DNA from: Sulfurimonas sp. HSL-1656
GTDB taxonomy: Bacteria > Campylobacterota > Campylobacteria > Campylobacterales > Sulfurimonadaceae
Assembly: GCF_039645585.1 (NCBI RefSeq)
Contig: NZ_CP147915.1
Coordinates: 558,001-622,000 of the forward strand
Reading direction: 5' to 3'
DNA: 64,000 nt
Shown: positions 1 through 64,000 of the stretch, piece after piece
How the letters are laid out: each line of letters begins with the position of its first letter
Numbering within the stretch: position 1 is the stretch's first letter
The notes under the pieces: model-generated
What the model was told of the DNA's origin: nothing
Databases searched by the model: none
Seen by the model: the letters and a program-made list of their open reading frames with translations, nothing else
Position numbers and translations under genes: made by a program

Positions 1-148
1 TGGGGCTCTCGACGCCGAGCTCTTCGGCCATGGCGACCAGTTCGTCGATCGTCTTCTCTCTCAGGTCCTCTACGGTGTAGCCTTCGACGGGCTTATGGGT
101 CCTGTTTTTATTGTTTCGTGAATTGTTGCTGCGCGAAGTATCGCTCAT
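1..148 (-). CDS. rho: Transcription termination factor Rho, N-terminal fragment
   Basis: The reading frame starts at the ATG at 148-146 and runs off the left edge, leaving 49 residues. After a basic, Asn/Ser/Arg-rich leader (MSDTSRSNNSRNNKNR) it reads THKPVEGYTVEDLREKT and IDELVAMAEELGVESP, the start of the Rho N-terminal helical domain. Rho is a hexameric RNA-dependent ATPase that ends transcription. The RNA-binding and ATPase domains lie outside the window, so the call rests on the N-terminus only. Rho is divergent from gmhA across a 183-bp intergenic region that must hold both promoters. Confidence 0.8.
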   Translation of the reverse strand, partial: MSDTSRSNNSRNNKNRTHKPVEGYTVEDLREKTIDELVAMAEELGVESP

Positions 149-331
149 GAAGGTATTCCTCTATGTCTGCTGAGTGGATTTTTCTAAGTGAAGAAATCGA
201 GGTCGTTAATGTGAAAGATTTCCCGTATTTTATACTATTTGCTTTTTACTTGTCAACAAGTAACGCGCTTTTTACCATCGCGGCGGTACAATGGCATCAC
301 TACTAATAGAGAGAGGAAGGAAGAGCTATTG
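149..331. promoter_or_regulatory. Divergent rho / gmhA promoter region
   Basis: This AT-rich spacer separates rho (minus) from gmhA (plus). TATACT at 231-236 is a plausible -10 for gmhA, giving a leader of about 90 nt. The complementary strand of the same stretch reads TATAAA and could serve rho. No clear -35 boxes are seen, which is usual for Campylobacterota sigma70 promoters. A GGAAGG/GAAGAGC purine stretch just before 332 is the gmhA ribosome binding site. Confidence 0.4.
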
Positions 332-922
332 ATGAGAGCCTACCTTGAAAACGAGATTTCCGCTTCCATTGAGACCAAACAGAAGATTTTGAACGACGAC
401 GCCCTGCTGAACACGATCGAAGCGGCGGCTACGGCCTGTGTCGAGGCGTATCGCCGCGGCAATAAAACCCTGCTTGCGGGCAACGGCGGCAGCGCGGCGG
501 ATGCCCAGCATATCGCCGCAGAACTGGTCGGCCGCTACGGCTTCGACCGCCCCTCCATCCCGTCGCTGGCACTGACGACCGACACCTCCAACCTGACGGC
601 GATCGGCAACGACTACGGCTACGACAAGGTCTTTTCCCGCCAGCTCGAAGGGATGGGCGTCGAAGGCGACATCTTCTTCGGCATCTCCACCTCGGGCAAC
701 TCCCAGAACATCGTCAACGCGTTCGAGAGCGCCAAGGCGAAGGGGATCACAACCGTCGCCCTTGTCGGCCGCGACGGCGGCAAGATGGGGCAGATGGCCG
801 ATATCGCCATCATCGTCCCTTCCAACGCGACACCGCGCATCCAGGAGTCGCATATCCTGATCGGGCACATCATCTGCGACGTGATCGAGAAAGAGCTTTT
901 CGGCGACGGCGTCGGAGCATAG
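332..922 (+). CDS. gmhA: Sedoheptulose 7-phosphate isomerase (phosphoheptose isomerase) GmhA
   Basis: A 196-residue SIS-domain protein that converts sedoheptulose 7-phosphate to D-glycero-D-manno-heptose 7-phosphate, the first step of ADP-heptose synthesis for the LPS core. Visible motifs are the phosphate-binding AGNGGSAADAQH (about residues 49-60), AAELVGRYG, the SIS signature GISTSGNS (about 117-124), and the C-terminal QESHILIGH carrying a catalytic/zinc histidine. The frame stays open upstream to 239, but the ATG at 332 has a purine-rich RBS and gives the usual family length, so I chose it. gmhB follows about 120 bp downstream, so the two probably act in one pathway and may be co-transcribed. 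Confidence 0.93.
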   Translation: MRAYLENEISASIETKQKILNDDALLNTIEAAATACVEAYRRGNKTLLAGNGGSAADAQHIAAELVGRYGFDRPSIPSLALTTDTSNLTAIGNDYGYDKVFSRQLEGMGVEGDIFFGISTSGNSQNIVNAFESAKAKGITTVALVGRDGGKMGQMADIAIIVPSNATPRIQESHILIGHIICDVIEKELFGDGVGA

Positions 923-1043
923 GCAAACAGACGATGCGTATGTCTGAGAATTCACAAAGAGCGCAAGGCGCGAGGGCACGCCGCCGAGGCGAACTCAGCG
1001 TTTGCGTAGCTGTCCGGACTTAGTTCGGATGGCGTTTTCATCA
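923..1043. other. gmhA-gmhB spacer with palindromic GC-rich segment
   Basis: The spacer holds a small hairpin (CAGAC/GTCTG, about 928-947) and a GC-rich stretch ending in the palindrome CCGGACTTAGTTCGG (1015-1029). GGACTTAG also occurs in the structured element at 24211-24479, which may mean a related intergenic repeat. The gmhB frame is open from a TTG at 1002, but there is no RBS there, so I treat the spacer as non-coding. Confidence 0.35.
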
Positions 1044-1550
1044 ATGGGAAAACCCGCCCTTTTCCTCGATCGCGACGGCGTGATCAACGTCGATACGGAC
1101 TACCTGTACCGCATCGAGGATTTCGAATTCATCGACGGCATTTTCGAGCTCTGTGCCGCCTACCAGGCGCGGGGGTTTTTGATCGTCGTCGTGACCAACC
1201 AGTCGGGCATCGCCCGCGGACGCTACAGCGAAGCGGATTTTGACCGTCTGACAGCGTGGATGGTGGGGGAGTTCGGCAAACGCGGTGTCACGATCGCCGG
1301 CGTCTATTACTGTCCGCACCATCCGGAGGTGACGGGGGCCTGCACCTGCCGCAAACCCGAACCCGGCATGCTGCTTCAGGCCGCCGAAGAGCTGGGAATC
1401 GACCTGTCGCATTCGGTGATGGTCGGCGACAAGGAGCGCGATATCGCCGCGGCCCACCGTGCCGGTGTGCGGGAGACCTACCTCTTTGATGCCGAAGCGC
1501 AGACGACCGAAGCATCGCGCATTATCACATCATTAAGGGAGCTGCTATGA
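1044..1550 (+). CDS. gmhB: D-glycero-beta-D-manno-heptose 1,7-bisphosphate 7-phosphatase GmhB
   Basis: A HAD-superfamily phosphatase of 168 residues from the chosen ATG. It removes the 7-phosphate from heptose bisphosphate, the step before ADP-heptose formation. FLDRDGVIN near the N-terminus is HAD motif I (nucleophile and acid/base aspartates). VVTNQSGIARG is motif II. The Cys/His loop CPHHPEVTGACTCRKPEPGM is the structural zinc site of GmhB-type enzymes, and MVGDKERDIAAA is motif IV. Alternative starts at 1029 (ATG) and 1002 (TTG) lack an RBS; 1044 places FLDRDG at the usual distance from the N-terminus. The stop overlaps the next start by 4 bp (ATGA). Confidence 0.9.
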   Translation: MGKPALFLDRDGVINVDTDYLYRIEDFEFIDGIFELCAAYQARGFLIVVVTNQSGIARGRYSEADFDRLTAWMVGEFGKRGVTIAGVYYCPHHPEVTGACTCRKPEPGMLLQAAEELGIDLSHSVMVGDKERDIAAAHRAGVRETYLFDAEAQTTEASRIITSLRELL

Positions 1551-2041
1551 AGATCCTCAATACCGGCGGGACGTTCAACAAACGCTATGATCCTGTCCTG
1601 GGCTCGCTCGAGGTCCCCTTTGACAACGAAGCGGTCGAGGATGTCGTCGAGAGCTTCGCCTACAGTGTCGAGATTGCCGGGATGCTCTATAAAGATTCGC
1701 TGGAGATGACCGATGAGGACCGCGAGCAGCTTATCAACATCATCGACGTCGACGACGAAGAGGTCTACGTCATCGTCCACGGTACCGATACGATGGACCT
1801 GACGGCCAAAGCCCTGGCGGAGTGGATGGAGGAGGATGAAGAGGAGCGGGTCATCGTCATTACCGGCGCCATGGTCCCTTTCAGCATCGACAAGACCGAG
1901 GCCAGCGTCAACCTGGGGATGGCGCTGGGCTTTGCGGCGACCGAGCCCGCCCCCGGGGTCTATATCTGCATGAGCGGGATCATCGCGCCTTATGACCGCA
2001 TCCGCAAAAACCGTGGAGAGGGGATTTTCGAGATTGTCTAA
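1547..2041 (+). CDS. Short asparaginase-like protein (N-terminal domain only)
   Basis: A 164-residue protein resembling the N-terminal domain of type I/II L-asparaginases. It keeps NTGGTFNKRYDP (first catalytic Thr loop) and IVHGTDTMDLTAKAL (second catalytic Thr-Asp motif), then VIVITGAMVPF. Classical asparaginases are about 320-350 residues with a second domain that helps form the active site at a dimer interface; here that half is absent and the frame ends cleanly. The gene is tightly packed (4 bp overlap with gmhB, about 8 bp with ccoI), so it looks like a maintained short form and not a recent truncation. Whether it hydrolyses asparagine is not established by the sequence. Confidence 0.72.
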   Translation: MKILNTGGTFNKRYDPVLGSLEVPFDNEAVEDVVESFAYSVEIAGMLYKDSLEMTDEDREQLINIIDVDDEEVYVIVHGTDTMDLTAKALAEWMEEDEEERVIVITGAMVPFSIDKTEASVNLGMALGFAATEPAPGVYICMSGIIAPYDRIRKNRGEGIFEIV

Positions 2042-4454
2042 CGTCAAGTGCGACCACTGCCATCTGCAGTTCGATGAATCGGTGATGATCAAGGAGGGCG
2101 ACCTCCATTTCTGCTGTAAAGGGTGCCAGGGGATCTACCACCTGCTCAAAGACGAGGGGCTGGAGCGCTTTTACGACAAGCTCGGCGAGGAGACCCTCGT
2201 GCCGCCGACGGAGCAGTTCGAGGACAGCGGCAACTTCAACTCACCGGCCTTCTACGACCGCTATGTTACGACGGACAGTGAAGGCTTCAGTGAGGTGTCG
2301 CTCATTATCGAGGGGATCCACTGCTCCGCCTGTGTCTGGCTCAATGAGAAGGCCCTGCACAAGATGGAGGGCGTCGTCGAGGCGCACATCAACCATACGA
2401 ACAACAAGGCGCGCATCGTCTGGGACGACGAGGTGGTCAAACTCTCCCAGATCATCGACATGATCCGCGCCATCGGCTACGACGCTTTCCCGTATGATCC
2501 GCAGATCCAGGAAGCGCGGGCGGAGAAGGAGCGCAAGGACTACTATCTCCGCATCGCCGTCGCCGTTTTCGCGATGATGAACATCATGACCATCGCCGTC
2601 GCGCAGTACGCCGGCTTCTTTACGGGAATGACGCAGGGGATCAAGAATATCCTCAACGTCGCCGAATGGATTCTTTCGACGCCGGTGCTCTTTTACAGCG
2701 GCTGGGTCTTCTTCCGGGGGGCCTACTACGGCATCCGCACCCGCTCGGTCAACATGGACATCCTCGTCGCGACCGGGGCGTCGCTGACCTACCTCTACTC
2801 CATCTATATCACCCTCCTGGAGCTTGGGGAGGCGTACTTCGACTCGGTGACGATGATCATCACCTTCGTACTTGTCGGCAAGTTCCTGGAGGTGCTCAGC
2901 AAAAAGAGCGCCGCCGATACCCTCGACGTGCTTTCCAAGCATGTACCGGGGGAGGTGACCCTGCTTAAAGACGGCCTCCAGGTGAACGTCGGCGTCAGCG
3001 AGGTCGTCGTCGGCGACGTGATCCTGCTCAAGGCGGGGGAGAAGGCGGGCATAGACGGGGAGATCCTTCAAGGCGAGGGGAGTTTCGACGAATCGAGCCT
3101 GACGGGGGAGAGCGACCCTATCTACAAGCGGCCAGGCGACAATGTCGTCAGCGGTACGACGAGCATCGATGCCGTCGTACAGTACAAAGCGACGAAGGAT
3201 TTTGAACACTCGACGCTGTCGAATATCCTGACGATGCTCGAACGCTCCATGGCGAAGAAACCGCGCATTGAACAGCTGGCAAACAGGCTCTCAGAGTACT
3301 TCTCCAGCGTCATTCTGCTGCTGGCGTTCGGTACTTTCCTCGTCTGGTGGTTCTGGCCGCACGATTTCAACATCGCCTTTATGGTCGGTATCTCCGTCAT
3401 CGTCATCGCCTGCCCCTGCGCGCTGGCGCTGGCGACACCGGTGGCGACCCTGGTCGGCCTGGGGCAGGGGGCGAAACGGGGGATCCTCTTCAAAGAGGCT
3501 ACCCAGCTTGAGACCCTGGCGCAGACCGATACCCTGGTGCTTGACAAAACGGGAACGATTACCGAGGGGCGGCCGCAGGTCGTCGACGTGCAGTGGTACG
3601 GCTCGGACAATGAAGGTTACCGTCTGAAGCTTCAGGCGCTGCTGAACGCCTCGAAGCACCCCGTCGCCATCGGCGTCTCCGAGTTTCTCAATGCGGAAAC
3701 GGCCCCGGCGGCACTGCCGGTGCTTGACGAAGTGCGCCAGATCGCGGCGAAGGGGATGGTCGCGCGCTGTGAGGAGCAGATGCTCAGCGGCGGTAATGCC
3801 GCGCTGATGCGTGAACAGGGGATCGCTCCTACTGACGAGAGTGCACATACACTCTTCTATTTTGCCGTCGGCGAGACACTGGTCGCCCGTTTTGAACTGG
3901 CGGACAAGCCCCGTCCCGATGCCGCAGAGGCGATCCGTGCGCTGACCCATGCCGGCATTGACGTCATTATGCTGACGGGGGACCATGAACGCTCCGCACG
4001 CAAGATCGCGGAAGCCGTCGGGATCGAACACTACCATGCGGAGCTGACCCCCGAGGCAAAGGCGGCGTTGGTTGCACAGATGCAGAGCGAGGGGCATAAG
4101 GTCGTCATGGCAGGGGACGGTGTCAACGATATCCTCGCACTGGCCCAGGCCGAGATCGGCATCGCCATGGGCAACGGCAGCGACATCGCCATCGACGTTA
4201 GTGACGTGGTCCTGATGAACGATTCGCTCACCTCCCTCGAGGAGGCGTTTCGGATCGGCCGGGCAACCTACGGCCTGGTCAAACAGAACCTCGGCCTTTC
4301 GCTCGTGTATAATGCGATCACCGTGCCGCTGGCGATGGCGGGCTACATTATCCCGCTGGTCGCCGCGATATCGATGTCGCTGAGTTCCCTGCTGGTCGTG
4401 GGCAACTCGATGCGCATCGCCTACAGCTGGAAGCGTGCGGCGAAACGCCGCTGA
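2034..4454 (+). CDS. ccoI: Copper-translocating P1B-type ATPase, CcoI/FixI class
   Basis: From the chosen TTG at 2034 (preceded by GAGAGGGG) the protein is 806 residues. It opens with a Cys-rich metal-binding segment (C6, C9, then CCKGC at 27-31), followed by an HMA domain with CSAC at 97-100, transmembrane helices, the intramembrane CPC (460-462), the phosphorylated Asp in DKTGT (D504), TGDHERSA and GDGVNDILALAQA. This layout, together with ccoS immediately downstream, fits the CcoI/FixI subgroup that moves Cu across the inner membrane for cbb3-type cytochrome c oxidase assembly, not bulk CopA detoxification. The frame remains open to ATG 1992, but that start would lie deep in the upstream gene. 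Confidence 0.9.
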   Translation: MSNVKCDHCHLQFDESVMIKEGDLHFCCKGCQGIYHLLKDEGLERFYDKLGEETLVPPTEQFEDSGNFNSPAFYDRYVTTDSEGFSEVSLIIEGIHCSACVWLNEKALHKMEGVVEAHINHTNNKARIVWDDEVVKLSQIIDMIRAIGYDAFPYDPQIQEARAEKERKDYYLRIAVAVFAMMNIMTIAVAQYAGFFTGMTQGIKNILNVAEWILSTPVLFYSGWVFFRGAYYGIRTRSVNMDILVATGASLTYLYSIYITLLELGEAYFDSVTMIITFVLVGKFLEVLSKKSAADTLDVLSKHVPGEVTLLKDGLQVNVGVSEVVVGDVILLKAGEKAGIDGEILQGEGSFDESSLTGESDPIYKRPGDNVVSGTTSIDAVVQYKATKDFEHSTLSNILTMLERSMAKKPRIEQLANRLSEYFSSVILLLAFGTFLVWWFWPHDFNIAFMVGISVIVIACPCALALATPVATLVGLGQGAKRGILFKEATQLETLAQTDTLVLDKTGTITEGRPQVVDVQWYGSDNEGYRLKLQALLNASKHPVAIGVSEFLNAETAPAALPVLDEVRQIAAKGMVARCEEQMLSGGNAALMREQGIAPTDESAHTLFYFAVGETLVARFELADKPRPDAAEAIRALTHAGIDVIMLTGDHERSARKIAEAVGIEHYHAELTPEAKAALVAQMQSEGHKVVMAGDGVNDILALAQAEIGIAMGNGSDIAIDVSDVVLMNDSLTSLEEAFRIGRATYGLVKQNLGLSLVYNAITVPLAMAGYIIPLVAAISMSLSSLLVVGNSMRIAYSWKRAAKRR

Positions 4455-4464
4455 AAGGAGAACT

Positions 4465-4692
4465 ATGGACAGTTGGGTAATTATCATGATGCTGGCCGTC
4501 TCGGTCTTCCTGGGGACACTGGCGCTGCTGGGGATCATGTGGGCCATCCGGACCGGGCAGTTCGACGACAAAGAGAAGTTCCTCAACCAGGTGCAGTACG
4601 ACGGGGAGGACGAACTCAATGACGCCGCGAAACAGGCGGAAAAGAAGAAGGCGATGAAAAAGAAAAAAGAGGAGGCTTACCGGCCGGAATAA
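4465..4692 (+). CDS. ccoS: cbb3-type cytochrome oxidase assembly protein CcoS
   Basis: A 75-residue protein with one N-terminal membrane helix (residues about 4-26) followed by WAIRTGQFDDKEKFL, the CcoS hallmark (W-A-x-R-x-GQFDD). The tail is very Lys/Glu-rich. CcoS is needed to insert cofactors into the CcoN subunit of cbb3 oxidase. An AAAGGAG RBS sits 4 bp before the ATG and the gene is 10 bp after ccoI, so the two form an operon. Short length and single helix agree with the family. Confidence 0.9.
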   Translation: MDSWVIIMMLAVSVFLGTLALLGIMWAIRTGQFDDKEKFLNQVQYDGEDELNDAAKQAEKKKAMKKKKEEAYRPE

Positions 4693-4697
4693 GCCTC
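4672..4697 (+). terminator. Hairpin overlapping the ccoS stop codon
   Basis: GAGGCTTA (4672-4679) pairs with TAAGCCTC (4690-4697) around a 10-nt GC-rich loop; the ccoS stop codon lies in the 3' arm. There is no strong U-tract after it, so it may be a weak terminator or an mRNA 3'-end stabiliser. Confidence 0.45.
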
Positions 4698-4802
4698 TTA
4701 TCGCCAGCTTTCACCTCTCTCCCCACAATCTTCTGTATTCTTTCATGATTTTTTCATACCGCATCATTACCATACCTCTCAAACAAAACAGGAGTTCAAA
4801 CA

Positions 4803-5336
4803 ATGAAAAAAATGGTAATGGCTGCAGCGACGGCGGCGGTAATGGCGACAAGCGGTATGGCGGCAAAGGGAACGGCTTCGACAGTGACGGAGGAGCAGCT
4901 CGATACGCTCGTGTTTATCTACCAGGAGGAGAAAGTCGCCCGCGATACGTACATGACACTGGGAAACATGTACACGAACCAGACGGTGTTTGCCAATATC
5001 CAGGCGTCGGAGCAGGAGCACATCGATCAGGCACAGGTGCTGTGCGAGCGTTACGGCGCCGATATCTCCGGCATCGACGAAACGGACGTGGGCGTGTTTG
5101 AAATCCCGGTGCTCCAGGAGCTCTACGATACGCTGGTCGCGCAGGGGACACAATCCGAGCTGAGTGCACTGATGGTCGGCGAATACATCGAGATCACCGA
5201 CATCGATGACCTTGAAACGGCCGAAGAGGGGATGCCTTCGGATGTCGTCAACACCTTTGAAAACCTCAAAGCGGGTTCGCTGAACCACCTGGCAGGCTTC
5301 CGCGACGCCATCGATGCCTATAACAGCAGCAAGTAG
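4803..5336 (+). CDS. Exported DUF2202 (ferritin-like) protein
   Basis: A 177-residue protein with a signal peptide (MKKMVMAAATAAVMATSGMAA, cleavage near residue 21) and a four-helix-bundle-like body. Acidic/His positions typical of ferritin-like DUF2202 proteins are visible: YQEEKVARDTY in helix 1, SEQEHIDQAQ in helix 2, GEYIEITDIDDLE in helix 3 and NHLAGFRDAI in helix 4. These E and ExxH pairs could hold a di-metal centre, which suggests periplasmic metal or oxidant handling; the exact reaction is unknown. Start chosen at ATG after AACAGGAG. The next gene begins 2 bp after the stop. Confidence 0.8.
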   Translation: MKKMVMAAATAAVMATSGMAAKGTASTVTEEQLDTLVFIYQEEKVARDTYMTLGNMYTNQTVFANIQASEQEHIDQAQVLCERYGADISGIDETDVGVFEIPVLQELYDTLVAQGTQSELSALMVGEYIEITDIDDLETAEEGMPSDVVNTFENLKAGSLNHLAGFRDAIDAYNSSK

Positions 5337-5338
5337 AC

Positions 5339-5833
5339 GTGAGGCTCTTCTTACTCGCAGCAGCCTTCGCCGGCCTGTTGTCCGCCGGTGGGCTGCAGCT
5401 TTCCACCCCCGTTGATGCCGTGAGCGCCTATTACCGGGCGATGAACAGTGCCGACCTCACTGCATTGAAACATGTCATGGAGGAAGCTTCCTACGATACG
5501 GAGATGCAGATCTACGCCCTCTCCATAGCATTTAAAGATCCCGATTTACGTCAACATTTGAACGGCTATGCCGAACATGAAGCAGACAAGCTCGCCGTGG
5601 AACGTGCCGTTGCTGACAAACTCAGACAGCGTCCGAAACGTTCTGTTTCCGGTTTCACCGTACAGAAGCTCGGGAAAGAGCGCTGCAGCGTGAAGTACCG
5701 GGAGAATGGAAAGAAACGAACGCTCTACGTACGTAAAATCGGCGAAATATGGAAGATCGACTATATGGCAGGGCGGCCGACGGAGAATACCGTGACGACA
5801 GAGCAAAAGAGTGTGGCTTCAATAAAAGACTGA
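5339..5833 (+). CDS. Exported hypothetical protein, possibly NTF2-like fold
   Basis: 164 residues from a GTG at 5339, only 2 bp after the DUF2202 gene, so translation is probably coupled. Residues 1-17 form a hydrophobic export signal (RLFLLAAAFAGLLSAGG). After it, DAVSAYYRAMNSADLTALKHVM and the C-terminal KYRENGKKRTLYVRKIGEIWKIDY resemble the helix and terminal strands of small NTF2-like (DUF4878-type) exported proteins. That assignment is tentative. I do not recognise a specific family and assign no function. Confidence 0.6.
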   Translation: MRLFLLAAAFAGLLSAGGLQLSTPVDAVSAYYRAMNSADLTALKHVMEEASYDTEMQIYALSIAFKDPDLRQHLNGYAEHEADKLAVERAVADKLRQRPKRSVSGFTVQKLGKERCSVKYRENGKKRTLYVRKIGEIWKIDYMAGRPTENTVTTEQKSVASIKD

Positions 5834-5866
5834 TAATAGGGTGTCACTGGGATATGTGAATGTGAG

Positions 5867-5943
5867 TGGCACGCCCGGAGGGATTCGAACCCCCGACTCC
5901 TGGTACCGGAAACCAGTGCTCTATCCAGCTGAGCTACGGACGC
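5867..5943 (-). tRNA. tRNA-Arg (anticodon CCG)
   Basis: On the minus strand a complete 77-nt cloverleaf can be drawn: acceptor GCGTCCG/CGGGCGT, D arm GCTC-AGCTGGATA-GAGC, anticodon stem CTGGT/ACCAG with loop TTCCGGT (anticodon CCG, reads CGG), T arm GGGGG-TTCGAAT-CCCTC, discriminator G and an encoded CCA. Two acceptor pairs are G-T wobbles. Confidence 0.95.
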
Positions 5944-6030
5944 ATCGTTTGTGAAGCGCGAAATTATAACTTACAATCTTTAAAGCGCGCCATAGATTCA
6001 ACGGCGCTCTTCCGTTGCTCCCCGGAATGT

Positions 6031-6669
6031 TCAGACCACCGACTTAAACCGTATCATCTGCCCTTCCACAGTGAGACGGATGGGGCTCTCTTTTTGCTTC
6101 TGCCATGCATTCTGCAGGGCGATGAGCAGGGAAAGGTCCGGGCGCTTTTGCGTCACGACGGGTTTGAAGAACTCCGCTTCTTCGAAGACAGGGGCGTGAC
6201 CGTTCTTGTCGAAGCCCATCGCTTCCAGTCCTCTCGGGTGGGAGAGCCCCAGTGCAACGGCAATGGGATGGAGGCTCTCTTCGTCTTTTAACTCGATGGC
6301 GTCGTCGTAGATGCAGTAGGCCTCGACGGGGTTTTGGAGGTAGCATTGGTAAATGGCAGCCAGGTCGATGATGTAGAAGAGATCGTCTGCAACGCGGAGC
6401 AGCTGCTCATTGTTATTGCTTTCGGCGCCGAGGATGAGCGGGACGATATCGCTGCCCTGCTGGTGCAGCAGGGCCTTGCCTGTGGCGACCATCCATTCGA
6501 CAAGGGGCAGGGTCTCCGTGTCGGTACTGCTGCCGATGACGATGACGCTCTCTTTCTCGTTTTGCAGCAGCGAGACGCCTTTGCCCCGGGTTTCGATGAC
6601 GGGAGGGAGCGGATCAACCCCGAAGGCTTTGAGGTGGTCCAGCATAAAGGCTTTGGCTTTTTCGAACAT
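6031..6669 (-). CDS. Conserved-looking cytosolic hypothetical protein
   Basis: 212 residues from the ATG at 6669; a purine stretch CCCGGAG lies about 10 bp before it, while the frame itself opens at a TTG at 6687. No signal peptide or membrane helix is seen. The N-terminal part has a strand pattern (SVIVIGSSTDTETLPLVEW) and the centre is rich in hydrophobic helices (DDLFYIIDLAAIYQCYLQNP). The C-terminal half repeats acidic runs. I do not recognise the family. It lies between two tRNA-Arg genes and downstream of the lipoprotein gene on the same strand, about 150 bp away. Confidence 0.6.
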   Translation of the reverse strand: MFEKAKAFMLDHLKAFGVDPLPPVIETRGKGVSLLQNEKESVIVIGSSTDTETLPLVEWMVATGKALLHQQGSDIVPLILGAESNNNEQLLRVADDLFYIIDLAAIYQCYLQNPVEAYCIYDDAIELKDEESLHPIAVALGLSHPRGLEAMGFDKNGHAPVFEEAEFFKPVVTQKRPDLSLLIALQNAWQKQKESPIRLTVEGQMIRFKSVV

Positions 6670-6819
6670 CGGGATGACTCCGGGCAATTTTTGCGCTATT
6701 GTATCCTCATCATCGCCAAAAAGTGATGAACCGGAAGGAATGGCCGATGAGGTGCTGAGGTCAGGAAAGAAAATCGGAGCGGGCCGCCCTCTCGGAAAAG
6801 AGCGGCCGGGTGCGAAAGG

Positions 6820-8124
6820 TTACGGGGCCAGATTGACCTTGAAGACGCCCTGGGCCTCTTCGGAAGCGCTGATGAGTTTCCAGCCGATGATCTCCTTGCT
6901 GTCATCCTTGCTTGCATAGACTTTCCACCGGTAGATGGCACCGTCTTGCAGTGCGGGACCATCATAAAGGTAGGTCAATTGCGAACTGGGTGGGTTGACC
7001 AGCTTCGTCAGGTTTTCATCAAACCCGCCCCAGATGGTGTTGCCGTCCACGTCGACGAGTTCGAGGACGTAATCACTTGTACTGGGATATGCCTGCCAAC
7101 TAAAGGTCGGTGTCGTTGTCGCGATCTCGACCGGAACGCCGGTAGTAGCCGTGGCAGGCGAGTTTAGAACTACTGCCCCGGTGACATCAATGTCCGCGTC
7201 CGGCGAAGTGACGTTGGCATTGGTGACGTTGACTTCGGGTTCACCGAATTTGATAATCGAATCCGGGTCGACAACATAACCGTCGATGTTGTAAGTCGCG
7301 CGGAGGTAATAATCCCCGGGTGCGACACGACTCATAAGATAGTTCGTGTTGCTTGTCATGACATTGGTGCCGGGGATTACAGCATTGGTCTGCGGGTCGG
7401 TAAGACTGACATCGACTTCACTATTGGTGATCGAGAGGAACTTCACTGTACCGCTGACACTGTAACCGCTGATCGGCGTCAGACGGATATAGTCGACGAT
7501 GCTTTCTGTATCGGCTGCAATCGAAACGTTGCTGTCAGAGCTATAGGTTTCATGCCCCAGTGCCCGGATGGTGAGATTATAATCGGATACAGGCAGGTTA
7601 TACATCATGACGTCACCGGCAAGCGATGTAACAGCCGTATAATGTTCCTGTGTCGCCTGGTCGGTAAGAATGACGAGGGCCCCGAAATCATTGCTGTACT
7701 CTACCAGACTGAGGTTTAGCCAGCCGTAGCTCATGCCGTCACTGATCGGCTTGAGGCGGACATCGTATGATGTGGTTGTACTGAGGGGAACGCCGATAAC
7801 GCCGTCAAGCGGACTGGGATAGAACCCCTGTGCCGCGACGCGGATCTCGTAAACGATATCGACGGGAACGTCGAACGTATAGTTGCCGTTGGCATCGGTA
7901 AAAACGGGATCGAGTGCATTCTGGCGTGTTTCGGCATCAAGGATAAGCACTTGCGCCCCTTCGACACTGACGTTTGTCTCGGCGTTGGTCACCATGCCTG
8001 AAATGGTGATTGTTTTAGCATCCCCTCCGCCGCCACCGCCGCCACCGCAGGCGGTAATCAACAGTGCGCTGGCAACAAGTATGACGGCCACTGCGCTCCT
8101 GCGTAAGAGTGTTGAATGCTTCAT
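6820..8124 (-). CDS. Poly-Gly lipoprotein with carboxypeptidase-regulatory-like beta-sandwich repeats
   Basis: A 434-residue protein with a lipoprotein signal (hydrophobic VAVILVASALL then LITAC, Cys about 26) followed at once by eight glycines, a flexible tether common in surface lipoproteins. The body contains at least three beta-sandwich units of the carboxypeptidase D regulatory-like type, seen in TISGMVTNAETNVSVEGAQV, DANGNYTFDVP and later SVSGTVKF with GDYYLRATY. The C-terminal part (DYVLELVDVDGNTIWGG, YRWKVYASKD) looks like a fibronectin-III-like strand set. It is probably anchored in the outer membrane as a binding or scaffold protein. The start is preceded by AGGAGAG. Nothing indicates an enzyme active site. 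Confidence 0.75.
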   Translation of the reverse strand: MKHSTLLRRSAVAVILVASALLITACGGGGGGGGDAKTITISGMVTNAETNVSVEGAQVLILDAETRQNALDPVFTDANGNYTFDVPVDIVYEIRVAAQGFYPSPLDGVIGVPLSTTTSYDVRLKPISDGMSYGWLNLSLVEYSNDFGALVILTDQATQEHYTAVTSLAGDVMMYNLPVSDYNLTIRALGHETYSSDSNVSIAADTESIVDYIRLTPISGYSVSGTVKFLSITNSEVDVSLTDPQTNAVIPGTNVMTSNTNYLMSRVAPGDYYLRATYNIDGYVVDPDSIIKFGEPEVNVTNANVTSPDADIDVTGAVVLNSPATATTGVPVEIATTTPTFSWQAYPSTSDYVLELVDVDGNTIWGGFDENLTKLVNPPSSQLTYLYDGPALQDGAIYRWKVYASKDDSKEIIGWKLISASEEAQGVFKVNLAP

Positions 8125-8502
8125 ATAGCTCTCCTTTGATTGTAGTCACGGCTGGTAGCCGCTTGTCAAATAAGCGTGAAGGTTAACAGATAATTATTTA
8201 ACGTATCCGGTTCTGATCCGAACTTTTGTAGTCTCTTTTTTTGAACGTTATTTTTCATGAATATCTATACTGCAAATTGTGTAAAGTAGGCATTTGCCTG
8301 CTGCAGAGAGTGGAATAGGGAGAGAGGAGACAGCACCCCGATCGCAGGTGCTGTCGATCGTCGCTGATTTTCTGAAACGTTATGAAATAACTTACCTTAG
8401 CCAAATCAAGATCGGTATGACACATGACATATGTGTTGGATACTTTGAAAATCGTTTAACAGTAGTAAGAATGTTTGTGTGGATTGTATTCTTGAAAGTA
8501 AA
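8125..8502. other. 378-bp intergenic region with a perfect inverted repeat
   Basis: No convincing gene is seen between the lipoprotein gene and tRNA-Arg(GCG). The stretch is AT-rich up to about 8290 and probably contains the lipoprotein promoter. At 8329-8355 lies a perfect 9-bp inverted repeat, GACAGCACC/GGTGCTGTC with a 9-nt spacer, and no U-tract on either strand. It could be an operator or a weak terminator for the minus-strand tRNA gene. Confidence 0.5.
8329..8355. repeat. Perfect 9-bp inverted repeat
   Basis: GACAGCACC at 8329-8337 is the reverse complement of GGTGCTGTC at 8347-8355, separated by CCGATCGCA, itself containing the palindrome CGATCG. It sits about 150 bp downstream of the 3' end of the tRNA-Arg(GCG) gene. 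Confidence 0.6.
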
Positions 8503-8579
8503 TGGTGCGCCCGGAGCGATTCGAACGCCCGACCGCTGGTACCGCAAACCAGTGCTCTATCCAGCTGAGCTACGAGCGC
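8503..8579 (-). tRNA. tRNA-Arg (anticodon GCG)
   Basis: A 77-nt minus-strand cloverleaf: acceptor GCGCTCG/CGGGCGC, D arm GCTC-AGCTGGATA-GAGC, anticodon stem CTGGT/ACCAG with loop TTGCGGT (anticodon GCG, reads CGC and by wobble CGU), T arm GGGCG-TTCGAAT-CGCTC, discriminator A and encoded CCA. It is nearly identical to the CCG tRNA 2.6 kb away, with a compensating change in the T stem, so the two are duplicates that diverged in the anticodon. Confidence 0.95.
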
Positions 8580-8635
8580 ACACCAGTTATCCGTTAAGGA
8601 GGCTGAAATTATAGCTGTAAAAGCTTAGAGTTTTT

Positions 8636-8962
8636 TTAAAACTCCTGCTTTTTAGCCAATTCCGTCAAAAAAGACTCCATATCGTATTTACTGCGGTATT
8701 CCGGCGTCATGATATGGATGAGAACGTCACCGAGGTCGACGACGATCCATTCGCCGCTTTCATCCACCTGGTTGAAGTGTTCGCCCGGCTTCAGATCCTT
8801 CTTGAGGTAGTCGAGGAGGGCGTGGGTATGGCGTTCCCCCAGGGAGGTCGCAATAATGACGTATTCGACAAAGTAGTCGCGTTCGCGAAGGTCGAAGAGT
8901 TCGATCGCCTCTGCTTTGTTGCGGTCAAGCACGTCAATAATCTTTTCTAGTCGTTTTTGCAC
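8636..8962 (-). CDS. rsfS: Ribosome silencing factor RsfS
   Basis: 108 residues of the RsfS/Iojap family, which binds ribosomal protein L14 and blocks 50S-30S joining under nutrient limitation. Visible family features are the N-terminal helix [23 protein letters not shown], the core strand YVIIATSLGERHTHAL, and GEWIVVDLGDVLIHIMTPEYRSKYDMESF, the conserved C-terminal signature. It overlaps the 3' end of nadD by 16 bp on the same strand, so the pair is one operon, an arrangement shared by many bacteria. Confidence 0.93.
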   Translation of the reverse strand: MQKRLEKIIDVLDRNKAEAIELFDLRERDYFVEYVIIATSLGERHTHALLDYLKKDLKPGEHFNQVDESGEWIVVDLGDVLIHIMTPEYRSKYDMESFLTELAKKQEF

Positions 8963-9492
8963 TGAATTTCCTTGTAATAGTTTTCAATCTCTTTCCGGAC
9001 GCCGTCGGGAATGAGATGGGTCTTCTGTAATGAGCGGAGTTCGGTCGAACTGATGTCGACGTCGACATCGAGCCGCAGGTAGCGTGAGGGTACCTCGCTG
9101 CCCTTCCGGCTGGCGACCACCCAGGTCACCATGCGGTCCAAAGCGTCGAATTCATGCCATTTCGTGAGTGCATCGAGGTTGTCGGCCCCGATGACAAGGT
9201 AGATGTCCGGATCGACCTCTTTGAAATGGCGGACGGTCTCAACCGACGGTACGGGACGGCCCTGTTCAATTTCGAATGCACTTACCCGCACGCGTTTATT
9301 GGACGCAAACATACGCTCCAGCCATTGAAGACGAAGCTCCGGGGGAGCATGGGTGCCGCTTTTGAACGGATTGACATAGGCCGGAACGATATAGAGCGTT
9401 TCGATCGGAAGGGTGTCCAGTATCCGTGAAACGACAGCGACGTGTCCGGCATGGGGAGGATCGAAAGAACCGCCGAAAATCGCTATCGCCAT
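8947..9492 (-). CDS. nadD: Nicotinate-nucleotide adenylyltransferase NadD
   Basis: 181 residues. It joins nicotinate mononucleotide and ATP to deamido-NAD in NAD synthesis. [13 protein letters not shown] near the N-terminus is the nucleotidyltransferase GxFDPxHxGH motif. [17 protein letters not shown] and ISSTELRS near the C-terminus (normally ISST-x-IR) are the other NadD hallmarks; Leu replaces the usual Ile. The ATG at 9492 leaves an 80-bp divergent gap to pgk. Confidence 0.93.
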
Positions 9493-9572
9493 GGCCCCGC
9501 TTTTTAACGAAATTATATCTAAGCTTGGGTAAAATCACGCACAATCATAACTCTAGTGAAGGACGACACTGC

Positions 9573-10771
9573 ATGGAGCTTCTCAACATCAAAGATCTTG
9601 ACCTGCAGGACAAAAAAGTATTTATCCGCTGTGATTTCAACGTACCGCTTGATTCGTTCGGAAACATCTCCGACGACCGCCGTATCCGCTCGGCGATTGC
9701 GACGATCAACTACTGCCTGGATAAAGACTGTGCCGTGATCCTTGCGTCGCACATGGGACGTCCGAAGGGCGAGGTCGATCCGAAATACTCCCTCGAGCCG
9801 GTACGCCTGCGTCTGCAGCAGCTGCTCAAGCGCAGTGTCACCCTGGCCAAAGATGTCGTCGGTGAAGATGCCCTGGCCAAAGCGGCCGCGCTGCCGCGCC
9901 ATGAAGTCCTTCTGCTGGAAAACCTCCGCTTTGAAAAAGGCGAAACGAAAAATGACGATGTCCTTGCCGAGAAACTGGCGGGCATGGCCGATTTCTATAT
10001 CAATGACGCTTTCGGCGTGAGCCACCGCGCCCATGCCTCCGTTGAGGCGATTACCAAGCATTTTGACGAGAAGCACAAAGCGGCGGGCTTCCTGCTGCAA
10101 AAAGAGATCCGCTTCTTCGGTACGCTGATCAAGCAGCCGGTCCGCCCCTTCGCTGCCATCGTTGGCGGGAGCAAGGTCTCGGGCAAGCTCGAAGCACTGA
10201 TCAACCTGCTGCCGCGGGTCGACAAGATCATCATCGGAGGGGGGATGGCCTTCACCTTCCTCAAACAGCTCGGCTATGACGTCGGAAACTCCCTGGTGGA
10301 AGATGACCTGCTCGATGAGGCGCAGAAGATCATGGACGAAGCGCGCCGCCGCAAGGTGAAGTTCTACCTGCCGGTCGATGTTGTCGCCGCGCAGACCTTC
10401 TCCGCGGATGCCACCAGTAAGCTCGTCTCCGCTCAGGAGATCCCGCAGGGGTGGATGGGCCTCGATATCGGGCCGGCGACGGTGCGTCTCTACCGCGAAG
10501 TCCTCAACGACGTTCAGACGGTCCTCTGGAACGGTCCGATGGGCGTTTACGAGATGGAACGCTTCGCCCGCGGTTCCAGCAAAATCGCCCACTTTGTTGC
10601 CGACTCCTATGCGACGACAGTCGTCGGCGGCGGGGATACGGCGGACCTGGTCCAGCGCATCGGCCTTGACGAAGAGATGACCTTTATCTCCACGGGGGGC
10701 GGGGCGTCTCTGGAGCTGCTCGAGGGCAAAGTGCTTCCGGGTGTCAAGCCGCTCCTGATCAAGGCACACGA

Positions 10772-10775
<4 letters not shown>
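9573..10775 (+). CDS. pgk: Phosphoglycerate kinase
   Basis: 400 residues from ATG 9573 (RBS GAAGGAC); the frame is open further upstream but would run into the nadD promoter region. It carries out the reversible transfer of phosphate between 1,3-bisphosphoglycerate and ADP. Motifs: [12 protein letters not shown] (substrate site), [35 protein letters not shown], and the C-terminal nucleotide site [18 protein letters not shown] followed by [10 protein letters not shown] and [14 protein letters not shown]. tpiA starts inside its stop codon, so pgk-tpiA-fabI form a compact operon. gapA, often the first gene of this block in Campylobacterota, is not here. Confidence 0.96.
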
Positions 10776-12311
<1,536 letters not shown>

Positions 12312-12321
12312 GCATTTCCGA

Positions 12322-12340
12322 AGAGCGTTTGATACGCTCT
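12322..12340 (+). terminator. Weak hairpin after fabI
   Basis: AGAGCGT (12322-12328) and ACGCTCT (12334-12340) form a 7-bp stem with a 5-nt loop, 10 bp after the fabI stop. The following ATACATTAAT is AT-rich but not a U-tract. Confidence 0.4.
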
Positions 12341-12391
12341 ATACATTAATAAGGGGCAAGCGTTTTCTACAGCGCATGCTCCTCTTCCATT

Positions 12392-12886
12392 CTATTTTCC
12401 TATCGCAGGCATCTTTTCAAGCTTTTCCGAATGCAGTGGTTCGGTCCGGTTTTTCTCTTTGTTATCCAGATAGCGTCCCCATTTATCAAAATAGTATTGC
12501 AGCGTGAAACTTTTCTCGGGGTCGGTCTCAGGCTCTGCTGCTGTATCAGTCGTCTCATCGGCTTTGGCAGTTTCAGCGCTCGGTTCGGTCTCAACGGCTG
12601 TGTCTTCGGTTACCTTTGACACCTCCGCTTCCTCAACCGGTGCCGCGTCGGAAGATGCGTCTTGTTCAGGAGCCGTCTCAGGCTGTGTATTCTCTTTCCA
12701 GTCGGTTGCTTCCCAGTGTTCGTAACTGCGTTGAAGAAAACCTTTTTTGTCAGGGTCAATCTTACCTGTAGGGGTAATGGCATTGAGTTCCGTATTTTGA
12801 GAAGGGGAGCTTGTGTCTATGTCAGAAGCACCTGCTGTTATATGGAGGATACAACCTGCCATTATTATGGGCACAAAAAGTTTCAT
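12392..12886 (-). CDS. Exported acidic low-complexity protein
   Basis: 164 residues from ATG 12886 (an upstream in-frame ATG at 12913 is the alternative). The N-terminus MKLFVPIIMAGCILHITAGAS is hydrophobic and ends in a possible signal peptidase site; the MAGC could also be a poor lipobox. Residues about 60-130 are a Glu/Ala/Thr/Pro-rich, probably unstructured stretch. Two similar short motifs flank it: RSYEHWEATDWKEN and LQYYFDKWGRYLDNKEKN, both aromatic plus W. I do not recognise a family. It is convergent with fabI and divergent from the porin gene. Confidence 0.55.
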   Translation of the reverse strand: MKLFVPIIMAGCILHITAGASDIDTSSPSQNTELNAITPTGKIDPDKKGFLQRSYEHWEATDWKENTQPETAPEQDASSDAAPVEEAEVSKVTEDTAVETEPSAETAKADETTDTAAEPETDPEKSFTLQYYFDKWGRYLDNKEKNRTEPLHSEKLEKMPAIGK

Positions 12887-13060
12887 ACCTGTTACCTTTG
12901 AGTTTTCTTGCATAGTATAGTTATATTAAACATAATCGAAGCTTTGGGAGAATAATAGAGTTTTTTAATATTATCACAAAGCTATCAAGCCCGCTGTACA
13001 GGGGGTTTGCGGGGTATGAAAATTTCTTTTGAATTACAGAATTTTTTAAGATTTGTGTGT

Positions 13061-13066
13061 TAGAAT
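13061..13066 (+). promoter_or_regulatory. Putative -10 of the porin gene
   Basis: TAGAAT at 13061-13066, downstream of a T-rich block (13023-13060) and 51 bp before the porin ATG, is the best -10 candidate. A long poly-T/A-rich upstream region is typical of strong Campylobacterota promoters. No clear -35 box. Confidence 0.4.
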
Positions 13067-13117
13067 GGACGGCGACGAAACTTAAACATAGGTCAAGCTT
13101 AACTTGAAGGAGAATGA

Positions 13118-14443
13118 ATGAAGTTAGTCAAAATGAGCCTGGCAGCAGCAATGCTGATGGGTGTTAGTGCGTTTGCGGTTGACAATGTAAAGATCAGCGG
13201 TGACGCTCAGGTAGTTTACGGCACATGGGATGCTGATGGTGTTGGATATGATGCTGTTGCGGTCGATACGGATGGAGCACTTTTCGATAAGGACTCTTCT
13301 GCTGCAGACGCTGCGCTGCACCTGAATGTCAGTGCGGACCTGCTTCCGGGTATTTCTGCCGGTGCTTCTTATACGGCGATTTCAAGCCTCGGTCTTGAGA
13401 ACAACTTCGTTTCCAACGTTTGGGCTTCTTCTCACACAGCGTCTGTACCGAATGGCAATAACTATGCCAATACACCTACGACACAGGCTGTCCTGGGTAT
13501 TGGCGGTGCAAAAGTTGAAAACTCTAGCTGGTTCAACGAAGCGTGGGCAGCTGTAACACTGGGACACACAACTGCAAAAGTCGGTCGTATGGCTCTTGAC
13601 ACTCCGCTCGCCTTTACGGAAACTTGGTCTGTTGAGCAGAATACGTTCGAAGCGGCTGTCCTCCTGAACCAGGATCTCCCGGATACTACACTGGTTGCTG
13701 CGTATGTCGGTAACGGTAACGGTACAGAGTTCTTCGGTGACGGCGGAGCGAACTGGAGCAACGTTTACAGCCTCGGTCTTGCATACACAGGTATTGTCAA
13801 TGGTGACGGTGCTTTCTCTACTTACGGTACAGACGGTGCATACGCATTCGGTATCGTAAACAACTCGTTCAAACCGCTGACAGTTCAGGCATGGTACTAC
13901 GATGTAACACGTACGGCACAGGCTTACTGGATCCAGGCTGACCTGAATATGGAAGGCATTATGCTCGGCGGTCAGTATACGGATGTTGATGCGGGCGACC
14001 TGACTGGTCTGGATGCGGACAACGCGTTTGCAGTTATGGCCGGTTTCGCAACTGACGCCTTCACAATCAAAGGTTCTTACTCTTCTGTAAGTGATAACGG
14101 TGTCGGTGCAGGTTGGAATACTGCAACAAACCTCTTCACAGCACAGTCCAAACTGTATACGGAAGCATGGTGGAACTACGGTTATGTTGCGATGGTTGAT
14201 GCAACATCTTTCAATATCACGGGTGAAGCTTCTTTGAGCGGTTTCGACCTGGGCGCTTACTATACAAGCGTTTCCAACGACACGATGACAACACATGAAG
14301 TCAACGAGCTGACAATCACTGCCGGCACACAGCTTCTGGGTGCACTTGATGCAACTCTGGCTTACATCAACACTGATGCAAAAGACCAGAACAACGGTGA
14401 CGCATACAACGCTGTTCAGGTTTACCTGACACTGAACTTCTAA
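13118..14443 (+). CDS. Outer-membrane porin, Campylobacterota Opr-like family
   Basis: 441 residues with a signal peptide (MKLVKMSLAAAMLMGVSAFA, cleaved before VDNVKISGDAQ) and an alternating-strand beta-barrel body ending in VQVYLTLNF with the C-terminal Phe typical of outer-membrane proteins. Many strands contain Gly/aromatic girdles such as GFDLGAYYTSVSND and VMAGFATDAFTIKGSYSSVSD. It is probably a trimeric diffusion porin. Codon use is strongly biased and the RBS (GAAGGAGAA) is strong, which suggests high expression; the sequence composition differs from the surrounding housekeeping genes in the same way. A good terminator follows, so it is monocistronic. Confidence 0.85.
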   Translation: MKLVKMSLAAAMLMGVSAFAVDNVKISGDAQVVYGTWDADGVGYDAVAVDTDGALFDKDSSAADAALHLNVSADLLPGISAGASYTAISSLGLENNFVSNVWASSHTASVPNGNNYANTPTTQAVLGIGGAKVENSSWFNEAWAAVTLGHTTAKVGRMALDTPLAFTETWSVEQNTFEAAVLLNQDLPDTTLVAAYVGNGNGTEFFGDGGANWSNVYSLGLAYTGIVNGDGAFSTYGTDGAYAFGIVNNSFKPLTVQAWYYDVTRTAQAYWIQADLNMEGIMLGGQYTDVDAGDLTGLDADNAFAVMAGFATDAFTIKGSYSSVSDNGVGAGWNTATNLFTAQSKLYTEAWWNYGYVAMVDATSFNITGEASLSGFDLGAYYTSVSNDTMTTHEVNELTITAGTQLLGALDATLAYINTDAKDQNNGDAYNAVQVYLTLNF

Positions 14444-14458
14444 TTCCGGAAGTTCTTC

Positions 14459-14500
14459 TTCCGCCTCCGGGCGGAACCCTTTCTTTTCTTTTTTCTTTTC
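14459..14500 (+). terminator. Rho-independent terminator of the porin gene
   Basis: TTCCGCC (14459-14465) pairs with GGCGGAA (14470-14476) across a TCCG tetraloop, then a pyrimidine-rich tract (CCCTTTCTTTTCTTTTTTC). This is the clearest intrinsic terminator in the window. Confidence 0.85.
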
Positions 14501-14537
14501 CCGCTATAATTTTTCAACCCAACAAAAAGTACACGCT

Positions 14538-15500
14538 TTGAACCTACTCTTGCGCAAGGCAGGTTACCTGCTGCTGATGCTGATGCTTATTACGATTATC
14601 TCTTTTATGGCCATCCACGCGGCTCCCAACAGTTTCCTCAGCGGGGGGGAACTCAACCCCAATATGTCCGCCGAAGCAATCGAACGTCTCAAAGCCGTTT
14701 ACGGGCTGGACAAACCGCTCTGGCAGCAGTACACGGATTGGATCGCCAACATGACGCAGCTCGATTTCGGCATCTCCTTCGTCAGCGGGCAGGATGTGAC
14801 TGCCGAGATCATGAAGCGCCTCCCGATCACCCTGGGGATCAATATTGTCTCTTTACTTTTTGTATTTGCCCTCTCGCTCTGGCTTGGCATCAAAGCGGCG
14901 ATGCGTTTTGAACAGAAGGCTGACCACGCGATCCGGCAGCTCTCCCTGGTCTCTTTTGCAATGCCCTCGTTCTACCTTGCGCTGTTGATGATCCTGCTCT
15001 TCAGTGTCGAACTGCAGTGGCTCCCGATCACGGGCCTGCACAGTATCGGCGGGCCGGAGGAGGGCTTTCCCTACTGGCTTGATATGGCATGGCACCTGAT
15101 CCTCCCCGTCTTTGTCATGGTCTTCCTGGCCCTGGGATCAATGACGGTATATGTGCGTTCCCTTACGCTGGAGATCCTCAAAAGCGACTACTACTTCTTT
15201 GCAAAGGCAAGGAATTTGCCGGAACGGACACTTTTCCGCCGTTACATCCTCCCCAATCTGATGCCCCCCGTCATTACGCTGCTGGGACTATCGCTGCCGG
15301 GGCTTATCGGGGGGAGCGTCATCCTGGAACAGATCTTCGGGATCGAGGGGATGGGACAGCTCTTTTACCTGAGTGCGCTAAGCAGGGATTATCCCGTCAT
15401 TATGGGCATTCTGATGATTACGGCATTCCTGACGCTGCTGGGGAATATGCTGGCGGATATGCTCCTGCTGAAACTGAACCCCTACGCGAAGCGGGGATGA
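14538..15500 (+). CDS. ABC transporter permease, OppB/DppB type
   Basis: 320 residues from a TTG start; no ATG is available near the N-terminus. An N-terminal helix is followed by an extracytoplasmic segment with the OppB-type LKAVYGLDKPLWQQYTDWIAN and LDFGISF, then five more membrane helices. The EAA loop that contacts the ATPase reads SDYYFFAKARNLPERTLFRRYILPN and the family end GIEGMGQLFYLSALSRDYPVIMG is present. It would be one of two permease subunits of a peptide/nickel-type importer, yet no OppC, ATPase or binding protein gene lies nearby, so its partners must be encoded elsewhere. It converges on nusA. Confidence 0.88.
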   Translation: MNLLLRKAGYLLLMLMLITIISFMAIHAAPNSFLSGGELNPNMSAEAIERLKAVYGLDKPLWQQYTDWIANMTQLDFGISFVSGQDVTAEIMKRLPITLGINIVSLLFVFALSLWLGIKAAMRFEQKADHAIRQLSLVSFAMPSFYLALLMILLFSVELQWLPITGLHSIGGPEEGFPYWLDMAWHLILPVFVMVFLALGSMTVYVRSLTLEILKSDYYFFAKARNLPERTLFRRYILPNLMPPVITLLGLSLPGLIGGSVILEQIFGIEGMGQLFYLSALSRDYPVIMGILMITAFLTLLGNMLADMLLLKLNPYAKRG

Positions 15501-15505
15501 GCGTA

Positions 15506-15657
15506 TTACGTGTTAAGTGTTACGTGCTACGAAATGGGAGTGGTAGTCAAATACAATATTAAGAGGGAAAAAAGGGTGCTCTGTCACCCTTCACTTAGCA
15601 CTTAGCACTTAGCACTTAGCACTTAGCACTTAGCACTTAGCACTTAGCACTTAGCAC
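15506..15657. repeat. CACTTAG heptamer array with inverted degenerate copies (bidirectional terminator candidate)
   Basis: Nine perfect tandem copies of CACTTAG occupy 15592-15654 plus a partial CAC. Upstream, 15506-15531 holds inverted, imperfect copies on the other arm (TTACGTG, TTAAGTG, TTACGTG, CTACG), so the transcript of either strand can fold into a long stem. It lies exactly between the convergent oppB-like and nusA genes. A similar design with another heptamer is at 41112-41182. Confidence 0.75.
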
Positions 15658-15672
15658 GGCGCGAAAACGCGC

Positions 15673-16824
15673 CTATTCGCCGAACAGCGCTTCGAGGGAG
15701 GAGAGGTCCTCTTTTTTCTCTTCGGCCGGCATGCCTTCTTCGGCATTGGCTGAACTTCCGCCCTGTTCGACAAGCTCAATGGCGTAGCCGGTGAGCATGG
15801 AGGCGAGACGGATATTGATACCGCTTTTGCCGATCGCTTTTGATTTCTGGTCGCTCGGCAGGGTGACGATCGCTTTTGCTTCGCTCTCTTCATCTTCCGG
15901 GTCGCCTTCGATCGTGACGGAGCTGATGATCGCCGGGCTCATGGCGCGGGCGATGAAGAGTTCCGGAACGGAGGTGTACTCGACACAGTCGATGTTCTCG
16001 CCCAGCAGTTCGTCGCTGACGGCGTTGATACGGACCCCTTTGACCCCGACGGTCGCACCGACAGGGTCGACCTGCGGGTGGGTCGAGAGCAGGGCGATCT
16101 TGGCGCGTTCGCCCGGGATACGCGCACACTTCTCGACGATGACGAGTTTGTCGTTGATCTCGGGAACCTCGAGGCGCAGCAGCTCTTCGAGGAATTTCGG
16201 AGAGGTGCGCGAGAGTTCGATGGAGATGCCGTTGATCTTGTCGATGTTGACGCGGCGGACGACGGCGTTGACGACGTCGCCGACCTTGAAGTGCTCACCC
16301 TTGATACGGCTTTTCATCGGGAGGACGGCTTTGACCTCTTCCATATCGATATAGGTATTCTGCTTGCCGTCGACGCGGGTAACGCGTCCGGAGACGATGG
16401 TACCGATCTTCTCTTTGTACTTGTTGTACAGTTCGTTCTCGACCATGCGCTGGATATGGAACTCGATTTCGCGGAACAGGGTCGCAGCCGCAGTACGGCC
16501 GTGGGATTCGATGTCGTGCTCGATCTGGAATTCGTCGCCGACTTCGACGTCCGGATCGACCTCGGCCTTGGCGCGTGTCAGGCCGATATAGGCCGCGGCC
16601 TCCTCGCCCTCGAGACGTTCGTCGTCATCTTCGACAACGGTGATGGTCTGGTAGACGCGGATGCTCTTCGTCTCCGGATCGATTTCCGCATCGTAGGCGA
16701 ACTCCGGGTTGACCAGGCGCTTGGCCGTCTGGATAAATGCCGCTTTGACCGCTTCTTTCACGCTGTCGGGGGAGAGCCCTTTCTCGTGTGCGATCGATTC
16801 AATAATGTCCAGAATATTTTCCAT
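15673..16824 (-). CDS. nusA: Transcription termination/antitermination protein NusA
   Basis: 383 residues. The N-terminal RNA-polymerase-binding domain (ENILDIIESIAHEKGLS) is followed by an S1 domain (KIGTIVSGRVTRVDG to VNAVVRRVN), then KH1 (LSRTSPKFLEELLRLEVPEI), and KH2 with HPQVDPVGATVGVKGVRI and SKAIGKSGINIRLASMLTG. The C-terminus is acidic and lacks the two AR repeats of enterobacterial NusA, as expected outside Gammaproteobacteria. NusA modulates pausing, termination and antitermination. It is a single-gene unit here with its own -10; the common rimP-nusA-infB cluster is not seen. Confidence 0.94.
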   Translation of the reverse strand: MENILDIIESIAHEKGLSPDSVKEAVKAAFIQTAKRLVNPEFAYDAEIDPETKSIRVYQTITVVEDDDERLEGEEAAAYIGLTRAKAEVDPDVEVGDEFQIEHDIESHGRTAAATLFREIEFHIQRMVENELYNKYKEKIGTIVSGRVTRVDGKQNTYIDMEEVKAVLPMKSRIKGEHFKVGDVVNAVVRRVNIDKINGISIELSRTSPKFLEELLRLEVPEINDKLVIVEKCARIPGERAKIALLSTHPQVDPVGATVGVKGVRINAVSDELLGENIDCVEYTSVPELFIARAMSPAIISSVTIEGDPEDEESEAKAIVTLPSDQKSKAIGKSGINIRLASMLTGYAIELVEQGGSSANAEEGMPAEEKKEDLSSLEALFGE

Positions 16825-16898
16825 AACTATCCCTGTGTGTATTCGCTAGTCGTTCCATAAAAAAATGTGGGGGTGATTGTTTTTTATAGAAGGGTAGT

Positions 16899-16904
16899 AT
16901 TATA
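16899..16904 (-). promoter_or_regulatory. Putative nusA -10 box
   Basis: On the minus strand the region reads GGGTATAATAC, with TATAAT at 16904-16899, 75 bp before the nusA ATG. A T-rich block precedes it. Confidence 0.5.
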
Positions 16905-16967
16905 CCCAAAAAAGACTAAAGTTGCTACTAGCCATGCAACTTAATGCATGCTTAATCAAACGCGGGC

Positions 16968-16973
16968 TATAAT
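16968..16973 (+). promoter_or_regulatory. Putative HP0268-miaB operon -10 box
   Basis: GGCTATAATCG carries TATAAT at 16968-16973, 48 bp before the ATG at 17021. The divergent spacer between it and the nusA promoter contains a small hairpin (AGTTGC/GCAACT, about 16919-16941). Confidence 0.5.
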
Positions 16974-17020
16974 CGCGTTACTATTAAAAGCGCTGATATG
17001 AGGCGGGAGAAAGGAAGAGT

Positions 17021-17263
17021 ATGGAGCTTAAAATCGCTCGCAGCCACACCGATAAGAAACCGAAGAAAGTTGATGTCGAAAAGATCGAGAGCATGGTTGA
17101 AAAAGAGGGGTCAGTAATCCTCTATTTTGACCGTGAAAACTCGCACAAGGACCTGCTGGCACTGCAGGAGCACTTTGAGAATGAAGGCAAAAGCGTCTAT
17201 ATGCGCGAAGTACGTTTCGGACTCGCCGACAACGAATATATGTACGAAGTGCATATCCTCTAA
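17021..17263 (+). CDS. HP0268-family small nuclease
   Basis: 80 residues, the same length as H. pylori HP0268. It shares the C-terminal E-V-R-x-n-Y-E-(L/V)-HI pattern (EVRFGLADNEYMYEVHIL) and the central SVILYFDRENSHKDLLAL. HP0268 has been reported as a small MutS2-Smr-like nuclease with nicking and RNase activity. The gene precedes miaB, as HP0268 precedes HP0269 in Helicobacter, so the synteny supports the assignment. Start at an ATG after GAAAGGAAG. Confidence 0.85.
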   Translation: MELKIARSHTDKKPKKVDVEKIESMVEKEGSVILYFDRENSHKDLLALQEHFENEGKSVYMREVRFGLADNEYMYEVHIL

Positions 17264-17290
17264 GCCCGCCCGGGCCCCCAAAGCATTCCC

Positions 17291-18592
17291 GTGAAAAAAC
17301 TGTTTATCGAAACCCTCGGCTGCGCCATGAACGTCCGCGACAGCGAACATATGATTGCCGAACTGTCACAAAAAGAGGATTACGCCCTCTGTGACAGTGC
17401 CGAAGAGGCCGACCTGATCCTGATCAACACCTGCTCCGTCCGCGAAAAGCCGGTCCATAAGCTCTTCTCCGAACTGGGCGCGTTCAACAAAAAGAAAAAG
17501 GCAGACGCCAAGATCGGCGTCTGCGGCTGTACCGCGTCGCACCTGGGTGAGGAGATCATCAAAAAAGCGCCCTACGTCAACTTCGTCCTGGGCGCGCGCA
17601 ACGTCTCCAAGATCACCGATGTGCTGCACCGGGACAAAGCCGTCGAGACGGAAATCGATTATGACGAGTCCCAGTTCGCTTTCAGCGAGTTCCGCAGTTC
17701 GCCGTGGAAAGCTTTTATCAACATCTCCATCGGCTGTGACAAGCAGTGCACCTTCTGTATCGTGCCCAAAACGCGCGGTGACGAGATCTCCATTCCGGCG
17801 GATCTGATCGTCAGGGAGGCGGAGAAGGCGGCGGCTACCGGCGCCAGAGAGATCTTCCTGCTGGGGCAGAACGTCAACAACTACGGCCGCCGTTTCTCCG
17901 GCGAGCATGAAAAGATCAACTTTACGGAGCTGCTGCGCCGTGTCAGCGCCGTCGAGGGGATCGAGCGGATCCGCTTCACCTCGCCGCACCCTTTCCATAT
18001 GGATGACGAGTTTATCGGCGAGTTTGCTGCCAACCCGAAGATCTGCAAGTCCATTCACGTTCCCCTGCAGAGCGGCTCGACGCCGATTCTCAAGGCGATG
18101 AAACGCGGGTATACCAAGGAGTGGTTCCTCAACCGTATCGAAAAGATCCGCTCGATGGTGCCGGACGTCAGTATCAGTACCGACGTCATCGTCGCGTTCC
18201 CCGGCGAGAGCGACGCGGATTTCGAGGAGACGATGGACGTCGTTCGGAAGTCCGGCTTTGAACAGATGTTCAGCTTCAAATACTCCCCGCGCCCGCTGAC
18301 CGAAGCGGCGGAGTACACGGACGTCGTCGATCCGGAAGTCGCCTCGGAGCGCCTTATGCGCCTTCAAAGCATGCATGATGCGATGCTCGACGAAAAGTGC
18401 AAAGCGTATCTGGGACGGACGTTCACTGTCTATTTCGAAGAGCTGCGCAGCGACGGTTTCGTGGCCGGGCGCAGCGACAACAACCTCCTGATCAAAGTCA
18501 AGGGCAGTGAAGAGCTGCTGGGACAGTTTGCGGATGTTCGCATTACCCAGACCTACCGTATGGGCCAGGTCGGGGAGCTGGTCGGCGCATAA
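17291..18592 (+). CDS. miaB: tRNA-2-methylthio-N6-dimethylallyladenosine synthase MiaB
   Basis: 433 residues, a radical-SAM methylthiotransferase that adds a methylthio group to i6A37 in tRNAs. The N-terminal UPF0004 domain has its three cluster cysteines ([32 protein letters not shown]). The radical SAM motif is C-x3-C-x2-C in [20 protein letters not shown], and a TRAM domain closes the protein ([17 protein letters not shown] to [12 protein letters not shown]). It is distinguished from RimO by CIVPKTRG. The next gene starts 1 bp after its stop. Confidence 0.95.
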
Positions 18593-18593
18593 G

Positions 18594-19247
18594 ATGGCAG
18601 CAAAAAAGAAGCGACAGTCGTTCAAAAAGGCGCTGCTTCAGAAGCTGGGCCTCTGGCTCCTGCCCCCGATCGGTGCCCTGCTGATCCGCGTGATCTACCA
18701 TACGTCGAAAAAACGTTTCAACCTCCCGGCGCACGTCCCCGAAGACCCCGTCATTTTCGCTTTCTGGCACGGTGACCTGCTGCTGATGCCTTACCTCTAC
18801 TACCGTTTCCGCGACACCCCCAATGCCAATGTCCTGATCTCGGACCATTTCGACGGCCGGATCATTGCACGGGTCATGCGTTACTTCCGCCTGGGCACCA
18901 TTCACGGCTCCTCCAACCGCAACGCCGCCAAAGTACTGATCGCGGCGATGCGGACGCTCAAAGCGGGGGCGGATATCGGGATCACCCCCGACGGCCCCCG
19001 CGGGCCGCGCTATGAAGTGGCCGACGGGATCGTCGCCATGGCGCAGAAAACCGGGGCGAAAGTGATCGTTTTCAGCTGTGTGCCGAGCCGCTGCTGGCGA
19101 CTGAAAAGCTGGGACCGCTTCGTCATTCCCAAACCCTTCGGCCGCTTGACGTTTTTTGCTTCCGAACCGGTGGATCTGAAAGGGCTGGAGATGGAAGCGG
19201 CCAAAGAGATGGTAAAATCAAAGCTGATGGAACACGCGCTGGAGTAG
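18594..19247 (+). CDS. DUF374-family lysophospholipid acyltransferase-like protein
   Basis: 217 residues from the ATG just after miaB. The DUF374 signature FAFWHGDLLLMPYLY (H and D of the acyltransferase HxxxxD-like motif) is followed by LGTIHGSSNRNA and ITPDGPRGPRYEVADGIV. A membrane helix lies at about 14-34. The family is related to LpxL/PlsC-type acyltransferases and is thought to acylate envelope lipids; the substrate is not known from sequence. It is translated as part of the HP0268-miaB operon. Confidence 0.85.
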   Translation: MAAKKKRQSFKKALLQKLGLWLLPPIGALLIRVIYHTSKKRFNLPAHVPEDPVIFAFWHGDLLLMPYLYYRFRDTPNANVLISDHFDGRIIARVMRYFRLGTIHGSSNRNAAKVLIAAMRTLKAGADIGITPDGPRGPRYEVADGIVAMAQKTGAKVIVFSCVPSRCWRLKSWDRFVIPKPFGRLTFFASEPVDLKGLEMEAAKEMVKSKLMEHALE

Positions 19248-19251
19248 AAAG

Positions 19252-20100
19252 ATGACCAAAGCCGACCTCGGCCGATACCGCCTTGACTTTCTCGATTATC
19301 TCCTGGATATACGGGGCTATTCGGACCTGACGGTCAAGAGCTACGACGAGGCTCTGCGGGAGGCGCTCCCGAGGGTCGAATGGACGGAGGAGGCCGGTGT
19401 CGCGGTGATCGACCTGATGCCCTACCGGCTGATGATCGCTTCTCAAAAACCCAGGACCATCGCCAAAAAACTCAGCGCATGGCGCAGCTATATCGCCTAC
19501 CTGAAAAAGCAGGGGCTGTCAATCGAACTGCGCTCGGATGAGAGCATCAAAGTCCCCAAGACCCTCCCCAAACCCGTTTCCCACGCCCATATCATGGAAG
19601 CACTCGCCGTGGCCGAGCCGACCGAACGGATGGTCGTGACACTCCTGTACACCCTCGGGCTGCGCCTCTCGGAACTCCACGGGCTTCGGCTTGAGCGGAT
19701 CGGCCGGGAGTGGGTCCGCATCCGGGGGAAGGGCGACAAGGTCCGCGACGTGCCGCTGACAGAGGCGGCTGGCGAGGTAATTGCAATGCACCAAGAAGCG
19801 TGTTCCCCGCGGACATTCCTCTGCGAGTGTAACGGCAGGCGTTTAAGCGAAAATAGTTTAAGATACCTCGTCAACAGGGCATTTGCGCGGGTCGGTCTGA
19901 AGGTGACCCCGCATCAGCTCCGCCACGCCTATGCGACCGAACTGCTCAATCATGATGCCCGGATCGCCGACGTGAGCGAACTGCTGGGCCATGCGTCGAT
20001 GGCAACGACGCAGATCTATACGAAGTTGGGCAGCGCCTTGAAAATGAAGCATTACCGGACGGCCCATCCGCTATGCAAGGAGACCGATGGCATTGGCTGA
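19252..20100 (+). CDS. Tyrosine recombinase, XerC/D/H type
   Basis: 282 residues with an N-terminal SAM-like DNA-binding domain and a C-terminal catalytic domain. All catalytic residues are visible: R138 (LGLRLSE), K in GKGDKVR, H221 and R224 (HQLRHAY), H247 (LGHAS) and the nucleophile Y256 (TQIYTKLG). No integrase-type mobile neighbours exist, and the gene sits in a housekeeping operon, so it is probably the chromosome-dimer-resolving Xer (single-recombinase XerH-like system of Campylobacterota) and not a mobile-element integrase. No dif site could be identified by eye in the window. Confidence 0.85.
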   Translation: MTKADLGRYRLDFLDYLLDIRGYSDLTVKSYDEALREALPRVEWTEEAGVAVIDLMPYRLMIASQKPRTIAKKLSAWRSYIAYLKKQGLSIELRSDESIKVPKTLPKPVSHAHIMEALAVAEPTERMVVTLLYTLGLRLSELHGLRLERIGREWVRIRGKGDKVRDVPLTEAAGEVIAMHQEACSPRTFLCECNGRRLSENSLRYLVNRAFARVGLKVTPHQLRHAYATELLNHDARIADVSELLGHASMATTQIYTKLGSALKMKHYRTAHPLCKETDGIG

Positions 20101-20872
20101 TTTTTTCGCCCGTTTTTATGACAAGGTCTTCATCGGCCTGTATGAATACGGCGGCACCATGCAAATCGGTGTCGTGACGCAGACGAGGCGCGGAGAGATA
20201 CAGGTGCGGCAGCGCGTCTTTTTTTCCGGCCTGGATGAAGAGGCGCTCGGGTTCTTGCAGGAACAGGTCGAACGCACGCCCTATAACTACATCGCCGTAC
20301 TGACCGACAGTGAACGCTGCGGCGCGCTGCCGACCTGTTCGCTCTCCAAGGCGAAAGAGATGGCGCCGATCGTGGAGCGGAGCCGGACGCTCTGCATCGA
20401 CGAAGAGTGGATGAACTACTGCGACGAAGAGGTGCTTTACGGGATCCAGGAGCGCTACGCGGACCTGACTCCTGATGCCATCTATACGCCCTTTGCCGTC
20501 TTGCATGCCTATTTCGAAGCGACAATGGCGGGTGCCCATGCGCTTTATGTACTGATTACACCGGGAGGGATGAGTCTGGCAGTTGTCAAAGAGAGCCATC
20601 TGCGGTTTGCGGAGCAGTACCGCTGCGACGGGAATGGCTCCGCCGCACCGATGGTGGAGAAAATTACGCTGACGCTCGATAACTATTACGGCAAACCGTG
20701 CTGTCGCGGGGAATTCGTCGAGGCTGTTTATATCCTCGATGCTACCGGGTCGGGCGAGGAGCTTGCCGCGGCACTGGAAGAGACCCTGCTGGTGGAAGCA
20801 CAGAACCGGATGGTCGATGCCGCCGCACTCTGTGCCCAAACGTCTATGAAGGAGAACGGCTATGGATTATAG
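20087..20872 (+). CDS. PilM-like protein (possible T4P/T2SS assembly)
   Basis: 261 residues, overlapping the recombinase gene by 14 bp, with RBS AAGGAGA. No membrane helix is seen. The sequence has the strand/helix rhythm of an actin-like fold (IGLYEYGGTMQIGVVTQTRRGEIQ; YVLITPGGMSLAVVKESHLRFAEQY near residue 155; AVYILDATGSGEELAAALEE), which matches PilM/GspL cytoplasmic domains. No clear ATPase motifs are seen. The two following genes look like PilN and PilO in size and topology, which is the main reason for this call. Identity by sequence alone is weak. Confidence 0.6.
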   Translation: MALADFFARFYDKVFIGLYEYGGTMQIGVVTQTRRGEIQVRQRVFFSGLDEEALGFLQEQVERTPYNYIAVLTDSERCGALPTCSLSKAKEMAPIVERSRTLCIDEEWMNYCDEEVLYGIQERYADLTPDAIYTPFAVLHAYFEATMAGAHALYVLITPGGMSLAVVKESHLRFAEQYRCDGNGSAAPMVEKITLTLDNYYGKPCCRGEFVEAVYILDATGSGEELAAALEETLLVEAQNRMVDAAALCAQTSMKENGYGL

Positions 20873-21359
20873 TTTTATTGATCAGGCGGCTAAAAGCCCC
20901 TTTTCAGTCGCCGTACGCCGTGTATGGGTCGGCGGGGGCATTCTCGTCGGACTTCTGCTGGCGGCATCGGCGGGACTGCACCTGGTCAACGGGGAACTGC
21001 GCACCTCGGTGCAAAAAGAGCGCAACGCGCAGGAGACGATCCAGCTTCAGACGGCACAACTGCGCGAACAGCATACGCAGTTTTCGCAGAAACAGGAGCT
21101 GTGGCAGCAGACCGTTGCGACGGATCAGCTCCTGGCCGATCAGCTTTACGACCTGCTCGACCTCATTCCCGACGATGCGGTATTGACACATTTCGCGTAT
21201 GACGAAGCGGGGATCCTTTTCGAAGGGACAAGCCGCCGTTTCAGCACCCTGAAGGCGGATCTTGAGCGGGCCCTTTCGGGACGCTATCTCCTCGCTTCGG
21301 CGACGTTCAAATCCGGAACGTTCAGCCTGCGATTCAGTGTAACGGGGGGGCTGCAGTGA
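20862..21359 (+). CDS. PilN-like membrane protein
   Basis: 165 residues: a short cytoplasmic N-terminus, one membrane helix (about residues 24-43, GGGILVGLLLAASAGLHLV), a coiled-coil (ELRTSVQKERNAQETIQLQTAQ region) and a C-terminal alpha/beta domain (DDAVLTHFAYDEAGILFEGTSRRFSTL), the usual PilN plan. It overlaps the previous gene by 11 bp and the next one begins at its stop. Probably an inner-membrane alignment component that binds the PilM-like protein by its N-terminus. Confidence 0.6.
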   Translation: MDYSFIDQAAKSPFSVAVRRVWVGGGILVGLLLAASAGLHLVNGELRTSVQKERNAQETIQLQTAQLREQHTQFSQKQELWQQTVATDQLLADQLYDLLDLIPDDAVLTHFAYDEAGILFEGTSRRFSTLKADLERALSGRYLLASATFKSGTFSLRFSVTGGLQ

Positions 21360-21868
21360 TGCTCAGACGCCAGAATACGGGTTTTGAACTGACCCTTTCG
21401 CTCTTCGCCGTCATTTTTCTGATCCTTGGGGTGACGGTCTGGCTGCTGATCCCGGAGGCAAAAGCCTATCTGCAGCTGCAGGATGACGTGCAGAGCGCAG
21501 TTGAGCGCAGCGACAGGTTGCAGATGGAATACGACCGGCTCTATGAGACGAAAGAGCAGCTGGCGATGGCAGACGCACGGCTCTCGGAGCGTTTTGAAAA
21601 CGGTATCGATGCCGTGCAGCTGCAGGCGTGGATCACGACGGTTCTGAAAGATGCACCGTTGACGGTGACGGCTTCCGCCCATGGCTTCGAGGTCTCCGCA
21701 CGGCTGAAAACCCCGCTGGCATTTTATGCGCTGATCGACCGTCTCGATACCGCCCCCTGGGTTCTGAAAGTCGGCCCCTCACTCTCCATGCAGGCAGAAG
21801 GGAATGGGGTACAGGTTATTTTCTCGCTTCACCTGCTGCAGCAGCCAGTTTCTCCCGCACCGCAGTAA
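21359..21868 (+). CDS. PilO-like membrane protein
   Basis: 169 residues from ATG 21359 (a GTG at 21356 is the alternative). It has one N-terminal helix (FELTLSLFAVIFLILGVTVWLLI), a coiled-coil to about residue 85, and a small C-terminal domain ending in hydrophobic strands (PLTVTASAHGFEVSARLKT; WVLKVGPSLSMQAEG), as in PilO/GspM. Its 3' end overlaps the convergent tilS gene by 53 bp. Prepilin-like genes lie at 50.8-52.1 kb. Confidence 0.6.
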   Translation: MLRRQNTGFELTLSLFAVIFLILGVTVWLLIPEAKAYLQLQDDVQSAVERSDRLQMEYDRLYETKEQLAMADARLSERFENGIDAVQLQAWITTVLKDAPLTVTASAHGFEVSARLKTPLAFYALIDRLDTAPWVLKVGPSLSMQAEGNGVQVIFSLHLLQQPVSPAPQ

Positions 21869-22829
21869 AATGATCCGGGTGGGCATAAAGATAGGGACGG
21901 ACGGCCGCCCCGATGCCCAGCACCCGGCATGACTCCCGGAATGATTTGGGCATGCTGCCTTCTGCTATCGGCGTTACAATAGCACAGCGTGGTGTGATGC
22001 TCAAGGCATAGCGGCGTCCCAGCACCAGATTGTCTTCGGCCAGTATCCGCTCTTTTTCCCCCTGTCTCAGCAGATACCCCTGCCGCTTCAGCCAGCGGTC
22101 GACGGTACGCATCAATGCCGCACGTTCCAACGACCCGGTTAACATCAGGAAGTCCGAATCAATAACGGCTTCAGGCAGCGGCGCCAGGGCCGCGGCATCG
22201 CGGCTGAGAAATGCAAACGAGTTTCTGATCCCGCTTTGGAACTGCTCAAGCAGCGGTGCGGCATGCTGCGTACGGAAACGGTTACGCGTGTGGCGCGGGT
22301 CGCGGTTGGAAGCGTCTTCAAAGTAGCGGTATCCGTGTGCATCCAGCCAGGCCCGAAGGTCGTTTTTACCGGTGTCAAGCAGGGGACGGACCAGCCGGTA
22401 GCCTTCCCGGTCAGTGACAGGGGCCATCCCCAGCAGCTCGGGGAGCCCGGCGCCTTTGCACAGCTGCATCAGCAGCCACTCCAGCCGGTCATCAAGCTGG
22501 TGTGCGGTCAGCAGGACGTCATAACCGTGTGCCTCCATCAACGTGTCGAAGAAACCGTACCGGATACGGCGGGCCTCCGCTTCGAAGTTTTCGGAGATCT
22601 CGCCGCTGTCATGAACGTGGCACTGTTTGCCGTACTGTGCGGCGAGCGCGCGGGCATGGTCGGCTTCCGCATCGCTCTGTTCACGGGTATGATAGTTGAC
22701 GTGGGCGATATCGAAAGGGACCTTTTCGTGCAGCAGCAGGTAAAAGAGGGCGGTGGAGTCAATGCCGGCGGAGAACGCCAGCAAATTTTTCCCCTTGGCT
22801 AGGAACGGAAGGGTCCGGGGATCAAGCAT
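21816..22829 (-). CDS. tilS: tRNA(Ile)-lysidine synthase TilS
   Basis: 337 residues. It attaches lysine to C34 of the minor tRNA-Ile so that it reads AUA. The PP-loop ATPase motif is FSAGIDSTALF (Ala in the usual SGGxDS), followed by IAHVNYHTREQSDAEADHA and LTAHQLDDRLEWLLMQLCKGAGL, the TilS HxxDD and substrate regions. The C-terminal tRNA-binding extension is short, as common in this phylum. It is co-directional with rimO upstream (8 bp overlap). Confidence 0.92.
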   Translation of the reverse strand: MLDPRTLPFLAKGKNLLAFSAGIDSTALFYLLLHEKVPFDIAHVNYHTREQSDAEADHARALAAQYGKQCHVHDSGEISENFEAEARRIRYGFFDTLMEAHGYDVLLTAHQLDDRLEWLLMQLCKGAGLPELLGMAPVTDREGYRLVRPLLDTGKNDLRAWLDAHGYRYFEDASNRDPRHTRNRFRTQHAAPLLEQFQSGIRNSFAFLSRDAAALAPLPEAVIDSDFLMLTGSLERAALMRTVDRWLKRQGYLLRQGEKERILAEDNLVLGRRYALSITPRCAIVTPIAEGSMPKSFRESCRVLGIGAAVRPYLYAHPDHFTAVREKLAAAAGEARK

Positions 22830-24141
22830 GGCCCGTAACGGTCGCCGTCAGTGTCTCACCGACAAGCTCCATGATCTTGGCGCGGTAGGGTACGCCGAAA
22901 GAGAGCTCTTCGTCGAGGGCGTTGTCGTTGACATAGATCTCGCCGTCGATCTCCGGGGCCCAGCGCAGGTCGCGTGCGCTGAGGAGGTATTCATGTTCGT
23001 CGCTTTCGCCGTCGATGACGAGGGTGATTTCACTGCCGACCATCTTCTGCAGGGAAGCGAGTTTCGCCTCTTCGGCAATAGCGCCCAGGATCTCGGCACG
23101 CTCTGCAATCGTCTCCGCGTCGACCTTGTCGGTGCGCTCAAAGGCGCTTGTGCCCTCCTCGTCGGAGTAGGCGAAGACGTTGATGCGGTCAAAACCGAAG
23201 GTGCGGGCGTAATCGCACATCGCCCGGAAGCTCTCCTCCGTTTCGCCCGGGTGGCCGACGATGAAGCTGGTACGTACGAAACGCTCCGGCAGCTTGCGCA
23301 TGTAGTCGAGCAGTTTCTCAGTCTGTTCCCGGCCGGCACCGCGTTTCATAATCTTGAGCATGCCGTCGTCGATGTGCTGGATCGGCATATCGAAGTAGTT
23401 GTGGAAGGTTTTCGACTTCGCGATCGTCTCCAGCAGTTTCATCGATGTCGTCGTCGGATAGAGGTAGAGGATGCGGGCACTTCTGACCCCTTCGATCAGC
23501 TCGACGCGTTTGATGAGCTGGATGAGCCCGTCTTTGAAACCCTGGTCGCGGAGGAAGGAGCTGGAGTCCTGGGAGATGAAACTGAAGTCGTAATACCCCT
23601 TCTTTACAAGCCCCTCGACCTCGGCGGCGATGCTCTCCAGCGTCCGGGAGTGGAGCTTACCTTTGAAGGAGGGGATGGCGCAGAACGAACAGCTCTGGTT
23701 GCACCCCTCGGAGAGTTTGACATAGGCGTGATAGGTCGAGCCCGTGACGACGCGCTCGGCACCGTCGATCAGGTAGACCTCGTCGCTGAAGCGGCTCTGT
23801 TTTGCTGCCAGGAGTTCATCGATCTTGTCATAGTCGCCGACACCGGTGAAGATGTCGACCTCGCTGAGCTCTTTGCTCAGTTCTTCCTTGTAGCGCTCGC
23901 TGAGGCAGCCGGCCATGACGAGGACAGAGTCCTCCTTGCGGGAAGCATCGAGGCTCAGGACCGTATTGAGGGACTCTTCCTTGGCCGCGTCGATAAAGCC
24001 GCAGGTGTTGACGATGATGACGTCGGCATCTTCGCTCTCCTGGGTCAGTTCGTACGATTGTAGCCGTCCCATCATGACTTCGGTATCCACGAGGTTCTTG
24101 GTGCACCCCAACGAGACGATATGCAGTTTTTTTGTACTCAT
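22822..24141 (-). CDS. rimO: Ribosomal protein S12 methylthiotransferase RimO
   Basis: 439 residues, radical-SAM enzyme that methylthiolates an aspartate of ribosomal protein S12. UPF0004 cysteines are in VSLGCTKNLVDTE, VNTCGFIDAAKEE and MAGCLSERY; the radical SAM motif is SEGCNQSCSFCAIPSFKG, where CAIPxxxG separates it from MiaB. The C-terminal TRAM domain reads VGSEITLVIDGE to LSFGVPYRAKIMEL. ATG at 24141 is chosen; the frame is open to 24216 but that would enter the promoter. TATAAT candidates on the minus strand lie at 24185-24190 and 24199-24204. Confidence 0.94.
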   Translation of the reverse strand: MSTKKLHIVSLGCTKNLVDTEVMMGRLQSYELTQESEDADVIIVNTCGFIDAAKEESLNTVLSLDASRKEDSVLVMAGCLSERYKEELSKELSEVDIFTGVGDYDKIDELLAAKQSRFSDEVYLIDGAERVVTGSTYHAYVKLSEGCNQSCSFCAIPSFKGKLHSRTLESIAAEVEGLVKKGYYDFSFISQDSSSFLRDQGFKDGLIQLIKRVELIEGVRSARILYLYPTTTSMKLLETIAKSKTFHNYFDMPIQHIDDGMLKIMKRGAGREQTEKLLDYMRKLPERFVRTSFIVGHPGETEESFRAMCDYARTFGFDRINVFAYSDEEGTSAFERTDKVDAETIAERAEILGAIAEEAKLASLQKMVGSEITLVIDGESDEHEYLLSARDLRWAPEIDGEIYVNDNALDEELSFGVPYRAKIMELVGETLTATVTGHA

Positions 24142-24184
24142 GCTTTGCCTGTGAGAGGGCACAGCGGTTTTCACTCTGCCCTTT

Positions 24185-24204
24185 ATTATAATTACGCAAT
24201 TATA
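24185..24204 (-). promoter_or_regulatory. Putative rimO promoter
   Basis: The minus strand reads GCTATAATTGCGTAATTATAATAAAG, with two overlapping TATAAT candidates (24204-24199 and 24190-24185), 44-58 bp before the rimO ATG. It abuts the structured element that begins at 24211. Confidence 0.45.
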
Positions 24205-24210
24205 GCGAAA

Positions 24211-24479
24211 GGGCACCTCTAAAGACCCTGCACGGTCTCAGCGCTGCAGAGAAAAGTCATAATCAAGGCGACGCTTTGAAAACCTGGCTGTAGCCAAGTC
24301 GAAAAGCGGCAACGCCGGGTATGGCTTTTCTCTGCAACGCCCTTGGGGAGGGCTTTTGAAGCATGATCTTTCCTCCATTTTCTTCTGGACTTAGCTACGG
24401 CTAGGCCTGCGCAGAAAACAAAGAAAATCTCACGCTTCAAAAATCCTCTGAGATCCGTACAGGGTTTTTAGAGTTGCCC
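24211..24479. repeat. 269-bp element with terminal inverted repeats and two nested stem-loops (MITE- or REP-like)
   Basis: The ends 24211-24241 and 24448-24479 are inverted copies of each other (31 and 32 nt; three substitutions and one 1-nt bulge). Inside are two further inverted pairs: 24241-24258 with 24323-24340, and 24350-24373 with about 24421-24446, each closing on a small palindromic tip (TGGCTGTAGCCA about 24285-24296 and a TAGC/GCTA pair about 24385-24396). It lies between the divergent rimO and flavoprotein genes and ends just before the latter's RBS. A degenerate piece recurs at 38661-38713. No open frame inside looks coding. Confidence 0.7.
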
Positions 24480-24491
24480 GAAAGGGGACGC

Positions 24492-25646
24492 GTGGAGTAT
24501 GATGTAGCCATTCTCGGCGGCGGTGCGGCGGGTCTGATGGCCGCGGCCCGCCTGAACGAACGGGGCGGATTGTCCGTCTGTGTCGTTGAGGGCAACGCCA
24601 AACCCGGGGCCAAGATCCGTATCAGCGGCGGCGGAAAGTGCAACCTGACCAATGTCACCGTCTCCGAGCACAACTACCTTGGCGATGCGACACTGGTCCG
24701 GAGTGTCTTGAAACGGTTTGACGACAGTGCCCTGCTGAACTGGGTACGCGCGCGGGGCTGTGAGCCGGTTGTCCGCAAAGCGCGTTACTATTTCTGCCCG
24801 CGCAGTGCCGAGGAACTCATCGATATCCTGCTCAAATCCGCCGAAGGGGTCCGCTTCTTCCTCGGACACAAAATCGAGACGGTCCGTCAGAAGGAAAATG
24901 GCTTCTTCGTCACGACGGATAAAACGACGCTCAAGGCACGCAACGTGATTGTCGCCACGGGCGGGGTCAGTTACGCCTCCGTGGGCGCGACGGACATCGG
25001 CCTGAAGATCGCCGAAAGTTTCGGGATCGAGACGGTGCCGTTCCGTCCGGCATTGGCGGGAATGACGCTGCAAAAAGAGCAGTTCTGGATGAAGGATTTG
25101 AGCGGGATCAGTTTTCCGGTGACGATACATGTCGGTGAAAAACGTCTCAGGGAGGATATGCTTTTTGCCCACCGCGGTATCAGCGGCCCGGCCGTTCTGT
25201 CTGCGTCGCTCTACTGGGAGAAGGGGACAGTCACCATTGATTTCCTCGACGGCCGTTCTGTCGAAGCGGTGTTGAAACGGGGCGGGAACAAAAAAATTGC
25301 CACCGCTATTCCGTTGCCGAAACGTTTTATAACAGCATTCCTTGATGCTCTGGGGGTAGAGGATAAGCCCTGCAGTGCAGTGACAGCAGAAGAAAAAGTA
25401 ATGCTCAAAACATTGAATGCCTATACGTTCGCCCCGGCCGGAACCTTCGGGTTTACGAAAGCGGAGGTGAGCAAGGGCGGCGTCGCCTGCAATGCGCTGC
25501 AACCCTATTCGTGCGAAAGCAGGGGTGTACGGGGGCTCTATTTTGTCGGGGAGGTCGTCGACGTGACGGGCGAACTCGGCGGTTACAATTTCCAGTGGGC
25601 CTTTGCAAGCGGGCGTTGTGCGGCGGATCACATTGGTGCGGTTTAA
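24492..25646 (+). CDS. BaiN/HI0933-family NAD(P)/FAD-dependent oxidoreductase
   Basis: 384 residues from the GTG at 24492, which has AAGGGG 5-6 bp upstream; a TTG at 24474 would place the start inside the repeat element. The Rossmann FAD motif VAILGGGAAGLMAAARLNE and the family signature AKIRISGGGKCNLTN are present, with GGVSYASVGATDIGLKIAE in the middle and the C-terminal FAD motif GLYFVGEVVDVTGELGGYNFQWAFASG. Members are flavoproteins of uncertain physiological substrate; some reduce bile-acid enoyl groups. The call is to family only. Confidence 0.88.
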   Translation: MEYDVAILGGGAAGLMAAARLNERGGLSVCVVEGNAKPGAKIRISGGGKCNLTNVTVSEHNYLGDATLVRSVLKRFDDSALLNWVRARGCEPVVRKARYYFCPRSAEELIDILLKSAEGVRFFLGHKIETVRQKENGFFVTTDKTTLKARNVIVATGGVSYASVGATDIGLKIAESFGIETVPFRPALAGMTLQKEQFWMKDLSGISFPVTIHVGEKRLREDMLFAHRGISGPAVLSASLYWEKGTVTIDFLDGRSVEAVLKRGGNKKIATAIPLPKRFITAFLDALGVEDKPCSAVTAEEKVMLKTLNAYTFAPAGTFGFTKAEVSKGGVACNALQPYSCESRGVRGLYFVGEVVDVTGELGGYNFQWAFASGRCAADHIGAV

Positions 25647-25718
25647 AGTTGCGTTAAAATCGCAGTGGGTATAATCAGGGAAACACAGCAGGTGTTATAC
25701 TGTACTAAAAGGTGTACT

Positions 25719-26252
25719 ATGCTTAAAAAAATTGTGCTGCCGGCGTTGTTGGTTCTGGGAATGAATGCCTACGCTGAAGAAGATGCTGCCAAAGGTCTGA
25801 TCGGGGTAGAATTCGGATATGTTGACACGAACTATAATACTGAGGGCTTCTCGGGGGATGAAACAAGTGAAGTGGGAACAGGGTCACTCGGCCTGAAACT
25901 GGGAGCGGAGAGCCGTAACTACCGTGTCTTCATCGACAGCAGTTTCTGGTATACGGACCAATACAAAAAAGCCGGAAAGATCGGTGCGTCACTGCAGTAC
26001 CTTATTCCGCTCGGCGATGCGTTCAACATTTTCATGGGTCTGAACGGCGGTGTTATCAACTCTATCGGGGACACCGATGTTGATCCCTACTACGGTGCGG
26101 ACCTCGGTGTCAACCTGAACCTGAGCGAAAGTTTCGGTATAGAACTGGGTGCACGTTACTGTGACGTTTCAGACTCCAATGCAGACCTCGCGATCACCGA
26201 TATGGTTCAGGGATACATCTCTGCCATCTTCAAATTCAGCAGCGATTATTAA
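25719..26252 (+). CDS. Small outer-membrane beta-barrel protein (tandem copy 1)
   Basis: 177 residues from ATG 25719 (RBS AAAAGG). A signal peptide (MLKKIVLPALLVLGMNAYA) is followed by eight or so amphipathic strands, e.g. IGVEFGYVDTNYN, GSLGLKLGAESRNYRVFIDSS, FGIELGARYCDV, ending AIFKFSSDY. The pattern is that of OmpA/Opa-like barrels (OMP_b-brl). A paralogue of the same length follows 140 bp downstream, so the pair arose by tandem duplication. Function unknown. Confidence 0.75.
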   Translation: MLKKIVLPALLVLGMNAYAEEDAAKGLIGVEFGYVDTNYNTEGFSGDETSEVGTGSLGLKLGAESRNYRVFIDSSFWYTDQYKKAGKIGASLQYLIPLGDAFNIFMGLNGGVINSIGDTDVDPYYGADLGVNLNLSESFGIELGARYCDVSDSNADLAITDMVQGYISAIFKFSSDY

Positions 26253-26392
26253 TCCGCTGTCCGGGCAGCGGTGATTCCGCTGCACTGTTTTTATTGCATT
26301 TTTCATAAGTGCGACGGTTCTTCTTCATAGACGAAGCGGTCAATTAGTGACTTTCAGAGCCGGTTTTTCCCATTAATATTCAGGAACAAGAG

Positions 26393-26926
26393 ATGATTCG
26401 AAAGATCGCCGCGGGCTTTTTGCTTGTTGTCGGCTTGGGCATTATGGCTGAAGCAAACTCGCTGTCGTCGATATTCGGCGTGGAAGCCGGTTATATCGAC
26501 ACGGGTTATAATGTTTCAGGAACGGCGGGGAGTGTCTCAGATAACGTTGCAACAGGGTACGGCGGTATCAAGATCGGCGGGGAAGACGGTCCGGTACGTT
26601 TCCTGATCGATGCGGCAGCCTGGCATACCGAGGCGTATCACTATGCCGGGCGTCTCGGTGCTTCGGTGCAGTATGTCTACCGTCCCGCCGGAAGTTTCGG
26701 CCTCTTTATCGGTCTGGATGCCGGGGGAGCGAATTCCGTCGGGCGGACGAATGTCAACCTCTACTATGGTGCGGAAGCCGGTGCAGATGTGGCGCTCTCA
26801 GGCCCGTGGTGGCTGCAGGCCGGTGCCCGGTACGGTAATGTCGACGAGAGTAGCGACGATCTGTACCTGCGCGAGTTTACACAGTATTTTTTGGCCGTTA
26901 TCTATAAATTCGGCACGGCGGAATAG
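26393..26926 (+). CDS. Small outer-membrane beta-barrel protein (tandem copy 2)
   Basis: 177 residues, the same length as its neighbour and clearly homologous: GVEAGYIDTGYN vs GVEFGYVDTNYN, KIGASLQY vs RLGASVQY, GLDAGGANSVG vs GLNGGVINSIG, YYGAEAGADV vs YYGADLGVNL, GARYGNVDESSDDL vs GARYCDVSDSNADL. It has a signal peptide (MIRKIAAGFLLVVGLGIMAEA). Divergence is considerable, so the duplication is old. It has its own RBS-containing leader and may have its own promoter in the 140-bp spacer. Confidence 0.75.
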   Translation: MIRKIAAGFLLVVGLGIMAEANSLSSIFGVEAGYIDTGYNVSGTAGSVSDNVATGYGGIKIGGEDGPVRFLIDAAAWHTEAYHYAGRLGASVQYVYRPAGSFGLFIGLDAGGANSVGRTNVNLYYGAEAGADVALSGPWWLQAGARYGNVDESSDDLYLREFTQYFLAVIYKFGTAE

Positions 26927-26965
26927 ACGCCTTTTTTGACCATAGAGTGTAGGAGGGTGCCCGTC

Positions 26966-27391
26966 ATGATCAAAACGCCTTATGTCAGTGTCGACGGCAT
27001 CGTCGAACTCGTCGATGCCGAAGGCAGTTTAGTCGGTATCGTGCTGATCGAACGCAAAAATCCGCCTCACGGCTGGGCGCTGCCGGGCGGATTCGTCGAT
27101 ATCGGCGAAACGGTCGAGCAGGCAGTGCGGCGGGAGATGAAAGAGGAGATCAGCCTGGATGTCCGGGTGGAACGGCTGCTGGGTATCTATTCCGATCCCT
27201 CCCGCGATCCCCGCTTCCATACCGTTTCGGCGGTATTCGTCTGCCGTGCAACCGGATTTCCCGTCGCGGCGGATGATGCAAAAAAACTCCGGGTCGTTAC
27301 ACTCGAAGAAGCGGCGGTAACGCCACTGGTTTTCGACCACCGGCGGATTGTGGATGACTACATCTGTGGGAAGCAGTGTGTGACCTACTGA
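26966..27391 (+). CDS. Nudix hydrolase
   Basis: 141 residues from ATG 26966 with AGGAGGG 9 bp upstream; a TTG at 26936 opens the same frame but lacks an RBS. The Nudix box is GFVDIGETVEQAVRREMKEEI, a match to G-x5-E-x7-R-E-x2-E-E with Ile after it, preceded by ALPG. Nudix enzymes cleave nucleoside diphosphate-linked compounds; the ADP-ribose pyrophosphatase-like context (WALPGGF) is suggestive but substrate is unknown. Confidence 0.85.
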   Translation: MIKTPYVSVDGIVELVDAEGSLVGIVLIERKNPPHGWALPGGFVDIGETVEQAVRREMKEEISLDVRVERLLGIYSDPSRDPRFHTVSAVFVCRATGFPVAADDAKKLRVVTLEEAAVTPLVFDHRRIVDDYICGKQCVTY

Positions 27392-27424
27392 GCCGCGGAC
27401 ACCGACCCCTCAGAAAGGTGTGGC

Positions 27425-27430
27425 TATAAT
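27425..27430 (+). promoter_or_regulatory. Putative glyQ -10 box
   Basis: GTGTGGCTATAATTGCG carries TATAAT at 27425-27430, 28 bp before the glyQ start; the leader would be short. Confidence 0.45.
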
Positions 27431-27457
27431 TGCGTAATTTTTTTCAAGGCGATAGCG

Positions 27458-28339
27458 ATGTTGACATTTAGTGACCTGCTGCTCAAACTGCAGCAATTTT
27501 GGAAGGATCAAGGCTGTAATATCGTACAACCCTACGATATCCCGGCCGGCGCGGGGACCTTTCACCCTGCGACATTCCTCCGTTCGCTTGATTCGACGCC
27601 GTGGTCGGTAGCCTATGTCGCCCCCAGCCGCCGTCCGACGGACGGGCGCTACGGTGAGAACCCCAACCGTCTGGGGAGCTACTACCAGTTCCAGGTCCTG
27701 ATCAAGCCGAGCCCGGACAATATCCAGGAGCTCTACCTCAAAAGCCTGGAGTACCTCGGCCTCAACCTTAAAGAGCACGATATCCGTTTTGTCGAGGATA
27801 ACTGGGAATCACCGACGCTGGGCGCATGGGGCCTGGGCTGGGAAGTCTGGCTCAACGGGATGGAAGTCACGCAGTTCACCTACTTTCAGCAGGTCGGCGG
27901 TGTCGCATGTGACCCGGTTGCGGTCGAAATCACCTACGGTACGGAGCGCCTTGCCATGTACCTCCAGGGCGTCGATACCGTGTTTGATATCGTCTGGAAC
28001 GAGAATGCATTCGGCAAAACCCTCTACCGCGACATCCACAAAGAGGGGGAGATCGAGTTTTCCAAGTACAACTTCGAAGTGGCGGATACGGCGATGCTCT
28101 TCGCCGACTTCGAAGCAAAGGCCGCTGAGTGCAAGCGTGCCCTCGACGCGGAACTCCCCCTGCCGGCCTATGACCTCTGTATGGCGGCCAGCCACACCTT
28201 CAATACGCTGGATGCGCGCAAGGCGATCTCCCAGACGGAACGCGCCAACTACATCCTCAAGATCCGTGAACTGGCCAAAGGGTGCGCGGAGCTCTACAAA
28301 GCCCAGGAAGCGGAACGGCTGGCACGCGTAAAGGCGTAA
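27458..28339 (+). CDS. glyQ: Glycyl-tRNA synthetase alpha subunit
   Basis: 293 residues, the catalytic alpha subunit of the heterotetrameric (alpha2beta2) glycyl-tRNA synthetase. Class II motifs are visible: [31 protein letters not shown] and [32 protein letters not shown] (motif 2), then [28 protein letters not shown] and [15 protein letters not shown] (motif 3). The beta subunit gene glyS is not next to it, so the two subunits are encoded apart, as in several Campylobacterota. recD2 begins 10 bp after its stop. Confidence 0.95.
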
Positions 28340-28349
28340 TCCCTCTTCC

Positions 28350-30554
28350 ATGAAGCTCATCGGCCAGATCGAGAAGATCTTTTACGAGGACGAAGGCTTC
28401 TTCGTGGGCGTGCTCGGAACGGGCGAGAAGATCAGCGGCCACTACTTTGAGAGCAGTGTCGCCAGCATCGAAAACGCGGCCGTCACCCTTGAAGGCGAGT
28501 ATGTCGAACACCCCAAATACGGGCGTACCTTCAAATTCCACACCCTCAACGTCAACCAGCATGAACTTTTCTTTTTTCTCAACCGTGTCGTCAAAGGCTT
28601 CCCGAAAAAAGTGACCGCCGAACTGATCGAGCGTTTCGGCGAGGCGGGCTTGATCGACATTCTCGACAACGACATCGAAAAACTGACCGAATTTGCGGGC
28701 ATAAAGCAGAAACGGCTGGAGCGGATCCAGGGGCGGTGGAAACAATTCCGTTCCATGCGTGAACTGGGAAGCCTGCTGGCCCCCTTTGACGTCACCCCGG
28801 CCATGCTGACGACGATCGCCGGTGCAATGAAAGAGGTCCGGGACCCTGTCGCGGCGATCCGGAAGAACCCCTATATCCTGACCAACGTAGAGGGGATCGG
28901 TTTCCGGCGTGCCGATGAACTGGCGCTCAAGATGGGGGTCGATACCGGAGATGACCGGAGAGTGGCCTGCGCCATGGAGTATGCGATTGCACAGCGCTGC
29001 GAACGCGACGGCAACAGCTGTCTCGGCAAAGAGGAACTTTTCGCGGAACTGGGTACCCTGTTGCAGGAAGGTGCCGTGCCGCAGCGTTACGAAGCGGTAT
29101 TGGCGGAGCATGTCGCAGAGGAGTCGATCCGTCCGCTGAACAAAGAGCTGCTCTCGCCGGTCCGGCTCTACGAGGCAGAGCGTTTTCTCTATGAAGAGTT
29201 CCGGCGCAGGGCGAAACGCGATGATACCCCTTTGACCGAAGATCTTGACGCTTTTTTGGCCGAGGCGGCATTCACCCCCGGGGAGCAGCAGCGCGAAGCG
29301 CTCGAGACGCTCAACCGGGGGAAACGGCTCTTCTGTCTGGTCGGTTATGCCGGGACGGGCAAGAGTACGACGGCAAAGCTTTTGCTGGACCTCCTGGCCC
29401 TGCGGCACGGACGTGAACAGGTGATCACCTGTGCGCTCAGCGGCATCGCGTCCCAGCGCATCGGGGAGGTGAGCGGGTATGAGAGTGCGACGATCCAGAG
29501 CCTGCTGGTACGGTTTGAAGAGCGCGACAGCATGCCCTACAAAGTCGTGCTTATCGATGAAGCCTCTATGATCAATGCACCGCTTTTTGCCCGGCTGCTC
29601 AGCAAATGCCACAGGGATGCAACGCTTATCATCGTCGGTGACGACGCACAGCTGCCGCCGATCGGCGCCGGGGACGTGCTCGGCGACATCATCCGTTTCA
29701 GACTGATGCCGGTGGTGACCTTGACGAAGATCTACCGCCAAAGCGAGACACAGGCGATACCGGCCATCGCCGATGCGGTGCGCCACAGCGAGATCCCCGC
29801 ACTTTACGGGGAGTACGAAGACTTCCGCTTCCTGCCGATCGCGTCACACGATTTCTCCGACCGTGAAGCCCATGCCGAGGCACTGTTGGCGGCGCTGGCA
29901 GAGCAGGCGGTGAATGCGATTCCGGCATGCCGCGAGCATCTGAAGCAAAAAGAGCTTTATGCCTACCTGACGGCTTTCCAGGTGATCAGCCCGATGAAGG
30001 GGGGTACGCTCGGTACCGAGAACCTAAACCGGGTGCTGCAGGGCTATTTTAACCCCTCCCCCCGCCAGACCGTCCAGCGCGGCGAAAGACGTTTTGCGCT
30101 GATGGACAAGGTGGTCCATACCAAAAACGACAACCTGCCTTCCTGGAGCCTGCAGGAGTACAAAGCGGAGGCGCCTTCGGAGAAACGCCGAATTTTCAAC
30201 GGGATGCTGGGGCTGCTTTTCCGGATCGACGAAGAGGCGGAGCAGGTCTATGTCGTCTATCCCCTGGAGGAGATGGTCGCTTGTTACGACTATACGCAAC
30301 TCACCTCGCACCTGATGCTTGCCTATGCCCTGACGGTACACAAAGTCCAGGGGATGGAGTACCGCAGCATCGCGATGCCGCTGACGTTCAGCCATTATGC
30401 CATGCTGGACCGGAAACTGCTTTATACGGCGATCACCCGCGCGAAAGAGCACTGTTTCATCGCCGGCGAGGCTGACGGGTTCGCGCGTGCCTTGCTGCGG
30501 GGAGAGACGGTATCGCGTCGTACGGTGTTGCAGTACCTCGCGGCTGCAGAATAA
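28350..30554 (+). CDS. recD2: RecD2-type ATP-dependent DNA helicase
   Basis: 734 residues with the long N-terminal domain of RecD2-like proteins (IGQIEKIFYEDEGFFVGVL, EYVEHPKYGRTFKF, repeated helix-hairpin-helix region at about 95-215) and a C-terminal SF1B helicase core: Walker A GYAGTGKSTTAK, KVVLIDEASMIN (Walker B), VGDDAQLPPIGAGDVLGD, LTKIYRQSE (motif IV), LMLAYALTVHKVQGMEY (motif V-like) and LLYTAITRAKEHCFI (motif VI). No RecB/RecC genes adjoin it, which agrees with a RecBCD-independent 5'-3' helicase in repair or replication restart. ATG start with upstream CCATG; it follows glyQ closely. Confidence 0.9.
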   Translation: MKLIGQIEKIFYEDEGFFVGVLGTGEKISGHYFESSVASIENAAVTLEGEYVEHPKYGRTFKFHTLNVNQHELFFFLNRVVKGFPKKVTAELIERFGEAGLIDILDNDIEKLTEFAGIKQKRLERIQGRWKQFRSMRELGSLLAPFDVTPAMLTTIAGAMKEVRDPVAAIRKNPYILTNVEGIGFRRADELALKMGVDTGDDRRVACAMEYAIAQRCERDGNSCLGKEELFAELGTLLQEGAVPQRYEAVLAEHVAEESIRPLNKELLSPVRLYEAERFLYEEFRRRAKRDDTPLTEDLDAFLAEAAFTPGEQQREALETLNRGKRLFCLVGYAGTGKSTTAKLLLDLLALRHGREQVITCALSGIASQRIGEVSGYESATIQSLLVRFEERDSMPYKVVLIDEASMINAPLFARLLSKCHRDATLIIVGDDAQLPPIGAGDVLGDIIRFRLMPVVTLTKIYRQSETQAIPAIADAVRHSEIPALYGEYEDFRFLPIASHDFSDREAHAEALLAALAEQAVNAIPACREHLKQKELYAYLTAFQVISPMKGGTLGTENLNRVLQGYFNPSPRQTVQRGERRFALMDKVVHTKNDNLPSWSLQEYKAEAPSEKRRIFNGMLGLLFRIDEEAEQVYVVYPLEEMVACYDYTQLTSHLMLAYALTVHKVQGMEYRSIAMPLTFSHYAMLDRKLLYTAITRAKEHCFIAGEADGFARALLRGETVSRRTVLQYLAAAE

Positions 30555-30615
30555 TTTTTTTTCATTTTCAGTTAAATTTTATGACAACGGTTATAAACTC
30601 GATAAAAAAGATGAG

Positions 30616-31077
30616 GTGTCTTTGGCCTACAGCGCTCCAAAACCTTTGCATGTCAAATGGAATCGCCTGCTTAACGGCGCACTGCTTGTCGCTGCCGTTT
30701 TTTCCGAACAGATCGAACTGCTGTATATTTTTCTTGCGCTGAACATCGTCACGCTGGTCGTCTCCATCCGGTTCGGTCCGGCACGCTGGCTGCTGGCCCT
30801 TTTCGAAAAGCATTTGAAAGGGTGGCTGGATGTCCCCGCCGCGTATGAACGTTCCTATGCCATGACCGCGGCAACGGAGCGTTTCGAGATCGGGCTCCGG
30901 CTGCTCGCCGGAACGGCGGTGCTGCTGCTTTACCCCTGCTGTCCGCTGGCCGCCTGGCTGATTACGGTCGGGATGGGGATCTTTATGCTGATCAGCGCTT
31001 TTTTCGGCTTCTGCCTCTCTTCATTCGGGTTGATCGGATTGCATTATGTCCGAAAGCACTGCTGTGTCCGCTCCTAA
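30616..31077 (+). CDS. DUF4395-like integral membrane protein
   Basis: 153 residues from a GTG at 30616; the frame is open upstream to 30397 inside recD2, so the start is uncertain. About four membrane helices are seen (LLNGALLVAAVF, LLYIFLALNIVTLVV, LLAGTAVLLLYPC, LITVGMGIFMLISAFFGF). The C-terminal GFCLSSFGLIGLHYVRK and a central RFGPARWLLALFEKHL recall DUF4395 (GFCLGC...). Function unknown. The GGDEF-EAL gene overlaps its 3' end by 32 bp, which suggests translation coupling. Confidence 0.6.
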   Translation: MSLAYSAPKPLHVKWNRLLNGALLVAAVFSEQIELLYIFLALNIVTLVVSIRFGPARWLLALFEKHLKGWLDVPAAYERSYAMTAATERFEIGLRLLAGTAVLLLYPCCPLAAWLITVGMGIFMLISAFFGFCLSSFGLIGLHYVRKHCCVRS

Positions 31078-32737
31078 AACCGATCGTTTCTTCGACGTGA
31101 TCGAACCGGCGGTCAACCGCAACTGCCTGCTTGCCCGCAACGGGTTCAAACCCTATGCCCGCTGTGACCATTGCGATCTTACAGCGCAATCGTGCATGGG
31201 GATGCAGTCGACCGGCTCGATCTTCGTGATCAGCTTCCTGGCAGCCCTTTTTCTCTTCATCGATGATCCGTTCTGGATCAAGGTCAATATCATTCTCGTT
31301 GTCGGCATGCTGTTCTGGCTCGGTTACCGTATCATGCTGCATACCGACATGCTCGCGGACACTAGCGAAAAAAACCGTCAGCTCAGTGAACAGCTGGGGC
31401 TCTATAACCTTTCGCTTGAAACCGAAGTGAACCGACGCACCTTCCAACTGCGAAAGATGGCGACACAGGACGGATTGACAGGCCTGATGAACCGCCAGGC
31501 GTTCGAACAGGTGTTGACCAAGATGATGCAGCAGACCTCCGAGGAGACACCGGGCCATGTTCTCTGCTTCATCGACCTCGACCAGTTCAAGATCGTCAAT
31601 GATACCTGCGGGCATGTCGCGGGGGACGAGCTGCTGCGCCAGATCGCAATGCTGCTCAAAGAGGGCATGGGGGAACACGATATCGTCGCCCGTCTGGGCG
31701 GTGACGAATTTGCCATCATTTACGCGGATGCGACACCGGAATCGGCGGAGAAGCAGGCGCAACGGCTGCTGCAGCGTATCGGGGCTTTCCGCTTCCTCTG
31801 GGAAGGCAAGATGTTCAGAATCGGTGCCAGTATCGGGATGGTCGCCGTTGAAAAGGGGTGCTGCACCCTCTCCGTCCTTCTTGCCCGTGCGGATACGGCA
31901 TGCTATGCGGCGAAAGAGCAGGGGCGCAACCGGATACATATCGCGACCGAGGATGACAGTGTTATCCGCCTCCGCCACGAGCAGATGCAGTGGATCGGGC
32001 GGATCGAACTGGCGCTGGAGGAGGAGCGTTTTGCCCTGTTCGTGCAGCCTATCGTCGCCCTGAGCGATCCCGGGGCCGTCGTGCATTATGAAGTGCTGCT
32101 GCGGATGCGCTCGTTTGAAAACAAACTGCTGGCGCCGATGGCCTTTATCCCGGCAGCGGAACGCTTCGGGAAGATGGTAGATATGGACCGCTGGGTGATC
32201 GAAACCCTCTTTGCCAGTTTTTACGATGTGCGGCGGCAGCTGCGCAAGAACGTGCGGTTCAATATCAACCTGTCGGGGCTTTCCCTCAATGATGAAACGA
32301 TGGCCGGATTTATTCAGGAGTGTTTCGAACAGTACGCGGTACCGTATGAAGCGATCACGTTTGAAGTGACAGAAACGGCGGCGATCGGCAACATCAAGAG
32401 TGCCAAAGCGTTTATCGAGCATTTCCGGCTGCTCGGCTGCCGGTTCGCCCTGGACGATTTCGGTTGCGGCCTCTCTTCCTTCGCCTATCTGCAGAACCTG
32501 CCGGTGGATTACCTCAAAATCGACGGTTCCTTCGTCATGGATATCGACAGCAACGAGGTGAACCTCGCCATGGTCGATGCAATCAACAAGATCGGGCATG
32601 TCATGGGGATCAAAACCGTCTGCGAATGTGTCGAGAACGCCTCGGTGATGGAGACGCTGATATCCATCGGCGTCGATTTTGTCCAGGGCTATCACGTCGG
32701 CCGGCCGCAGCCTTTGAATGCGCTGCACGGGATCTGA
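31046..32737 (+). CDS. Membrane-anchored GGDEF-EAL cyclic-di-GMP protein
   Basis: 563 residues. A soluble N-terminus holds a Cys cluster (RCDHCDLTAQSCMG, about 48-62). Two helices (about 67-82 and 85-104) and a coiled-coil come next. The GGDEF domain begins at MATQDGLTGLMNRQAF and keeps an intact RLGGDEF (GGDEF at 218-222), so cyclase activity is possible. The EAL domain has EVL (349-351) in place of EAL, but keeps NLSG, FEVTETAAI, DDFGCGLSSFAYL and KIDGSFV, the metal and substrate sites. The protein could therefore make or break c-di-GMP, or only one of these, controlled by the Cys-rich N-terminus. Confidence 0.88.
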   Translation: MSESTAVSAPKTDRFFDVIEPAVNRNCLLARNGFKPYARCDHCDLTAQSCMGMQSTGSIFVISFLAALFLFIDDPFWIKVNIILVVGMLFWLGYRIMLHTDMLADTSEKNRQLSEQLGLYNLSLETEVNRRTFQLRKMATQDGLTGLMNRQAFEQVLTKMMQQTSEETPGHVLCFIDLDQFKIVNDTCGHVAGDELLRQIAMLLKEGMGEHDIVARLGGDEFAIIYADATPESAEKQAQRLLQRIGAFRFLWEGKMFRIGASIGMVAVEKGCCTLSVLLARADTACYAAKEQGRNRIHIATEDDSVIRLRHEQMQWIGRIELALEEERFALFVQPIVALSDPGAVVHYEVLLRMRSFENKLLAPMAFIPAAERFGKMVDMDRWVIETLFASFYDVRRQLRKNVRFNINLSGLSLNDETMAGFIQECFEQYAVPYEAITFEVTETAAIGNIKSAKAFIEHFRLLGCRFALDDFGCGLSSFAYLQNLPVDYLKIDGSFVMDIDSNEVNLAMVDAINKIGHVMGIKTVCECVENASVMETLISIGVDFVQGYHVGRPQPLNALHGI

Positions 32738-32738
32738 T

Positions 32739-33446
32739 CTATTCGCCGATGCCTTTGAAGCGTTTTTGAACCTCCGGCAGTCTTTGGCGGGGGATCTGCA
32801 CGAGGAGCGGCGATTTGTCGGGGTCCAGCCAGCGGATGATGGCCGCCAGGGGACCCTGGGCCATGGACGTGCATCCGGCCGTTCCCGCGCCGGGGGCTTT
32901 CTCAATATGCAAAAAGATACATGACCCCTGCCCCGCCTCAGCCTTCCCGTTATGCCCGACGACAACCCCGATCCGGTAGAGGGAGTCTTCCCGGTGCATC
33001 CATTCAAAGCTCCTGAATGTGACCTCGGGCCGGACTGGCACGATACGGTTATAGGCTGTCGATAGGCTGTCGTCGACGCAGACGAGGTCCGGGGTGGCCT
33101 GCCGATATGGCATCTGTGTGGCCTCTACTGCGGCATAGCCGAAGACGGGGCCCAGCGCAAAGACACCGGCCGGTGCCCGGCCGTCGCCTTCGTGCTTGAC
33201 CGGGTCCGTATCAGGATGGGGAAGATCGAGGATGCCGATTCCCCAGCCCAAACCGTTACGGCCGACATTGACGGGCACCCGCTCGCCGACCGTTTCCCAA
33301 CCGCCCGGAGTACGCTCATATCGCTGCAGCAGGGCAGTGGAACGGTTCATGTCATCCGCGACGACAAGGAGCAGCTGATCGTGTGCGTGGAGCGTCACAC
33401 CTATCACATAAGAAAACAGATAAATCATATTTGCAAAACGTAACAT
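32739..33446 (-). CDS. L,D-transpeptidase (YkuD)-like exported protein
   Basis: 235 residues from ATG 33446; a GTG at 33458 and a Met a little downstream are alternatives. N-terminal hydrophobic export signal (MLRFANMIYLFSYVIGVTLHA). The YkuD-type catalytic region is seen as GVVVGHNGKAEAGQGSCIFLHIEK then GTAGCTSM, with the conserved His and nucleophilic Cys. The family cross-links peptidoglycan through L,D peptide bonds; a related Campylobacterota group (Csd6-like) trims muropeptides. It converges with the c-di-GMP gene and diverges from the GNAT gene. Confidence 0.75.
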   Translation of the reverse strand: MLRFANMIYLFSYVIGVTLHAHDQLLLVVADDMNRSTALLQRYERTPGGWETVGERVPVNVGRNGLGWGIGILDLPHPDTDPVKHEGDGRAPAGVFALGPVFGYAAVEATQMPYRQATPDLVCVDDSLSTAYNRIVPVRPEVTFRSFEWMHREDSLYRIGVVVGHNGKAEAGQGSCIFLHIEKAPGAGTAGCTSMAQGPLAAIIRWLDPDKSPLLVQIPRQRLPEVQKRFKGIGE

Positions 33447-33515
33447 CTCGTGGTACACTTACCTCATAGCGATAAAAATGGTGGCTACATCATAACATAG
33501 ACGGCAGGGACGCAA

Positions 33516-34139
33516 ATGAATCCGAGTGTCAGAAAAGCGACGGAAAGTGATGCCGGTATCGTAGCAGAGGCGATACTCACAAGTTCGAGGGCGGGGAAGA
33601 AGATCGGTATTTTCGATCTGATCTTCGAGACGTCGGATAATGCGCTTTTGCTCGAGCACCTCGGTGCCCTGGTACGGACGGCGACCAAAAGCTACTGCCA
33701 CTACAGCAACTTTCTTTTGGCGGTCTCGGGGAGTGAGGTCGCAGGAACAATCTGCGGTTATGAACCGCGGGTGGCGACGCATGATGTCTTCACGCAGGCA
33801 CTGGCGGAAATCGGGGTCGACGAAGGCTACCAGGAACGCATCGCTACCTACCTGCTGGTGAAACCGGAAATTGACCGCCAGACCTGGGTCGTAGATTTTA
33901 TGACCGTGATCGAAGGGCATGAACCGCTGCCCGTTTTCGCTGAATTGATCAAAAAGAGCCTCCTGTCCGCACGGCTGAAAGGGTACCGCAAAGCGCAGAC
34001 GATGGTGGAGATAGGCTCCTCGGACGCGCAGATCCTCTATGAAAAACTCGGCTTTGAAGTGATCGACGAGAAGCGCAGCGAATTGTATGCCGACCAGTTC
34101 GGCCGTGCCGGGATCAAACGACTGCAGATGGCGCTGTGA
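33516..34139 (+). CDS. GNAT-family acetyltransferase
   Basis: 207 residues with a GNAT layout: N-terminal RKATESDAGIVAEAI, the strand/helix core WVVDFMTVIEGHEPLPVFAELIKKSLLSARLKGYRKAQTMVEIGSSDAQILYEKLGFEVIDEKR, where the last stretch is the typical C-terminal NxxAxxLYxKxGF-like signature. The acetyl-CoA pyrophosphate loop is not a clean Q/RxxGxG/A, so the substrate is unknown. ATG after ACGGCAGGGACGCA; the next gene (nhaC) overlaps its stop by 4 bp. Confidence 0.8.
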   Translation: MNPSVRKATESDAGIVAEAILTSSRAGKKIGIFDLIFETSDNALLLEHLGALVRTATKSYCHYSNFLLAVSGSEVAGTICGYEPRVATHDVFTQALAEIGVDEGYQERIATYLLVKPEIDRQTWVVDFMTVIEGHEPLPVFAELIKKSLLSARLKGYRKAQTMVEIGSSDAQILYEKLGFEVIDEKRSELYADQFGRAGIKRLQMAL

Positions 34140-35521
34140 CTTATACCCCCGACGTCCTCTCGCTGCTGCCGCCGGCTGCGGCGATCATCCTGGCGCTGCT
34201 GACGCGTCGGGTACTGCTTTCCCTTGCCCTCGGAACACTAACCGGTCTTCTTGTCTATAGCCGATTCGACCCGGTCGCGACTATGACGGAGGCGTGGACG
34301 CTTTTTGCGGTACTCTTCAGTACGCCGTGGATCTTGAAAACCCTCGGTTTCGCCGTGCTGGTGGGATCGGTGATGGAACTGGTCCGCCGTTCGGGCGGGA
34401 TCGACGGGTTTGTTCATCTGCTGCAGGAGCGCTACCGGATGCTGCGTTCGCGCCGGGGGGCACTGCTGCTGGTGTACGCGACGGGACTGGTTATTTTTAT
34501 CGAGTCTTCGATCACCTCGCTGATTGCCGGGGCCATCGGCAGACCCCTTGCCGGGCGTTTCGGGTTCAGCCGCGAAAAACTGGCCTACGTCTGCGACTCC
34601 ACGGCCGCTCCGGTCTGTTCCCTGCTCGTGATCAACGGATGGGGGGCACTCCTGCTGGGGTTGATTACGACGCAGATTGGTGCCGGCTACCTTCAAGGGG
34701 ATGCTGTCAGCATCCTTGTGCACTCGGTCGTCTTCAATTTTTATGCCGTCATCGCGCTGCTGCTGACGTTTGCCGTGATCTGGTTTGAGTGGGATATCGG
34801 GCCGATGCGCCGATACAGCGCCCCGCATGTGGCTTATGAGCCGGAGATGAAGCACGGGGATGCTTCTTTGATGATCTTGCCGCTGCTGCTGATGGTTGCA
34901 GGCGTTTTTGTTTTTCTGTGGATCACGGGCGGCGGGGACCTGCTTAAGGGAAGCGGGAGCAGTGCGGTCTTTTATACGATGCTGTTGACGCTGGGCGGGA
35001 TCGCCCTGCAGTACCGTTTGAAGGGGGTGATGTCATGGACGGAGTACGGGGCGGCTGCCCTCGGCGGGGCGCGAGCGCTCTTCCCGATCGCGACAATCCT
35101 GCTCTTCGCTTTTGCCATCGGGAAGGTGATTGACCTGGTCGGTACGGGCAGCTACCTTGCAGGCTTCCTGGAAGCGGGGATGGCGCATGTCTGGCTCCCC
35201 GCTGCTGTTTTCGTTTTGGCGTCCATCATGGCCTTTGCTACAGGGACGAGCTGGGGAACGTTCAGCGTTATGCTGCCGATTGCCGTTGCCATGGGGGCCG
35301 CCGGAGAGAGCTATATGCCGCTGCTCATCGGCGCCGTGATCTCGGGCGGGGTCTTCGGCGACCACTGCTCCCCGATTTCGGATACGACGATCATCTCCTC
35401 CCTGGCCGCGGGGTGCGATCATATCGATCATGTACGGACGCAACTGCCCTATGCTTTGCTGGCCGGCGTCGGCGCGCTTGGGATGTTCCTTGCGGCGGGG
35501 TACGTGATCGAAACGCCTTAG
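34136..35521 (+). CDS. nhaC: NhaC-family Na+/H+ antiporter
   Basis: 461 residues from GTG 34136 (GTGA overlap). About 11-12 membrane helices. Family hallmarks are the helix-break RYRMLRSRRGALLLVYATGLVIFIESSI, the central CDSTAAPVCSLLVINGWGA, and the C-terminal FGDHCSPISDTTIISSLAAGCDHIDHVRTQLPYAL typical of NhaC antiporters. It exchanges Na+ for H+ across the inner membrane; a role in coastal-salinity or pH balance is inference. The stop overlaps the convergent small gene by 4 bp. Confidence 0.85.
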   Translation: MTYTPDVLSLLPPAAAIILALLTRRVLLSLALGTLTGLLVYSRFDPVATMTEAWTLFAVLFSTPWILKTLGFAVLVGSVMELVRRSGGIDGFVHLLQERYRMLRSRRGALLLVYATGLVIFIESSITSLIAGAIGRPLAGRFGFSREKLAYVCDSTAAPVCSLLVINGWGALLLGLITTQIGAGYLQGDAVSILVHSVVFNFYAVIALLLTFAVIWFEWDIGPMRRYSAPHVAYEPEMKHGDASLMILPLLLMVAGVFVFLWITGGGDLLKGSGSSAVFYTMLLTLGGIALQYRLKGVMSWTEYGAAALGGARALFPIATILLFAFAIGKVIDLVGTGSYLAGFLEAGMAHVWLPAAVFVLASIMAFATGTSWGTFSVMLPIAVAMGAAGESYMPLLIGAVISGGVFGDHCSPISDTTIISSLAAGCDHIDHVRTQLPYALLAGVGALGMFLAAGYVIETP

Positions 35522-35736
35522 GAGGAGAGCAGTTCGAACCCTTCCGCTTTTTTGGCGGAGATAAGGTTGAGTGAGCTGAGAAGGGCCTCTTTTTTGCTGC
35601 TGAAATAGTGTTTCTTGGAGGTTTTGGAACAGTGCTTCCCGCAGTGGTGAACAAGCAGATAGTCGTTGAACAGCGTGGGGTAGAGTGCGATCTTGTAGTA
35701 GGAGAGGGACCGGTCGTTTTTGCGTACAAGAACCAT
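35518..35736 (-). CDS. Small WGR-domain-like protein
   Basis: 72 residues. The run YYKIALYPTLFNDYLLVHHCGK, then KKHYFSSKKEALLSSLNLISAKKAEGF, matches the WGR fold of poly-ADP-ribose polymerases and MolR-like bacterial proteins, but the WGR triad itself is replaced by HCGK. WGR domains bind nucleic acid ends. Here it is a free-standing domain. The stop TAA overlaps the nhaC stop by 3 bases on the other strand; the ATG is at 35736. Confidence 0.7.
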   Translation of the reverse strand: MVLVRKNDRSLSYYKIALYPTLFNDYLLVHHCGKHCSKTSKKHYFSSKKEALLSSLNLISAKKAEGFELLSS

Positions 35737-35834
35737 TTTCGCAATCCTGTTCGGTTTTGTTGATTGTAGCGGATTTATACGGAAAATGCAAAAACACGGA
35801 AGTCAACGTATTCTTGACCGGCGGAACTGAATAG

Positions 35835-36431
35835 TTACGGAGCGTCGCCGGCAGGTGCCGCGGAGTGGAATCCCCCGCTGTCGATGTATTTCAGAAGTGT
35901 CCCGGGATAGACGGGGGGGATGGTGACGGTGAGCTCGCCCTTCGGTCCGAGGAAGAGCAGCGTCGTTTCTTTCTGTGCGGCAGTCTCGAGCCAGCTTCGC
36001 GGTACGCTGATGTAATAGTTGTCGTAATAAACACCGTCGCGGATATAGGAGGTGTAGGCAAAGACGTCGTGCTGCTTGCCCGCGGTATCGACGGCCGTGT
36101 TAAAGCCGCCCCATTCAGTCGCTTTGAGACTGAAAAGCAGCAAATAGCGCGGTGGGATGATGTCGGTGATCTCGTCCCTGTCGTCAAGGGTGAGCTGAGC
36201 ATTGAAGGTGGTGCTGAGTCCGCCTTTCAGCCCCAGGTAGCGGGGGGAGGAGATGCGGCTCGGCAGAACGATGGAGACCAGGTTCTCTTCCGGGTAGGAG
36301 ACCTCAATATGCTCCAGGAGGTACGCCTCCGTCATAGGGTCGGGCAGGGGCTCGGGTAGCGGCTTTTTGGCACAACCTGTGCCCAGCACAATGATAAGAA
36401 GTGGAATTAACCAGATGATTGTTCGCTGCAT
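35835..36431 (-). CDS. Lipoprotein of unknown function
   Basis: 198 residues from ATG 36431. A lipobox LGTGC closes a clear signal (MQRTIIWLIPLLIIVLGTGC), followed by a Pro-rich linker KKPLPEPLPDP. The rest is strand-rich with many aromatics (PPRYLLLFSLKATEWGGFNTAVD; VFAYTSYIRDGVYYDNYYISVPRSWLE). I do not recognise the family. It is divergent from the two-component system, sharing a 38-bp promoter region. Confidence 0.65.
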   Translation of the reverse strand: MQRTIIWLIPLLIIVLGTGCAKKPLPEPLPDPMTEAYLLEHIEVSYPEENLVSIVLPSRISSPRYLGLKGGLSTTFNAQLTLDDRDEITDIIPPRYLLLFSLKATEWGGFNTAVDTAGKQHDVFAYTSYIRDGVYYDNYYISVPRSWLETAAQKETTLLFLGPKGELTVTIPPVYPGTLLKYIDSGGFHSAAPAGDAP

Positions 36432-36469
36432 GGTCGACAATTTTACCATATCCTGATACAATCAACCGT

Positions 36470-37138
36470 ATGAAGAACGCGACGATCCTCCTGCTCGAAG
36501 ACGATACGGCTCTGCATGAAACCCTGAGCGAATATCTCGATGAGGAGGGGTTTGAAGTGGTCGGCTGTTTCGACGGGGAGGCGGCGGAAGACCAGCTGTA
36601 TGAACGCAGTTTTGACCTGTTGATCCTGGATGTCAATGTCCCGGGGAAGAACGGCTTCGAGGTGTTGCGGGAGGCACGCGAGCGCGGCGTCGAGACCCCG
36701 GCGCTCTTTCTGACGACGCGCGACAGTGCCGCCGATGCGGAGCGGGGGTTTGAGAGCGGGGCGGATGACTATGTCCGCAAGCCTTTTTCGCTCAAAGAAT
36801 TGCTGCTGCGCGTCCAGAGCATGCTGCGTCGCCGCTTCTCCCACCCCGCCAGTGAGCGGATGGATCTGGGGGGCGGATTGGCGTTTGATCTGCAAAACGC
36901 ACTCCTCTACGATAACGGCGAGCCGGTCAAACTGGCGGAAAAACCGCGTAAACTCCTCGAACTGCTGCTGCAGCGACGCGGCGATGTCGTGACCCATGAA
37001 GTGATCAATGCGCACCTCTGGGGTTTTGAAGAGACTCCAAGCGAAGAGGCGCTTCGCACCTACATCAAAACCCTCAGGAGCGCCGTTGGCAAAGACCGTA
37101 TCATCAGCCACAAACGTACGGGCTATCAGTTTCGCTGA
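36470..37138 (+). CDS. OmpR/PhoB-family response regulator
   Basis: 222 residues from ATG 36470. Receiver domain: acidic pair in LLLEDDTA, phosphoacceptor D54 in LILDVNVPGKNG, FLTTRDSAADAERGFESGADDYVRKPF with the conserved Thr and Lys. The DNA-binding winged helix has KLAEKPRKLLELLLQRRGDVVTHEVI and EALRTYIKTLRSAVGKDRIISHKRTGYQF, a standard Trans_reg_C. It is co-transcribed with the histidine kinase that overlaps its 3' end by 53 bp. Confidence 0.92.
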   Translation: MKNATILLLEDDTALHETLSEYLDEEGFEVVGCFDGEAAEDQLYERSFDLLILDVNVPGKNGFEVLREARERGVETPALFLTTRDSAADAERGFESGADDYVRKPFSLKELLLRVQSMLRRRFSHPASERMDLGGGLAFDLQNALLYDNGEPVKLAEKPRKLLELLLQRRGDVVTHEVINAHLWGFEETPSEEALRTYIKTLRSAVGKDRIISHKRTGYQFR

Positions 37139-38276
37139 AAACCGGACGTTCCGTTCTTTCGTCCTGCTCTATACCCTGATGGGGCTGGCCATCCTGGCGC
37201 TGCTCGGGCTGCTTTACTTCCGTGCTTCCAAGGCGGAGATGCTCTCATCACACCGCTTGTCGATGCAGCTTGAAGGGGAGAGCTACCTGCCGAATCTGAT
37301 CAAATGGATGCAGGGGGAGCGTGCGGACTTCCCGGTTGATCCGGCCTACGACACGGCGTTCTACCTTGGTCAAAAACATGTGGGCGGCCGTCTGCCGATG
37401 CCGCCGCTGGACTTTTCGCCCGGTATCCATGAAAACCGGGGGATGATTTACCTGGTGATCCCGATGGGCTCGTACGGCCTCAAAGAGGGCAAAACGGTGA
37501 TGATGACCCGGGATGACGGACTGTGGCTGCAGCTTTACTGGCGCAGTGCAGCCATGTACGGAACGGCACTGTTTGTCCTGCTGCTGCTGACCGGGGTGGG
37601 GCTCTCCCGATTGTTCCTGCGACCGATGAAAGAGGCGGTGGCGCTGCTGGACAGTTTTATCAAGGATACGACCCATGAACTCAACACCCCGGTGACGGCG
37701 ATTCTGACGAACGTGGAGCGCCTAGATACGGCGCTGCTGGATGACAAGCAGCGTAAAAAGATCGCCCGTATCGAGACGGCGGCACGGACGATCGGGTCGA
37801 TCTATGACGATCTGACGTTCCTGCTGCTGCGGCGCGATGTCCGCATCGAGGACGTTCCGATTGATCTGGCGGCATTTGTGAAAGAGCGGGTGGAGTATTT
37901 TCAGACCCGTTTCGACGCCAAGGGGCTGCATCTGGAGATAGAGGTGGAAGCGACGGCAAACGTCGTGATGGACCGGACGCTGGCGGCGCGCCTTATTGAC
38001 AACCTTCTCTCGAATGCCGTCAAATACAGTGACAGGGATACGTCTGTTCTGGTGGGGATCAGTGCGGAGGGAATGCGGCTTGAGAACACCGGCGTCCCGA
38101 TCCCGGAAGAAAAACTCTCCCATATATTTGAGCGTTTTGCCCGGGCAGACGAGAGCCGGGGAGGCTTCGGCATCGGGCTGCACCTGGTCGCGCAGATCGC
38201 GGCGCGCTACCGTATTCGTATTGCGGTGGAAACGGAGGGGAAACGAACCCGTTTCGTACTCACTTGGCCCCGATAA
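37086..38276 (+). CDS. Sensor histidine kinase (membrane, short type)
   Basis: 396 residues from TTG 37086, which has AGGAG 6 bp upstream; the frame also opens at 37008, deep in the regulator gene. Helix 1 is at about 24-42 and helix 2 at about 155-175, enclosing a 110-residue periplasmic sensor. No HAMP domain is apparent: DHp starts right after helix 2 with FIKDTTHELNTPVTAILTNVERL (H197). Catalytic-domain boxes are NLLSNAVKYS (N), RGGFGIGLHLVAQ (G1/G2) and FERFARAD (F). It ends 17 bp inside the convergent cytochrome gene. The signal is unknown. Confidence 0.88.
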   Translation: MAKTVSSATNVRAISFAENRTFRSFVLLYTLMGLAILALLGLLYFRASKAEMLSSHRLSMQLEGESYLPNLIKWMQGERADFPVDPAYDTAFYLGQKHVGGRLPMPPLDFSPGIHENRGMIYLVIPMGSYGLKEGKTVMMTRDDGLWLQLYWRSAAMYGTALFVLLLLTGVGLSRLFLRPMKEAVALLDSFIKDTTHELNTPVTAILTNVERLDTALLDDKQRKKIARIETAARTIGSIYDDLTFLLLRRDVRIEDVPIDLAAFVKERVEYFQTRFDAKGLHLEIEVEATANVVMDRTLAARLIDNLLSNAVKYSDRDTSVLVGISAEGMRLENTGVPIPEEKLSHIFERFARADESRGGFGIGLHLVAQIAARYRIRIAVETEGKRTRFVLTWPR

Positions 38277-38550
38277 ACTCAGCGATCGCTTTGATCTGAG
38301 CATCGTCCAGGGAAGCCGCCTGGCCTTTCATCAGCGCCTTCATGGAAGCACCGTATGTGCCGTCTTTGTAGCCCTTGAGAGCGGTTTCGATCTCTGTAGG
38401 CGTCATCGTATTGATGACCTTGCTTTTGCCGAGGGCGTGTTTTTCGCCGTTGGCACCGTGACAGGCCGCACATTTGTTAAAGAGGGCCTGGCCGTCCGCC
38501 GCGCTGAGTGCGACGCCGAGGATGGTGATGAGTAACAGTGACTTTTTCAT
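38260..38550 (-). CDS. Small periplasmic cytochrome c (class I)
   Basis: 96 residues from ATG 38550, with signal peptide MKKSLLLITILGVALSA and one heme-binding CAACH (NKCAACHGANGEKHALGKSK). A Met in IEFIGAK-side is not certain, but MKALMKGQAASL could give the axial Met. It is the classic cytochrome c553-like electron carrier, here convergent with the histidine kinase gene (17 bp overlap). The frame is open upstream to 38667 but with no RBS. Confidence 0.85.
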   Translation of the reverse strand: MKKSLLLITILGVALSAADGQALFNKCAACHGANGEKHALGKSKVINTMTPTEIETALKGYKDGTYGASMKALMKGQAASLDDAQIKAIAEFIGAK

Positions 38551-38660
38551 GGTGTGTCTCCTAATGTTTTGATACAGGCAGTATAGAAAACGATTGTGGA
38601 GGGATTGTGAAGCCCAAGAACAGGGCAAATAATTTTTCGGCTGATGAAAAAAGACGTAAG

Positions 38661-38713
38661 AGGACAACGCTTTGAAATAACGGGCTACAGGGGAATCGTA
38701 TAGCAGGTCGAAA
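38661..38713. repeat. Degenerate partial copy of the 24.2-kb structured element
   Basis: AACGCTTTGAAA (38667-38678), GGGCTACAG (38682-38690) and AGGTCGAAA (38705-38713) line up with GACGCTTTGAAA, TGGCTGTAGCC and AAGTCGAAA at 24270-24304. The rest is diverged or absent. Confidence 0.45.
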
Positions 38714-38767
38714 CCGAATGGGGGAGCTTAACTTCTCACTTTCAGGATGCTTATGCCTTCAACGACG

Positions 38768-38773
38768 TATAAT
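38768..38773 (+). promoter_or_regulatory. Putative pckA -10 box
   Basis: ACGTATAATTCC holds TATAAT 106 bp before the pckA ATG. Another AT-rich candidate (CCATATAAG) is nearer the gene, about 40 bp before the start. Confidence 0.45.
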
Positions 38774-38878
38774 TCCACACTTCGTTTTTGTATGCAGCCC
38801 GCACACAGTGTCTTTAAGCGAAAGCAAACGGTGGGCCTATTACCATATAAGAACAGCAAAAGAGAGAAGGCAGATAAG

Positions 38879-40471
38879 ATGATGAATGCGGAAGCACTGG
38901 AAGCATTAGGCATTAAGAATACCCAAGAGATTTTTTATAACCTTTCCCTGGACGACCTGATCGACCATGAACTCAAAAACGGCGAGTGTCATATGACGAG
39001 CAGCGGTGCGACCACGGTCGATACCGGCATCTTCACCGGCCGCAGCCCCAAGGACAAATTCTTTGTCTTTGAAGAGCCTTCCAACAAATATATTGCCTGG
39101 GGCGATGTGAATCAGCCCGTCTCCAAAGCAGTGTTTGATGAGGTGTATGCTGTCGCCATCAAAGAGCTTTCCGGTAAGAAGCTCTACGTCAACGACCTCT
39201 TCAGCGGTGCCAGCGCCTCCAGCCGCCGCAACATCCGTTTCGTCTCCGAAATCGCATGGCAGTCCCACTTCGTCCGTAACATGTTCATCGTGCCGAAGAC
39301 GGAGGAGCTTGAAGGTTTCACGCCGGATTTCACGCTGCTCAATGCCTGTAAAGCCGTCAACGAAAAGTGGGAAGAGCATGGTCTCAACTCCGAGGTATTC
39401 GTTCTGTTCAATGTCGAGGAGAACATCGCGATCGTCGGCGGTACTTTCTATGGCGGGGAGATGAAAAAAGGGATCTTCTCCATGATGAACTACTGGCTCC
39501 CGCTCGAGGGCAAGATGGCCATGCACTGTTCCGCCAACGTCGGCAAGGATGGGGATACGGCACTCTTCTTCGGCCTTTCCGGTACGGGAAAAACAACCCT
39601 CTCCACCGACCCGAACCGCGCGCTGATCGGCGACGATGAGCACGGCTGGGATGACGAAGGGGTCTTCAACTTCGAAGGCGGCTGTTACGCCAAGGTTATC
39701 GATATCGATCCGAAGAACGAGCCTGAGATCTACGCAGCCATCCGCCGCGGTGCACTGCTGGAGAACGTCGTCTTCGACGAAGAGGGTATCGTTGACTACG
39801 GTGACGGCAGCAAAACGGAGAACACCCGTGTCTCCTACCCGATCGAGCACATCGATAACCGTCAGCCGGGCCTGATGGCGGGACATCCGAAAAACATCAT
39901 CTTCCTTACCGCGGACGCCTTCGGTGTTCTGCCTCCGGTCTCCAAACTCTCCAAAGAGCAGGCGATGTACTACTTCCTCAGCGGTTACACGGCCAAGGTC
40001 GCCGGGACCGAACGCGGGATTACCGAGCCGGTCGCAACCTTCTCCGCCTGTTTCGGTGAAGCGTTCCTGCCGCTGCACCCGACGGTCTATGCGAAGCTTC
40101 TCGGCGAAAAGATCGACAAGCACGGCGTCAACGTCTACCTGGTCAACACCGGCTGGACGGGCGGGCCTTACGGTATCGGCAAACGTATGAGTATCAAAGA
40201 TACGCGCGCCTGTATCGACGCGATCCTTGACGGTTCCATCAACGACTGCGAATTCGATACGACGAGAACGTTCCGCCTCAAGGTACCGAAGACACTCGGC
40301 GATATCGACCCGAAAGTTCTCAACCCGCGCAACGCCTGGGCAAACAAAGAGGAGTTCGATGCGGCACGCGACCGTCTCGCGGCAATGTTCATCGACAACT
40401 TCCACAAATACGAAGAGGCCGGCGGTCACGAATTCGACTACCACGAGGCGGGACCGAAAATCGAGTCCTGA
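38879..40471 (+). CDS. pckA: Phosphoenolpyruvate carboxykinase (ATP)
   Basis: 530 residues from ATG 38879 (RBS GAGAAGG); a second ATG is next. It converts oxaloacetate and ATP to PEP and CO2, linking the TCA intermediates to gluconeogenesis. Key sites: [31 protein letters not shown] (kinase-1a, K238), [26 protein letters not shown] (kinase-2) and a C-terminal ATP clamp with [17 protein letters not shown]. Upstream the frame is open to 38747 but the RBS-supported start is preferred. In an autotroph-like Campylobacterota this enzyme feeds biosynthesis from rTCA intermediates; that context is inference. Confidence 0.95.
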
Positions 40472-40476
40472 TCCCG

Positions 40477-40490
40477 ACGGGCTCGCCCGT
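40477..40490 (+). terminator. Weak hairpin after pckA
   Basis: ACGGG and CCCGT form a short stem with a CTCG loop just after the stop, then a pyrimidine-rich tract (TGGCATTCCCTTCTTCTCTTT). It could be a weak intrinsic terminator. Confidence 0.45.
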
Positions 40491-40515
40491 TGGCATTCCC
40501 TTCTTCTCTTTAGAG

Positions 40516-40521
40516 TATAAT
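40516..40521 (+). promoter_or_regulatory. Putative dedA-family -10 box
   Basis: TTAGAGTATAATCCC carries TATAAT at 40516-40521, 28 bp before the ATG at 40549. Confidence 0.5.
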
Positions 40522-40548
40522 CCCCCAAATCTCTTTTTCGGACTGTTT

Positions 40549-41112
40549 ATGGAAGATATGTTCTCCAACTTGACAACGTACGGCTATATTGCACTTTTCC
40601 TCTATTCGCTCGGCGGCGGGTTTGTGGGCCTGATGGCGGCCGGGGTACTCTCCTACATGGGGAAGATGGACCTGGTGACGGCGATGACGGTGGCGATGGT
40701 CTCGAACTTCCTGGGCGATACACTGCTGTTTTATATGGCGCGCTACCACAAGAAAGAGGTGCTGAACTATTTTCACAAACACCGCCGTAAGCTGGCCCTG
40801 TCGCATATGCTGATGAAGAAACACGGCAGCTGGATCATCTTCATGCAGAAATTCGTCTACGGCATCAAAACCCTGATCCCGCTTGCGATCGGGATCACGA
40901 AGTATGATTTCACACGCTTCTCCGTCCTCAACTTTTTCGCGGCAGTGCTGTGGGCCCTGGTCGTGGGGCTGGGGAGTTATTTGGCCGGAAAACCGATCAT
41001 GGGTGTTTACGAGGTTATTGTCGAACGCCCCTATATCGCACCGCTGATCATCGTCGTACTGGGCGGGCTCATCTGGTTCTACCTCAGCCGGGCGACAAAG
41101 AAAAAAGCGTAG
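40549..41112 (+). CDS. DedA-family (SNARE-associated/VTT) membrane protein
   Basis: 187 residues with several membrane helices and the DedA core: LFLYSLGGGFVGLMAAGVLSYMG, FLGDTLLFYMARYHK, and the family motif FMQKFVYGIKTLIPLAIGITKY followed by NFFAAVLWALVVGLGSYLAG. DedA proteins are proposed to translocate undecaprenyl phosphate or other phospholipids and affect envelope integrity. Convergent with uvrB, separated by the heptamer-repeat hairpin. Confidence 0.85.
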   Translation: MEDMFSNLTTYGYIALFLYSLGGGFVGLMAAGVLSYMGKMDLVTAMTVAMVSNFLGDTLLFYMARYHKKEVLNYFHKHRRKLALSHMLMKKHGSWIIFMQKFVYGIKTLIPLAIGITKYDFTRFSVLNFFAAVLWALVVGLGSYLAGKPIMGVYEVIVERPYIAPLIIVVLGGLIWFYLSRATKKKA

Positions 41113-41182
41113 CTTTTTGAGCGTTGAGCGTTAAGAACAGAACCAGGATGACTTCTCATCCTACGCTTAACGCTTAACGCTA
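41112..41182. terminator. Heptamer-repeat hairpin between convergent dedA-family and uvrB genes
   Basis: GAGCGTTGAGCGTTAAG (41119-41135) pairs with CTTAACGCTTAACGCT (41166-41181), two copies of a GCGTTAA heptamer in each arm. An inner 6-bp hairpin AGGATG/CATCCT sits at 41145-41162. The arms extend with GCTTT/AAAGC at the ends. A U-rich flank on the plus side (GCTTTTT) makes the hairpin a plausible bidirectional terminator. See 15506-15657 for the same plan with another heptamer. Confidence 0.65.
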
Positions 41183-43153
41183 AAGCTGCCTGATCTTCGC
41201 GATCTCGTCGCGGAGCCGGGCCGCCTCTTCGAACTCCAGCTTCTTGGCCGCCTCCTTCATCTTTAGGTTCAGTTCATTGAGAATCTTTTTGCGCTCGGCA
41301 GCGGGCATCTTCTCCAGTTTCTTGCGTTTGTTGTAGAGCTCACCCGTCTCTTCGAGCTTGAGGTTTTCGTCGAGTTTGCGTTTGACGGTCGTCGGGGTTA
41401 TACCGTGGGCTTCGTTGTGCGCCATCTGTTTTTCGCGGCGCTGCTTGTTAATGTCGATGGCGGCCTGCATCGAGCGTGTCATCTTCTTGGCATAGAGGAT
41501 GACACGTCCGTCGGCGTTGCGCGCGGCGCGCCCGATCGTCTGGACCAGCGAAGTCTCCGAGCGCAGGAAGCCCTCCTTGTCGGCGTCGAGGATGGCGACG
41601 AGGCTGACTTCGGGCAGGTCCAGCCCTTCGCGAAGGAGGTTGATCCCGATGAGGACGTCAAACTCCCCCAGACGGAGGCTGCGGATGATCTGGTTGCGTT
41701 CGATCGCATCGATATCGGAGTGCATATACTGCACCTTGATGCCGAGGTCGGCCAGATAGGTCGTCAGTGACTCCGCCATCTTCTTGGTCAGGACCGTGAC
41801 CAGGACCCGGTCGCCTTTTTCCACGGTCTTTTTGATCTCGTCGTGGAGGTCTTCGACCTGGTTGTCCGAGTCCTTGATCGTGACGATGGGATCAAGCAGC
41901 CCCGTCGGGCGGATGATCTGTTCGGCCTTGACGGCGCTGAGCTCGAGTTCCGTTTCGGCGGGGGTGGCGGAGACGAAGAGGTAGTGGGGTGCTTTGTTAA
42001 TGAACTCCTCGTATTTGAGCGGCCGGTTGTCGAGGGCGCTTGGCAGGCGGAAGCCGTATTCGACCAGGACCTCTTTGCGGCTGCGGTCGCCGGCGTACAT
42101 GCCGCGGAACTGCGGCAGGGAGACGTGCGATTCGTCGACGATGATCATGTACTTGTCGTGGTTTATCGAAAAGTAGTCCAGCAGGGTGTAGGGTGCTTCG
42201 CCGGGCTTCTTACCGGTGAGATGGCGCGAATAGTTTTCGACCCCCTTGCACATGCCGACGGTTTCCAGCATCTCCAGGTCGAACTCGGTCCGCTGCTTTA
42301 GACGCTGCGCTTCGACGATTTTCTCGTTGGCAAGCAAGTTGTCGAGGCGCTCGCCCAGCTCATCCTCGATCGTCTTGACGGCCCGGGAGAGCCTCTCCTG
42401 GCCGACCGTGAACTGGCTGGTGGCGTATACAGTTACCTTCTCCTTCTCTTCGAGCTTCTTGTTGGCGATCACCTCGAAGGTATAGATGGCCTCGATTTCG
42501 TCACCGAAGAATTCGACGCGGATCGCTTCATCCTCGAGGTAGGGCGGATAGATGTCGAGGACGTCGCCGCTGACGCGGAGGTGGCCGCTGTCGAAGTAGG
42601 TGTCGTTACGGGAGTAGCCCATCTCTACCAGGCGTAACAGAAGCTCCTTCTGTCCGATCTCCTGTCCGACTTCGAGGATCTGCACCATTTTGGCGTACTC
42701 CTCCGGGTCCCCCAGACCGTAGTTGGCGGAGACGGAGGCGATGACGATAACATCGTCATAGCTGAGCAGGTTCGCCGTTGCGGAGAGGCGCAGGCGTTCG
42801 AGCTCGTCATTGATGGAGCTGTCTTTTTCAATAAAGAGGTCCTGGCGCGGGATGTAGGCTTCGGGCTGGTAGTAGTCGTAGTAGCTGATGAAGTACTCGA
42901 CGTGGTTGTTGGGAAAGAAAGCCTTGAATTCGCTGTAGAGCTGGGCGGCGAGCGTTTTGTTGTGGGTCATGATGATCGTCGGCAGCTGGGTCTTCTCGAT
43001 CACTTTGGCCATCGTATAGGTCTTTCCGCTCCCGGTGACCCCCTCGAGGGTCTGGTAACGGTTGCCCTCGAGGACGCTCCCGGCCAGTGTGGCGATTGCC
43101 CCCGGCTGGTCCCCCGCCGGCGCATACTCCGTGACGACTTCAAATCTGCCCAC
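41180..43153 (-). CDS. uvrB: Excinuclease ABC subunit B
   Basis: 657 residues, the damage-verification helicase of nucleotide excision repair. Walker [14 protein letters not shown], the beta-hairpin region with [55 protein letters not shown], helicase motif V/VI region [43 protein letters not shown], and a C-terminal UVR motif ([15 protein letters not shown]) that binds UvrC. The stop codon lies in the heptamer hairpin. A minus-strand TATAAT lies at 43193-43188. Confidence 0.96.
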
Positions 43154-43183
43154 CCATCATCCTTTAGTCTTATCTCTTTGTGA

Positions 43184-43193
43184 TAGAATTATA
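43184..43193. promoter_or_regulatory. Overlapping divergent -10 boxes (uvrB / coiled-coil gene)
   Basis: TAGAAT on the plus strand (43184-43189) and TATAAT on the minus strand (43193-43188) overlap in one 10-bp segment between the two divergent starts, so the two promoters could compete. Confidence 0.5.
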
Positions 43194-43253
43194 ACCAAGA
43201 GCGGCAGGGAGCCATTCCTGCCGGAGAATTGAGCGAAACAGGATCAGAGAATA

Positions 43254-43487
43254 ATGGAACAGCAATCACAAAACGTCGTTGACAGACTCGGCGGAAAAGT
43301 CGCGCAGGTCATGGCCCAGCTGCACGCCCTCAAAGAGGAGAACGAGGTCCTGAAAAACGACCTGATGAACCAGCAGGCGCAAAACGAAGCCTACCGCGGC
43401 CAGATCGAACGTCTCGAGGCGGACAATGCTGCCAAAGAGCGCGAGATCGAAGAGATCGTCAACAAAATCGAGAGCATTCTCGGATAA
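43254..43487 (+). CDS. Small coiled-coil protein, ZapB-like
   Basis: 77 residues, almost entirely a heptad-patterned helix (LGGKVAQVMAQLHALKEENEVLKNDLMNQQAQNEAYRGQIERLEADNAAKEREIEEIVNKIESIL), without Cys or Trp. The size and pattern match ZapB-type cell-division coiled-coils that help organise the Z ring, but coiled-coils look alike and identity is not proven. The next small gene starts 21 bp after its stop, so they are probably co-expressed. Confidence 0.6.
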   Translation: MEQQSQNVVDRLGGKVAQVMAQLHALKEENEVLKNDLMNQQAQNEAYRGQIERLEADNAAKEREIEEIVNKIESILG

Positions 43488-43508
43488 GCCGGAGTCCCGG
43501 CACAGCGT

Positions 43509-43727
43509 ATGAGCAAAAAAGTCTCCCTCACCGTCAACCGCAGCCGCTTCGACATCGACCTCGATGACGCTTTCGCGGATTTCCTGCTGAACCAACTCGA
43601 AAAAGATTTCAAACTGGACGGCAACAATGATCTGAAGGTCTTGCTGCAGGCGTATGTCAAGAAGAACTATGAGTTGTTTGAGCAGGATAGAAAAATTGTC
43701 AAGTTACTTGAAACGCTTGAAACGTAA
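43509..43727 (+). CDS. Small hypothetical protein next to the coiled-coil gene
   Basis: 72 residues. The first half reads VSLTVNRSRFDIDLDDAFADFLLNQLEKDF, a strand pair plus helix, and the end (LLQAYVKKNYELFEQDRKIVKLLETLE) is helical. The N-terminal strand is reminiscent of the start of ZapA-like proteins (VSLTVNRSRFDI), which would fit a partner of ZapB-like protein, but the match is weak. Upstream of the low-GC island; its last codons already turn AT-richer. Confidence 0.55.
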   Translation: MSKKVSLTVNRSRFDIDLDDAFADFLLNQLEKDFKLDGNNDLKVLLQAYVKKNYELFEQDRKIVKLLETLET

Positions 43728-43850
43728 AGGCGGGATATAGTTAGTGCATCAAATGTTTCGGGAGTATAGAACTTTCTTTTCTCAAAATCCTTTTCAGTGG
43801 TTGGCTTTCTATGACATCAACAATTTTATTGCTGCTGAGGAAGTAATTGG

Positions 43851-44780
43851 ATGAGTAGTATTCATATTTCTGTTGTGACACCCGTTTACGGATGTGCAGC
43901 TTCACTTGAGCAGCTCTATGAACGCTTGGTAAAAACACTCACGAAGATTAATGAAACGTTTGAAATCATAATGGTGAATGACGGCAGTCCTGACGATGCA
44001 TGGGAAAAAATACAAAAGCTTGCAGCAAATGATAACAGAGTAAAGGGAATCAGGCTTTCAAGAAATTTTGGTCAGCACCATGCCATTAGTGCCGGGCTTG
44101 ATAATGTTTTCGGGGATTGGGTCGTTGTGATGGACTGTGACCTTCAGGATCAGCCGGAAGAAATATTGAAGCTGTACGAGAAAACGGCGGAAGGATATGA
44201 TATTGTTGTCGGTCAGCGGGAAGAGCGTCAGGACGGTTTTTTAAAACGTATGGGGTCTGCACTCTTTCATAAACTGTTTAATTATCTGACAGACCAAAAG
44301 AATGATGCGAGGGTGGCCAACTTTGGAATTTATGCCAATTACGTCATAGAATCGTATAAACAGTTCAAAGAACAGAACCGCTTTTTCCCATTTTTTATCA
44401 ATTGGATGGGGTACAATCGTGCTGAAATTCCTATAATCCACGCTGAACGCTCTACCGGAAAATCACATTACAGTTTAGAAAAACTGTTTGATTTGGCTAT
44501 TGATACAATCGTTTCGTATTCGAACAAACCACTCCGTCTGTCTATAAAAATAGGCTTCGTGATTTCTGTCTTTTCAATGCTTTATGCAGTGTGGCTAATA
44601 GTGCAATATTTTATGTACGGTATACCGGTTGAAGGCTGGACCAGCGTGATGGTTTCTCTTTTTTTTATGGGCGGATTGATTCTTGCCAATCTCGGTATTC
44701 TTGGGCTCTATATCGGAAGAGTATTTGAGGAAACGAAAAAAAGACCTTTTTACATAATTCAGGAAAAAGTCAATTGTTGA
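43851..44780 (+). CDS. GT2 glycosyltransferase, DPM1/GtrB-like
   Basis: 309 residues. GT-A fold start (ISVVTPVYGCAASLEQLYERL), the DxD-type acidic motif in VVVMDCDLQDQPEEIL, and the QDQPE and GQREERQDGFLKR features of DPM1/GtrB/ArnC enzymes that move a sugar onto undecaprenyl (or dolichyl) phosphate. Two C-terminal membrane helices (IKIGFVISVFSMLYAVWLIV; VSLFFMGGLILANLGILGLYIG) anchor it. Good RBS (GAGGAAG). It begins the island and is probably the lipid-linked sugar donor step. Confidence 0.85.
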   Translation: MSSIHISVVTPVYGCAASLEQLYERLVKTLTKINETFEIIMVNDGSPDDAWEKIQKLAANDNRVKGIRLSRNFGQHHAISAGLDNVFGDWVVVMDCDLQDQPEEILKLYEKTAEGYDIVVGQREERQDGFLKRMGSALFHKLFNYLTDQKNDARVANFGIYANYVIESYKQFKEQNRFFPFFINWMGYNRAEIPIIHAERSTGKSHYSLEKLFDLAIDTIVSYSNKPLRLSIKIGFVISVFSMLYAVWLIVQYFMYGIPVEGWTSVMVSLFFMGGLILANLGILGLYIGRVFEETKKRPFYIIQEKVNC

Positions 44781-44880
44781 AAAAAATCGGCCTGGAACAG
44801 TTGGTTTTTTAAAAAAGACCTTTATTTATACTCTTTTGAGAATCAGATGTATTTTTCCGCAATGCAGTATATAAGATGGG

Positions 44881-46503
44881 ATGGTTGTTGTGATACTTAC
44901 AGCAAATTCAAAGTATATAAAGATTCTAAAGGGGCAAGGTAAAAATACTTTTTTTGGCATGTTCGTCATCATGCTTTTTTTCGCCTATTGTCAACAAACA
45001 CTGTTAATTGATCAGAATGATGATCTCACTGTGTGGAACCTTTTAGTTGACGGCGAATATAGGACGCTGATTGTCAGTAATCCACTATCCGCTGCCCTGA
45101 GCTTTTTGTATCATATTCTGCCAGCTGTCCCCTGGTACAGTCTGACATTAATGCTCCCATTCATATACTCCTACAGATTGTCGTTGGATATTGCCGACCG
45201 TTTCCGGACAAAAGCTCTTCGATTTGCTATGCGGAGCTTCCTCTTACTGTTTTTTATTATCTTTTCGATGAACCTTTCCGTCACGATGATAACGGTTTTG
45301 CTATTCGTCATAAACCTACAAAATCTTCAGCGGAATGTCCCGCTATTCTGGATTGTTACTGCCGTCGCGTTGCTGCTAAGGACGGATGTCGTATTGGGAT
45401 TGTCTCCCCTGGCATTTTTGACAATGATGTACCTTTATATGCAGAAGGAATTCGTGTGGATACAAAAAGCACAAGTGTTTGCTTTCTTCCCAATGATTGT
45501 CTATTGTATACATATTGCACTGATTTGGATGGACCCTGAGTATGCCCGCTGGCTTTCATTTAATAACGCCAGAGCATATTTTGTTGATTTCCAGGGTATG
45601 AAGGGACAAGTGCTCTCGGAGTTGCAGCACTGGGTTATCGGGGTATGGTGGGTTGTGGACGAGGATATATTACCGACGGAACAGATAATCGCTGCTGCGG
45701 GAAATATGTGGATGGTCCTGTATGCTCGTCTAATGCATTTTACGTTACCGGCGTTTTTGCAACTATACCTGTTAACGGGTATATTGATGGTGTTTTATTC
45801 CAGGCAGAGAACCAAGAATATATTTTTTCTTCTTATGATTACTTCTTATTTGCTCTTACTTGTAAATCTCCGTGATGTCGAACGCGTTGTATTACCTGTG
45901 ACGTTGTTCGCCATCATATTTTTATTCTATTTTATTGATGAGTCGACTTTGAAAAGCCGTCTAGTTAGTCTGGCTTTTTTAAGCCTGCTAATCCTTTTTC
46001 TTATTCCGAAGGCATATCAGGAGTTTAAGGAGAGTCGGCTGGTAAGTGAACGCCAGAAAAACTACTATACCGAACTGGCTGTATTAACGAAAGGAAACCA
46101 AAGTCGGATTGCAATCCCAGTCTTTTTCCCGGTGTTTTTTCTGAATTTGAACGAAGTGTTCAAATATCATAGAGTGTTTGACGAAGGAGCATGGCCGCAC
46201 TGGGGAAGGGCTAATTATTATGTTGCCGGTTGGCTTTCCAGACATCCTTATTTCTATAGAAAGCACAACATTTCCCACGGTGGAATCGATCGCCGGTTTG
46301 ATTCCTATTATGAATTTATGATGGATGAAAATACGACATTCCTTGGCGGCAATGCCACCAATATCGATATAGAGCAGACGCACAGAAGGTTACTGGATTA
46401 TTATGACCACCATAAAGCAAATATGGGGTGCAAACACAAGATTGTAGACATGAATAGTACCCTTAACTTTAAACTTGTTAGACTTTCCGTCGAATGCCAG
46501 TGA
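44881..46503 (+). CDS. Multi-TM protein, probable GT-C glycosyltransferase
   Basis: 540 residues, about 11 membrane helices in the first 390 residues and a soluble C-terminal domain with conserved-looking motifs (RLVSERQKNYYTELAVLTKGNQSRIAIP; FDEGAWPHWGRANYYVAGWLSRHPYFYRKHNI). The N-terminal first external loop has LIDQNDDLTVWNLLVDGEYR with acidic pair DD, as in lipid-sugar-dependent GT-C enzymes. I did not recognise the exact family. The start ATG at 44881 has no clear RBS. Confidence 0.6.
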   Translation: MVVVILTANSKYIKILKGQGKNTFFGMFVIMLFFAYCQQTLLIDQNDDLTVWNLLVDGEYRTLIVSNPLSAALSFLYHILPAVPWYSLTLMLPFIYSYRLSLDIADRFRTKALRFAMRSFLLLFFIIFSMNLSVTMITVLLFVINLQNLQRNVPLFWIVTAVALLLRTDVVLGLSPLAFLTMMYLYMQKEFVWIQKAQVFAFFPMIVYCIHIALIWMDPEYARWLSFNNARAYFVDFQGMKGQVLSELQHWVIGVWWVVDEDILPTEQIIAAAGNMWMVLYARLMHFTLPAFLQLYLLTGILMVFYSRQRTKNIFFLLMITSYLLLLVNLRDVERVVLPVTLFAIIFLFYFIDESTLKSRLVSLAFLSLLILFLIPKAYQEFKESRLVSERQKNYYTELAVLTKGNQSRIAIPVFFPVFFLNLNEVFKYHRVFDEGAWPHWGRANYYVAGWLSRHPYFYRKHNISHGGIDRRFDSYYEFMMDENTTFLGGNATNIDIEQTHRRLLDYYDHHKANMGCKHKIVDMNSTLNFKLVRLSVECQ

Positions 46504-46517
46504 ACCGGGAGGACGGA

Positions 46518-46883
46518 GTGGGATACTTTTATATTTTTGCAACAGTGTTGTTTACCGTCTATGGCCAGTTGATCCTCAAATGGCGTATCGAAAAGTTCGG
46601 TGCACTGCCGGAGGGTTTGGCGGAAAAGATATTTTTTCTGCTGAAACTGTTGTTTGACCCGTTTATTTTCAGCGGCTTTCTTGCTGCATTCATTGCATCC
46701 CTTTTCTGGATGGCTGCGATGACGAAGTTTGATGTGAGTTTTGCCTATCCCTTTATGAGCGGCGCTTTTGTTCTTGTTTTTCTTTTTTCCGTCTTTTTAT
46801 TCAATGAGCCGGTCTCCTGGCACAAGGTTGTCGGTCTCATATTGATTGTCGCGGGTATTATTGTGACGAGCCGAAGTGTATGA
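46518..46883 (+). CDS. Small EamA/ArnE-like membrane transporter
   Basis: 121 residues from GTG 46518, which has GGGAGG 5-6 bp upstream; an ATG at 46494 is the alternative. Four helices in the drug/metabolite-transporter style: YIFATVLFTVYGQLILKW, FSGFLAAFIASLFWMAAMTKFDVSFAYPFMSGAFVLVFLFS, and KVVGLILIVAGIIVTS. Such small proteins work in pairs to flip undecaprenyl-phosphate sugars (ArnE/ArnF). It overlaps the previous and next genes, so it is translated with them. Confidence 0.75.
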   Translation: MGYFYIFATVLFTVYGQLILKWRIEKFGALPEGLAEKIFFLLKLLFDPFIFSGFLAAFIASLFWMAAMTKFDVSFAYPFMSGAFVLVFLFSVFLFNEPVSWHKVVGLILIVAGIIVTSRSV

Positions 46884-48064
46884 GCCCTTCTGTATTACCC
46901 CGCCGGCTGGAGCGAATTGTTAAGGGCCTCTTTTTCATCGCTATTTTTGCAACGGCATTTTTTCTCGTGTACAACCAGGTGTTCAATAGCGGAAAAGTGA
47001 GTCCTGATGGTACGACGGGTTATGAAAGCGATACGCTTGAACACATAGAGATCCTGAAAGACTTTTTTGAAGAAGGGACCGTACTTCCTCATCCAATGTG
47101 GCATCTGCTTGTCAAACTCTTTTCTTTCCTGACGGCAATGAGCGTTGAAACTTCAGCTGTCGTCATCTCTGCTCTTCTGGTGACCTTGTGGAGTTTCCTT
47201 GTATACCGCGTAGTCGCTTCCATGCTGGGAAGTGTGTATCCATCTGAATTGCTTTTTTTGACCGTGACCTTCGTCATAATCACGATCGGTCCTTTGTGTG
47301 TCCCCTTTTATGAAAAGATTATTTATCTAGGGCAGGGCTCTCCCAATGTCTGGCACAACGTGACATTGTGGACAGTGAAACCTTTTGCTCTGGTGGCGGT
47401 ATGGACAGCGGTCATCGCCTTGCATAAAAGGCAAATGAAATATTATTGTTTCGCGCTTGTGTCCACTTCGCTTTCATTATTGGCCAAGCCGAGTTTTGTC
47501 ATCATCTTTTTACCGTCGCTGTTGGCGTTGATAGTGAGCAGGCATTACTTTACATATAGGAATAGTCTCTTTTACCTAGTATTGGCCGGCATTGCACTCG
47601 TTATCCTTTCCTATCAGTATTCAATAACTTTCGGTGCCCATTCGAAAATTGTAGTCGACTTTCTCGGGGTCTGGTCTATGCAATCGTCCAATGTTGTCGT
47701 CTCTATTCTGCTGGCATTGGCCTTCCCGCTTCTGCTCTTACATTTCCACCCCAAAGTTATCGAAAATGATTATATTTTTCTCTCCTGGGTACAGGTACTG
47801 CTTGGCATCATGCTGTTTGCGCTCTTTGCCGAAGCGGGTTCGCGTTATACACATGGGAATTTTGGATGGAGCTATATTATTGCACTGGGGTTTTTGTACC
47901 TTTTTTCTGTGATAGAGTATGCAAAGGATTTTAAGCAGATCGTTTTCGCCAAACGATGGATCTTACTGCTTTTATTGAGCCTGCAGACATTGATCGGAGT
48001 CTATTATTTAGTAAGAGTCCTTCAGGGACAGCACCCGTTGTTCATCGCCATTATGCTGGGTTGA
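46880..48064 (+). CDS. Multi-TM protein, probable GT-C-like glycosyltransferase
   Basis: 394 residues starting with ATGA overlap to the previous stop. About ten membrane helices. External loop 1 holds PDGTTGYESDTLEHIEILKDFFEEGTVLPHPMWHLLVKLFSF, with acidic residues and HPMWH that resemble GT-C enzymes. No clear family assignment. It is the last gene of the tight GT2-ArnE cluster; a gene-poor stretch follows. Confidence 0.6.
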   Translation: MSPSVLPRRLERIVKGLFFIAIFATAFFLVYNQVFNSGKVSPDGTTGYESDTLEHIEILKDFFEEGTVLPHPMWHLLVKLFSFLTAMSVETSAVVISALLVTLWSFLVYRVVASMLGSVYPSELLFLTVTFVIITIGPLCVPFYEKIIYLGQGSPNVWHNVTLWTVKPFALVAVWTAVIALHKRQMKYYCFALVSTSLSLLAKPSFVIIFLPSLLALIVSRHYFTYRNSLFYLVLAGIALVILSYQYSITFGAHSKIVVDFLGVWSMQSSNVVVSILLALAFPLLLLHFHPKVIENDYIFLSWVQVLLGIMLFALFAEAGSRYTHGNFGWSYIIALGFLYLFSVIEYAKDFKQIVFAKRWILLLLLSLQTLIGVYYLVRVLQGQHPLFIAIMLG

Positions 48065-48811
48065 TCTTCTGCCGTTAACCGATTTCTATCAGGAGTGGTC
48101 ACACTCCCAAGTGCCGCCGCCGTTATTCTGCTATAGGTCACACGGGGTTTGAAATCAAATAAAATATGAATAATTGTTATATAAATACATGTAATCATGG
48201 AATTTTGATCGAAGATTGGACCCGCCTGTGCAAGGGCGGGAATGAATAATAAAATCGTCATTTTAGATAGGATACACTTTCCTCGTTTTAGCTACAGAGA
48301 TCATATAAACTACAAAGTGCCTCAATCTCTATTCAAAGGGTGCTCTGCTGCAGATTGAACCGGTTTGGGTGCCACATTTATGATTGAATGTGCCAAGAGA
48401 TATGAGGGGTGCCACCTATGGTTGCGCAACGATGATTCTTTTTGGCAGACTGCCCAATTGGGGCTATGAAGAAGAGCGTGTGTTAGAGGCGATGACAGTG
48501 AAAAAATGCCTGGAAGACAGACAGTTCCAGAAGTGTTTTTAAGGAGAGCTGTGGGTTTCAGAAAGCGTTGGTTGACGCCTTTGTGTACACATGCACTTGT
48601 GATGGCGGGGATACTGCTCAATGCGCGCTTCTTGTGGAATACATTCATAAGTATGCAGTCTTGCTTTTATGTTCCTTCTCATACACGCAGAGTAGGACGG
48701 GAGGATGCTTTGGCGTTTCCGCCAGCTTCGCGTTGGCAGAAAGCAATCGTTTGCTCCGTATTCCATTCTCCTGCGGAATGACAACTTAAGAAATCGAAAA
48801 GGTGATAAAAC
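48065..48811. other. Gene-poor spacer with gene remnants and small hairpins
   Basis: No intact gene is convincing. CCCGCC/GGGCGG (about 48223-48240) is a hairpin resembling a common extragenic element. Two overlapping frames between about 48361 and 48540 (GATFMIECAKRYEGCHLW then, after a frame change, GYEEERVLEAMTVKKCLEDRQ) could be one decayed gene. A CATTC/GAATG hairpin lies near 48763-48779. Low-complexity AT-rich stretch precedes it. Confidence 0.4.
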
Positions 48812-50680
48812 ATGTCCATAACTTCTTTAAGTAAGTTTATTATGAGCCAGAGGCTGCTTTGGCAGTACCTCGGAATAGCACTCCTTATGTTTTACTTGTC
48901 GCCACTTGTGCTGTACGGGGAACATTTGCTCTATCTCGTTTTTGACAATTTGGACTCAAATGTTGTTTGGTTCAAGGTCCTGGCGGAAAGTGGAATGCTT
49001 TTTGCCGGGAGTGATGCTATCGTTCCCAACATGATGGGAGGTTTGCCGAGAGGGTCTTACGGTAGCGAGTACAATGTGCTTCAATGGCTCTATTACTTTT
49101 TCAAGCCTATCAATGCCTATGTGATCAATGAGATTCTTATGCATGTAGTGGCCTATTTCTCGATGTACCTTTTTTTGGATCGTATCGTATTTAGGTCCGA
49201 ATACTCTGGCCGGTATCCATTTATTGTCTTTGGGGCGCTCTATTATGCGGTGTTGCCTTTCTGGCCGTCCGGTGGTCTCAGCGTTCCGTTGATGCCGTTG
49301 GTGGTCTATGCACTTTTGAAGATACGTGCAGCAGAGGGAGAGTGGTGGCATTGGATATTATTGGCGTTGTTGCCACTTTACAGCAGCTTCATATTAGTTT
49401 ATATGTTTTTCATTATTGCAGCCGCACTCTTGCTCGTCATCGATACCGTACGGACTAGAAGCCTCAATCGGGCGTTTTTCTTTGCCCTTTTTATGATGGG
49501 CAGCCTTTTTTTGCTTGTGGAGTATCGTCTGGTTTACATGACGTTTTTCGATACGGGCTTTGTGTCGCACCGCACTGAGTTCGAGATGCTGATAAAAGAG
49601 AGCTTGCTGTCGTCATACAGGGCTTCTCATCTTGAATTTCTTAACGGGAACCCCCATGCCAAGGGGCTCCATCTGACGTATATAGTTCCAACCATGCTAT
49701 TGGCGATGCTCCTCGCTTTTTCACGACGCAAATTCTCCATGTGGGAGTCACTTTTCATTTGGGCCGTTTTCGGTGTGACGTTTGCCGTCGACATCTGGAG
49801 TGTTGTCATGACGCAGAAATATACGATGCCCCTGCTGTTGTGCTTTGCCATGGTTGCCTGGTACTTTCAAAAAAAAGCACGTTTATTGCCACTCCTGCTG
49901 CTGGTGCAGATCCTACTTTCATACTGGTTTGGCTACTGGTTTTATGAAGGCTTGGATAGTTTAAAAACGTTTGTACCATCTCTCGAGATGCTGAATATGT
50001 CGCGGTTTTTCTTTTTTCAGCCTATGATATGGGCGCTGATCGCCGCTGTTGCCCTGAAAATCATTTACCGTCGTCTTGAACTTACAGGTCTTTTCGTGAT
50101 TTTGTTGTTTGCGCTTCAACTGCATGTAGCCAAAACGCACGCCTATTTCGGGATAGCGGAGCAGGAACACCATATGACATACGAGAACTATTACGCAGAA
50201 GAGATGTTCGATGAGATCCGGAAATTCATTGGTAAAGATCAGAAAGAGTACAGGGTGGTGAGTCTGGGGATCGAACCAGCACCTGCACTGTTCAATGGAT
50301 TTTACACACTGGATGGTTATTCGGTCAACTACCCTCTGGAGTACAAGAAAGAGTTCCGGAAAATCATCGAAAAACATCTTGACCAACACGCAGCAAATCG
50401 TCAGATGTATGACGAATGGGGCAGCAAGGTGTATATGTTCGCATGGGGGTGCAATTATATTATCTATGATCACACTGTGAAACTGGACAACCTGGACTTC
50501 AATACGACGCAAATGTATAATATGGGGGCACGTTACATTCTGTCGGGGCATGAGATCATCACACCGGAGAAACTCGGGCTGAGTTTTATGAGGAAATTTA
50601 CAGGTGAACACAGTTACTGGGATATCTATCTTTATGAGATAATCCCCGGTTCTGACAAAAATCAGAAAAAGAACAACTAA
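48812..50680 (+). CDS. Large multi-TM protein, DUF6044-like (probable GT-C-type)
   Basis: 622 residues with an RBS (AAGGTGAT) before the ATG. About twelve helices to residue about 430, then a soluble C-terminal domain. The first loop NLDSNVVWFKVLAESGMLFAGSDAIVPNMMGGLPRGSYGSEYNVLQWLYYF has the acidic residues and pattern of the DUF6044 family as I recall it. The C-terminal part holds AFWGCNYIIYDHTV-like and repeated YxxE segments (EEMFDEIRKFIGKDQKEYRVVSLGIEPAPALFNGFYTLDGY). Function unknown; a polyprenyl-sugar transferase is a reasonable guess from context. Confidence 0.6.
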   Translation: MSITSLSKFIMSQRLLWQYLGIALLMFYLSPLVLYGEHLLYLVFDNLDSNVVWFKVLAESGMLFAGSDAIVPNMMGGLPRGSYGSEYNVLQWLYYFFKPINAYVINEILMHVVAYFSMYLFLDRIVFRSEYSGRYPFIVFGALYYAVLPFWPSGGLSVPLMPLVVYALLKIRAAEGEWWHWILLALLPLYSSFILVYMFFIIAAALLLVIDTVRTRSLNRAFFFALFMMGSLFLLVEYRLVYMTFFDTGFVSHRTEFEMLIKESLLSSYRASHLEFLNGNPHAKGLHLTYIVPTMLLAMLLAFSRRKFSMWESLFIWAVFGVTFAVDIWSVVMTQKYTMPLLLCFAMVAWYFQKKARLLPLLLLVQILLSYWFGYWFYEGLDSLKTFVPSLEMLNMSRFFFFQPMIWALIAAVALKIIYRRLELTGLFVILLFALQLHVAKTHAYFGIAEQEHHMTYENYYAEEMFDEIRKFIGKDQKEYRVVSLGIEPAPALFNGFYTLDGYSVNYPLEYKKEFRKIIEKHLDQHAANRQMYDEWGSKVYMFAWGCNYIIYDHTVKLDNLDFNTTQMYNMGARYILSGHEIITPEKLGLSFMRKFTGEHSYWDIYLYEIIPGSDKNQKKNN

Positions 50681-50768
50681 TTGTTTCAGTGTAAATTAAT
50701 GTAAAGTTGATGATAATAGACCGTATGACTGCTAGTGTGGTCTAGAATTTTTACCAAAGGAGTGAATC

Positions 50769-51161
50769 ATGAAAAGAAGTGGTTTCACTATGATCGAATT
50801 GATCTTCGTTATTGTTATTCTCGGTATTTTGGCAGCGGTTGCCATTCCTAAACTTGCGGCAACTCGGGATGACGCGAAGCTTTCTAAAGAGATTGCAAAC
50901 GTTAAAACATGTGTAAGCGATCTTGGTGCGGCATATACTGCACAGGGTTCTACGGGTATGACGAACTCAATGGCTCAAGCGCCGGCTTGTGTGGCGACTT
51001 CAGCAAGTGCTGACGACTGTTTTGCCGTCGCGATTACAGCTGCTTCAGGTACGGCAACAGTTACATCCAGCGCTACTGCAACACATTGTGGCAATGCGGC
51101 TGTACTGGCTTCAAGCTTGATCACGACTCACGCATTCGGCGGTTCTAACGTCTCTTATTAA
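50769..51161 (+). CDS. Type IV prepilin-like protein 1
   Basis: 130 residues: MKRSG before the prepilin peptidase site, then FTMIELIFVIVILGILAAVAIPKLAATRDD, the class III signal with Gly at -1 and Glu5. The head has two or more Cys (TCVSDL, CVATSASADDC, HCGNA) that can form disulfides, and the end is GGSNVSY. It lies before a perfect hairpin and is followed by two more prepilin-like genes. Probably a (pseudo)pilus subunit, perhaps the major one. RBS AAAGGAG. Confidence 0.88.
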   Translation: MKRSGFTMIELIFVIVILGILAAVAIPKLAATRDDAKLSKEIANVKTCVSDLGAAYTAQGSTGMTNSMAQAPACVATSASADDCFAVAITAASGTATVTSSATATHCGNAAVLASSLITTHAFGGSNVSY

Positions 51162-51162
51162 T

Positions 51163-51192
51163 TTTAAAGAGGGGAGACTTCCCCTCTTTAAA
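51163..51192 (+). terminator. Perfect 13-bp hairpin between prepilin genes 1 and 2
   Basis: TTTAAAGAGGGGA (51163-51175) is perfectly complementary to TCCCCTCTTTAAA (51180-51192) with loop GACT. It begins 2 bp after the gene-1 stop. The 3' flank (TTATTACCC) is not a strong U-tract, so it may be a partial terminator or mRNA stabiliser that sets a higher level of prepilin 1. Confidence 0.75.
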
Positions 51193-51264
51193 TTATTACC
51201 CGTGGAAGTATTAAAAAGAGAAGTAGACGTGACTGCTTTTTTTAATGTTTGACAAAAGGTAGTT

Positions 51265-51726
51265 ATGATGAACCGGCGTAATGCATTCACCATGATCGAA
51301 CTGGTTTTTGTCATAGTAATACTGGGTATTTTATCTGCTATTGCCCTGAGCAAGCTGAGTGCAACAAGGGATGATGCCCGGTTGTCACAAATGGCAAAAT
51401 CTATCTCTATCTCTATTGGAGAGGTTGTTGCCAATGCAGTTGCTAGAGGGATTGTCCCTTCTTCAGAAGCGGAATGGGTAGATGCATCGAAAAATATAGC
51501 AAGTCTACGTGCAAACGGTTTAGCTGTTGTGACGGGTTCGAATGATGTCGAGTTCGCAATAGGTGGCGTGTCGGACTGCCTGGTGTTCCATCTCGCCGCA
51601 GTAGCAGGTGTTCAGAGCCTGACGATTGTTAAGCCGGCGAGCTCAGTTGAGCTATGTCAGCGCTTACAGGGTATGTTCGCAAACAGTGCATATCCGTTAA
51701 GAGGGGGAAATGTAAATTATGACTAA
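51265..51726 (+). CDS. Type IV prepilin-like protein 2
   Basis: 153 residues. MMNRRNA then FTMIELVFVIVILGILSAIALSKLSATRDDARL: the same signal with Ala at -1 in place of Gly and Glu5 retained. The globular part contains two Cys (SDCLVFH; ELCQRLQ) and ends GGNVNYD, similar to GGSNVSY in protein 1. The Ala(-1) is an uncommon but accepted prepilin peptidase context. Overlaps gene 3 by 8 bp. Confidence 0.85.
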   Translation: MMNRRNAFTMIELVFVIVILGILSAIALSKLSATRDDARLSQMAKSISISIGEVVANAVARGIVPSSEAEWVDASKNIASLRANGLAVVTGSNDVEFAIGGVSDCLVFHLAAVAGVQSLTIVKPASSVELCQRLQGMFANSAYPLRGGNVNYD

Positions 51727-52102
51727 AAATGCATTTACGATGATAGAACTTATTTTTGTAATTGTGGTATTGGGGATATTGGCGAGTATTGCCATTCCAA
51801 AATTTGCGGCTACGCGTGAGGATGCAAAGATTTCCGCTGCGAGGGCAACCGTGGCTGCAGTACGTTCCGGTATCGTCTCTGAAAGACAAAAACGGATGTT
51901 GCGGGGTGATACAACCTATATTACAAGTTTGGGTGATAACTTTATCGGTGTACTTTCTTATCCGGCGAAAGACTGGACGAGAAGTAACGAAAGTTACAGT
52001 ATTGTAATTGGTCCAAATACGTGTACATACACATATGACAATACGACAGGACAGTTTACAGCCTCTAGCCCTACTGGGCTGTGTACAGCTGTTGATTATT
52101 GA
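51719..52102 (+). CDS. Type IV prepilin-like protein 3
   Basis: 127 residues. MTKNA then FTMIELIFVIVVLGILASIAIPKFAATREDAKIS, again Ala at -1 and Glu5. The globular domain has Cys pair TCTYTYDNTTGQFTASSPTGLC, the DTSSF-like disulfide loop of minor pilins in this phylum, and ends CTAVDY. It starts inside the stop region of gene 2 (8 bp overlap), so both are translationally coupled. Confidence 0.85.
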   Translation: MTKNAFTMIELIFVIVVLGILASIAIPKFAATREDAKISAARATVAAVRSGIVSERQKRMLRGDTTYITSLGDNFIGVLSYPAKDWTRSNESYSIVIGPNTCTYTYDNTTGQFTASSPTGLCTAVDY

Positions 52103-52140
52103 TAGTATTGCTCAAAGAGTTTAAATAAAGGTTATAAAGA

Positions 52141-53109
52141 ATGCGAAAAGAGTGGTCAGCCCTTCGAGTAACTTTTATCCTTTATTTTGCTATTTTAATT
52201 ATTCCGGTAAACATATTTTTCTTTTATTCATTGGTTGAAAGCAGTAAAGAAGATACGGATGTTGTTCGACAAATTGGTGAGATTGGGTCGACGATACAGC
52301 GCCTTGCTCTGCTTGATGCATACGATGAGAATGTGGCACTGGTGAACCGTGTTGACGAAGCCATGGACGAAATCAAACCGTGGTTCTCGCGGCAAGAGCA
52401 GATCGAATACAATATCCGCGCACGCACGCCTGCCGAACAGTTTGAAGGGTTGGTTGGCTGCTGGCATCAGTTTAAACGTTCACTGGAAGGTCATGCGGAG
52501 CATATGACGACCATGCAACATGCTGCAGCATGTTGGGATAAAAGCCAGTCACTTCTATTCGTCACAGGAAAAATTTCCGATTTAAAGAAAAACACAACGA
52601 TCAACATGATCTATTTCAGCTTGACATTGAGTATGTTGATGCTGGTGGCCCTTGTGTATTTGGTGCGGGTCTATATCCATTTGCAAGAAAAGAAACATGC
52701 GGTATATGATCTTGAGACAAAACTGTTTAACAGACAATACTTTGATGCGGAATTAAAGAAATTTTGTGCTGAATCGCTGCGACACACGCATTCTCTGAGC
52801 GTACTCTGTTTCCGTATTGAAAACTTTGCACTGCAAGAAAAGAATAGGGATAAACAGCACCTGTCCACAAAGGTAGGTGGGATTTTTAATGCCAATGTAC
52901 GTGAAAGCGATACTGCCGCACGCTGTACATTGGACGCTTTTGCATTGATCCTGCCAGAGACTGATCAGGAAGGTGCAGGAATACTTCGATCACGTTTGGA
53001 AGAGAAACTTGCTTCAGAAGATTTGAATTTTCAAACGATGTTATTCACGAATGATGAAAAAGAGTGTTCGATATTTGAAGCCGAAATTGAACACTATCTA
53101 CGAGCTTGA
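52141..53109 (+). CDS. Membrane protein with degenerate GGDEF domain
   Basis: 322 residues. Two membrane helices (about 10-31 and 162-184) enclose a periplasmic region of about 130 residues with three Cys-containing stretches. The cytosolic part begins HAVYDLETKLFNRQYFDAELKKF (like the DxLTGLxNRxxF start of GGDEF domains) and ends AARCTLDAFALILPETDQEGAG, where the catalytic GG(D/E)EF motif is TLDAF. It is therefore probably an inactive c-di-GMP sensor or scaffold and not a cyclase. It follows the prepilins on the same strand. Confidence 0.7.
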   Translation: MRKEWSALRVTFILYFAILIIPVNIFFFYSLVESSKEDTDVVRQIGEIGSTIQRLALLDAYDENVALVNRVDEAMDEIKPWFSRQEQIEYNIRARTPAEQFEGLVGCWHQFKRSLEGHAEHMTTMQHAAACWDKSQSLLFVTGKISDLKKNTTINMIYFSLTLSMLMLVALVYLVRVYIHLQEKKHAVYDLETKLFNRQYFDAELKKFCAESLRHTHSLSVLCFRIENFALQEKNRDKQHLSTKVGGIFNANVRESDTAARCTLDAFALILPETDQEGAGILRSRLEEKLASEDLNFQTMLFTNDEKECSIFEAEIEHYLRA

Positions 53110-53162
53110 TATTAGGCTGATTTTGTCGTATCTATTTATTACAACTGAAGTGATATGCTGAC

Positions 53163-55007
53163 GTGCATTATTATGATGTAGCACTGTTGGGTTCGCCTTT
53201 AGGTGCTTTGACCTATCATAGTCGCGACAGGGTCGAACCTGGCTTCAAGGTGACCGTGCCGCTTCGTGAAAATGAACGAGACGGGGTTATTTTAAATGAG
53301 TCCCGGCAGCATCGTGATGACACAGCTGCTCTTCTTGGGGTGACGGAACTCTTCTTCAGTACGCAGCAGTTACAGTTTGCCCGTTTTATTTCAGAATACT
53401 ATTTCGCCTCAATCGGAGAAGCCTTAAGCTTATTCGTTCCGTTTCGCCTGAATGGGATCGATATTGATAGAAAACCTCATTTTCTAGAGGGTGAATTCCT
53501 GCTCTCACCGGTACAAGAAAAAGCATTCCATTTTATAACGTCCTATCCGGTTTCCCTCCTTTTCGGCGATACCGGATCAGGAAAAACCGAAATTTACATG
53601 AAGTATTTCGAAGAGATGCTTTTACAGGGGAAACGTTCACTATTCCTGATGCCGGAAATATCGTTGACACCGCAGATGCAGAAACGGCTGGAAGCGCATT
53701 TCGGGGATGCCGTGGTGATGTGGCATTCGAAGCTGACGAAGAAGCAGAAAGAGAAGGCACTGGAGAAGATACGCAGCGGTGAAGCGGGTATTGTCGCCGG
53801 GCCCCGATCGGCACTTTTCCTTCCCATTGAGGATCTGGGTCTGATCGTTGTCGATGAAGAGCACGATGACAGTTACAAGTCCTCATCGCGTCCGAGGTAC
53901 CATGCCCGTGATATGGCGATCTACTACGGCAAACTCCTCGATATCCCCGTGGTGCTCGGCAGTGCCACCCCTTCACTGAGCTCCTATGTCAAATTTCCCC
54001 ATTACAGGCTCAAAGGGGGACACTTCCAGAGCGAACGGGTTTTCGAGTTTGAAGCCCATACCGAGGGGATCACGCTGAAGATCGAATCGGCAATCGAGGC
54101 GGTCGTGGCCCAGAACGAACAGGCGATGCTCTTTATCCCGACCCGGGCGAACTTCAAGTATCTCATCTGCAGCAGCTGCGGCTATACCTACGAGTGCCCC
54201 TTCTGCAGTGTCGGGATGAGCGTGCACCGTTACCGGCGCCAGGTGCGCTGCCACTACTGCGGGTATGCAGAGGCGATCCCCCAGCACTGTCCCGAATGTA
54301 AAACGGGCGATCTCGCCAGTTCGCGCCTGGGCACGGCGGAGGCGGTCGAATATTTCCATGAACAGAAGCCCGAGTGGCGTGTAGCGCAGTTCGACCGGGA
54401 CAAGATCACGACGCAGAAAAAGCTCAAGGAGCTGCTGCACGCCTTCAACGAACACGAGATCGATCTCCTTGTCGGCACCCAGATGCTCTCGAAGGGGCAT
54501 GATTACCATGCCGTGACTCTGGCGGTCGTCCTGGGACTGGATAACCTACTCAGCCTCAGTGATTACCGTGCGCGGGAACGTGCTCTCTCGCTGCTGCTGC
54601 AGATCGCGGGGCGCAGCGGCCGCAAAAAAGCGGCACGTGTCATTGTCCAGACCTTCAATGCCGAGTTCTTTTCCGCCTATATCGACGGCTATGAGCGTTT
54701 CTTGGAAGAGGAGAAGCTTTTCCGCGAAGGGATGTACCCGCCCTACAAGAAACTGTGCCGGGTACTCTTTGCCTACAAAAAAAGTGAGACGGCCGAAGCG
54801 GCGATGCGGCAGATGGAAACGGGGCTCAGAGCATTTAAGAGTGTTGAGATCGTCGGCGCGGACAAGGCGCCGATTGAAAAGATCGCGGGGAAATACCGCT
54901 ACCAGATCCTGCTGCGCGCCGATAAAAGTACCGAACTGATCCGCGCGATTAAAGCGACCAAGGTCCCGCTGGCTGAAATCGACATGGACCCCATCGAGTT
55001 CGGGTAA
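53163..55007 (+). CDS. priA: Primosomal protein N' (replication restart helicase PriA)
   Basis: 614 residues from GTG 53163. N-terminal 3'-DNA-binding domain (YYDVALLGSPLGALTYHS), Walker A GDTGSGKTEIYM, Walker B-like VVDEEHD, motif III GSATPSL, and the paired zinc-ribbon CSSCGYTYECPFC...CHYCGYAEAIPQHCPECKTG, then the helicase end with LVGTQMLSKGHDY and AGRSGRKKAARV. The first roughly 500 bp share the AT-rich codon use of the island, and the remainder is GC-rich like the core, so a recombination join at about 53.66 kb is possible. The protein itself appears intact. Confidence 0.93.
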   Translation: MHYYDVALLGSPLGALTYHSRDRVEPGFKVTVPLRENERDGVILNESRQHRDDTAALLGVTELFFSTQQLQFARFISEYYFASIGEALSLFVPFRLNGIDIDRKPHFLEGEFLLSPVQEKAFHFITSYPVSLLFGDTGSGKTEIYMKYFEEMLLQGKRSLFLMPEISLTPQMQKRLEAHFGDAVVMWHSKLTKKQKEKALEKIRSGEAGIVAGPRSALFLPIEDLGLIVVDEEHDDSYKSSSRPRYHARDMAIYYGKLLDIPVVLGSATPSLSSYVKFPHYRLKGGHFQSERVFEFEAHTEGITLKIESAIEAVVAQNEQAMLFIPTRANFKYLICSSCGYTYECPFCSVGMSVHRYRRQVRCHYCGYAEAIPQHCPECKTGDLASSRLGTAEAVEYFHEQKPEWRVAQFDRDKITTQKKLKELLHAFNEHEIDLLVGTQMLSKGHDYHAVTLAVVLGLDNLLSLSDYRARERALSLLLQIAGRSGRKKAARVIVQTFNAEFFSAYIDGYERFLEEEKLFREGMYPPYKKLCRVLFAYKKSETAEAAMRQMETGLRAFKSVEIVGADKAPIEKIAGKYRYQILLRADKSTELIRAIKATKVPLAEIDMDPIEFG

Positions 55008-55055
55008 TATCGTTTCAAAAGCTCAAACTAACGCCCATCTGGCTAAAATCCCTCT

Positions 55056-56117
55056 ATGATTAAGCGCTATCCCACGAAACAGATCTATGTCGGAAACGTC
55101 CCCGTCGGCGGGGATGCGCCCATCTCCGTTCAGTCGATGACCTACAGCCGTACCCGCGACGTTGAAGCGACGGTCGAGCAGATCAACCGTCTCCACTTTG
55201 CGGGGTGCGACATTGTGCGTGTCGCCGTACCGGATATGGAAGACGCACTGGCGCTCAAAGCGATCAAGGAGCGGATCTCGCTGCCGCTTGTCGCCGATAT
55301 CCATTTCAACTACAAACTGGCCCTTGTCGCGGCGGAAGTCGTCGACTGTATCCGCATCAACCCGGGCAATATCGGTGAGCAGAGCCGGGTGAAGGATGTC
55401 GTCAAAGCCTGCCGGGAGCGCAATATTCCGATCCGTATCGGTGTGAATGCCGGCAGTCTTGAGAAACAGTTTGACGCAAAGTACGGCCAGACGGCAGAGG
55501 GGATGGTCGCCTCGGCGGAGTACAACATCAAATTCCTCGAGGACCTCGGTTTTACGGACATCAAGGTCTCTCTCAAGGCCAGCGACGTACAGCGCACTGT
55601 CGAGGCTTACCGGATGCTGCGCCCGAAGAATAACTACCCCTTCCACCTGGGCGTCACCGAAGCGGGGACGAAGTTTCACGCGACAGTGAAGAGCGCCATC
55701 GGTCTGGGTGCCCTGCTGCTCGACGGGATCGGTGACACGATGCGGGTCTCCATCACCGGCGAGCTCGAAGAGGAGATCAACGTCGGCCGTGCGATTCTCA
55801 AGGATTCCGGCGCGGCGGGGGAGGGGCTCAATATCATCTCCTGCCCGACCTGCGGACGGATCGAGGCGGACCTGGTGAGCGCGGTGGACGAGATCGAACG
55901 CCGGACCAAGCACATCAAGGCCCCGCTCAATGTCTCCGTCATGGGCTGTGTCGTCAACGCCATCGGCGAAGCGCAGCATGCCGACGTCGCGATTGCCTAC
56001 GGCAAGGGGAGCGGCCTGGTGATGGTTAAGGGCGAAGTCGTCGCGCGCTTGGAGGAGAAGGATCTTGTGGACAAGTTTGTCGATGAAGTCGAGAAGATGG
56101 CGGAGGGGAATGAATAA
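55056..56117 (+). CDS. ispG: 4-hydroxy-3-methylbut-2-enyl diphosphate synthase IspG (GcpE)
   Basis: 353 residues. It converts methylerythritol cyclodiphosphate to HMBPP in the MEP isoprenoid route and uses a [4Fe-4S] cluster. Conserved parts: [69 protein letters not shown], and the cluster cysteines [11 protein letters not shown] and [14 protein letters not shown] with little upstream RBS. dnaB begins at its stop codon (TAATG). Confidence 0.94.
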
Positions 56118-57559
56118 TGGAAGAGAAACTCTACAACCTCGCGTTTGAAAAAGCCGTTCTCAGTTCCATCATCTTCGAGCCTTCCCAGTTCGAGGAACTC
56201 GAAGCGATCCTGAAGCCGGATGATTTTTACCTGCCGGCCCACAAGGATATCTACGGCGCTATTGTCTCTCTCACCCGACGTGACGAGCCGATTGACGAGG
56301 AGTTCATCCGCAAAGAGCTCAATGCGAAGAAGAAGTTCGACGAGAACGTGATGCTCGAGATCCTCTCGGCCAACCCGATCTCGAATACGGCCGCCTACGT
56401 CAGAGAGCTGAAGGACAAATCCCTCAAGCGCCACCTGCTGACCCTGACGACGGAGATCAAGAAAGTTACGCTCGAAGAGGAGCTGCCCAGCAGCGACGTC
56501 GTCGACATGGTCGAGAAAAAGCTCTACGAGATCACCCAGGACTCGCAGACGAGCGATTTTAAAGATGCCGAGTCGGTGACGATCGATACGATGCGCTACA
56601 TCGAAGAGATGAAGGCACGGGGCAACTCCGTGCTCGTCGGCGTCGATACGGGGTTCGCGGAACTGAACAAGATGACGACGGGTTTCGGTAAGGGGGACCT
56701 TGTCATCGTCGCGGCGCGTCCGGCGATGGGGAAGACCTCCTTTGCGCTCAATATGGTGCAGAACCTGCTCAAAAAGGGCAAAGGGGTTGCCTTCTTCTCC
56801 CTGGAGATGCCGGCAGAGCAGCTGATGCTGCGTCTGCTCTCGGTCGATACCTCCGTACCGCTGCAGAAGCTGCGCGTGGGCGATATGAACGACGAGGAGT
56901 GGACACGGCTCGGCCAGGCGGTCGAGCGGATGCAGTCGAGCAAGCTCTTTGTCGATGACCAGGGCTCTGTCAACATCAACCAGCTCCGCTCCCGCCTGCG
57001 CAAGCTCAAGGGGCAGCACCCCGAGATCGAGATGGCCGTCATCGACTATCTGCAGATCATGAGCGGGACCGGGTCGCGGGACCGCCACCTGGAGGTCAGT
57101 GAGATGTCGCGGGGGCTGAAGATGCTCGCACGTGAACTGGAGATGCCGATCGTCGCGCTCTCCCAGCTCAACCGCGGCCTGGAATCGCGTAACGACAAGC
57201 GCCCGATGCTCAGCGATATCCGGGAATCCGGCTCCATCGAGCAGGATGCCGACATCATCCTCTTCGTCTACCGCGACGATGTCTACCTCTACAAGGAGGA
57301 GAAAGAGCGCGAAAAGGCCGCGAAGGCCGAAGGCAAGGAGTTTACGCCCACCTACGTCGAGAAAGAGGAGGAAGAGGCCGAGATCATCATCGGCAAGCAG
57401 CGTAACGGCCCGACGGGCCATGTCAAGCTGCTCTTCCAGAAGCGGCTGACCCGTTTTATCGACATGCCGACCTACAATGCGACGGAGATCGTGTACGAGA
57501 ATGTCGATACCTCGAGCGCCCAGATGGATGTCGGCACTGTATCGATGCCGACGATCTGA
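56117..57559 (+). CDS. dnaB: Replicative DNA helicase DnaB
   Basis: 480 residues. N-terminal DnaG-binding domain (EKAVLSSIIFEPSQFEELEAIL; YLPAHKDIYGAIVSL), linker, then RecA-like helicase: Walker A AARPAMGKTSFALNM, Walker B VIDYLQIMSG, EMSRGLKMLARELEMPIVALSQLNRGLESR and the arginine finger region KRPMLSDIRESGSIEQDADII. A charged insertion (EEKEREKAAKAEGKEF...) interrupts the C-terminal part and is common in Campylobacterota DnaB. The ring unwinds DNA at the replication fork. Confidence 0.95.
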   Translation: MEEKLYNLAFEKAVLSSIIFEPSQFEELEAILKPDDFYLPAHKDIYGAIVSLTRRDEPIDEEFIRKELNAKKKFDENVMLEILSANPISNTAAYVRELKDKSLKRHLLTLTTEIKKVTLEEELPSSDVVDMVEKKLYEITQDSQTSDFKDAESVTIDTMRYIEEMKARGNSVLVGVDTGFAELNKMTTGFGKGDLVIVAARPAMGKTSFALNMVQNLLKKGKGVAFFSLEMPAEQLMLRLLSVDTSVPLQKLRVGDMNDEEWTRLGQAVERMQSSKLFVDDQGSVNINQLRSRLRKLKGQHPEIEMAVIDYLQIMSGTGSRDRHLEVSEMSRGLKMLARELEMPIVALSQLNRGLESRNDKRPMLSDIRESGSIEQDADIILFVYRDDVYLYKEEKEREKAAKAEGKEFTPTYVEKEEEEAEIIIGKQRNGPTGHVKLLFQKRLTRFIDMPTYNATEIVYENVDTSSAQMDVGTVSMPTI

Positions 57560-57597
57560 CACGCCGCAACCGCTCCTTTCGCTTCAAAAAGATTTGA

Positions 57598-57629
57598 TAG
57601 AATAGCTATACACTAAAATAGTTATTCTA
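57598..57629. promoter_or_regulatory. Inverted repeat overlapping the comEC translation start region
   Basis: TAGAATAGCTAT (57598-57609) and ATAGTTATTCTA (57618-57629) are inverted copies with one G-T mismatch and an 8-nt spacer. The 3' arm ends 2 bp before the comEC ATG and covers the place where an RBS would lie; no other Shine-Dalgarno is visible. It may be an operator, or an mRNA hairpin that hides the start. Confidence 0.6.
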
Positions 57630-57630
57630 T

Positions 57631-58896
57631 ATGAAATTAGAACCGCCGCAACTACTGGCTTCTAGACAGGAAGTCGAAGTATTTCTTGGTCTCGTATTCC
57701 TTCTCTTCATCATTTCCCTTTTGGGAGAGTACCGCACGTACCGGCAACTGACCCGTTTTGACGATGCAGTCGTAGCGGCAACCGTTGAGCAGCAGTACAT
57801 AAAACGCAAGGAGGGAGGGGCCTACCAGGTCTTGAAACTGCGCAGTAAGGCAGGAGCCCCCTTTTTTATCACGGTTCCGACGGCCCTGCGGGACCTGGAG
57901 GGATATGAAGTCCGTGTCTGGCTGAAAACGGACCGGTTGGATTTTTGGCACTATCTGGGCGGTTTTTTTGCCTACGGGGCCATCGACGCGGTACTGCCGC
58001 AGCGTCAGTGGAAGTTCCGGGCGGGGGAGTGGATTGAAAGCCAGCACACCGAAGTACGGAGCGGCGCACTCTTTGCCGCCCTCTTTACGGCGACACCGCT
58101 GCCACCGAATCTGCGCGAATCGCTGGCGCGTTTGGGGATCAGCCACTTGCTGGCGATCAGCGGCTTTCATCTGGGGCTGCTCAGCCTCTTCCTGTTTACG
58201 CTGCTGCGTTTCCCCTACCGCTACTTTCAGACACATCTGTTCCCCTGGCGCAATGCCCGCCGTGACCTCTTTTATATCGCTGCCGCCGTACTCTGGGGCT
58301 ACGCCCTCTTTCTGCATTATCCTCCGTCGGTACTGCGTGCGTTCGCGATGATGCTGATAGGATTTATCCTTTATGACCGCGGCCTCCGGATTCTCTCCTT
58401 TCAGACCCTCGGCATTGCGGTCGTTTTGCTGATCGCCTTCTGGCCGCGGCTGCTCTTCTCCACCGGCTTCTGGCTTTCGGTCGCAGGTGTTTTCTATATT
58501 TTCCTTTTTCTGCAGCGTTTCGCCGACCGGGGACGGCTCTTCACCTTTGTGGGCATTCATCTCTGGGTCTACGGGATGATGCTGCCGATAGCGCTGGCGC
58601 TTTTCGGAACTTATTCGGCGCTTCACCCGCTCTCGGTGCTTTGGACGATGGCGTTCATCCTCTTCTATCCGCTGGCGCTGCTGCTGCACGCCGTCGGACT
58701 GGGGGGCGTCCTCGACAGCCTTGTCGTCCGGATTCTGGAGCTTCCGGCGACCCCGGTTCATATTGAAGTGGGAGTGTGGTTCTTGGCTGTCTGGATAGGG
58801 CTAAGCCTGCTTGCGCTTCCATTCAAGACGGTCAAAATGCTCCTGCCCCTTCTGGCCGCGGCGGTATTTGTAGGCGCGGTCTATCAGGTAGCATAG
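57631..58896 (+). CDS. comEC: ComEC/Rec2-family DNA uptake channel
   Basis: 421 residues. N-terminal helix, an OB-like domain of DUF4131 type (TVEQQYIKRKEGGAYQVLKLRSK; VRVWLK), then the competence domain with GISHLLAISGFHLGLLSLFLF and RDLFYIAAAVLWGYALFLHYPPSVLRAFAMMLIGF, the ComEC hallmark. It lacks the C-terminal metallo-beta-lactamase domain of Bacillus ComEC, which is usual in Campylobacterota. It carries DNA across the inner membrane during natural transformation. The 3' end overlaps the convergent BrkB gene by 96 bp. Confidence 0.9.
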   Translation: MKLEPPQLLASRQEVEVFLGLVFLLFIISLLGEYRTYRQLTRFDDAVVAATVEQQYIKRKEGGAYQVLKLRSKAGAPFFITVPTALRDLEGYEVRVWLKTDRLDFWHYLGGFFAYGAIDAVLPQRQWKFRAGEWIESQHTEVRSGALFAALFTATPLPPNLRESLARLGISHLLAISGFHLGLLSLFLFTLLRFPYRYFQTHLFPWRNARRDLFYIAAAVLWGYALFLHYPPSVLRAFAMMLIGFILYDRGLRILSFQTLGIAVVLLIAFWPRLLFSTGFWLSVAGVFYIFLFLQRFADRGRLFTFVGIHLWVYGMMLPIALALFGTYSALHPLSVLWTMAFILFYPLALLLHAVGLGGVLDSLVVRILELPATPVHIEVGVWFLAVWIGLSLLALPFKTVKMLLPLLAAAVFVGAVYQVA

Positions 58897-59682
58897 TTTG
58901 AGGCCGTAGACGAAGATGATCCATGAGGTGTAGATCCAGATAAAGGTAAAGAGGACAATCGAAAAGGAGCCGTAGACGGTCGTATAGGTCTTGTTGTAAA
59001 AGATGTAGTAGACGAAGCCGTTCTTGGCCAGTGTCCAGACGGCAGCGATGATAAAGGAGGTGATGAAGGCGGCTTTGGTGTCGACGTTGGTGTTGGGCGA
59101 AATCTTGTAGATGATGAAAAAGAGCATCCAGACGATGATGTAGGGGAAGATGCTCACCAGGTTGAACCATGCCGTCGCTCCGTATTCGCCGAGCACGGCG
59201 GCGGCCCGGGTCGAGAGGTAGATAGAGAGACCGAAGGCGATCGGGCTGAGTGTCACCAGGGTCCAGTAGGTCGTAACGGACTGCCAGATGGTGCGGCGCT
59301 TGGTATGGAAGATCTTGTTGACGATGTATTCGTAGTTTTCGAAAAAGAGCATGGAGGCGACGACGATCATCAAAGAACCGACGACGCTGAGCTTGACGGC
59401 GTTGCTGAGAAACTCGTCGATATACTGGGAGATCTGTTCGGACTGCACGGGCAGAAGGTTCTCGATGAGAAAGGCCTTCAGATCCGCGTAATACTCCTGG
59501 AAACTCGGCATCGTCACCGCGATGGAGAGAATGATCATCAGCAGCGGGATGACGGTGAAGATCGTGTAGAAACTGAGGCTCGAAGCGTAGTAGGTCAGCT
59601 CGGAGTCGAGGAGCTGGTTCCAGTAGTAGCGGGCATGCCGCTTAAAGCGTTTCCAGGAGTAGCGGTGGATGTTCTCTTGCAT
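58801..59682 (-). CDS. YihY/BrkB-family membrane protein
   Basis: 293 residues from ATG 59682. Family motif ELTYYASSLSFYTIFTVIPLLMIILS in the first helix, six helices in all (e.g. VGSLMIVVASMLFFENYEYIVNKIF, NLVSIFPYIIVWMLFFIIYKISPN, AAFITSFIIAAVWTLAKNGFVYYIFY, WIYTSWIIFVYGLKLCYLID). Although one member was called ribonuclease BN or BrkB, the true function is unknown, with evidence for a transporter-like fold. Overlaps comEC at the 3' ends (96 bp). Confidence 0.85.
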   Translation of the reverse strand: MQENIHRYSWKRFKRHARYYWNQLLDSELTYYASSLSFYTIFTVIPLLMIILSIAVTMPSFQEYYADLKAFLIENLLPVQSEQISQYIDEFLSNAVKLSVVGSLMIVVASMLFFENYEYIVNKIFHTKRRTIWQSVTTYWTLVTLSPIAFGLSIYLSTRAAAVLGEYGATAWFNLVSIFPYIIVWMLFFIIYKISPNTNVDTKAAFITSFIIAAVWTLAKNGFVYYIFYNKTYTTVYGSFSIVLFTFIWIYTSWIIFVYGLKLCYLIDRAYKYRRGQKGQEHFDRLEWKRKQA

Positions 59683-59747
59683 ACGAAGATTGTAGCACAA
59701 AGCGCTTTACGGAAGCGGTGCACGGGGAGTGCACCGGGGGAGGCGGT

Positions 59748-61133
59748 TTAGTCGAGCCCCATCTTGTTCGGGTTGAGGATGTTATTGGGGTCGAAGGCTT
59801 TCTTGATCGCTTTGAAGAGATTCATCTCCTCGTCGGTGAAGGCCATGCCCATGTAGGGGGCTTTCGCCAGGCCGATACCGTGTTCGCCGCTCAGCGTCCC
59901 GCCCATGTCGATGGTGGCCTGAAAGACCTCCTCGATCGCCTTGTAAGCGATTTTGACCTGTTCGGGGTCCTTGCCGTCGACCATGACGTTGGTGTGGACG
60001 TTCCCGTCGCCCGTATGGCCGAAGCAGGGGATGTTGATGTTGTATTTGTCGGCGATGGCGTAGAACTTCTCGAGCAGTCCCGGCAGGGCGGAACGGGGGA
60101 CGGTGACGTCCTCGTTGAGCTTCTTGCTGCCATAGACGGCGAGGGACTGGCTGGCATTGCGGCGTGCGAACCAGAGGTCGGCCGCTTCGGCCTTGTCTTT
60201 GGCGATAACGAAGTCCGAACAGCCGTTCTCGCGGAAAACCTTCTCGATCTGGGCGAGCTGGAAATCGAGGTCCGGCTCGAGGTTACCGTCGACGTCGGTG
60301 ACCAGGATGGCGCCCGCATCGACGGGCAGGCCCTTGTTAAAGGTCTGTTCGACGGCACGGATGGTGAGGTTGTCGAGGAACTCCATCGCAACCGGGGTGA
60401 CCCCCGAGGCCATCGTTTTATAGACCGCTTCCATCGCTTCGGTGACGGAGGGGAAAACCCCCATCGCCGTCTTCGTCATTTTCGGTTTGGCGATCAGCTT
60501 GAGGGTCACTTCCGTCGTGACGGCGAGGGTCCCCTCGGAGGCGATCAGGATCCCCGCGATGTTGTAGCCCGCGACATCCTTGATGGTCCGTTTGCCCGCC
60601 TTGACAACATCACCGTTGGGGAGTACGGCCCTGATGGCCATGACATAGTCCTTGGTGATGCCGTATTTGGCCGCACGCATCCCGCCGGCGTTCTCGGAGA
60701 CGTTGCCGCCGATGGTGGAGTAGTCCTGGCTGGCCGGGTCCGGCGGGTAGAAGAGGCCGACGGCTTCGACGGCACGCTGCAGGTCCATGTTGATGACCCC
60801 CGGCTGCACGACGGCGACCATGTTCTGCATGTCGATCTCGAGGATCTTATTCATGTGCTTTTCAAACGCGAGGACGATACCCCCGTGGCTCGGGAGCGCG
60901 CCGCCGGTAAAGCCGCTGCCGGCCCCGCGCGGCACGATGACGATGCCGTGCTCGTTGCAGTAGCGCAGGATATCGCTGACATCCTGCTCGTGGCGCGGGA
61001 AGAGGACGGCGTCGGGTTCGAACCGTTCGCGGGTCGCATCGTAGGAGTAAGCGAGGAGGTGCGCTTTGTCGCTGTAGATATTGTCGTCGCCGACGACGGC
61101 GGCAAAGTGCTGCAGGTGCTTGGGATCGATCAT
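59748..61133 (-). CDS. glcD: Glycolate/D-lactate oxidase-type FAD-binding subunit GlcD
   Basis: 461 residues of the FAD-linked oxidase type. FAD site IVPRGAGSGFTGGALPSHGGIVLAF, VQPGVINMDLQRAVEAVGLFYPPDPASQDYSTIGGNVSENAGGMRAAKYGITKDYVMAI, and a C-terminal oxidase domain with CFGHTGDGNVHTNVMV and GGTLSGEHGIGLAKAPYM. It oxidises 2-hydroxy acids such as glycolate or D-lactate, feeding electrons to quinone. The gene directly follows the PgbA-like gene on the same strand (4 bp overlap), matching the HP0508-HP0509 pair of H. pylori. Confidence 0.92.
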   Translation of the reverse strand: MIDPKHLQHFAAVVGDDNIYSDKAHLLAYSYDATRERFEPDAVLFPRHEQDVSDILRYCNEHGIVIVPRGAGSGFTGGALPSHGGIVLAFEKHMNKILEIDMQNMVAVVQPGVINMDLQRAVEAVGLFYPPDPASQDYSTIGGNVSENAGGMRAAKYGITKDYVMAIRAVLPNGDVVKAGKRTIKDVAGYNIAGILIASEGTLAVTTEVTLKLIAKPKMTKTAMGVFPSVTEAMEAVYKTMASGVTPVAMEFLDNLTIRAVEQTFNKGLPVDAGAILVTDVDGNLEPDLDFQLAQIEKVFRENGCSDFVIAKDKAEAADLWFARRNASQSLAVYGSKKLNEDVTVPRSALPGLLEKFYAIADKYNINIPCFGHTGDGNVHTNVMVDGKDPEQVKIAYKAIEEVFQATIDMGGTLSGEHGIGLAKAPYMGMAFTDEEMNLFKAIKKAFDPNNILNPNKMGLD

Positions 61134-61939
61134 GGCTGGCCCTTCAGGTCAAATTCGTCTAATAATTGCTTATCGGCGCTTGGATGCGACTGAATAAAGT
61201 CGTATAGTTTGCGCGAATGCGGGTTGTTTTCAACGAGCAGTTCAAGGTAGTAGGGTTCATAGGCGTCCAGTCTGCCGCTGCCGCTGCCGAACCAGTTGGC
61301 GTCGATCTCCTCGACACGGGTGTAAAAGGGGAGCTGCGGCGCTTCGTAAGCCAGCCCGGCCGCGGTGAGCTGCAGCAGGCTCAGGCTCTGGCAGTCCACG
61401 GTGAAGAGGCTGTCGTCGAGGTAGAGAAAGAGCAGCCCGGTCGTCGCGACGGTACAGAAGCCGGAGAGATCCTCTTTGAGCGGGGTCGGGTGCCCGCGGT
61501 AGGAGAGGTAGGTCGCCAGGGTGTCGGGGTGCATCCACTCGACGCTTTTCAGCTGCTCCGTCAGCTTCAGGTAGGTGCTGCGCGTCGGAGCGATCAGGAT
61601 GCCGCGGGTATAGGCAAAGGCGAGGATAACCTCGTCCCCCGCCTTGGGCTGCCACTCGCCTTTGGGCAGGGAGTTCTGCTGCAGGCCGCTGTATTCGGAA
61701 AAGGCGACGGTCAGCACTCCTGCCGTCTCGTCATACGCCTGGGCAACGGCACTGGCGATGATCGCGCTGTGTTCCGGCGTGAAGTGGCGGACGACAAAAC
61801 CGCTGACGCCCGGTTCGACCCGGGCCGTTTTGATCGTACCGGTCTCTGTCCCTGCCGAAACAGTCTCGAGGGTAAGGTGCAGTTCGCCGGCATGGAGAAC
61901 GCCAAAAAATAACGGGAGAAAAAAGAGCAGTCTGATCAC
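61130..61939 (-). CDS. PgbA-like N-terminal-domain exported protein
   Basis: 269 residues with signal peptide MIRLLFFLPLFFGVLHA. The body shows the PgbA family features: ARVEPGVSGFVVRHFTPEHSAIIASAVAQAYD, KAGDEVILAFAYTRGILIAPTRSTYLKL, EWMHPDTLATYLSYRG, and YTRVEEIDANWFG. In H. pylori PgbA was described as a plasminogen-binding surface protein, but it occurs in free-living Campylobacterota, so a more general envelope role is likely. The C-terminal Lys-rich repeat part of the H. pylori protein is missing here. Confidence 0.82.
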   Translation of the reverse strand: MIRLLFFLPLFFGVLHAGELHLTLETVSAGTETGTIKTARVEPGVSGFVVRHFTPEHSAIIASAVAQAYDETAGVLTVAFSEYSGLQQNSLPKGEWQPKAGDEVILAFAYTRGILIAPTRSTYLKLTEQLKSVEWMHPDTLATYLSYRGHPTPLKEDLSGFCTVATTGLLFLYLDDSLFTVDCQSLSLLQLTAAGLAYEAPQLPFYTRVEEIDANWFGSGSGRLDAYEPYYLELLVENNPHSRKLYDFIQSHPSADKQLLDEFDLKGQP

Positions 61940-62068
61940 TGAATACCTTGCATGCTAAATGGGAAAAAATTATAGCCTAGCCTTGATAAATGGGCTCTTT
62001 ATACGCTTTAGAGCTGGGCTTTAGCACGAATCTGCTACCCTTTCACATCCGTTGGATGGAGGTGAGGT

Positions 62069-63283
62069 TTGGTTCGGGTCTTTTGGCTGCTTTTGGCGCC
62101 CCTGGTGCTGTTGGCATCGTCGGTGGAAACCTACAAATGGAGCGAGGGTGAGAGTTACCTGATGTTCCTGGAGCGCCTCCATCTTCCGCAGGCACTTTAT
62201 TACGATATCGACAGCGACGACCAGAAGCTGACGGAGGAACTCCGCAGCGGCATCCCCTACCAGGTGATGCATGACCGCAACGGCACCATCGAACAGGTGC
62301 TCATTCCCGTTTCCGACGAACTGCAGCTGCATCTTTACCGCAAAGACGGGGGCTTCGCCTTTGAAGCAATTCCGGTAATCGCTTCGACCAAGCGCGAGTC
62401 GATCTCGCTTTCCATCGAAAACTCCCCCTACTACGATATCCTCAAAGCGACCGGTTCCCGCTCACTGGCGCATGCCTTCGTCGCGGGGTTCAAAAACTCC
62501 CTCAACTTCCGCCGCGATCTGCGCAAGGGGGACAAGCTCGTGATGGTCTATACGCAGAAGTACCGTCTCGGAAATCCGTTCGGCATGCCCGAGCTGCTGG
62601 TCGGCATGGTCGAAATGCGGGGGAAACGCCACTCGGTCTACCTCAACAGCGACGAACGCTACTATGATGAAAAAGGGCGCCAGGTCGAAGGGTTTCTGCT
62701 CTCGCGTCCGGTCCGCAGCGGCCGTGTGAGTTCCGGGTTTACGCTGCGCCGATTCCACCCGATCCTCAAACGCTACCGTGCCCACCTCGGGGTGGATTAC
62801 GCCGCGCCGAGGGGCACACCTGTCGTGGCTGCCGGCAGCGGAACCGTTATTTTTGCGGGTCGCTCGCGCGGGTACGGCAATCTTATCAAGGTCCGGCATG
62901 GGGACGGGTATGTGACGCTGTATGCCCACCTGAAGGCTTTCAGACGCGGTATCCGCAGCGGCAAACCGGTCAAGCAGGGGCAGGTGATCGGCTACGTCGG
63001 AAGTACGGGGCTCTCGACGGGTCCGCACCTGCACTTCGGACTGTACAAGAACGGCCGTGCGATCAACCCGGCCCGCGTGGTCCAGGTGACGACAAAACAG
63101 CTCGGCGGCAAAGCGCTCAAAGCTTTCAGGGGTGAAATGGCACGCCTGGATGCGCTGGTCGCCGATGTGATGGTGCATCCGCAGGAGGCCGTCAAGGTCG
63201 AGACGATCGACAACGCCTGCTACATCGATCCCGAAAGCTGCCGTCCGCTGAAGAAGGGGGAGAACAATGAAACACATCAGTGA
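62069..63283 (+). CDS. M23 peptidoglycan DD-endo/carboxypeptidase, Csd3-like
   Basis: 404 residues (H. pylori Csd3 is about the same size) from TTG 62069 with GGAGG 6 bp upstream. Signal peptide RVFWLLLAPLVLLASS, an N-terminal regulatory region with ESYLMFLERLHLP and LRKGDKLVMVYTQKY (OapA-like), then LytM: RVSSGFTLRRFHPILKRYRAHLGVDYAAPRGTPV (H239, D243 as zinc ligands) and GPHLHFGLY (H320/H322). It trims cross-bridges and affects cell shape. Starts divergent from the pgbA-like gene; mgtE begins before its end (17-bp overlap). Confidence 0.9.
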   Translation: MVRVFWLLLAPLVLLASSVETYKWSEGESYLMFLERLHLPQALYYDIDSDDQKLTEELRSGIPYQVMHDRNGTIEQVLIPVSDELQLHLYRKDGGFAFEAIPVIASTKRESISLSIENSPYYDILKATGSRSLAHAFVAGFKNSLNFRRDLRKGDKLVMVYTQKYRLGNPFGMPELLVGMVEMRGKRHSVYLNSDERYYDEKGRQVEGFLLSRPVRSGRVSSGFTLRRFHPILKRYRAHLGVDYAAPRGTPVVAAGSGTVIFAGRSRGYGNLIKVRHGDGYVTLYAHLKAFRRGIRSGKPVKQGQVIGYVGSTGLSTGPHLHFGLYKNGRAINPARVVQVTTKQLGGKALKAFRGEMARLDALVADVMVHPQEAVKVETIDNACYIDPESCRPLKKGENNETHQ

Positions 63284-64000
63284 GATCAAACACGCGTTCG
63301 ACCAGTTTCTGCTGGGCAAATCGGAACACCTTCCCCACGCCAGCGAGATTTCGTACCTGCTTAAAAACATCCACCAGGAGAGCCCGGAAGATTTCCGCGG
63401 GATGCTGGGCCGGATCCCCCAGGATGTCCGGGGGGAGGTCCTGCTCGAACTGCCCGAAAAGCTCAAAGAGGATGCGATCGAGCACTACTCCAGCGATGAG
63501 CTGGCCGAGGCGGTCGAAGGGCTGGATTCGGATGATGCGGCGGAACTGATCGAGGACATCGTCGATTTCGACGAAGACAAGTCCGAAGCCGTTTACGAGC
63601 AGCTCGACGAGGAAGACCGCGAAGACATCGACAAGATCCGCAGCTACGAGGATGACCAGGCCGGCGCCTGGATGCAGACGGAGCTCTTCGAGGCGACGCT
63701 CGACGAGACGGTACGCATCGCCATCGCACGGCTCAAACACCTGAAAGAGGAGGGGGAGCTGGAAAATGTCCACCAGCTCTACATCGTCAACGACGAACAC
63801 CGGCTGGTGGCGACCGTCGCCCTGGAAGACATGATCCTGATGGATTTCGAGCAGACCTTCCGTGCGCAGCTGACGACGAAAGCGTTCCGTTCGGTCAAGG
63901 CGACCGATGACATTGACGAGGTTGCGACGATCTTCGAACAGTACGACGTTGCGGTGCTGCCGGTCGTCGACCATGAAAGCCGGCTGGTGGGGCGGATCAC
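63267..64000 (+). CDS. mgtE: Magnesium transporter MgtE, N-terminal part
   Basis: The frame from ATG 63267 runs off the right edge (244 residues seen). The MgtE_N superhelical domain (SYLLKNIHQESPEDFRGMLGRIPQDVRGEVLLELPEK, repeated LxxLxxDDAAEL motifs: LDSDDAAELIEDIVDF) is followed by two CBS-domain starts (LENVHQLYIVNDEHRLVATVALEDMIL; TFRAQLTTKAFRSVKATDDIDEVATIFEQYDVAVLPVVDHESRLVGRI). The cytosolic Mg2+ sensing part is therefore complete up to CBS2; the membrane channel is outside the window. GGGGGAGAA RBS inside the preceding gene. Confidence 0.92.
   Translation, partial: MKHISEIKHAFDQFLLGKSEHLPHASEISYLLKNIHQESPEDFRGMLGRIPQDVRGEVLLELPEKLKEDAIEHYSSDELAEAVEGLDSDDAAELIEDIVDFDEDKSEAVYEQLDEEDREDIDKIRSYEDDQAGAWMQTELFEATLDETVRIAIARLKHLKEEGELENVHQLYIVNDEHRLVATVALEDMILMDFEQTFRAQLTTKAFRSVKATDDIDEVATIFEQYDVAVLPVVDHESRLVGRI

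Follow-up and report, generated by a model that had tools for sequence, protein, structure and literature searches.

Direct repeats of the heptamer TAACTGA were described in Beggiatoaceae, Cyanobacteria and Bacteroidetes (MacGregor 2015, PMC4679880); in the available text of that work, eight TAACTGA sets of a Microcystis sample lie between stop codons, all in one chromosomal orientation, and slippage is cited as the proposed reason for the abundance of heptamers. The GGGNATC heptamers of Xanthomonas and Nostoc, which are of the G-quadruplex type, are mostly non-coding and variable in copy number, as presented in the accessible part of their description (Rehm 2015, PMC4692102). Intrastrand triplex motifs are represented in bacteria by the PIT elements, BoxC and TM_ECO, and the portion of the source at hand reports that these triplex elements block polymerase in vitro and discusses slippage (Holder 2015, PMC4666352). 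The arrays considered here resemble the TAACTGA repeats in being intergenic, in containing stop codons, in a unit number that varies between strains and in their patchy distribution, as far as the available text of PMC4679880 describes these features. According to the same text, TAACTGA mostly occurs just upstream of start codons, whereas the present arrays consist of GNGNTAA units, lie at gene 3' ends and are attached to a structured element with replication polarity. With such units and, by reading, 17 of 19 sites at gene 3' ends, they do not belong to the TAACTGA type. The heptameric unit, the mostly non-coding location and the variable copy number are shared with GGGNATC as well, but CACTTAG, the unit met at the locus under study, has no G-run, in contrast to the repeats described in the accessible part of PMC4692102.

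The analysed DNA (the window, 64,000 nt) is G000:C1:558001-622000, a part of a single-contig genome of 2,556,179 bp, and window coordinates are used in the table below. As was determined in sampled stretches, GC skew is positive on the left up to 950 kb and negative from 1.45 Mb. Being located on the - strand of the left replichore, nusA is transcribed head-on to replication.

Table. Features of the nusA junction and of the related structure at 41.1 kb (window coordinates)
Feature	Coordinates	Strand	Remarks
OppB/NikB-like ABC transporter permease gene	14550..15500	+	Co-directional with replication; first start in the ORF list at 14538; best NCBIfam matches (OppB/NikB-like) under those families' cut-offs
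Left arm, three imperfect units inverted relative to the array	15510..15530	+	GTGTTAA 15510-15516, GTGTTAC 15517-15523, GTGCTAC 15524-15530; sequence reading, repeat finder, partner test
Small hairpin AAGGGTG-ACAGAG-CACCCTT followed by T-run	15568..15591	-	Likely nusA intrinsic terminator (predicted)
Heptamer array, 9.4 perfect units	15592..15657	-	CACTTAG, GTGCTAA on the nusA sense strand; Tandem Repeats Finder: 9.4 copies, 100% matches, 15592-15657
Hairpin GGCGCG-AAAA-CGCGCC between array and nusA stop codon	15658..15673	-	Sequence and fold
nusA	15673..16824	-	Left replichore, head-on to replication; TIGR01953 match above cut-off
Second inverted-heptamer structure	41117..41181	.	Between DedA-like gene (+) and uvrB (-); arms 41117-41132 and 41163-41181, hairpin AGGATGACTTCTCATCCT at 41145-41162

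The repeat on which the original prediction was based is real, with 9.4 perfect CACTTAG units facing three imperfect inverted ones, and such repeats exceed chance, as three tandem GNGNTAA units (at most one mismatch) gave 41+55 matches in the genome versus 0+0 for the reversed pattern. Tandem Repeats Finder also reported a weaker heptamer array at 15502-15531 (4.3 copies, 82%), and of 200 random stretches from this locus, 3 contained an opposite-strand heptamer pair of the left arm's quality. The AAGGGTG/CACCCTT hairpin sits between the unequal arms (9 vs 3 units) and is present in the - strand fold. Ordinary intrinsic terminators consist of a G+C-rich stem with a T-run right behind it; the central hairpin, as read on the nusA strand, would be of this kind, except that heptamer arms flank it. 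The consensus terminator scan did not flag the hairpin, perhaps, we think, due to the stem swallowing part of the T-run. RNA folding of the junction gave z values of -2.5 (+ strand) and -3.1 (- strand). The ‘long ladder-like stem’ expected of either transcript was an overstatement: on the - strand, the fold shows the array in part self-paired, with no more than a few short stretches paired to the left arm. Moreover, the terminator had been called bidirectional, which is unproven because the T-run, by reading, follows the hairpin on the - strand only, the + strand having none. The terminator reading of the array at this junction is only partly supported. Elsewhere in the window, an Opr-family porin profile gave a match below its cut-off, which agrees, as do close relatives labelled Sulfuricurvum, with an origin in Campylobacterota.

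A search of ten relatives revealed NusA in all of them, nine with readable sequence past the gene (the G003 contig stops 13 nt beyond nusA). An array of the nusA-junction kind was absent from the nusA 3' side in 9/9 readable relatives; the only heptamers recorded there were a single degenerate two-unit pair with one mismatch in G014, and G004, G006 and G001 carry, by eye, a similar small hairpin alone. These junctions argue against a terminator made by repeat expansion, as had been proposed. The array at the nusA junction would be a lineage-specific addition or else was lost in the relatives, loss being possible; heptamers added here, or lost elsewhere, are therefore not what terminates these genes in general.

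The analogous structure at 41.1 kb, with its short heptamer arms around a hairpin, withstood inspection as well. Neither G004 nor G007 has it, their junction being only ~10 nt long; the DedA/uvrB junction of G005 (L191) holds an unrelated insert of roughly 2 kb of coding-like sequence. Including this one, four inverted structures of ~60-100 bp each lie in the genome, apart from the nusA junction, at 381.5 kb, 599.1 kb (that is, 41.1 kb of the window), 1457.65 kb and 2247.9 kb, and at all four sites the whole structure is missing in every alignable congener (G004, G005 and G007 at 381.5 and 2247.9 kb; G004 and G007 at 599.1 and 1457.65 kb). An AGGATGA..TCATCCT hairpin is common to three of the inverted structures and has no counterpart there in three congeners. 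Of its five places in the genome, three belong to heptamer structures, another falls within a called gene and the last is at 1,668,223, where the three congeners have similar hairpins. No target-site duplications were seen by eye at the inverted-cassette insertions (no statistic was applied). As had been anticipated, repeat number differs between species: one orthologous array site holds 7 (G000), 12 (G005), 9 (G003), 4 (G007) and 0 (G004) CACTTAG units. At another gene end, G004 possesses a single GCGTTAA that includes the stop codon, and the orthologous end in G000 reads (GCGTTAA)2(GGGTTAA)9.

Matches of the whole-genome scan (GNGNTAA x3, up to one mismatch) were grouped, together with the 41.1-kb structure, into 19 sites, which bears out the suggested recurrence of heptamer arrays. 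Units are near-identical within a site, and the sites use GTGCTAA, GAGTTAA, GCGTTAA or GGGTTAA; being perfect tandem 7-mers, non-coding and variable in copy number between relatives, they represent heptameric simple sequence repeats. The background was estimated on 19 systematic 20-kb samples with a gene caller trained on sampled DNA, and convergent gaps accounted for 42 of the 351 junctions and for 6,910 of the 33,563 intergenic bases. Convergent junctions accommodate 10 of the 19 array sites versus a 21.1% share of intergenic bases (replichores clear of the terminus; binomial p = 0.0025), so that the enrichment foreseen in the original prediction was indeed observed. By eye, 16 of the 17 arrays at gene ends run in the sense direction of the gene. 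Site 696,700 is in a divergent gap. At site 2,277,237 (L054, G000:C1:2277237-2277264), four degenerate units were found within a called gene, apparently kept in frame. The inverted partner is not a general feature: it is clear at seven sites (at most 7/200 in the control) and borderline at an eighth (18/200), and an opposite arm is missing from all seven long arrays that abut the dispersed element described below. Twelve arrays comprise at least four units, and ten of these have the sense of the head-on gene (one-sided p = 0.019). Seven of the twelve abut the dispersed element; the other five are head-on in three cases, sites 552,029 and 640,516 breaking the rule, and a head-on bias of arrays apart from the element-attached ones is unproven.

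Exact three-unit GNGNTAA matches were detected in 8 of 60 genomes and 3 of 39 genera, with two genera of the family represented besides its own. In G031, which belongs to another genus, 6/6 arrays fetched follow the head-on polarity as judged by GC skew, and five of the six have a gene end on one side and a different conserved sequence on the other. At L225-L232 (G031, G014), (GNGNTAA)n after gene stops runs into a conserved sequence starting GAAAGATGNNGCAGCNCATCTTT. All GNGYTAA unit types carry stop codons on both strands; as a general rule this fails for other heptamers of the bacterial family, several of which have a stop on one strand only and one of which, AATCGGG, has none. Arrays of AATCGGG are found in a distant relative (G039), those of AATAGGG are abundant in G018, and an AATGGTG array of ~67 units occupies G031:C1:2181184-2181652. 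Behind several arrays (L058, L065, L079, L162) stands a short hairpin of a recurring type, similar to CGGAGGAAGTCCCCTCGGGGGATAGCAC.

A 170-bp query (an example of the element is L056:1501-1670, G000:C1:481839-482008) revealed 18 copies of the dispersed ~165-bp element in the genome, 11 on the + strand, all below 0.94 Mb, and 7 on the - strand, all above 2.0 Mb; all 18 follow the direction of replication. The window itself contains none, the nearest copy being at genome position 622,714, ~700 bases past its end. Every full-length copy among the scored matches listed for G004, G005 and G007 (up to ~14 per congener) obeys the same polarity (a weak 40-bp G005 match inside another copy was ignored), although these genomes and G000 are not independent in this respect, because the copies are largely orthologous. 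Convergent junctions hold 14 of the 18 copies (p = 4.5e-7), and the array-side neighbour is transcribed toward the element, head-on, in 18/18 cases counting one tRNA-Pro, or in 17/18 by protein genes alone (p = 1.8e-6 under a 39.8% background). Nine of the 18 copies end, by eye, in at least two heptamer units, and the unit at the same place varies by copy (CACTTAG, TTAACTC, TTCACGC, CTACCTA, CTACAAC), with further units there in the congeners. Since the letters of the unit differ at one fixed place, the 7-nt period and not the letters is intrinsic. An alignment of module B of the element to the nusA junction scored 16 against a shuffle mean of 16.5, with 134 of 200 shuffles aligning as well, and was rejected as a remnant. 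The Rfam search gave no family for the element at gathering scores, the window showing only tRNAs, and two sub-threshold matches were regarded as due to chance. A scan of the genome collection with the core pattern of module A, the core of the element, yielded 17 stretches, among which module A was recognised by eye in those from Sulfuricurvum, Sulfurovum and an unclassified Campylobacterales MAG; the remaining ones resemble chance coding matches, and five viral stretches, too, seem to be due to chance. In several copies (L063, L157, L164, L103 and, in a Sulfuricurvum MAG, L136), module A is split at the same position by one kind of ~45-nt sequence that bears inverted repeats itself (CATTTAGTGCCTCGCATGTATTG..GCTTTAGCGCTTAT), a small element nested within the larger one.

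Module A is predicted to form a ten-layer T·A-T/C·G-C triple-helix pseudoknot. The class II intrastrand triplex pattern (Y-R-R', where R' is the mirror of R) was recognised by script in 59 of 61 candidates, and the alignment was made of 41 distinct sequences over 69 model positions, selected from a 59-row set by a stricter pattern. In this alignment, pairing reaches 92.3% in the 6-bp stem and 98.3% in the 10-bp pyrimidine:purine helix, with four covarying pairs in each; it drops from 96% in register to 55-68% in slid registers. The third strand fits in the parallel register in 98.0% of cells versus 46-63% in shifted ones. Covariation and triad counts, both inflated by relatedness among the copies, amounted to 93 double-change cells against 31 ± 6 in shuffles (0/500) and to 398 exact T·A-T or C·G-C triads out of 410, four layers switching type in all three strands together. 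Single-strand RNA folding without pseudoknots gave z = -0.08, so that nearest-neighbour folding lends no support to the structure.

As described in the accessible part of Holder 2015 (PMC4666352), PIT elements, BoxC and TM_ECO share with module A the order pyrimidine - purine - mirror purine (class II) and the dispersed, intergenic location; unlike those motifs, module A is A/T-rich with loops of ~8 and 9 nt (1-6 in their search), and goes beyond them in an extra covarying 6-bp stem, which makes it a pseudoknot, and in the heptamer tail. Its strand bias (18/18) likewise contrasts with the distribution given there for TM_ECO, 13 plus and 10 minus, that is, none. Neither the TM_ECO consensus (CCCTCNCCC...) nor loops of at most 6 nt nor the lack of strand bias, as presented in the same source, apply to module A, which is not a TM_ECO copy. 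As RNA of the head-on gene, module A would also resemble the ENE, having a U-rich internal loop and a downstream A-rich tract that fit a parallel U·A-U helix. In ENE such a loop and tract form a parallel U·A-U triple helix. The available parts of the sources describe these triple helices in MALAT1, PAN and plant retrotransposons (PMC11411715, PMC12501189). The predicted loop, A-tract and covarying parallel third strand agree with an ENE-type sequence; unlike ENE, module A is bacterial, is a tight tethered pseudoknot with C·G-C layers and is known here from sequence alone.

These data can be explained in several ways. If the heptamer arms, produced by repeat expansion, formed a long stem ending either transcript, one would expect inverted arms, which are indeed clear at the nusA junction and six other sites, as well as the folding scores of this junction and the convergent placement of arrays; the AGGATGA..TCATCCT core, missing at its places in three congeners, looks like a spread terminator cassette too. 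We nevertheless find this explanation unlikely, as the relatives do without arms, most long arrays have no opposite arm, and the arms at nusA are unequal, with no T-run on the + strand. Possible, albeit doubtful, is that the arrays are plain neutral microsatellites that lengthen by slippage in 7-nt steps at any place where selection tolerates it, meaning intergenic DNA, irrespective of replication direction. Among bacterial repeats, heptamers are a common class, according to the accessible parts of PMC4679880 and PMC4692102, the arrays occupy non-coding gaps, heptamers of unrelated sequence are also present in the family, and outside the element two of five arrays disregard the head-on rule; a GNGNTAA rule shared in at least three genera, the convergent enrichment and the fact that arrays arose repeatedly at a single position within the element are nevertheless difficult to reconcile with neutrality.

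The replication orientation of 18/18 element copies, their palindromic structure and their clustering near the origin, with no copies between 0.94 and 2.0 Mb, could also be produced by a non-autonomous IS200/IS605-like element that transposes in single-stranded form via the lagging-strand template and leaves arrays as its tail. IS608 and ISDra2 are known to target this template, as stated in the available part of PMC6006769. Still, Y1 transposase (PF01797) had no match in the genome as compared with matches in 5 of the 14 control genomes, the congeners have the element at most of the same sites and no element remnant was found at the nusA junction, which makes such movement quite improbable. 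Neither a RAYT/Y1 transposase as the mover nor an IS200/IS605-derived MITE finds a Y1 transposase in this genome. The least credible reading, to which we give hardly any weight, is a translation safeguard: as 7 is not a multiple of 3, three copies of a YTAA unit put stops in all six frames at gene ends, in line with the stops of GNGYTAA units on both strands and with the gene-sense orientation of 16/17 gene-end arrays (by eye). The arrays are, however, far longer than needed for that, and in several units of the family only one of the strands carries a stop, or, in the case of AATCGGG, neither does.

We consider it about an even bet that the nusA locus is an ordinary small hairpin terminator, mainly of nusA, beside a heptamer microsatellite expanded in this species, the arrays arising by 7-nt slippage at the 3' ends of head-on genes. 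Slippage during replication would lengthen the arrays at places where the fork runs into the 3' end of a gene transcribed head-on, nusA in this case, and at other sites a triple helix or hairpin in DNA may promote it. Inverted arms could appear as each converging gene end can carry units in its own sense direction, and also via gain or loss of whole short inverted cassettes; arm-arm pairing would then be a by-product, and the terminator function would stay with the small central hairpin. Head-on slippage is inferred here from the position of the arrays only. Given that the nusA junction shows no detectable trace of the element, what is claimed for it is confined to a terminator hairpin and a heptamer expansion, specific to the species, at the end of a head-on gene, and the nusA-junction finding is mostly explained by a heptamer microsatellite beside a normal terminator.

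More tentatively, module A may be a replication-polar triple-helix pseudoknot at the 3' side of head-on units, acting either as an RNA clamp that both ends and protects the head-on transcript, or as a polar structure in the DNA that the fork would encounter immediately ahead of its collision with head-on RNA polymerase, in which case the arrays, including that at nusA, could be slippage footprints marking conflict sites. Were the arrays such footprints of fork-transcription encounters, replication conflict would be readable from sequence and testable by repeat counts. What sets the element apart from bacterial triplex repeats described so far is a strongly covarying predicted triple-helix pseudoknot whose replication polarity has no exception in four complete genomes. 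In the open-access literature that we searched, we found no report of replication-oriented triplex elements or of GNGNTAA heptamers in Campylobacterota; heptamer repeats and bacterial intrastrand triplexes are known, but the fixed replication polarity and the pseudoknot clamp appear new within this scope.

A covariance model restricted to the 6-bp stem had matches in 16 of 398 genomes and 4 of 87 genera, 12 of these genomes being additional ones from a second bacterial family. The matches from this family show parallel third-strand runs of 6-14, although the third strand was not part of the model; compared with the run in the reversed tract, the parallel run was longer in 11 of 19 matches, of the same length in 8 and never shorter, one of the 20 having been left out as it had no recognisable core. 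At L240, a G stands opposite a T-A inversion of the helix, as is usual in triplets for an inversion of this kind. Convergent placement is weaker in the second family (7 of the 16 matches for which genes were called on both sides). G060, a complete genome, has four matches of the same polarity if its origin lies near coordinate 1, and the skew at two of the four loci fits this polarity.

Follow-up and report, generated by a model that had tools for sequence, protein, structure and literature searches.

The 269-bp element between rimO and a flavoprotein gene in the window, i.e., the whole stretch of 64,000 nucleotides analysed here, is a MITE. This assignment is firmly supported, as the element is short and non-coding, has TIRs and a target duplication, occurs in dispersed copies and has its ends in common with an autonomous transposon. 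Overall, the best explanation, and one we consider likely, is a MITE movable in trans by IS5-family transposases, with hairpin arms and an interior conserved in its fold. The surprising part is this conserved, strand-polar interior of two arms, together with the presence of its core in other MITE families. Features of the locus:

24211..24479, no strand assigned: whole element, a MITE of 269 bp, precisely delimited by the empty sites and seen in further genome copies
24207..24210, no strand assigned: left target-site duplication GAAA, a single GAAA at the sisters' empty site (L271, L274)
24480..24483, no strand assigned: right target-site duplication GAAA, overlapping the flavoprotein ribosome-binding site AAAGGGG
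24211..24242, plus strand: left TIR, the 5′ side of outer stem P1; its first 18 nt are the IS5-family TIR GGGCACCTCTAAARACCC
24448..24479, minus strand: right TIR, the 3′ side of outer stem P1
24237..24342, plus strand: arm A, a hairpin of ~100 nt, from the match of model R1 (G000:582237-582342, E 6e-18) and covariation
24264-24269 (CAAGGC) and 24311-24314 (AACG), plus strand: invariant core AGGC...AACG of arm A
within arm A: tip hairpin CCTGGC-TGTA-GCCAAG
24340..24347, no strand assigned: short CCC/GGG stem linking the two arms in the centre, invariant in 49–50 of 50 sequences
24350..24452, minus strand: arm B, related to arm A in inverted orientation, of the same polarity on the minus strand and matched by R1
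24187..24192, plus strand: TATAAT, from its sequence the probable −10 box of the flavoprotein gene, kept at the empty sites
22822-24141, minus strand: rimO, the divergent neighbour
24492 (GTG start), plus strand: HI0933-like flavoprotein gene, the other neighbour

The initial annotation had given exactly these coordinates for the element, which begins with GGGC at 24211, ends with GCCC at 24479 and has GAAA on either side. It had also correctly placed the element between divergent genes, identified here as rimO on the minus and the flavoprotein gene on the plus strand, and next to the ribosome-binding site of the latter: the Shine-Dalgarno sequence AAAGGGG follows immediately 3′ of the element, the site being preserved through the target duplication. 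The uninterrupted site was found in three sister genomes (L271, L273 and L274; L271 reads ...CAATTATAGCGAAAGGGGACGCGTGGAG), where GAAA is single in L271 and L274 and CGAAA is found also in L273, as opposed to GAAA-element-GAAA in the window. Since the window copy is missing from close sister genomes, its insertion is recent.

Further copies were found both in the own genome (2.56 Mb, one contig) and in relatives, 35 of 120 of which gave an element match. The own genome contains seven full-length copies including the window copy; others lie at 431958, 317448 (inverted), 1701535, 1526229 and 410327, and one at 478093 has a degenerate arm A. A perfect 4-bp target duplication flanks 54 of 111 copies, about half being without one, compared with a mean of 9.1 and a maximum of 19 for a null in which flanks were shuffled between copies. 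The enriched length is exactly 4 bp, with boundaries GGGC and GCCC, and the targets of the family (TTAA, TAAA, TTTA and similar; consensus TWWA) are AT-rich. The MITE-like mobile repeat originally suggested is borne out by the empty site, the 4-bp duplication, the dispersed copies and the IS5-family ends.

The own genome also contains several TIR-only remnants, e.g., at 512343 and 1611446. At G000:1611446-1611475 (L017), a 40-bp TIR hairpin stands where the sisters L019 and L021 carry the full element and is an internal deletion product. Other TIR-only hairpins or half-TIRs lie at G000:641632-641678, 1626387-1626438 and 512343-512360, the last one just upstream of a yajC-like gene, and relatives have many TIR-TIR hairpins of 36–56 bp with intact 4-bp duplications. 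Three old copies of the own genome (L004, L005, L006) have TIRs which are much changed yet mutually symmetric (e.g., GGGTGRCTCTCATTCCCC), while their arms are well conserved; these copies look as if different transposases had moved one interior.

The end sequence GGGCACCTCTAAAAACCC of the element is that of IS5-family insertion sequences. In plasmids, the TIR matched the start of annotated IS5-family transposase genes from Sulfitobacter (L170) and Lactococcus (L171). In Campylobacterota, the TIR GGGCACCTCTAAAAACCC was found on both sides of three IS5-family transposase genes related to that of the plasmids (L172, L173, L174), whose products have the Pfam domains DDE_Tnp_1 and DUF772, and the L174 insertion sequence has TTAA at both sides. 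No IS-like gene is present within the 269-bp element, and no IS5-type transposase (PF01609) was found in the own genome or in 8 genomes of the genus. From the recent window copy and the lack of such a transposase in the genus, we infer that the element was mobilised in trans by an IS5-family transposase, probably of a transient IS5-family element. The TIR alone gave no useful match in the phage collection, the whole element none in the plasmid and phage collections, and the arm model none in five IS-bearing loci, the insertion sequences being without arms. A literature search returned no paper containing the TIR string.

An outer inverted repeat of 31–32 nt, closing a stem with two inner stem-loops, had been described from the sequence, and our folding analysis agrees with it. 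The ends pair over ~32 nt with few mismatches, and two long imperfect hairpins lie inside. On the plus strand, the fold has −132 kcal/mol compared with −83 ± 5.6 kcal/mol for shuffles (z −8.8), on the minus strand −146 kcal/mol (z −11.2), and 0 of 200 shuffles folded as well as the element on either strand. Likewise, the element had been said, by eye, to resemble no known RNA family, and Rfam 15 gave no family at gathering threshold; a permissive search gave one weak metazoan miRNA model. No intrinsic terminator was found in the element, and a single promoter-like match was marginal.

The fold is maintained in the family as a whole. We took 116 unique full-length copies from 120 TIR-matching loci plus relatives; 103 of them are 266–271 bp long, and the mean identity is 66% (minimum 45%). 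Abundant two-sided compensatory changes are seen in the outer stem and in both arms (93 non-redundant copies, mean identity 66%), i.e., the paired arms covary across homologues. With further copies present and the arms covarying, both checks named in the initial annotation turned out in its favour. The pairing consensus (105–107 pairs, 50 sequences) was built from Watson-Crick pairs alone and thus favours neither strand. More than 85% of its cells are Watson-Crick, and many single columns swap between CG, GC, AT and TA with pairing intact in 49–50 of the 50 sequences. Changes from one Watson-Crick pair to another, counted on the tree, amount to 101 in the outer stem, 207 in arm A and 157 in arm B, where those in P1 can also stem from ends following one transposase, or from template switching. 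Fold, length and the internal-loop core persist over several Campylobacterota families; the ends vary in old copies. Some variants are longer: L066, L103 and L161 (292 bp) have a 24-bp insert (GCACCC..GGGYATTTCCTTTGGTCAG) close to an arm tip, and L062 and L147 (308 and 326 bp) a palindromic insert of ~45–50 bp (GGATATCTCCTA..TAGGAGTAAAGT) within arm A. These inserts are possibly a second, nested small element.

At orthologous fixed insertions, a comparison of small numbers with genomes partly common to the comparisons, we counted nine A.C, seven other mismatches, four gaps, five G.T, two one-sided Watson-Crick differences and one double change. As these differences are mostly one-sided and disruptive, the fold appears to be maintained in the lineage of mobile copies rather than for a host function of individual insertions; the orthologous copies show no sign of a host-level function at a fixed site.

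The relationship between the two arms was assessed with R1, a covariance model of 104 positions derived from arm A only, in which the core AGGC...AACG is invariant. R1 also matches arm B on the opposite strand, with E 5.6e-4 to 0.14 in the own genome and weakly (E 0.03) in the window copy. The arm A match of the window copy (E 6e-18) was obtained although this copy lay outside the 15 training sequences of A3. In other genomes, R1 strongly matches both arms, paired on opposite strands and a few bases apart. Arms detected by R1 occur in 34 of 249 Campylobacterota genomes and in 18 of 56 genera. Arms A and B are related to each other in inverted orientation. This goes beyond the initial annotation, as does the recurrence of the arm core in other MITE families described below.

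Selection for pairing within a single-stranded molecule should leave G.T(U) tolerated over A.C on the strand in question alone. Wobble events were counted on the tree for each arm with copies re-oriented; pooling misoriented copies gave 111:106, and the bias became clear after re-orientation and per-arm, tree-based counting. GT and AC events number 87/38 in arm A and 41/70 in arm B (Fisher p 5.7e-7 for the contrast), while the outer stem P1 has no bias (54/45). The direction in arm A was repeated in three disjoint clades (31:15, 32:17, 24:4), that in arm B in two of three (14:30 and 8:21; the other was flat, 20:21). Transitions in unpaired columns number 66:64 in arm A and 113:85 in arm B, the latter running the opposite way, and the lack of a matching transition bias argues against a mutational cause of the wobble polarity. 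The G.T-tolerant strand reads CAAGGC...AACG in each arm and hence lies on opposite strands for arms A and B.

It seems reasonably probable, on these patterns, that the arms are selected as single-stranded hairpins, presumably RNA, and that the inverted pair gives one correct sense per transcript. Of the gene pairs around the copies, 46 are tandem, 21 divergent and 9 convergent, and no preferred orientation to neighbouring genes was found (23 same, 23 opposite). With random insertion orientation, an inverted pair of arms would ensure that every transcript contains one hairpin in the right orientation, and working in either orientation may be the reason for having two arms.

The proposed mechanism would run as follows. 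IS5-family transposases would recognise the ends of the element, and insertion would take place at an AT-rich 4-bp target with duplication of the latter. Selection would act on each arm in the form of a single-stranded hairpin, presumably of RNA, with the polarity 5′-CAAGGC...AACG-3′, so that whichever way an insertion is transcribed, one arm hairpin would be in the correct sense. A host RNA factor, e.g., RNase III, might bind or cut this sense hairpin, a step we regard as conceivable but rather doubtful. With such RNase III-like handling, insertions in leaders and operons could be tolerated, and the element would persist more easily. A biochemical function of the arms, including RNase III processing, is suggested by analogy to Correia elements.

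An ordinary MITE would consist of palindromic filler between transposase-binding ends, the arm pairing being kept not by selection but by a mutational process, i.e., template switching or the repair of hairpins during replication. Template-switch correction readily affects large palindromes, and both the balanced wobble of P1 (54 GT : 45 AC) and the symmetric variant TIRs of old copies fit such a process. However, the asymmetric internal loops CAAGGC and AACG, which homogenisation would erase, are invariant across divergent arms, the wobble is strand-specific in each arm, the core is also found in MITEs with other ends, and orthologous copies show no correction in place. We therefore consider filler unlikely.

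The arms could alternatively act as single-stranded DNA hairpins in transposition or replication, e.g., on the non-transferred strand, instead of as RNA. Wobble polarity cannot tell RNA from single-stranded DNA, in which G.T is better tolerated than A.C too. Signs of selection come from the mobile lineage, with hardly any at fixed sites, and both arms have like polarity relative to their own end, which would equally suit DNA hairpins. On the other hand, exposure of such strands is not known from IS5-type DDE transposition, and IS5-family elements with these ends carry no arms, so that we give little credence to a DNA role.

The initial annotation had also considered a structured leader, of which only the position stands. 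From the sequence, the element appears to sit in the 5′ leader of the flavoprotein gene, between the TATAAT box and the ribosome-binding site, and would thus form a leader of ~280 nt there. This position and the strong RNA fold speak for a cis-acting structured leader or riboswitch, which is nevertheless highly improbable: three sister genomes have the flavoprotein gene without the element, copies elsewhere lie beside unrelated genes in random orientation, and Rfam gave no match. A conserved flavoprotein leader is ruled out, as the element has no fixed gene association or orientation; a locus-specific effect on flavoprotein expression is possible. The REP-type element of the initial annotation, i.e., a REP/BIME moved by a RAYT (Y1) transposase, would likewise be intergenic, palindromic and repeated, but has next to no probability in view of the long, true TIRs, the 4-bp target duplications and the IS5-family partners of DDE type.

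The RNA-hairpin MITE favoured here shares its core with other small transposons. R1 matched single-arm elements with other ends (TIR TAGAGTGTGTTTCTAAA) in a Clostridia genome; these (L296, L299, L301) form a MITE family in a sheep duodenum MAG with a very similar core hairpin. An IS5-ended Deltaproteobacterium element (L137) was matched with E 0.003. Among eight stretches picked solely by the Correia TIR, R1 gave five matches, each of them in register on a Correia element, with E-values, which are rough, of 5e-4 to 0.07; the core of these elements reads CAAGGCG...GCAGAC...GGCAACGCCG. No R1 match at E up to 1 was obtained for hairpin elements lacking the core (L084, L104, L125, L127), so that hairpin shape alone is not sufficient for a match. 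The foreign elements L137 and L296 had no match in plasmids, and we found no paper on a MITE core common to families.

One Saprospiraceae (Bacteroidota) genome contains a second family with the same IS5-type ends, in a form of ~160 bp with an AGGCG...AACG hairpin (L055/L118) and one of ~86 bp without it (L104/L127). The core of L055 and L118 is visible by eye and was not matched by R1. Two R1 matches from Saprospiraceae (L295, L298) were dropped, since they lie in apparently coding sequence.

The core common to the element and Correia may be due to either descent or convergence. A broader reading, which we put forward tentatively, is that one hairpin module with the core CAAGGC...AACG has spread across phyla in MITEs with unrelated ends and acts as RNA, its two inverted copies in Campylobacterota serving either orientation. 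In that tentative reading, the ends would be IS5-type in Campylobacterota, Deltaproteobacteria and Saprospiraceae, a different TIR in Clostridia and Correia ends in Neisseria.

In the usual view, bacterial MITEs are derived by deletion and have filler as their interior. In the element, the interior is conserved in fold, length and core. The presence of the core in Correia elements connects MITEs so far regarded as unrelated and points to a shared cause for the persistence of some small elements. Whether the hairpins act as RNA in both orientations can be tested concretely through the strand-specific wobble, for which the element and its IS5 partner form a compact system.

Among known systems, RUP of Streptococcus pneumoniae and ERIC of enterobacteria are likewise short mobile repeats of intergenic regions whose transcripts fold, and for RUP an IS transposase has been proposed as the mobilising enzyme (PMC2229807). 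According to a published table, they differ in having TA-associated ends and no evidence of two inverted arms; they are set apart here by description. Correia elements (CREE/NEMIS, Neisseria) are, like the element, MITEs with TIRs and a folding transcript, and their core hairpin is matched by the arm A model. In mRNA they are reported to be bound and cut, or protected, by RNase III (PMC2649163; PMC2229807), and they have been reported from Neisseria only, with the mobilising enzyme unknown (PMC2649163). Their own ends are TATAGTGGATTAA... with TA at the termini, whereas those of the element are GGGCACCTCTAAA..., with a 4-bp duplication; they are about 105 or 155 bp long with a single core hairpin, the element having two inverted arms. 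The element thus has the core hairpin of Correia, but neither the 26-bp Correia repeat ends nor the TA target. With IS5-derived MITEs, it has in common the TIR and the 4-bp AT-rich duplication of the IS5-family insertion sequences found here. While the interior of a typical MITE is regarded as a remnant of its parent IS, the arms of the element are not IS-derived and are kept over the family.
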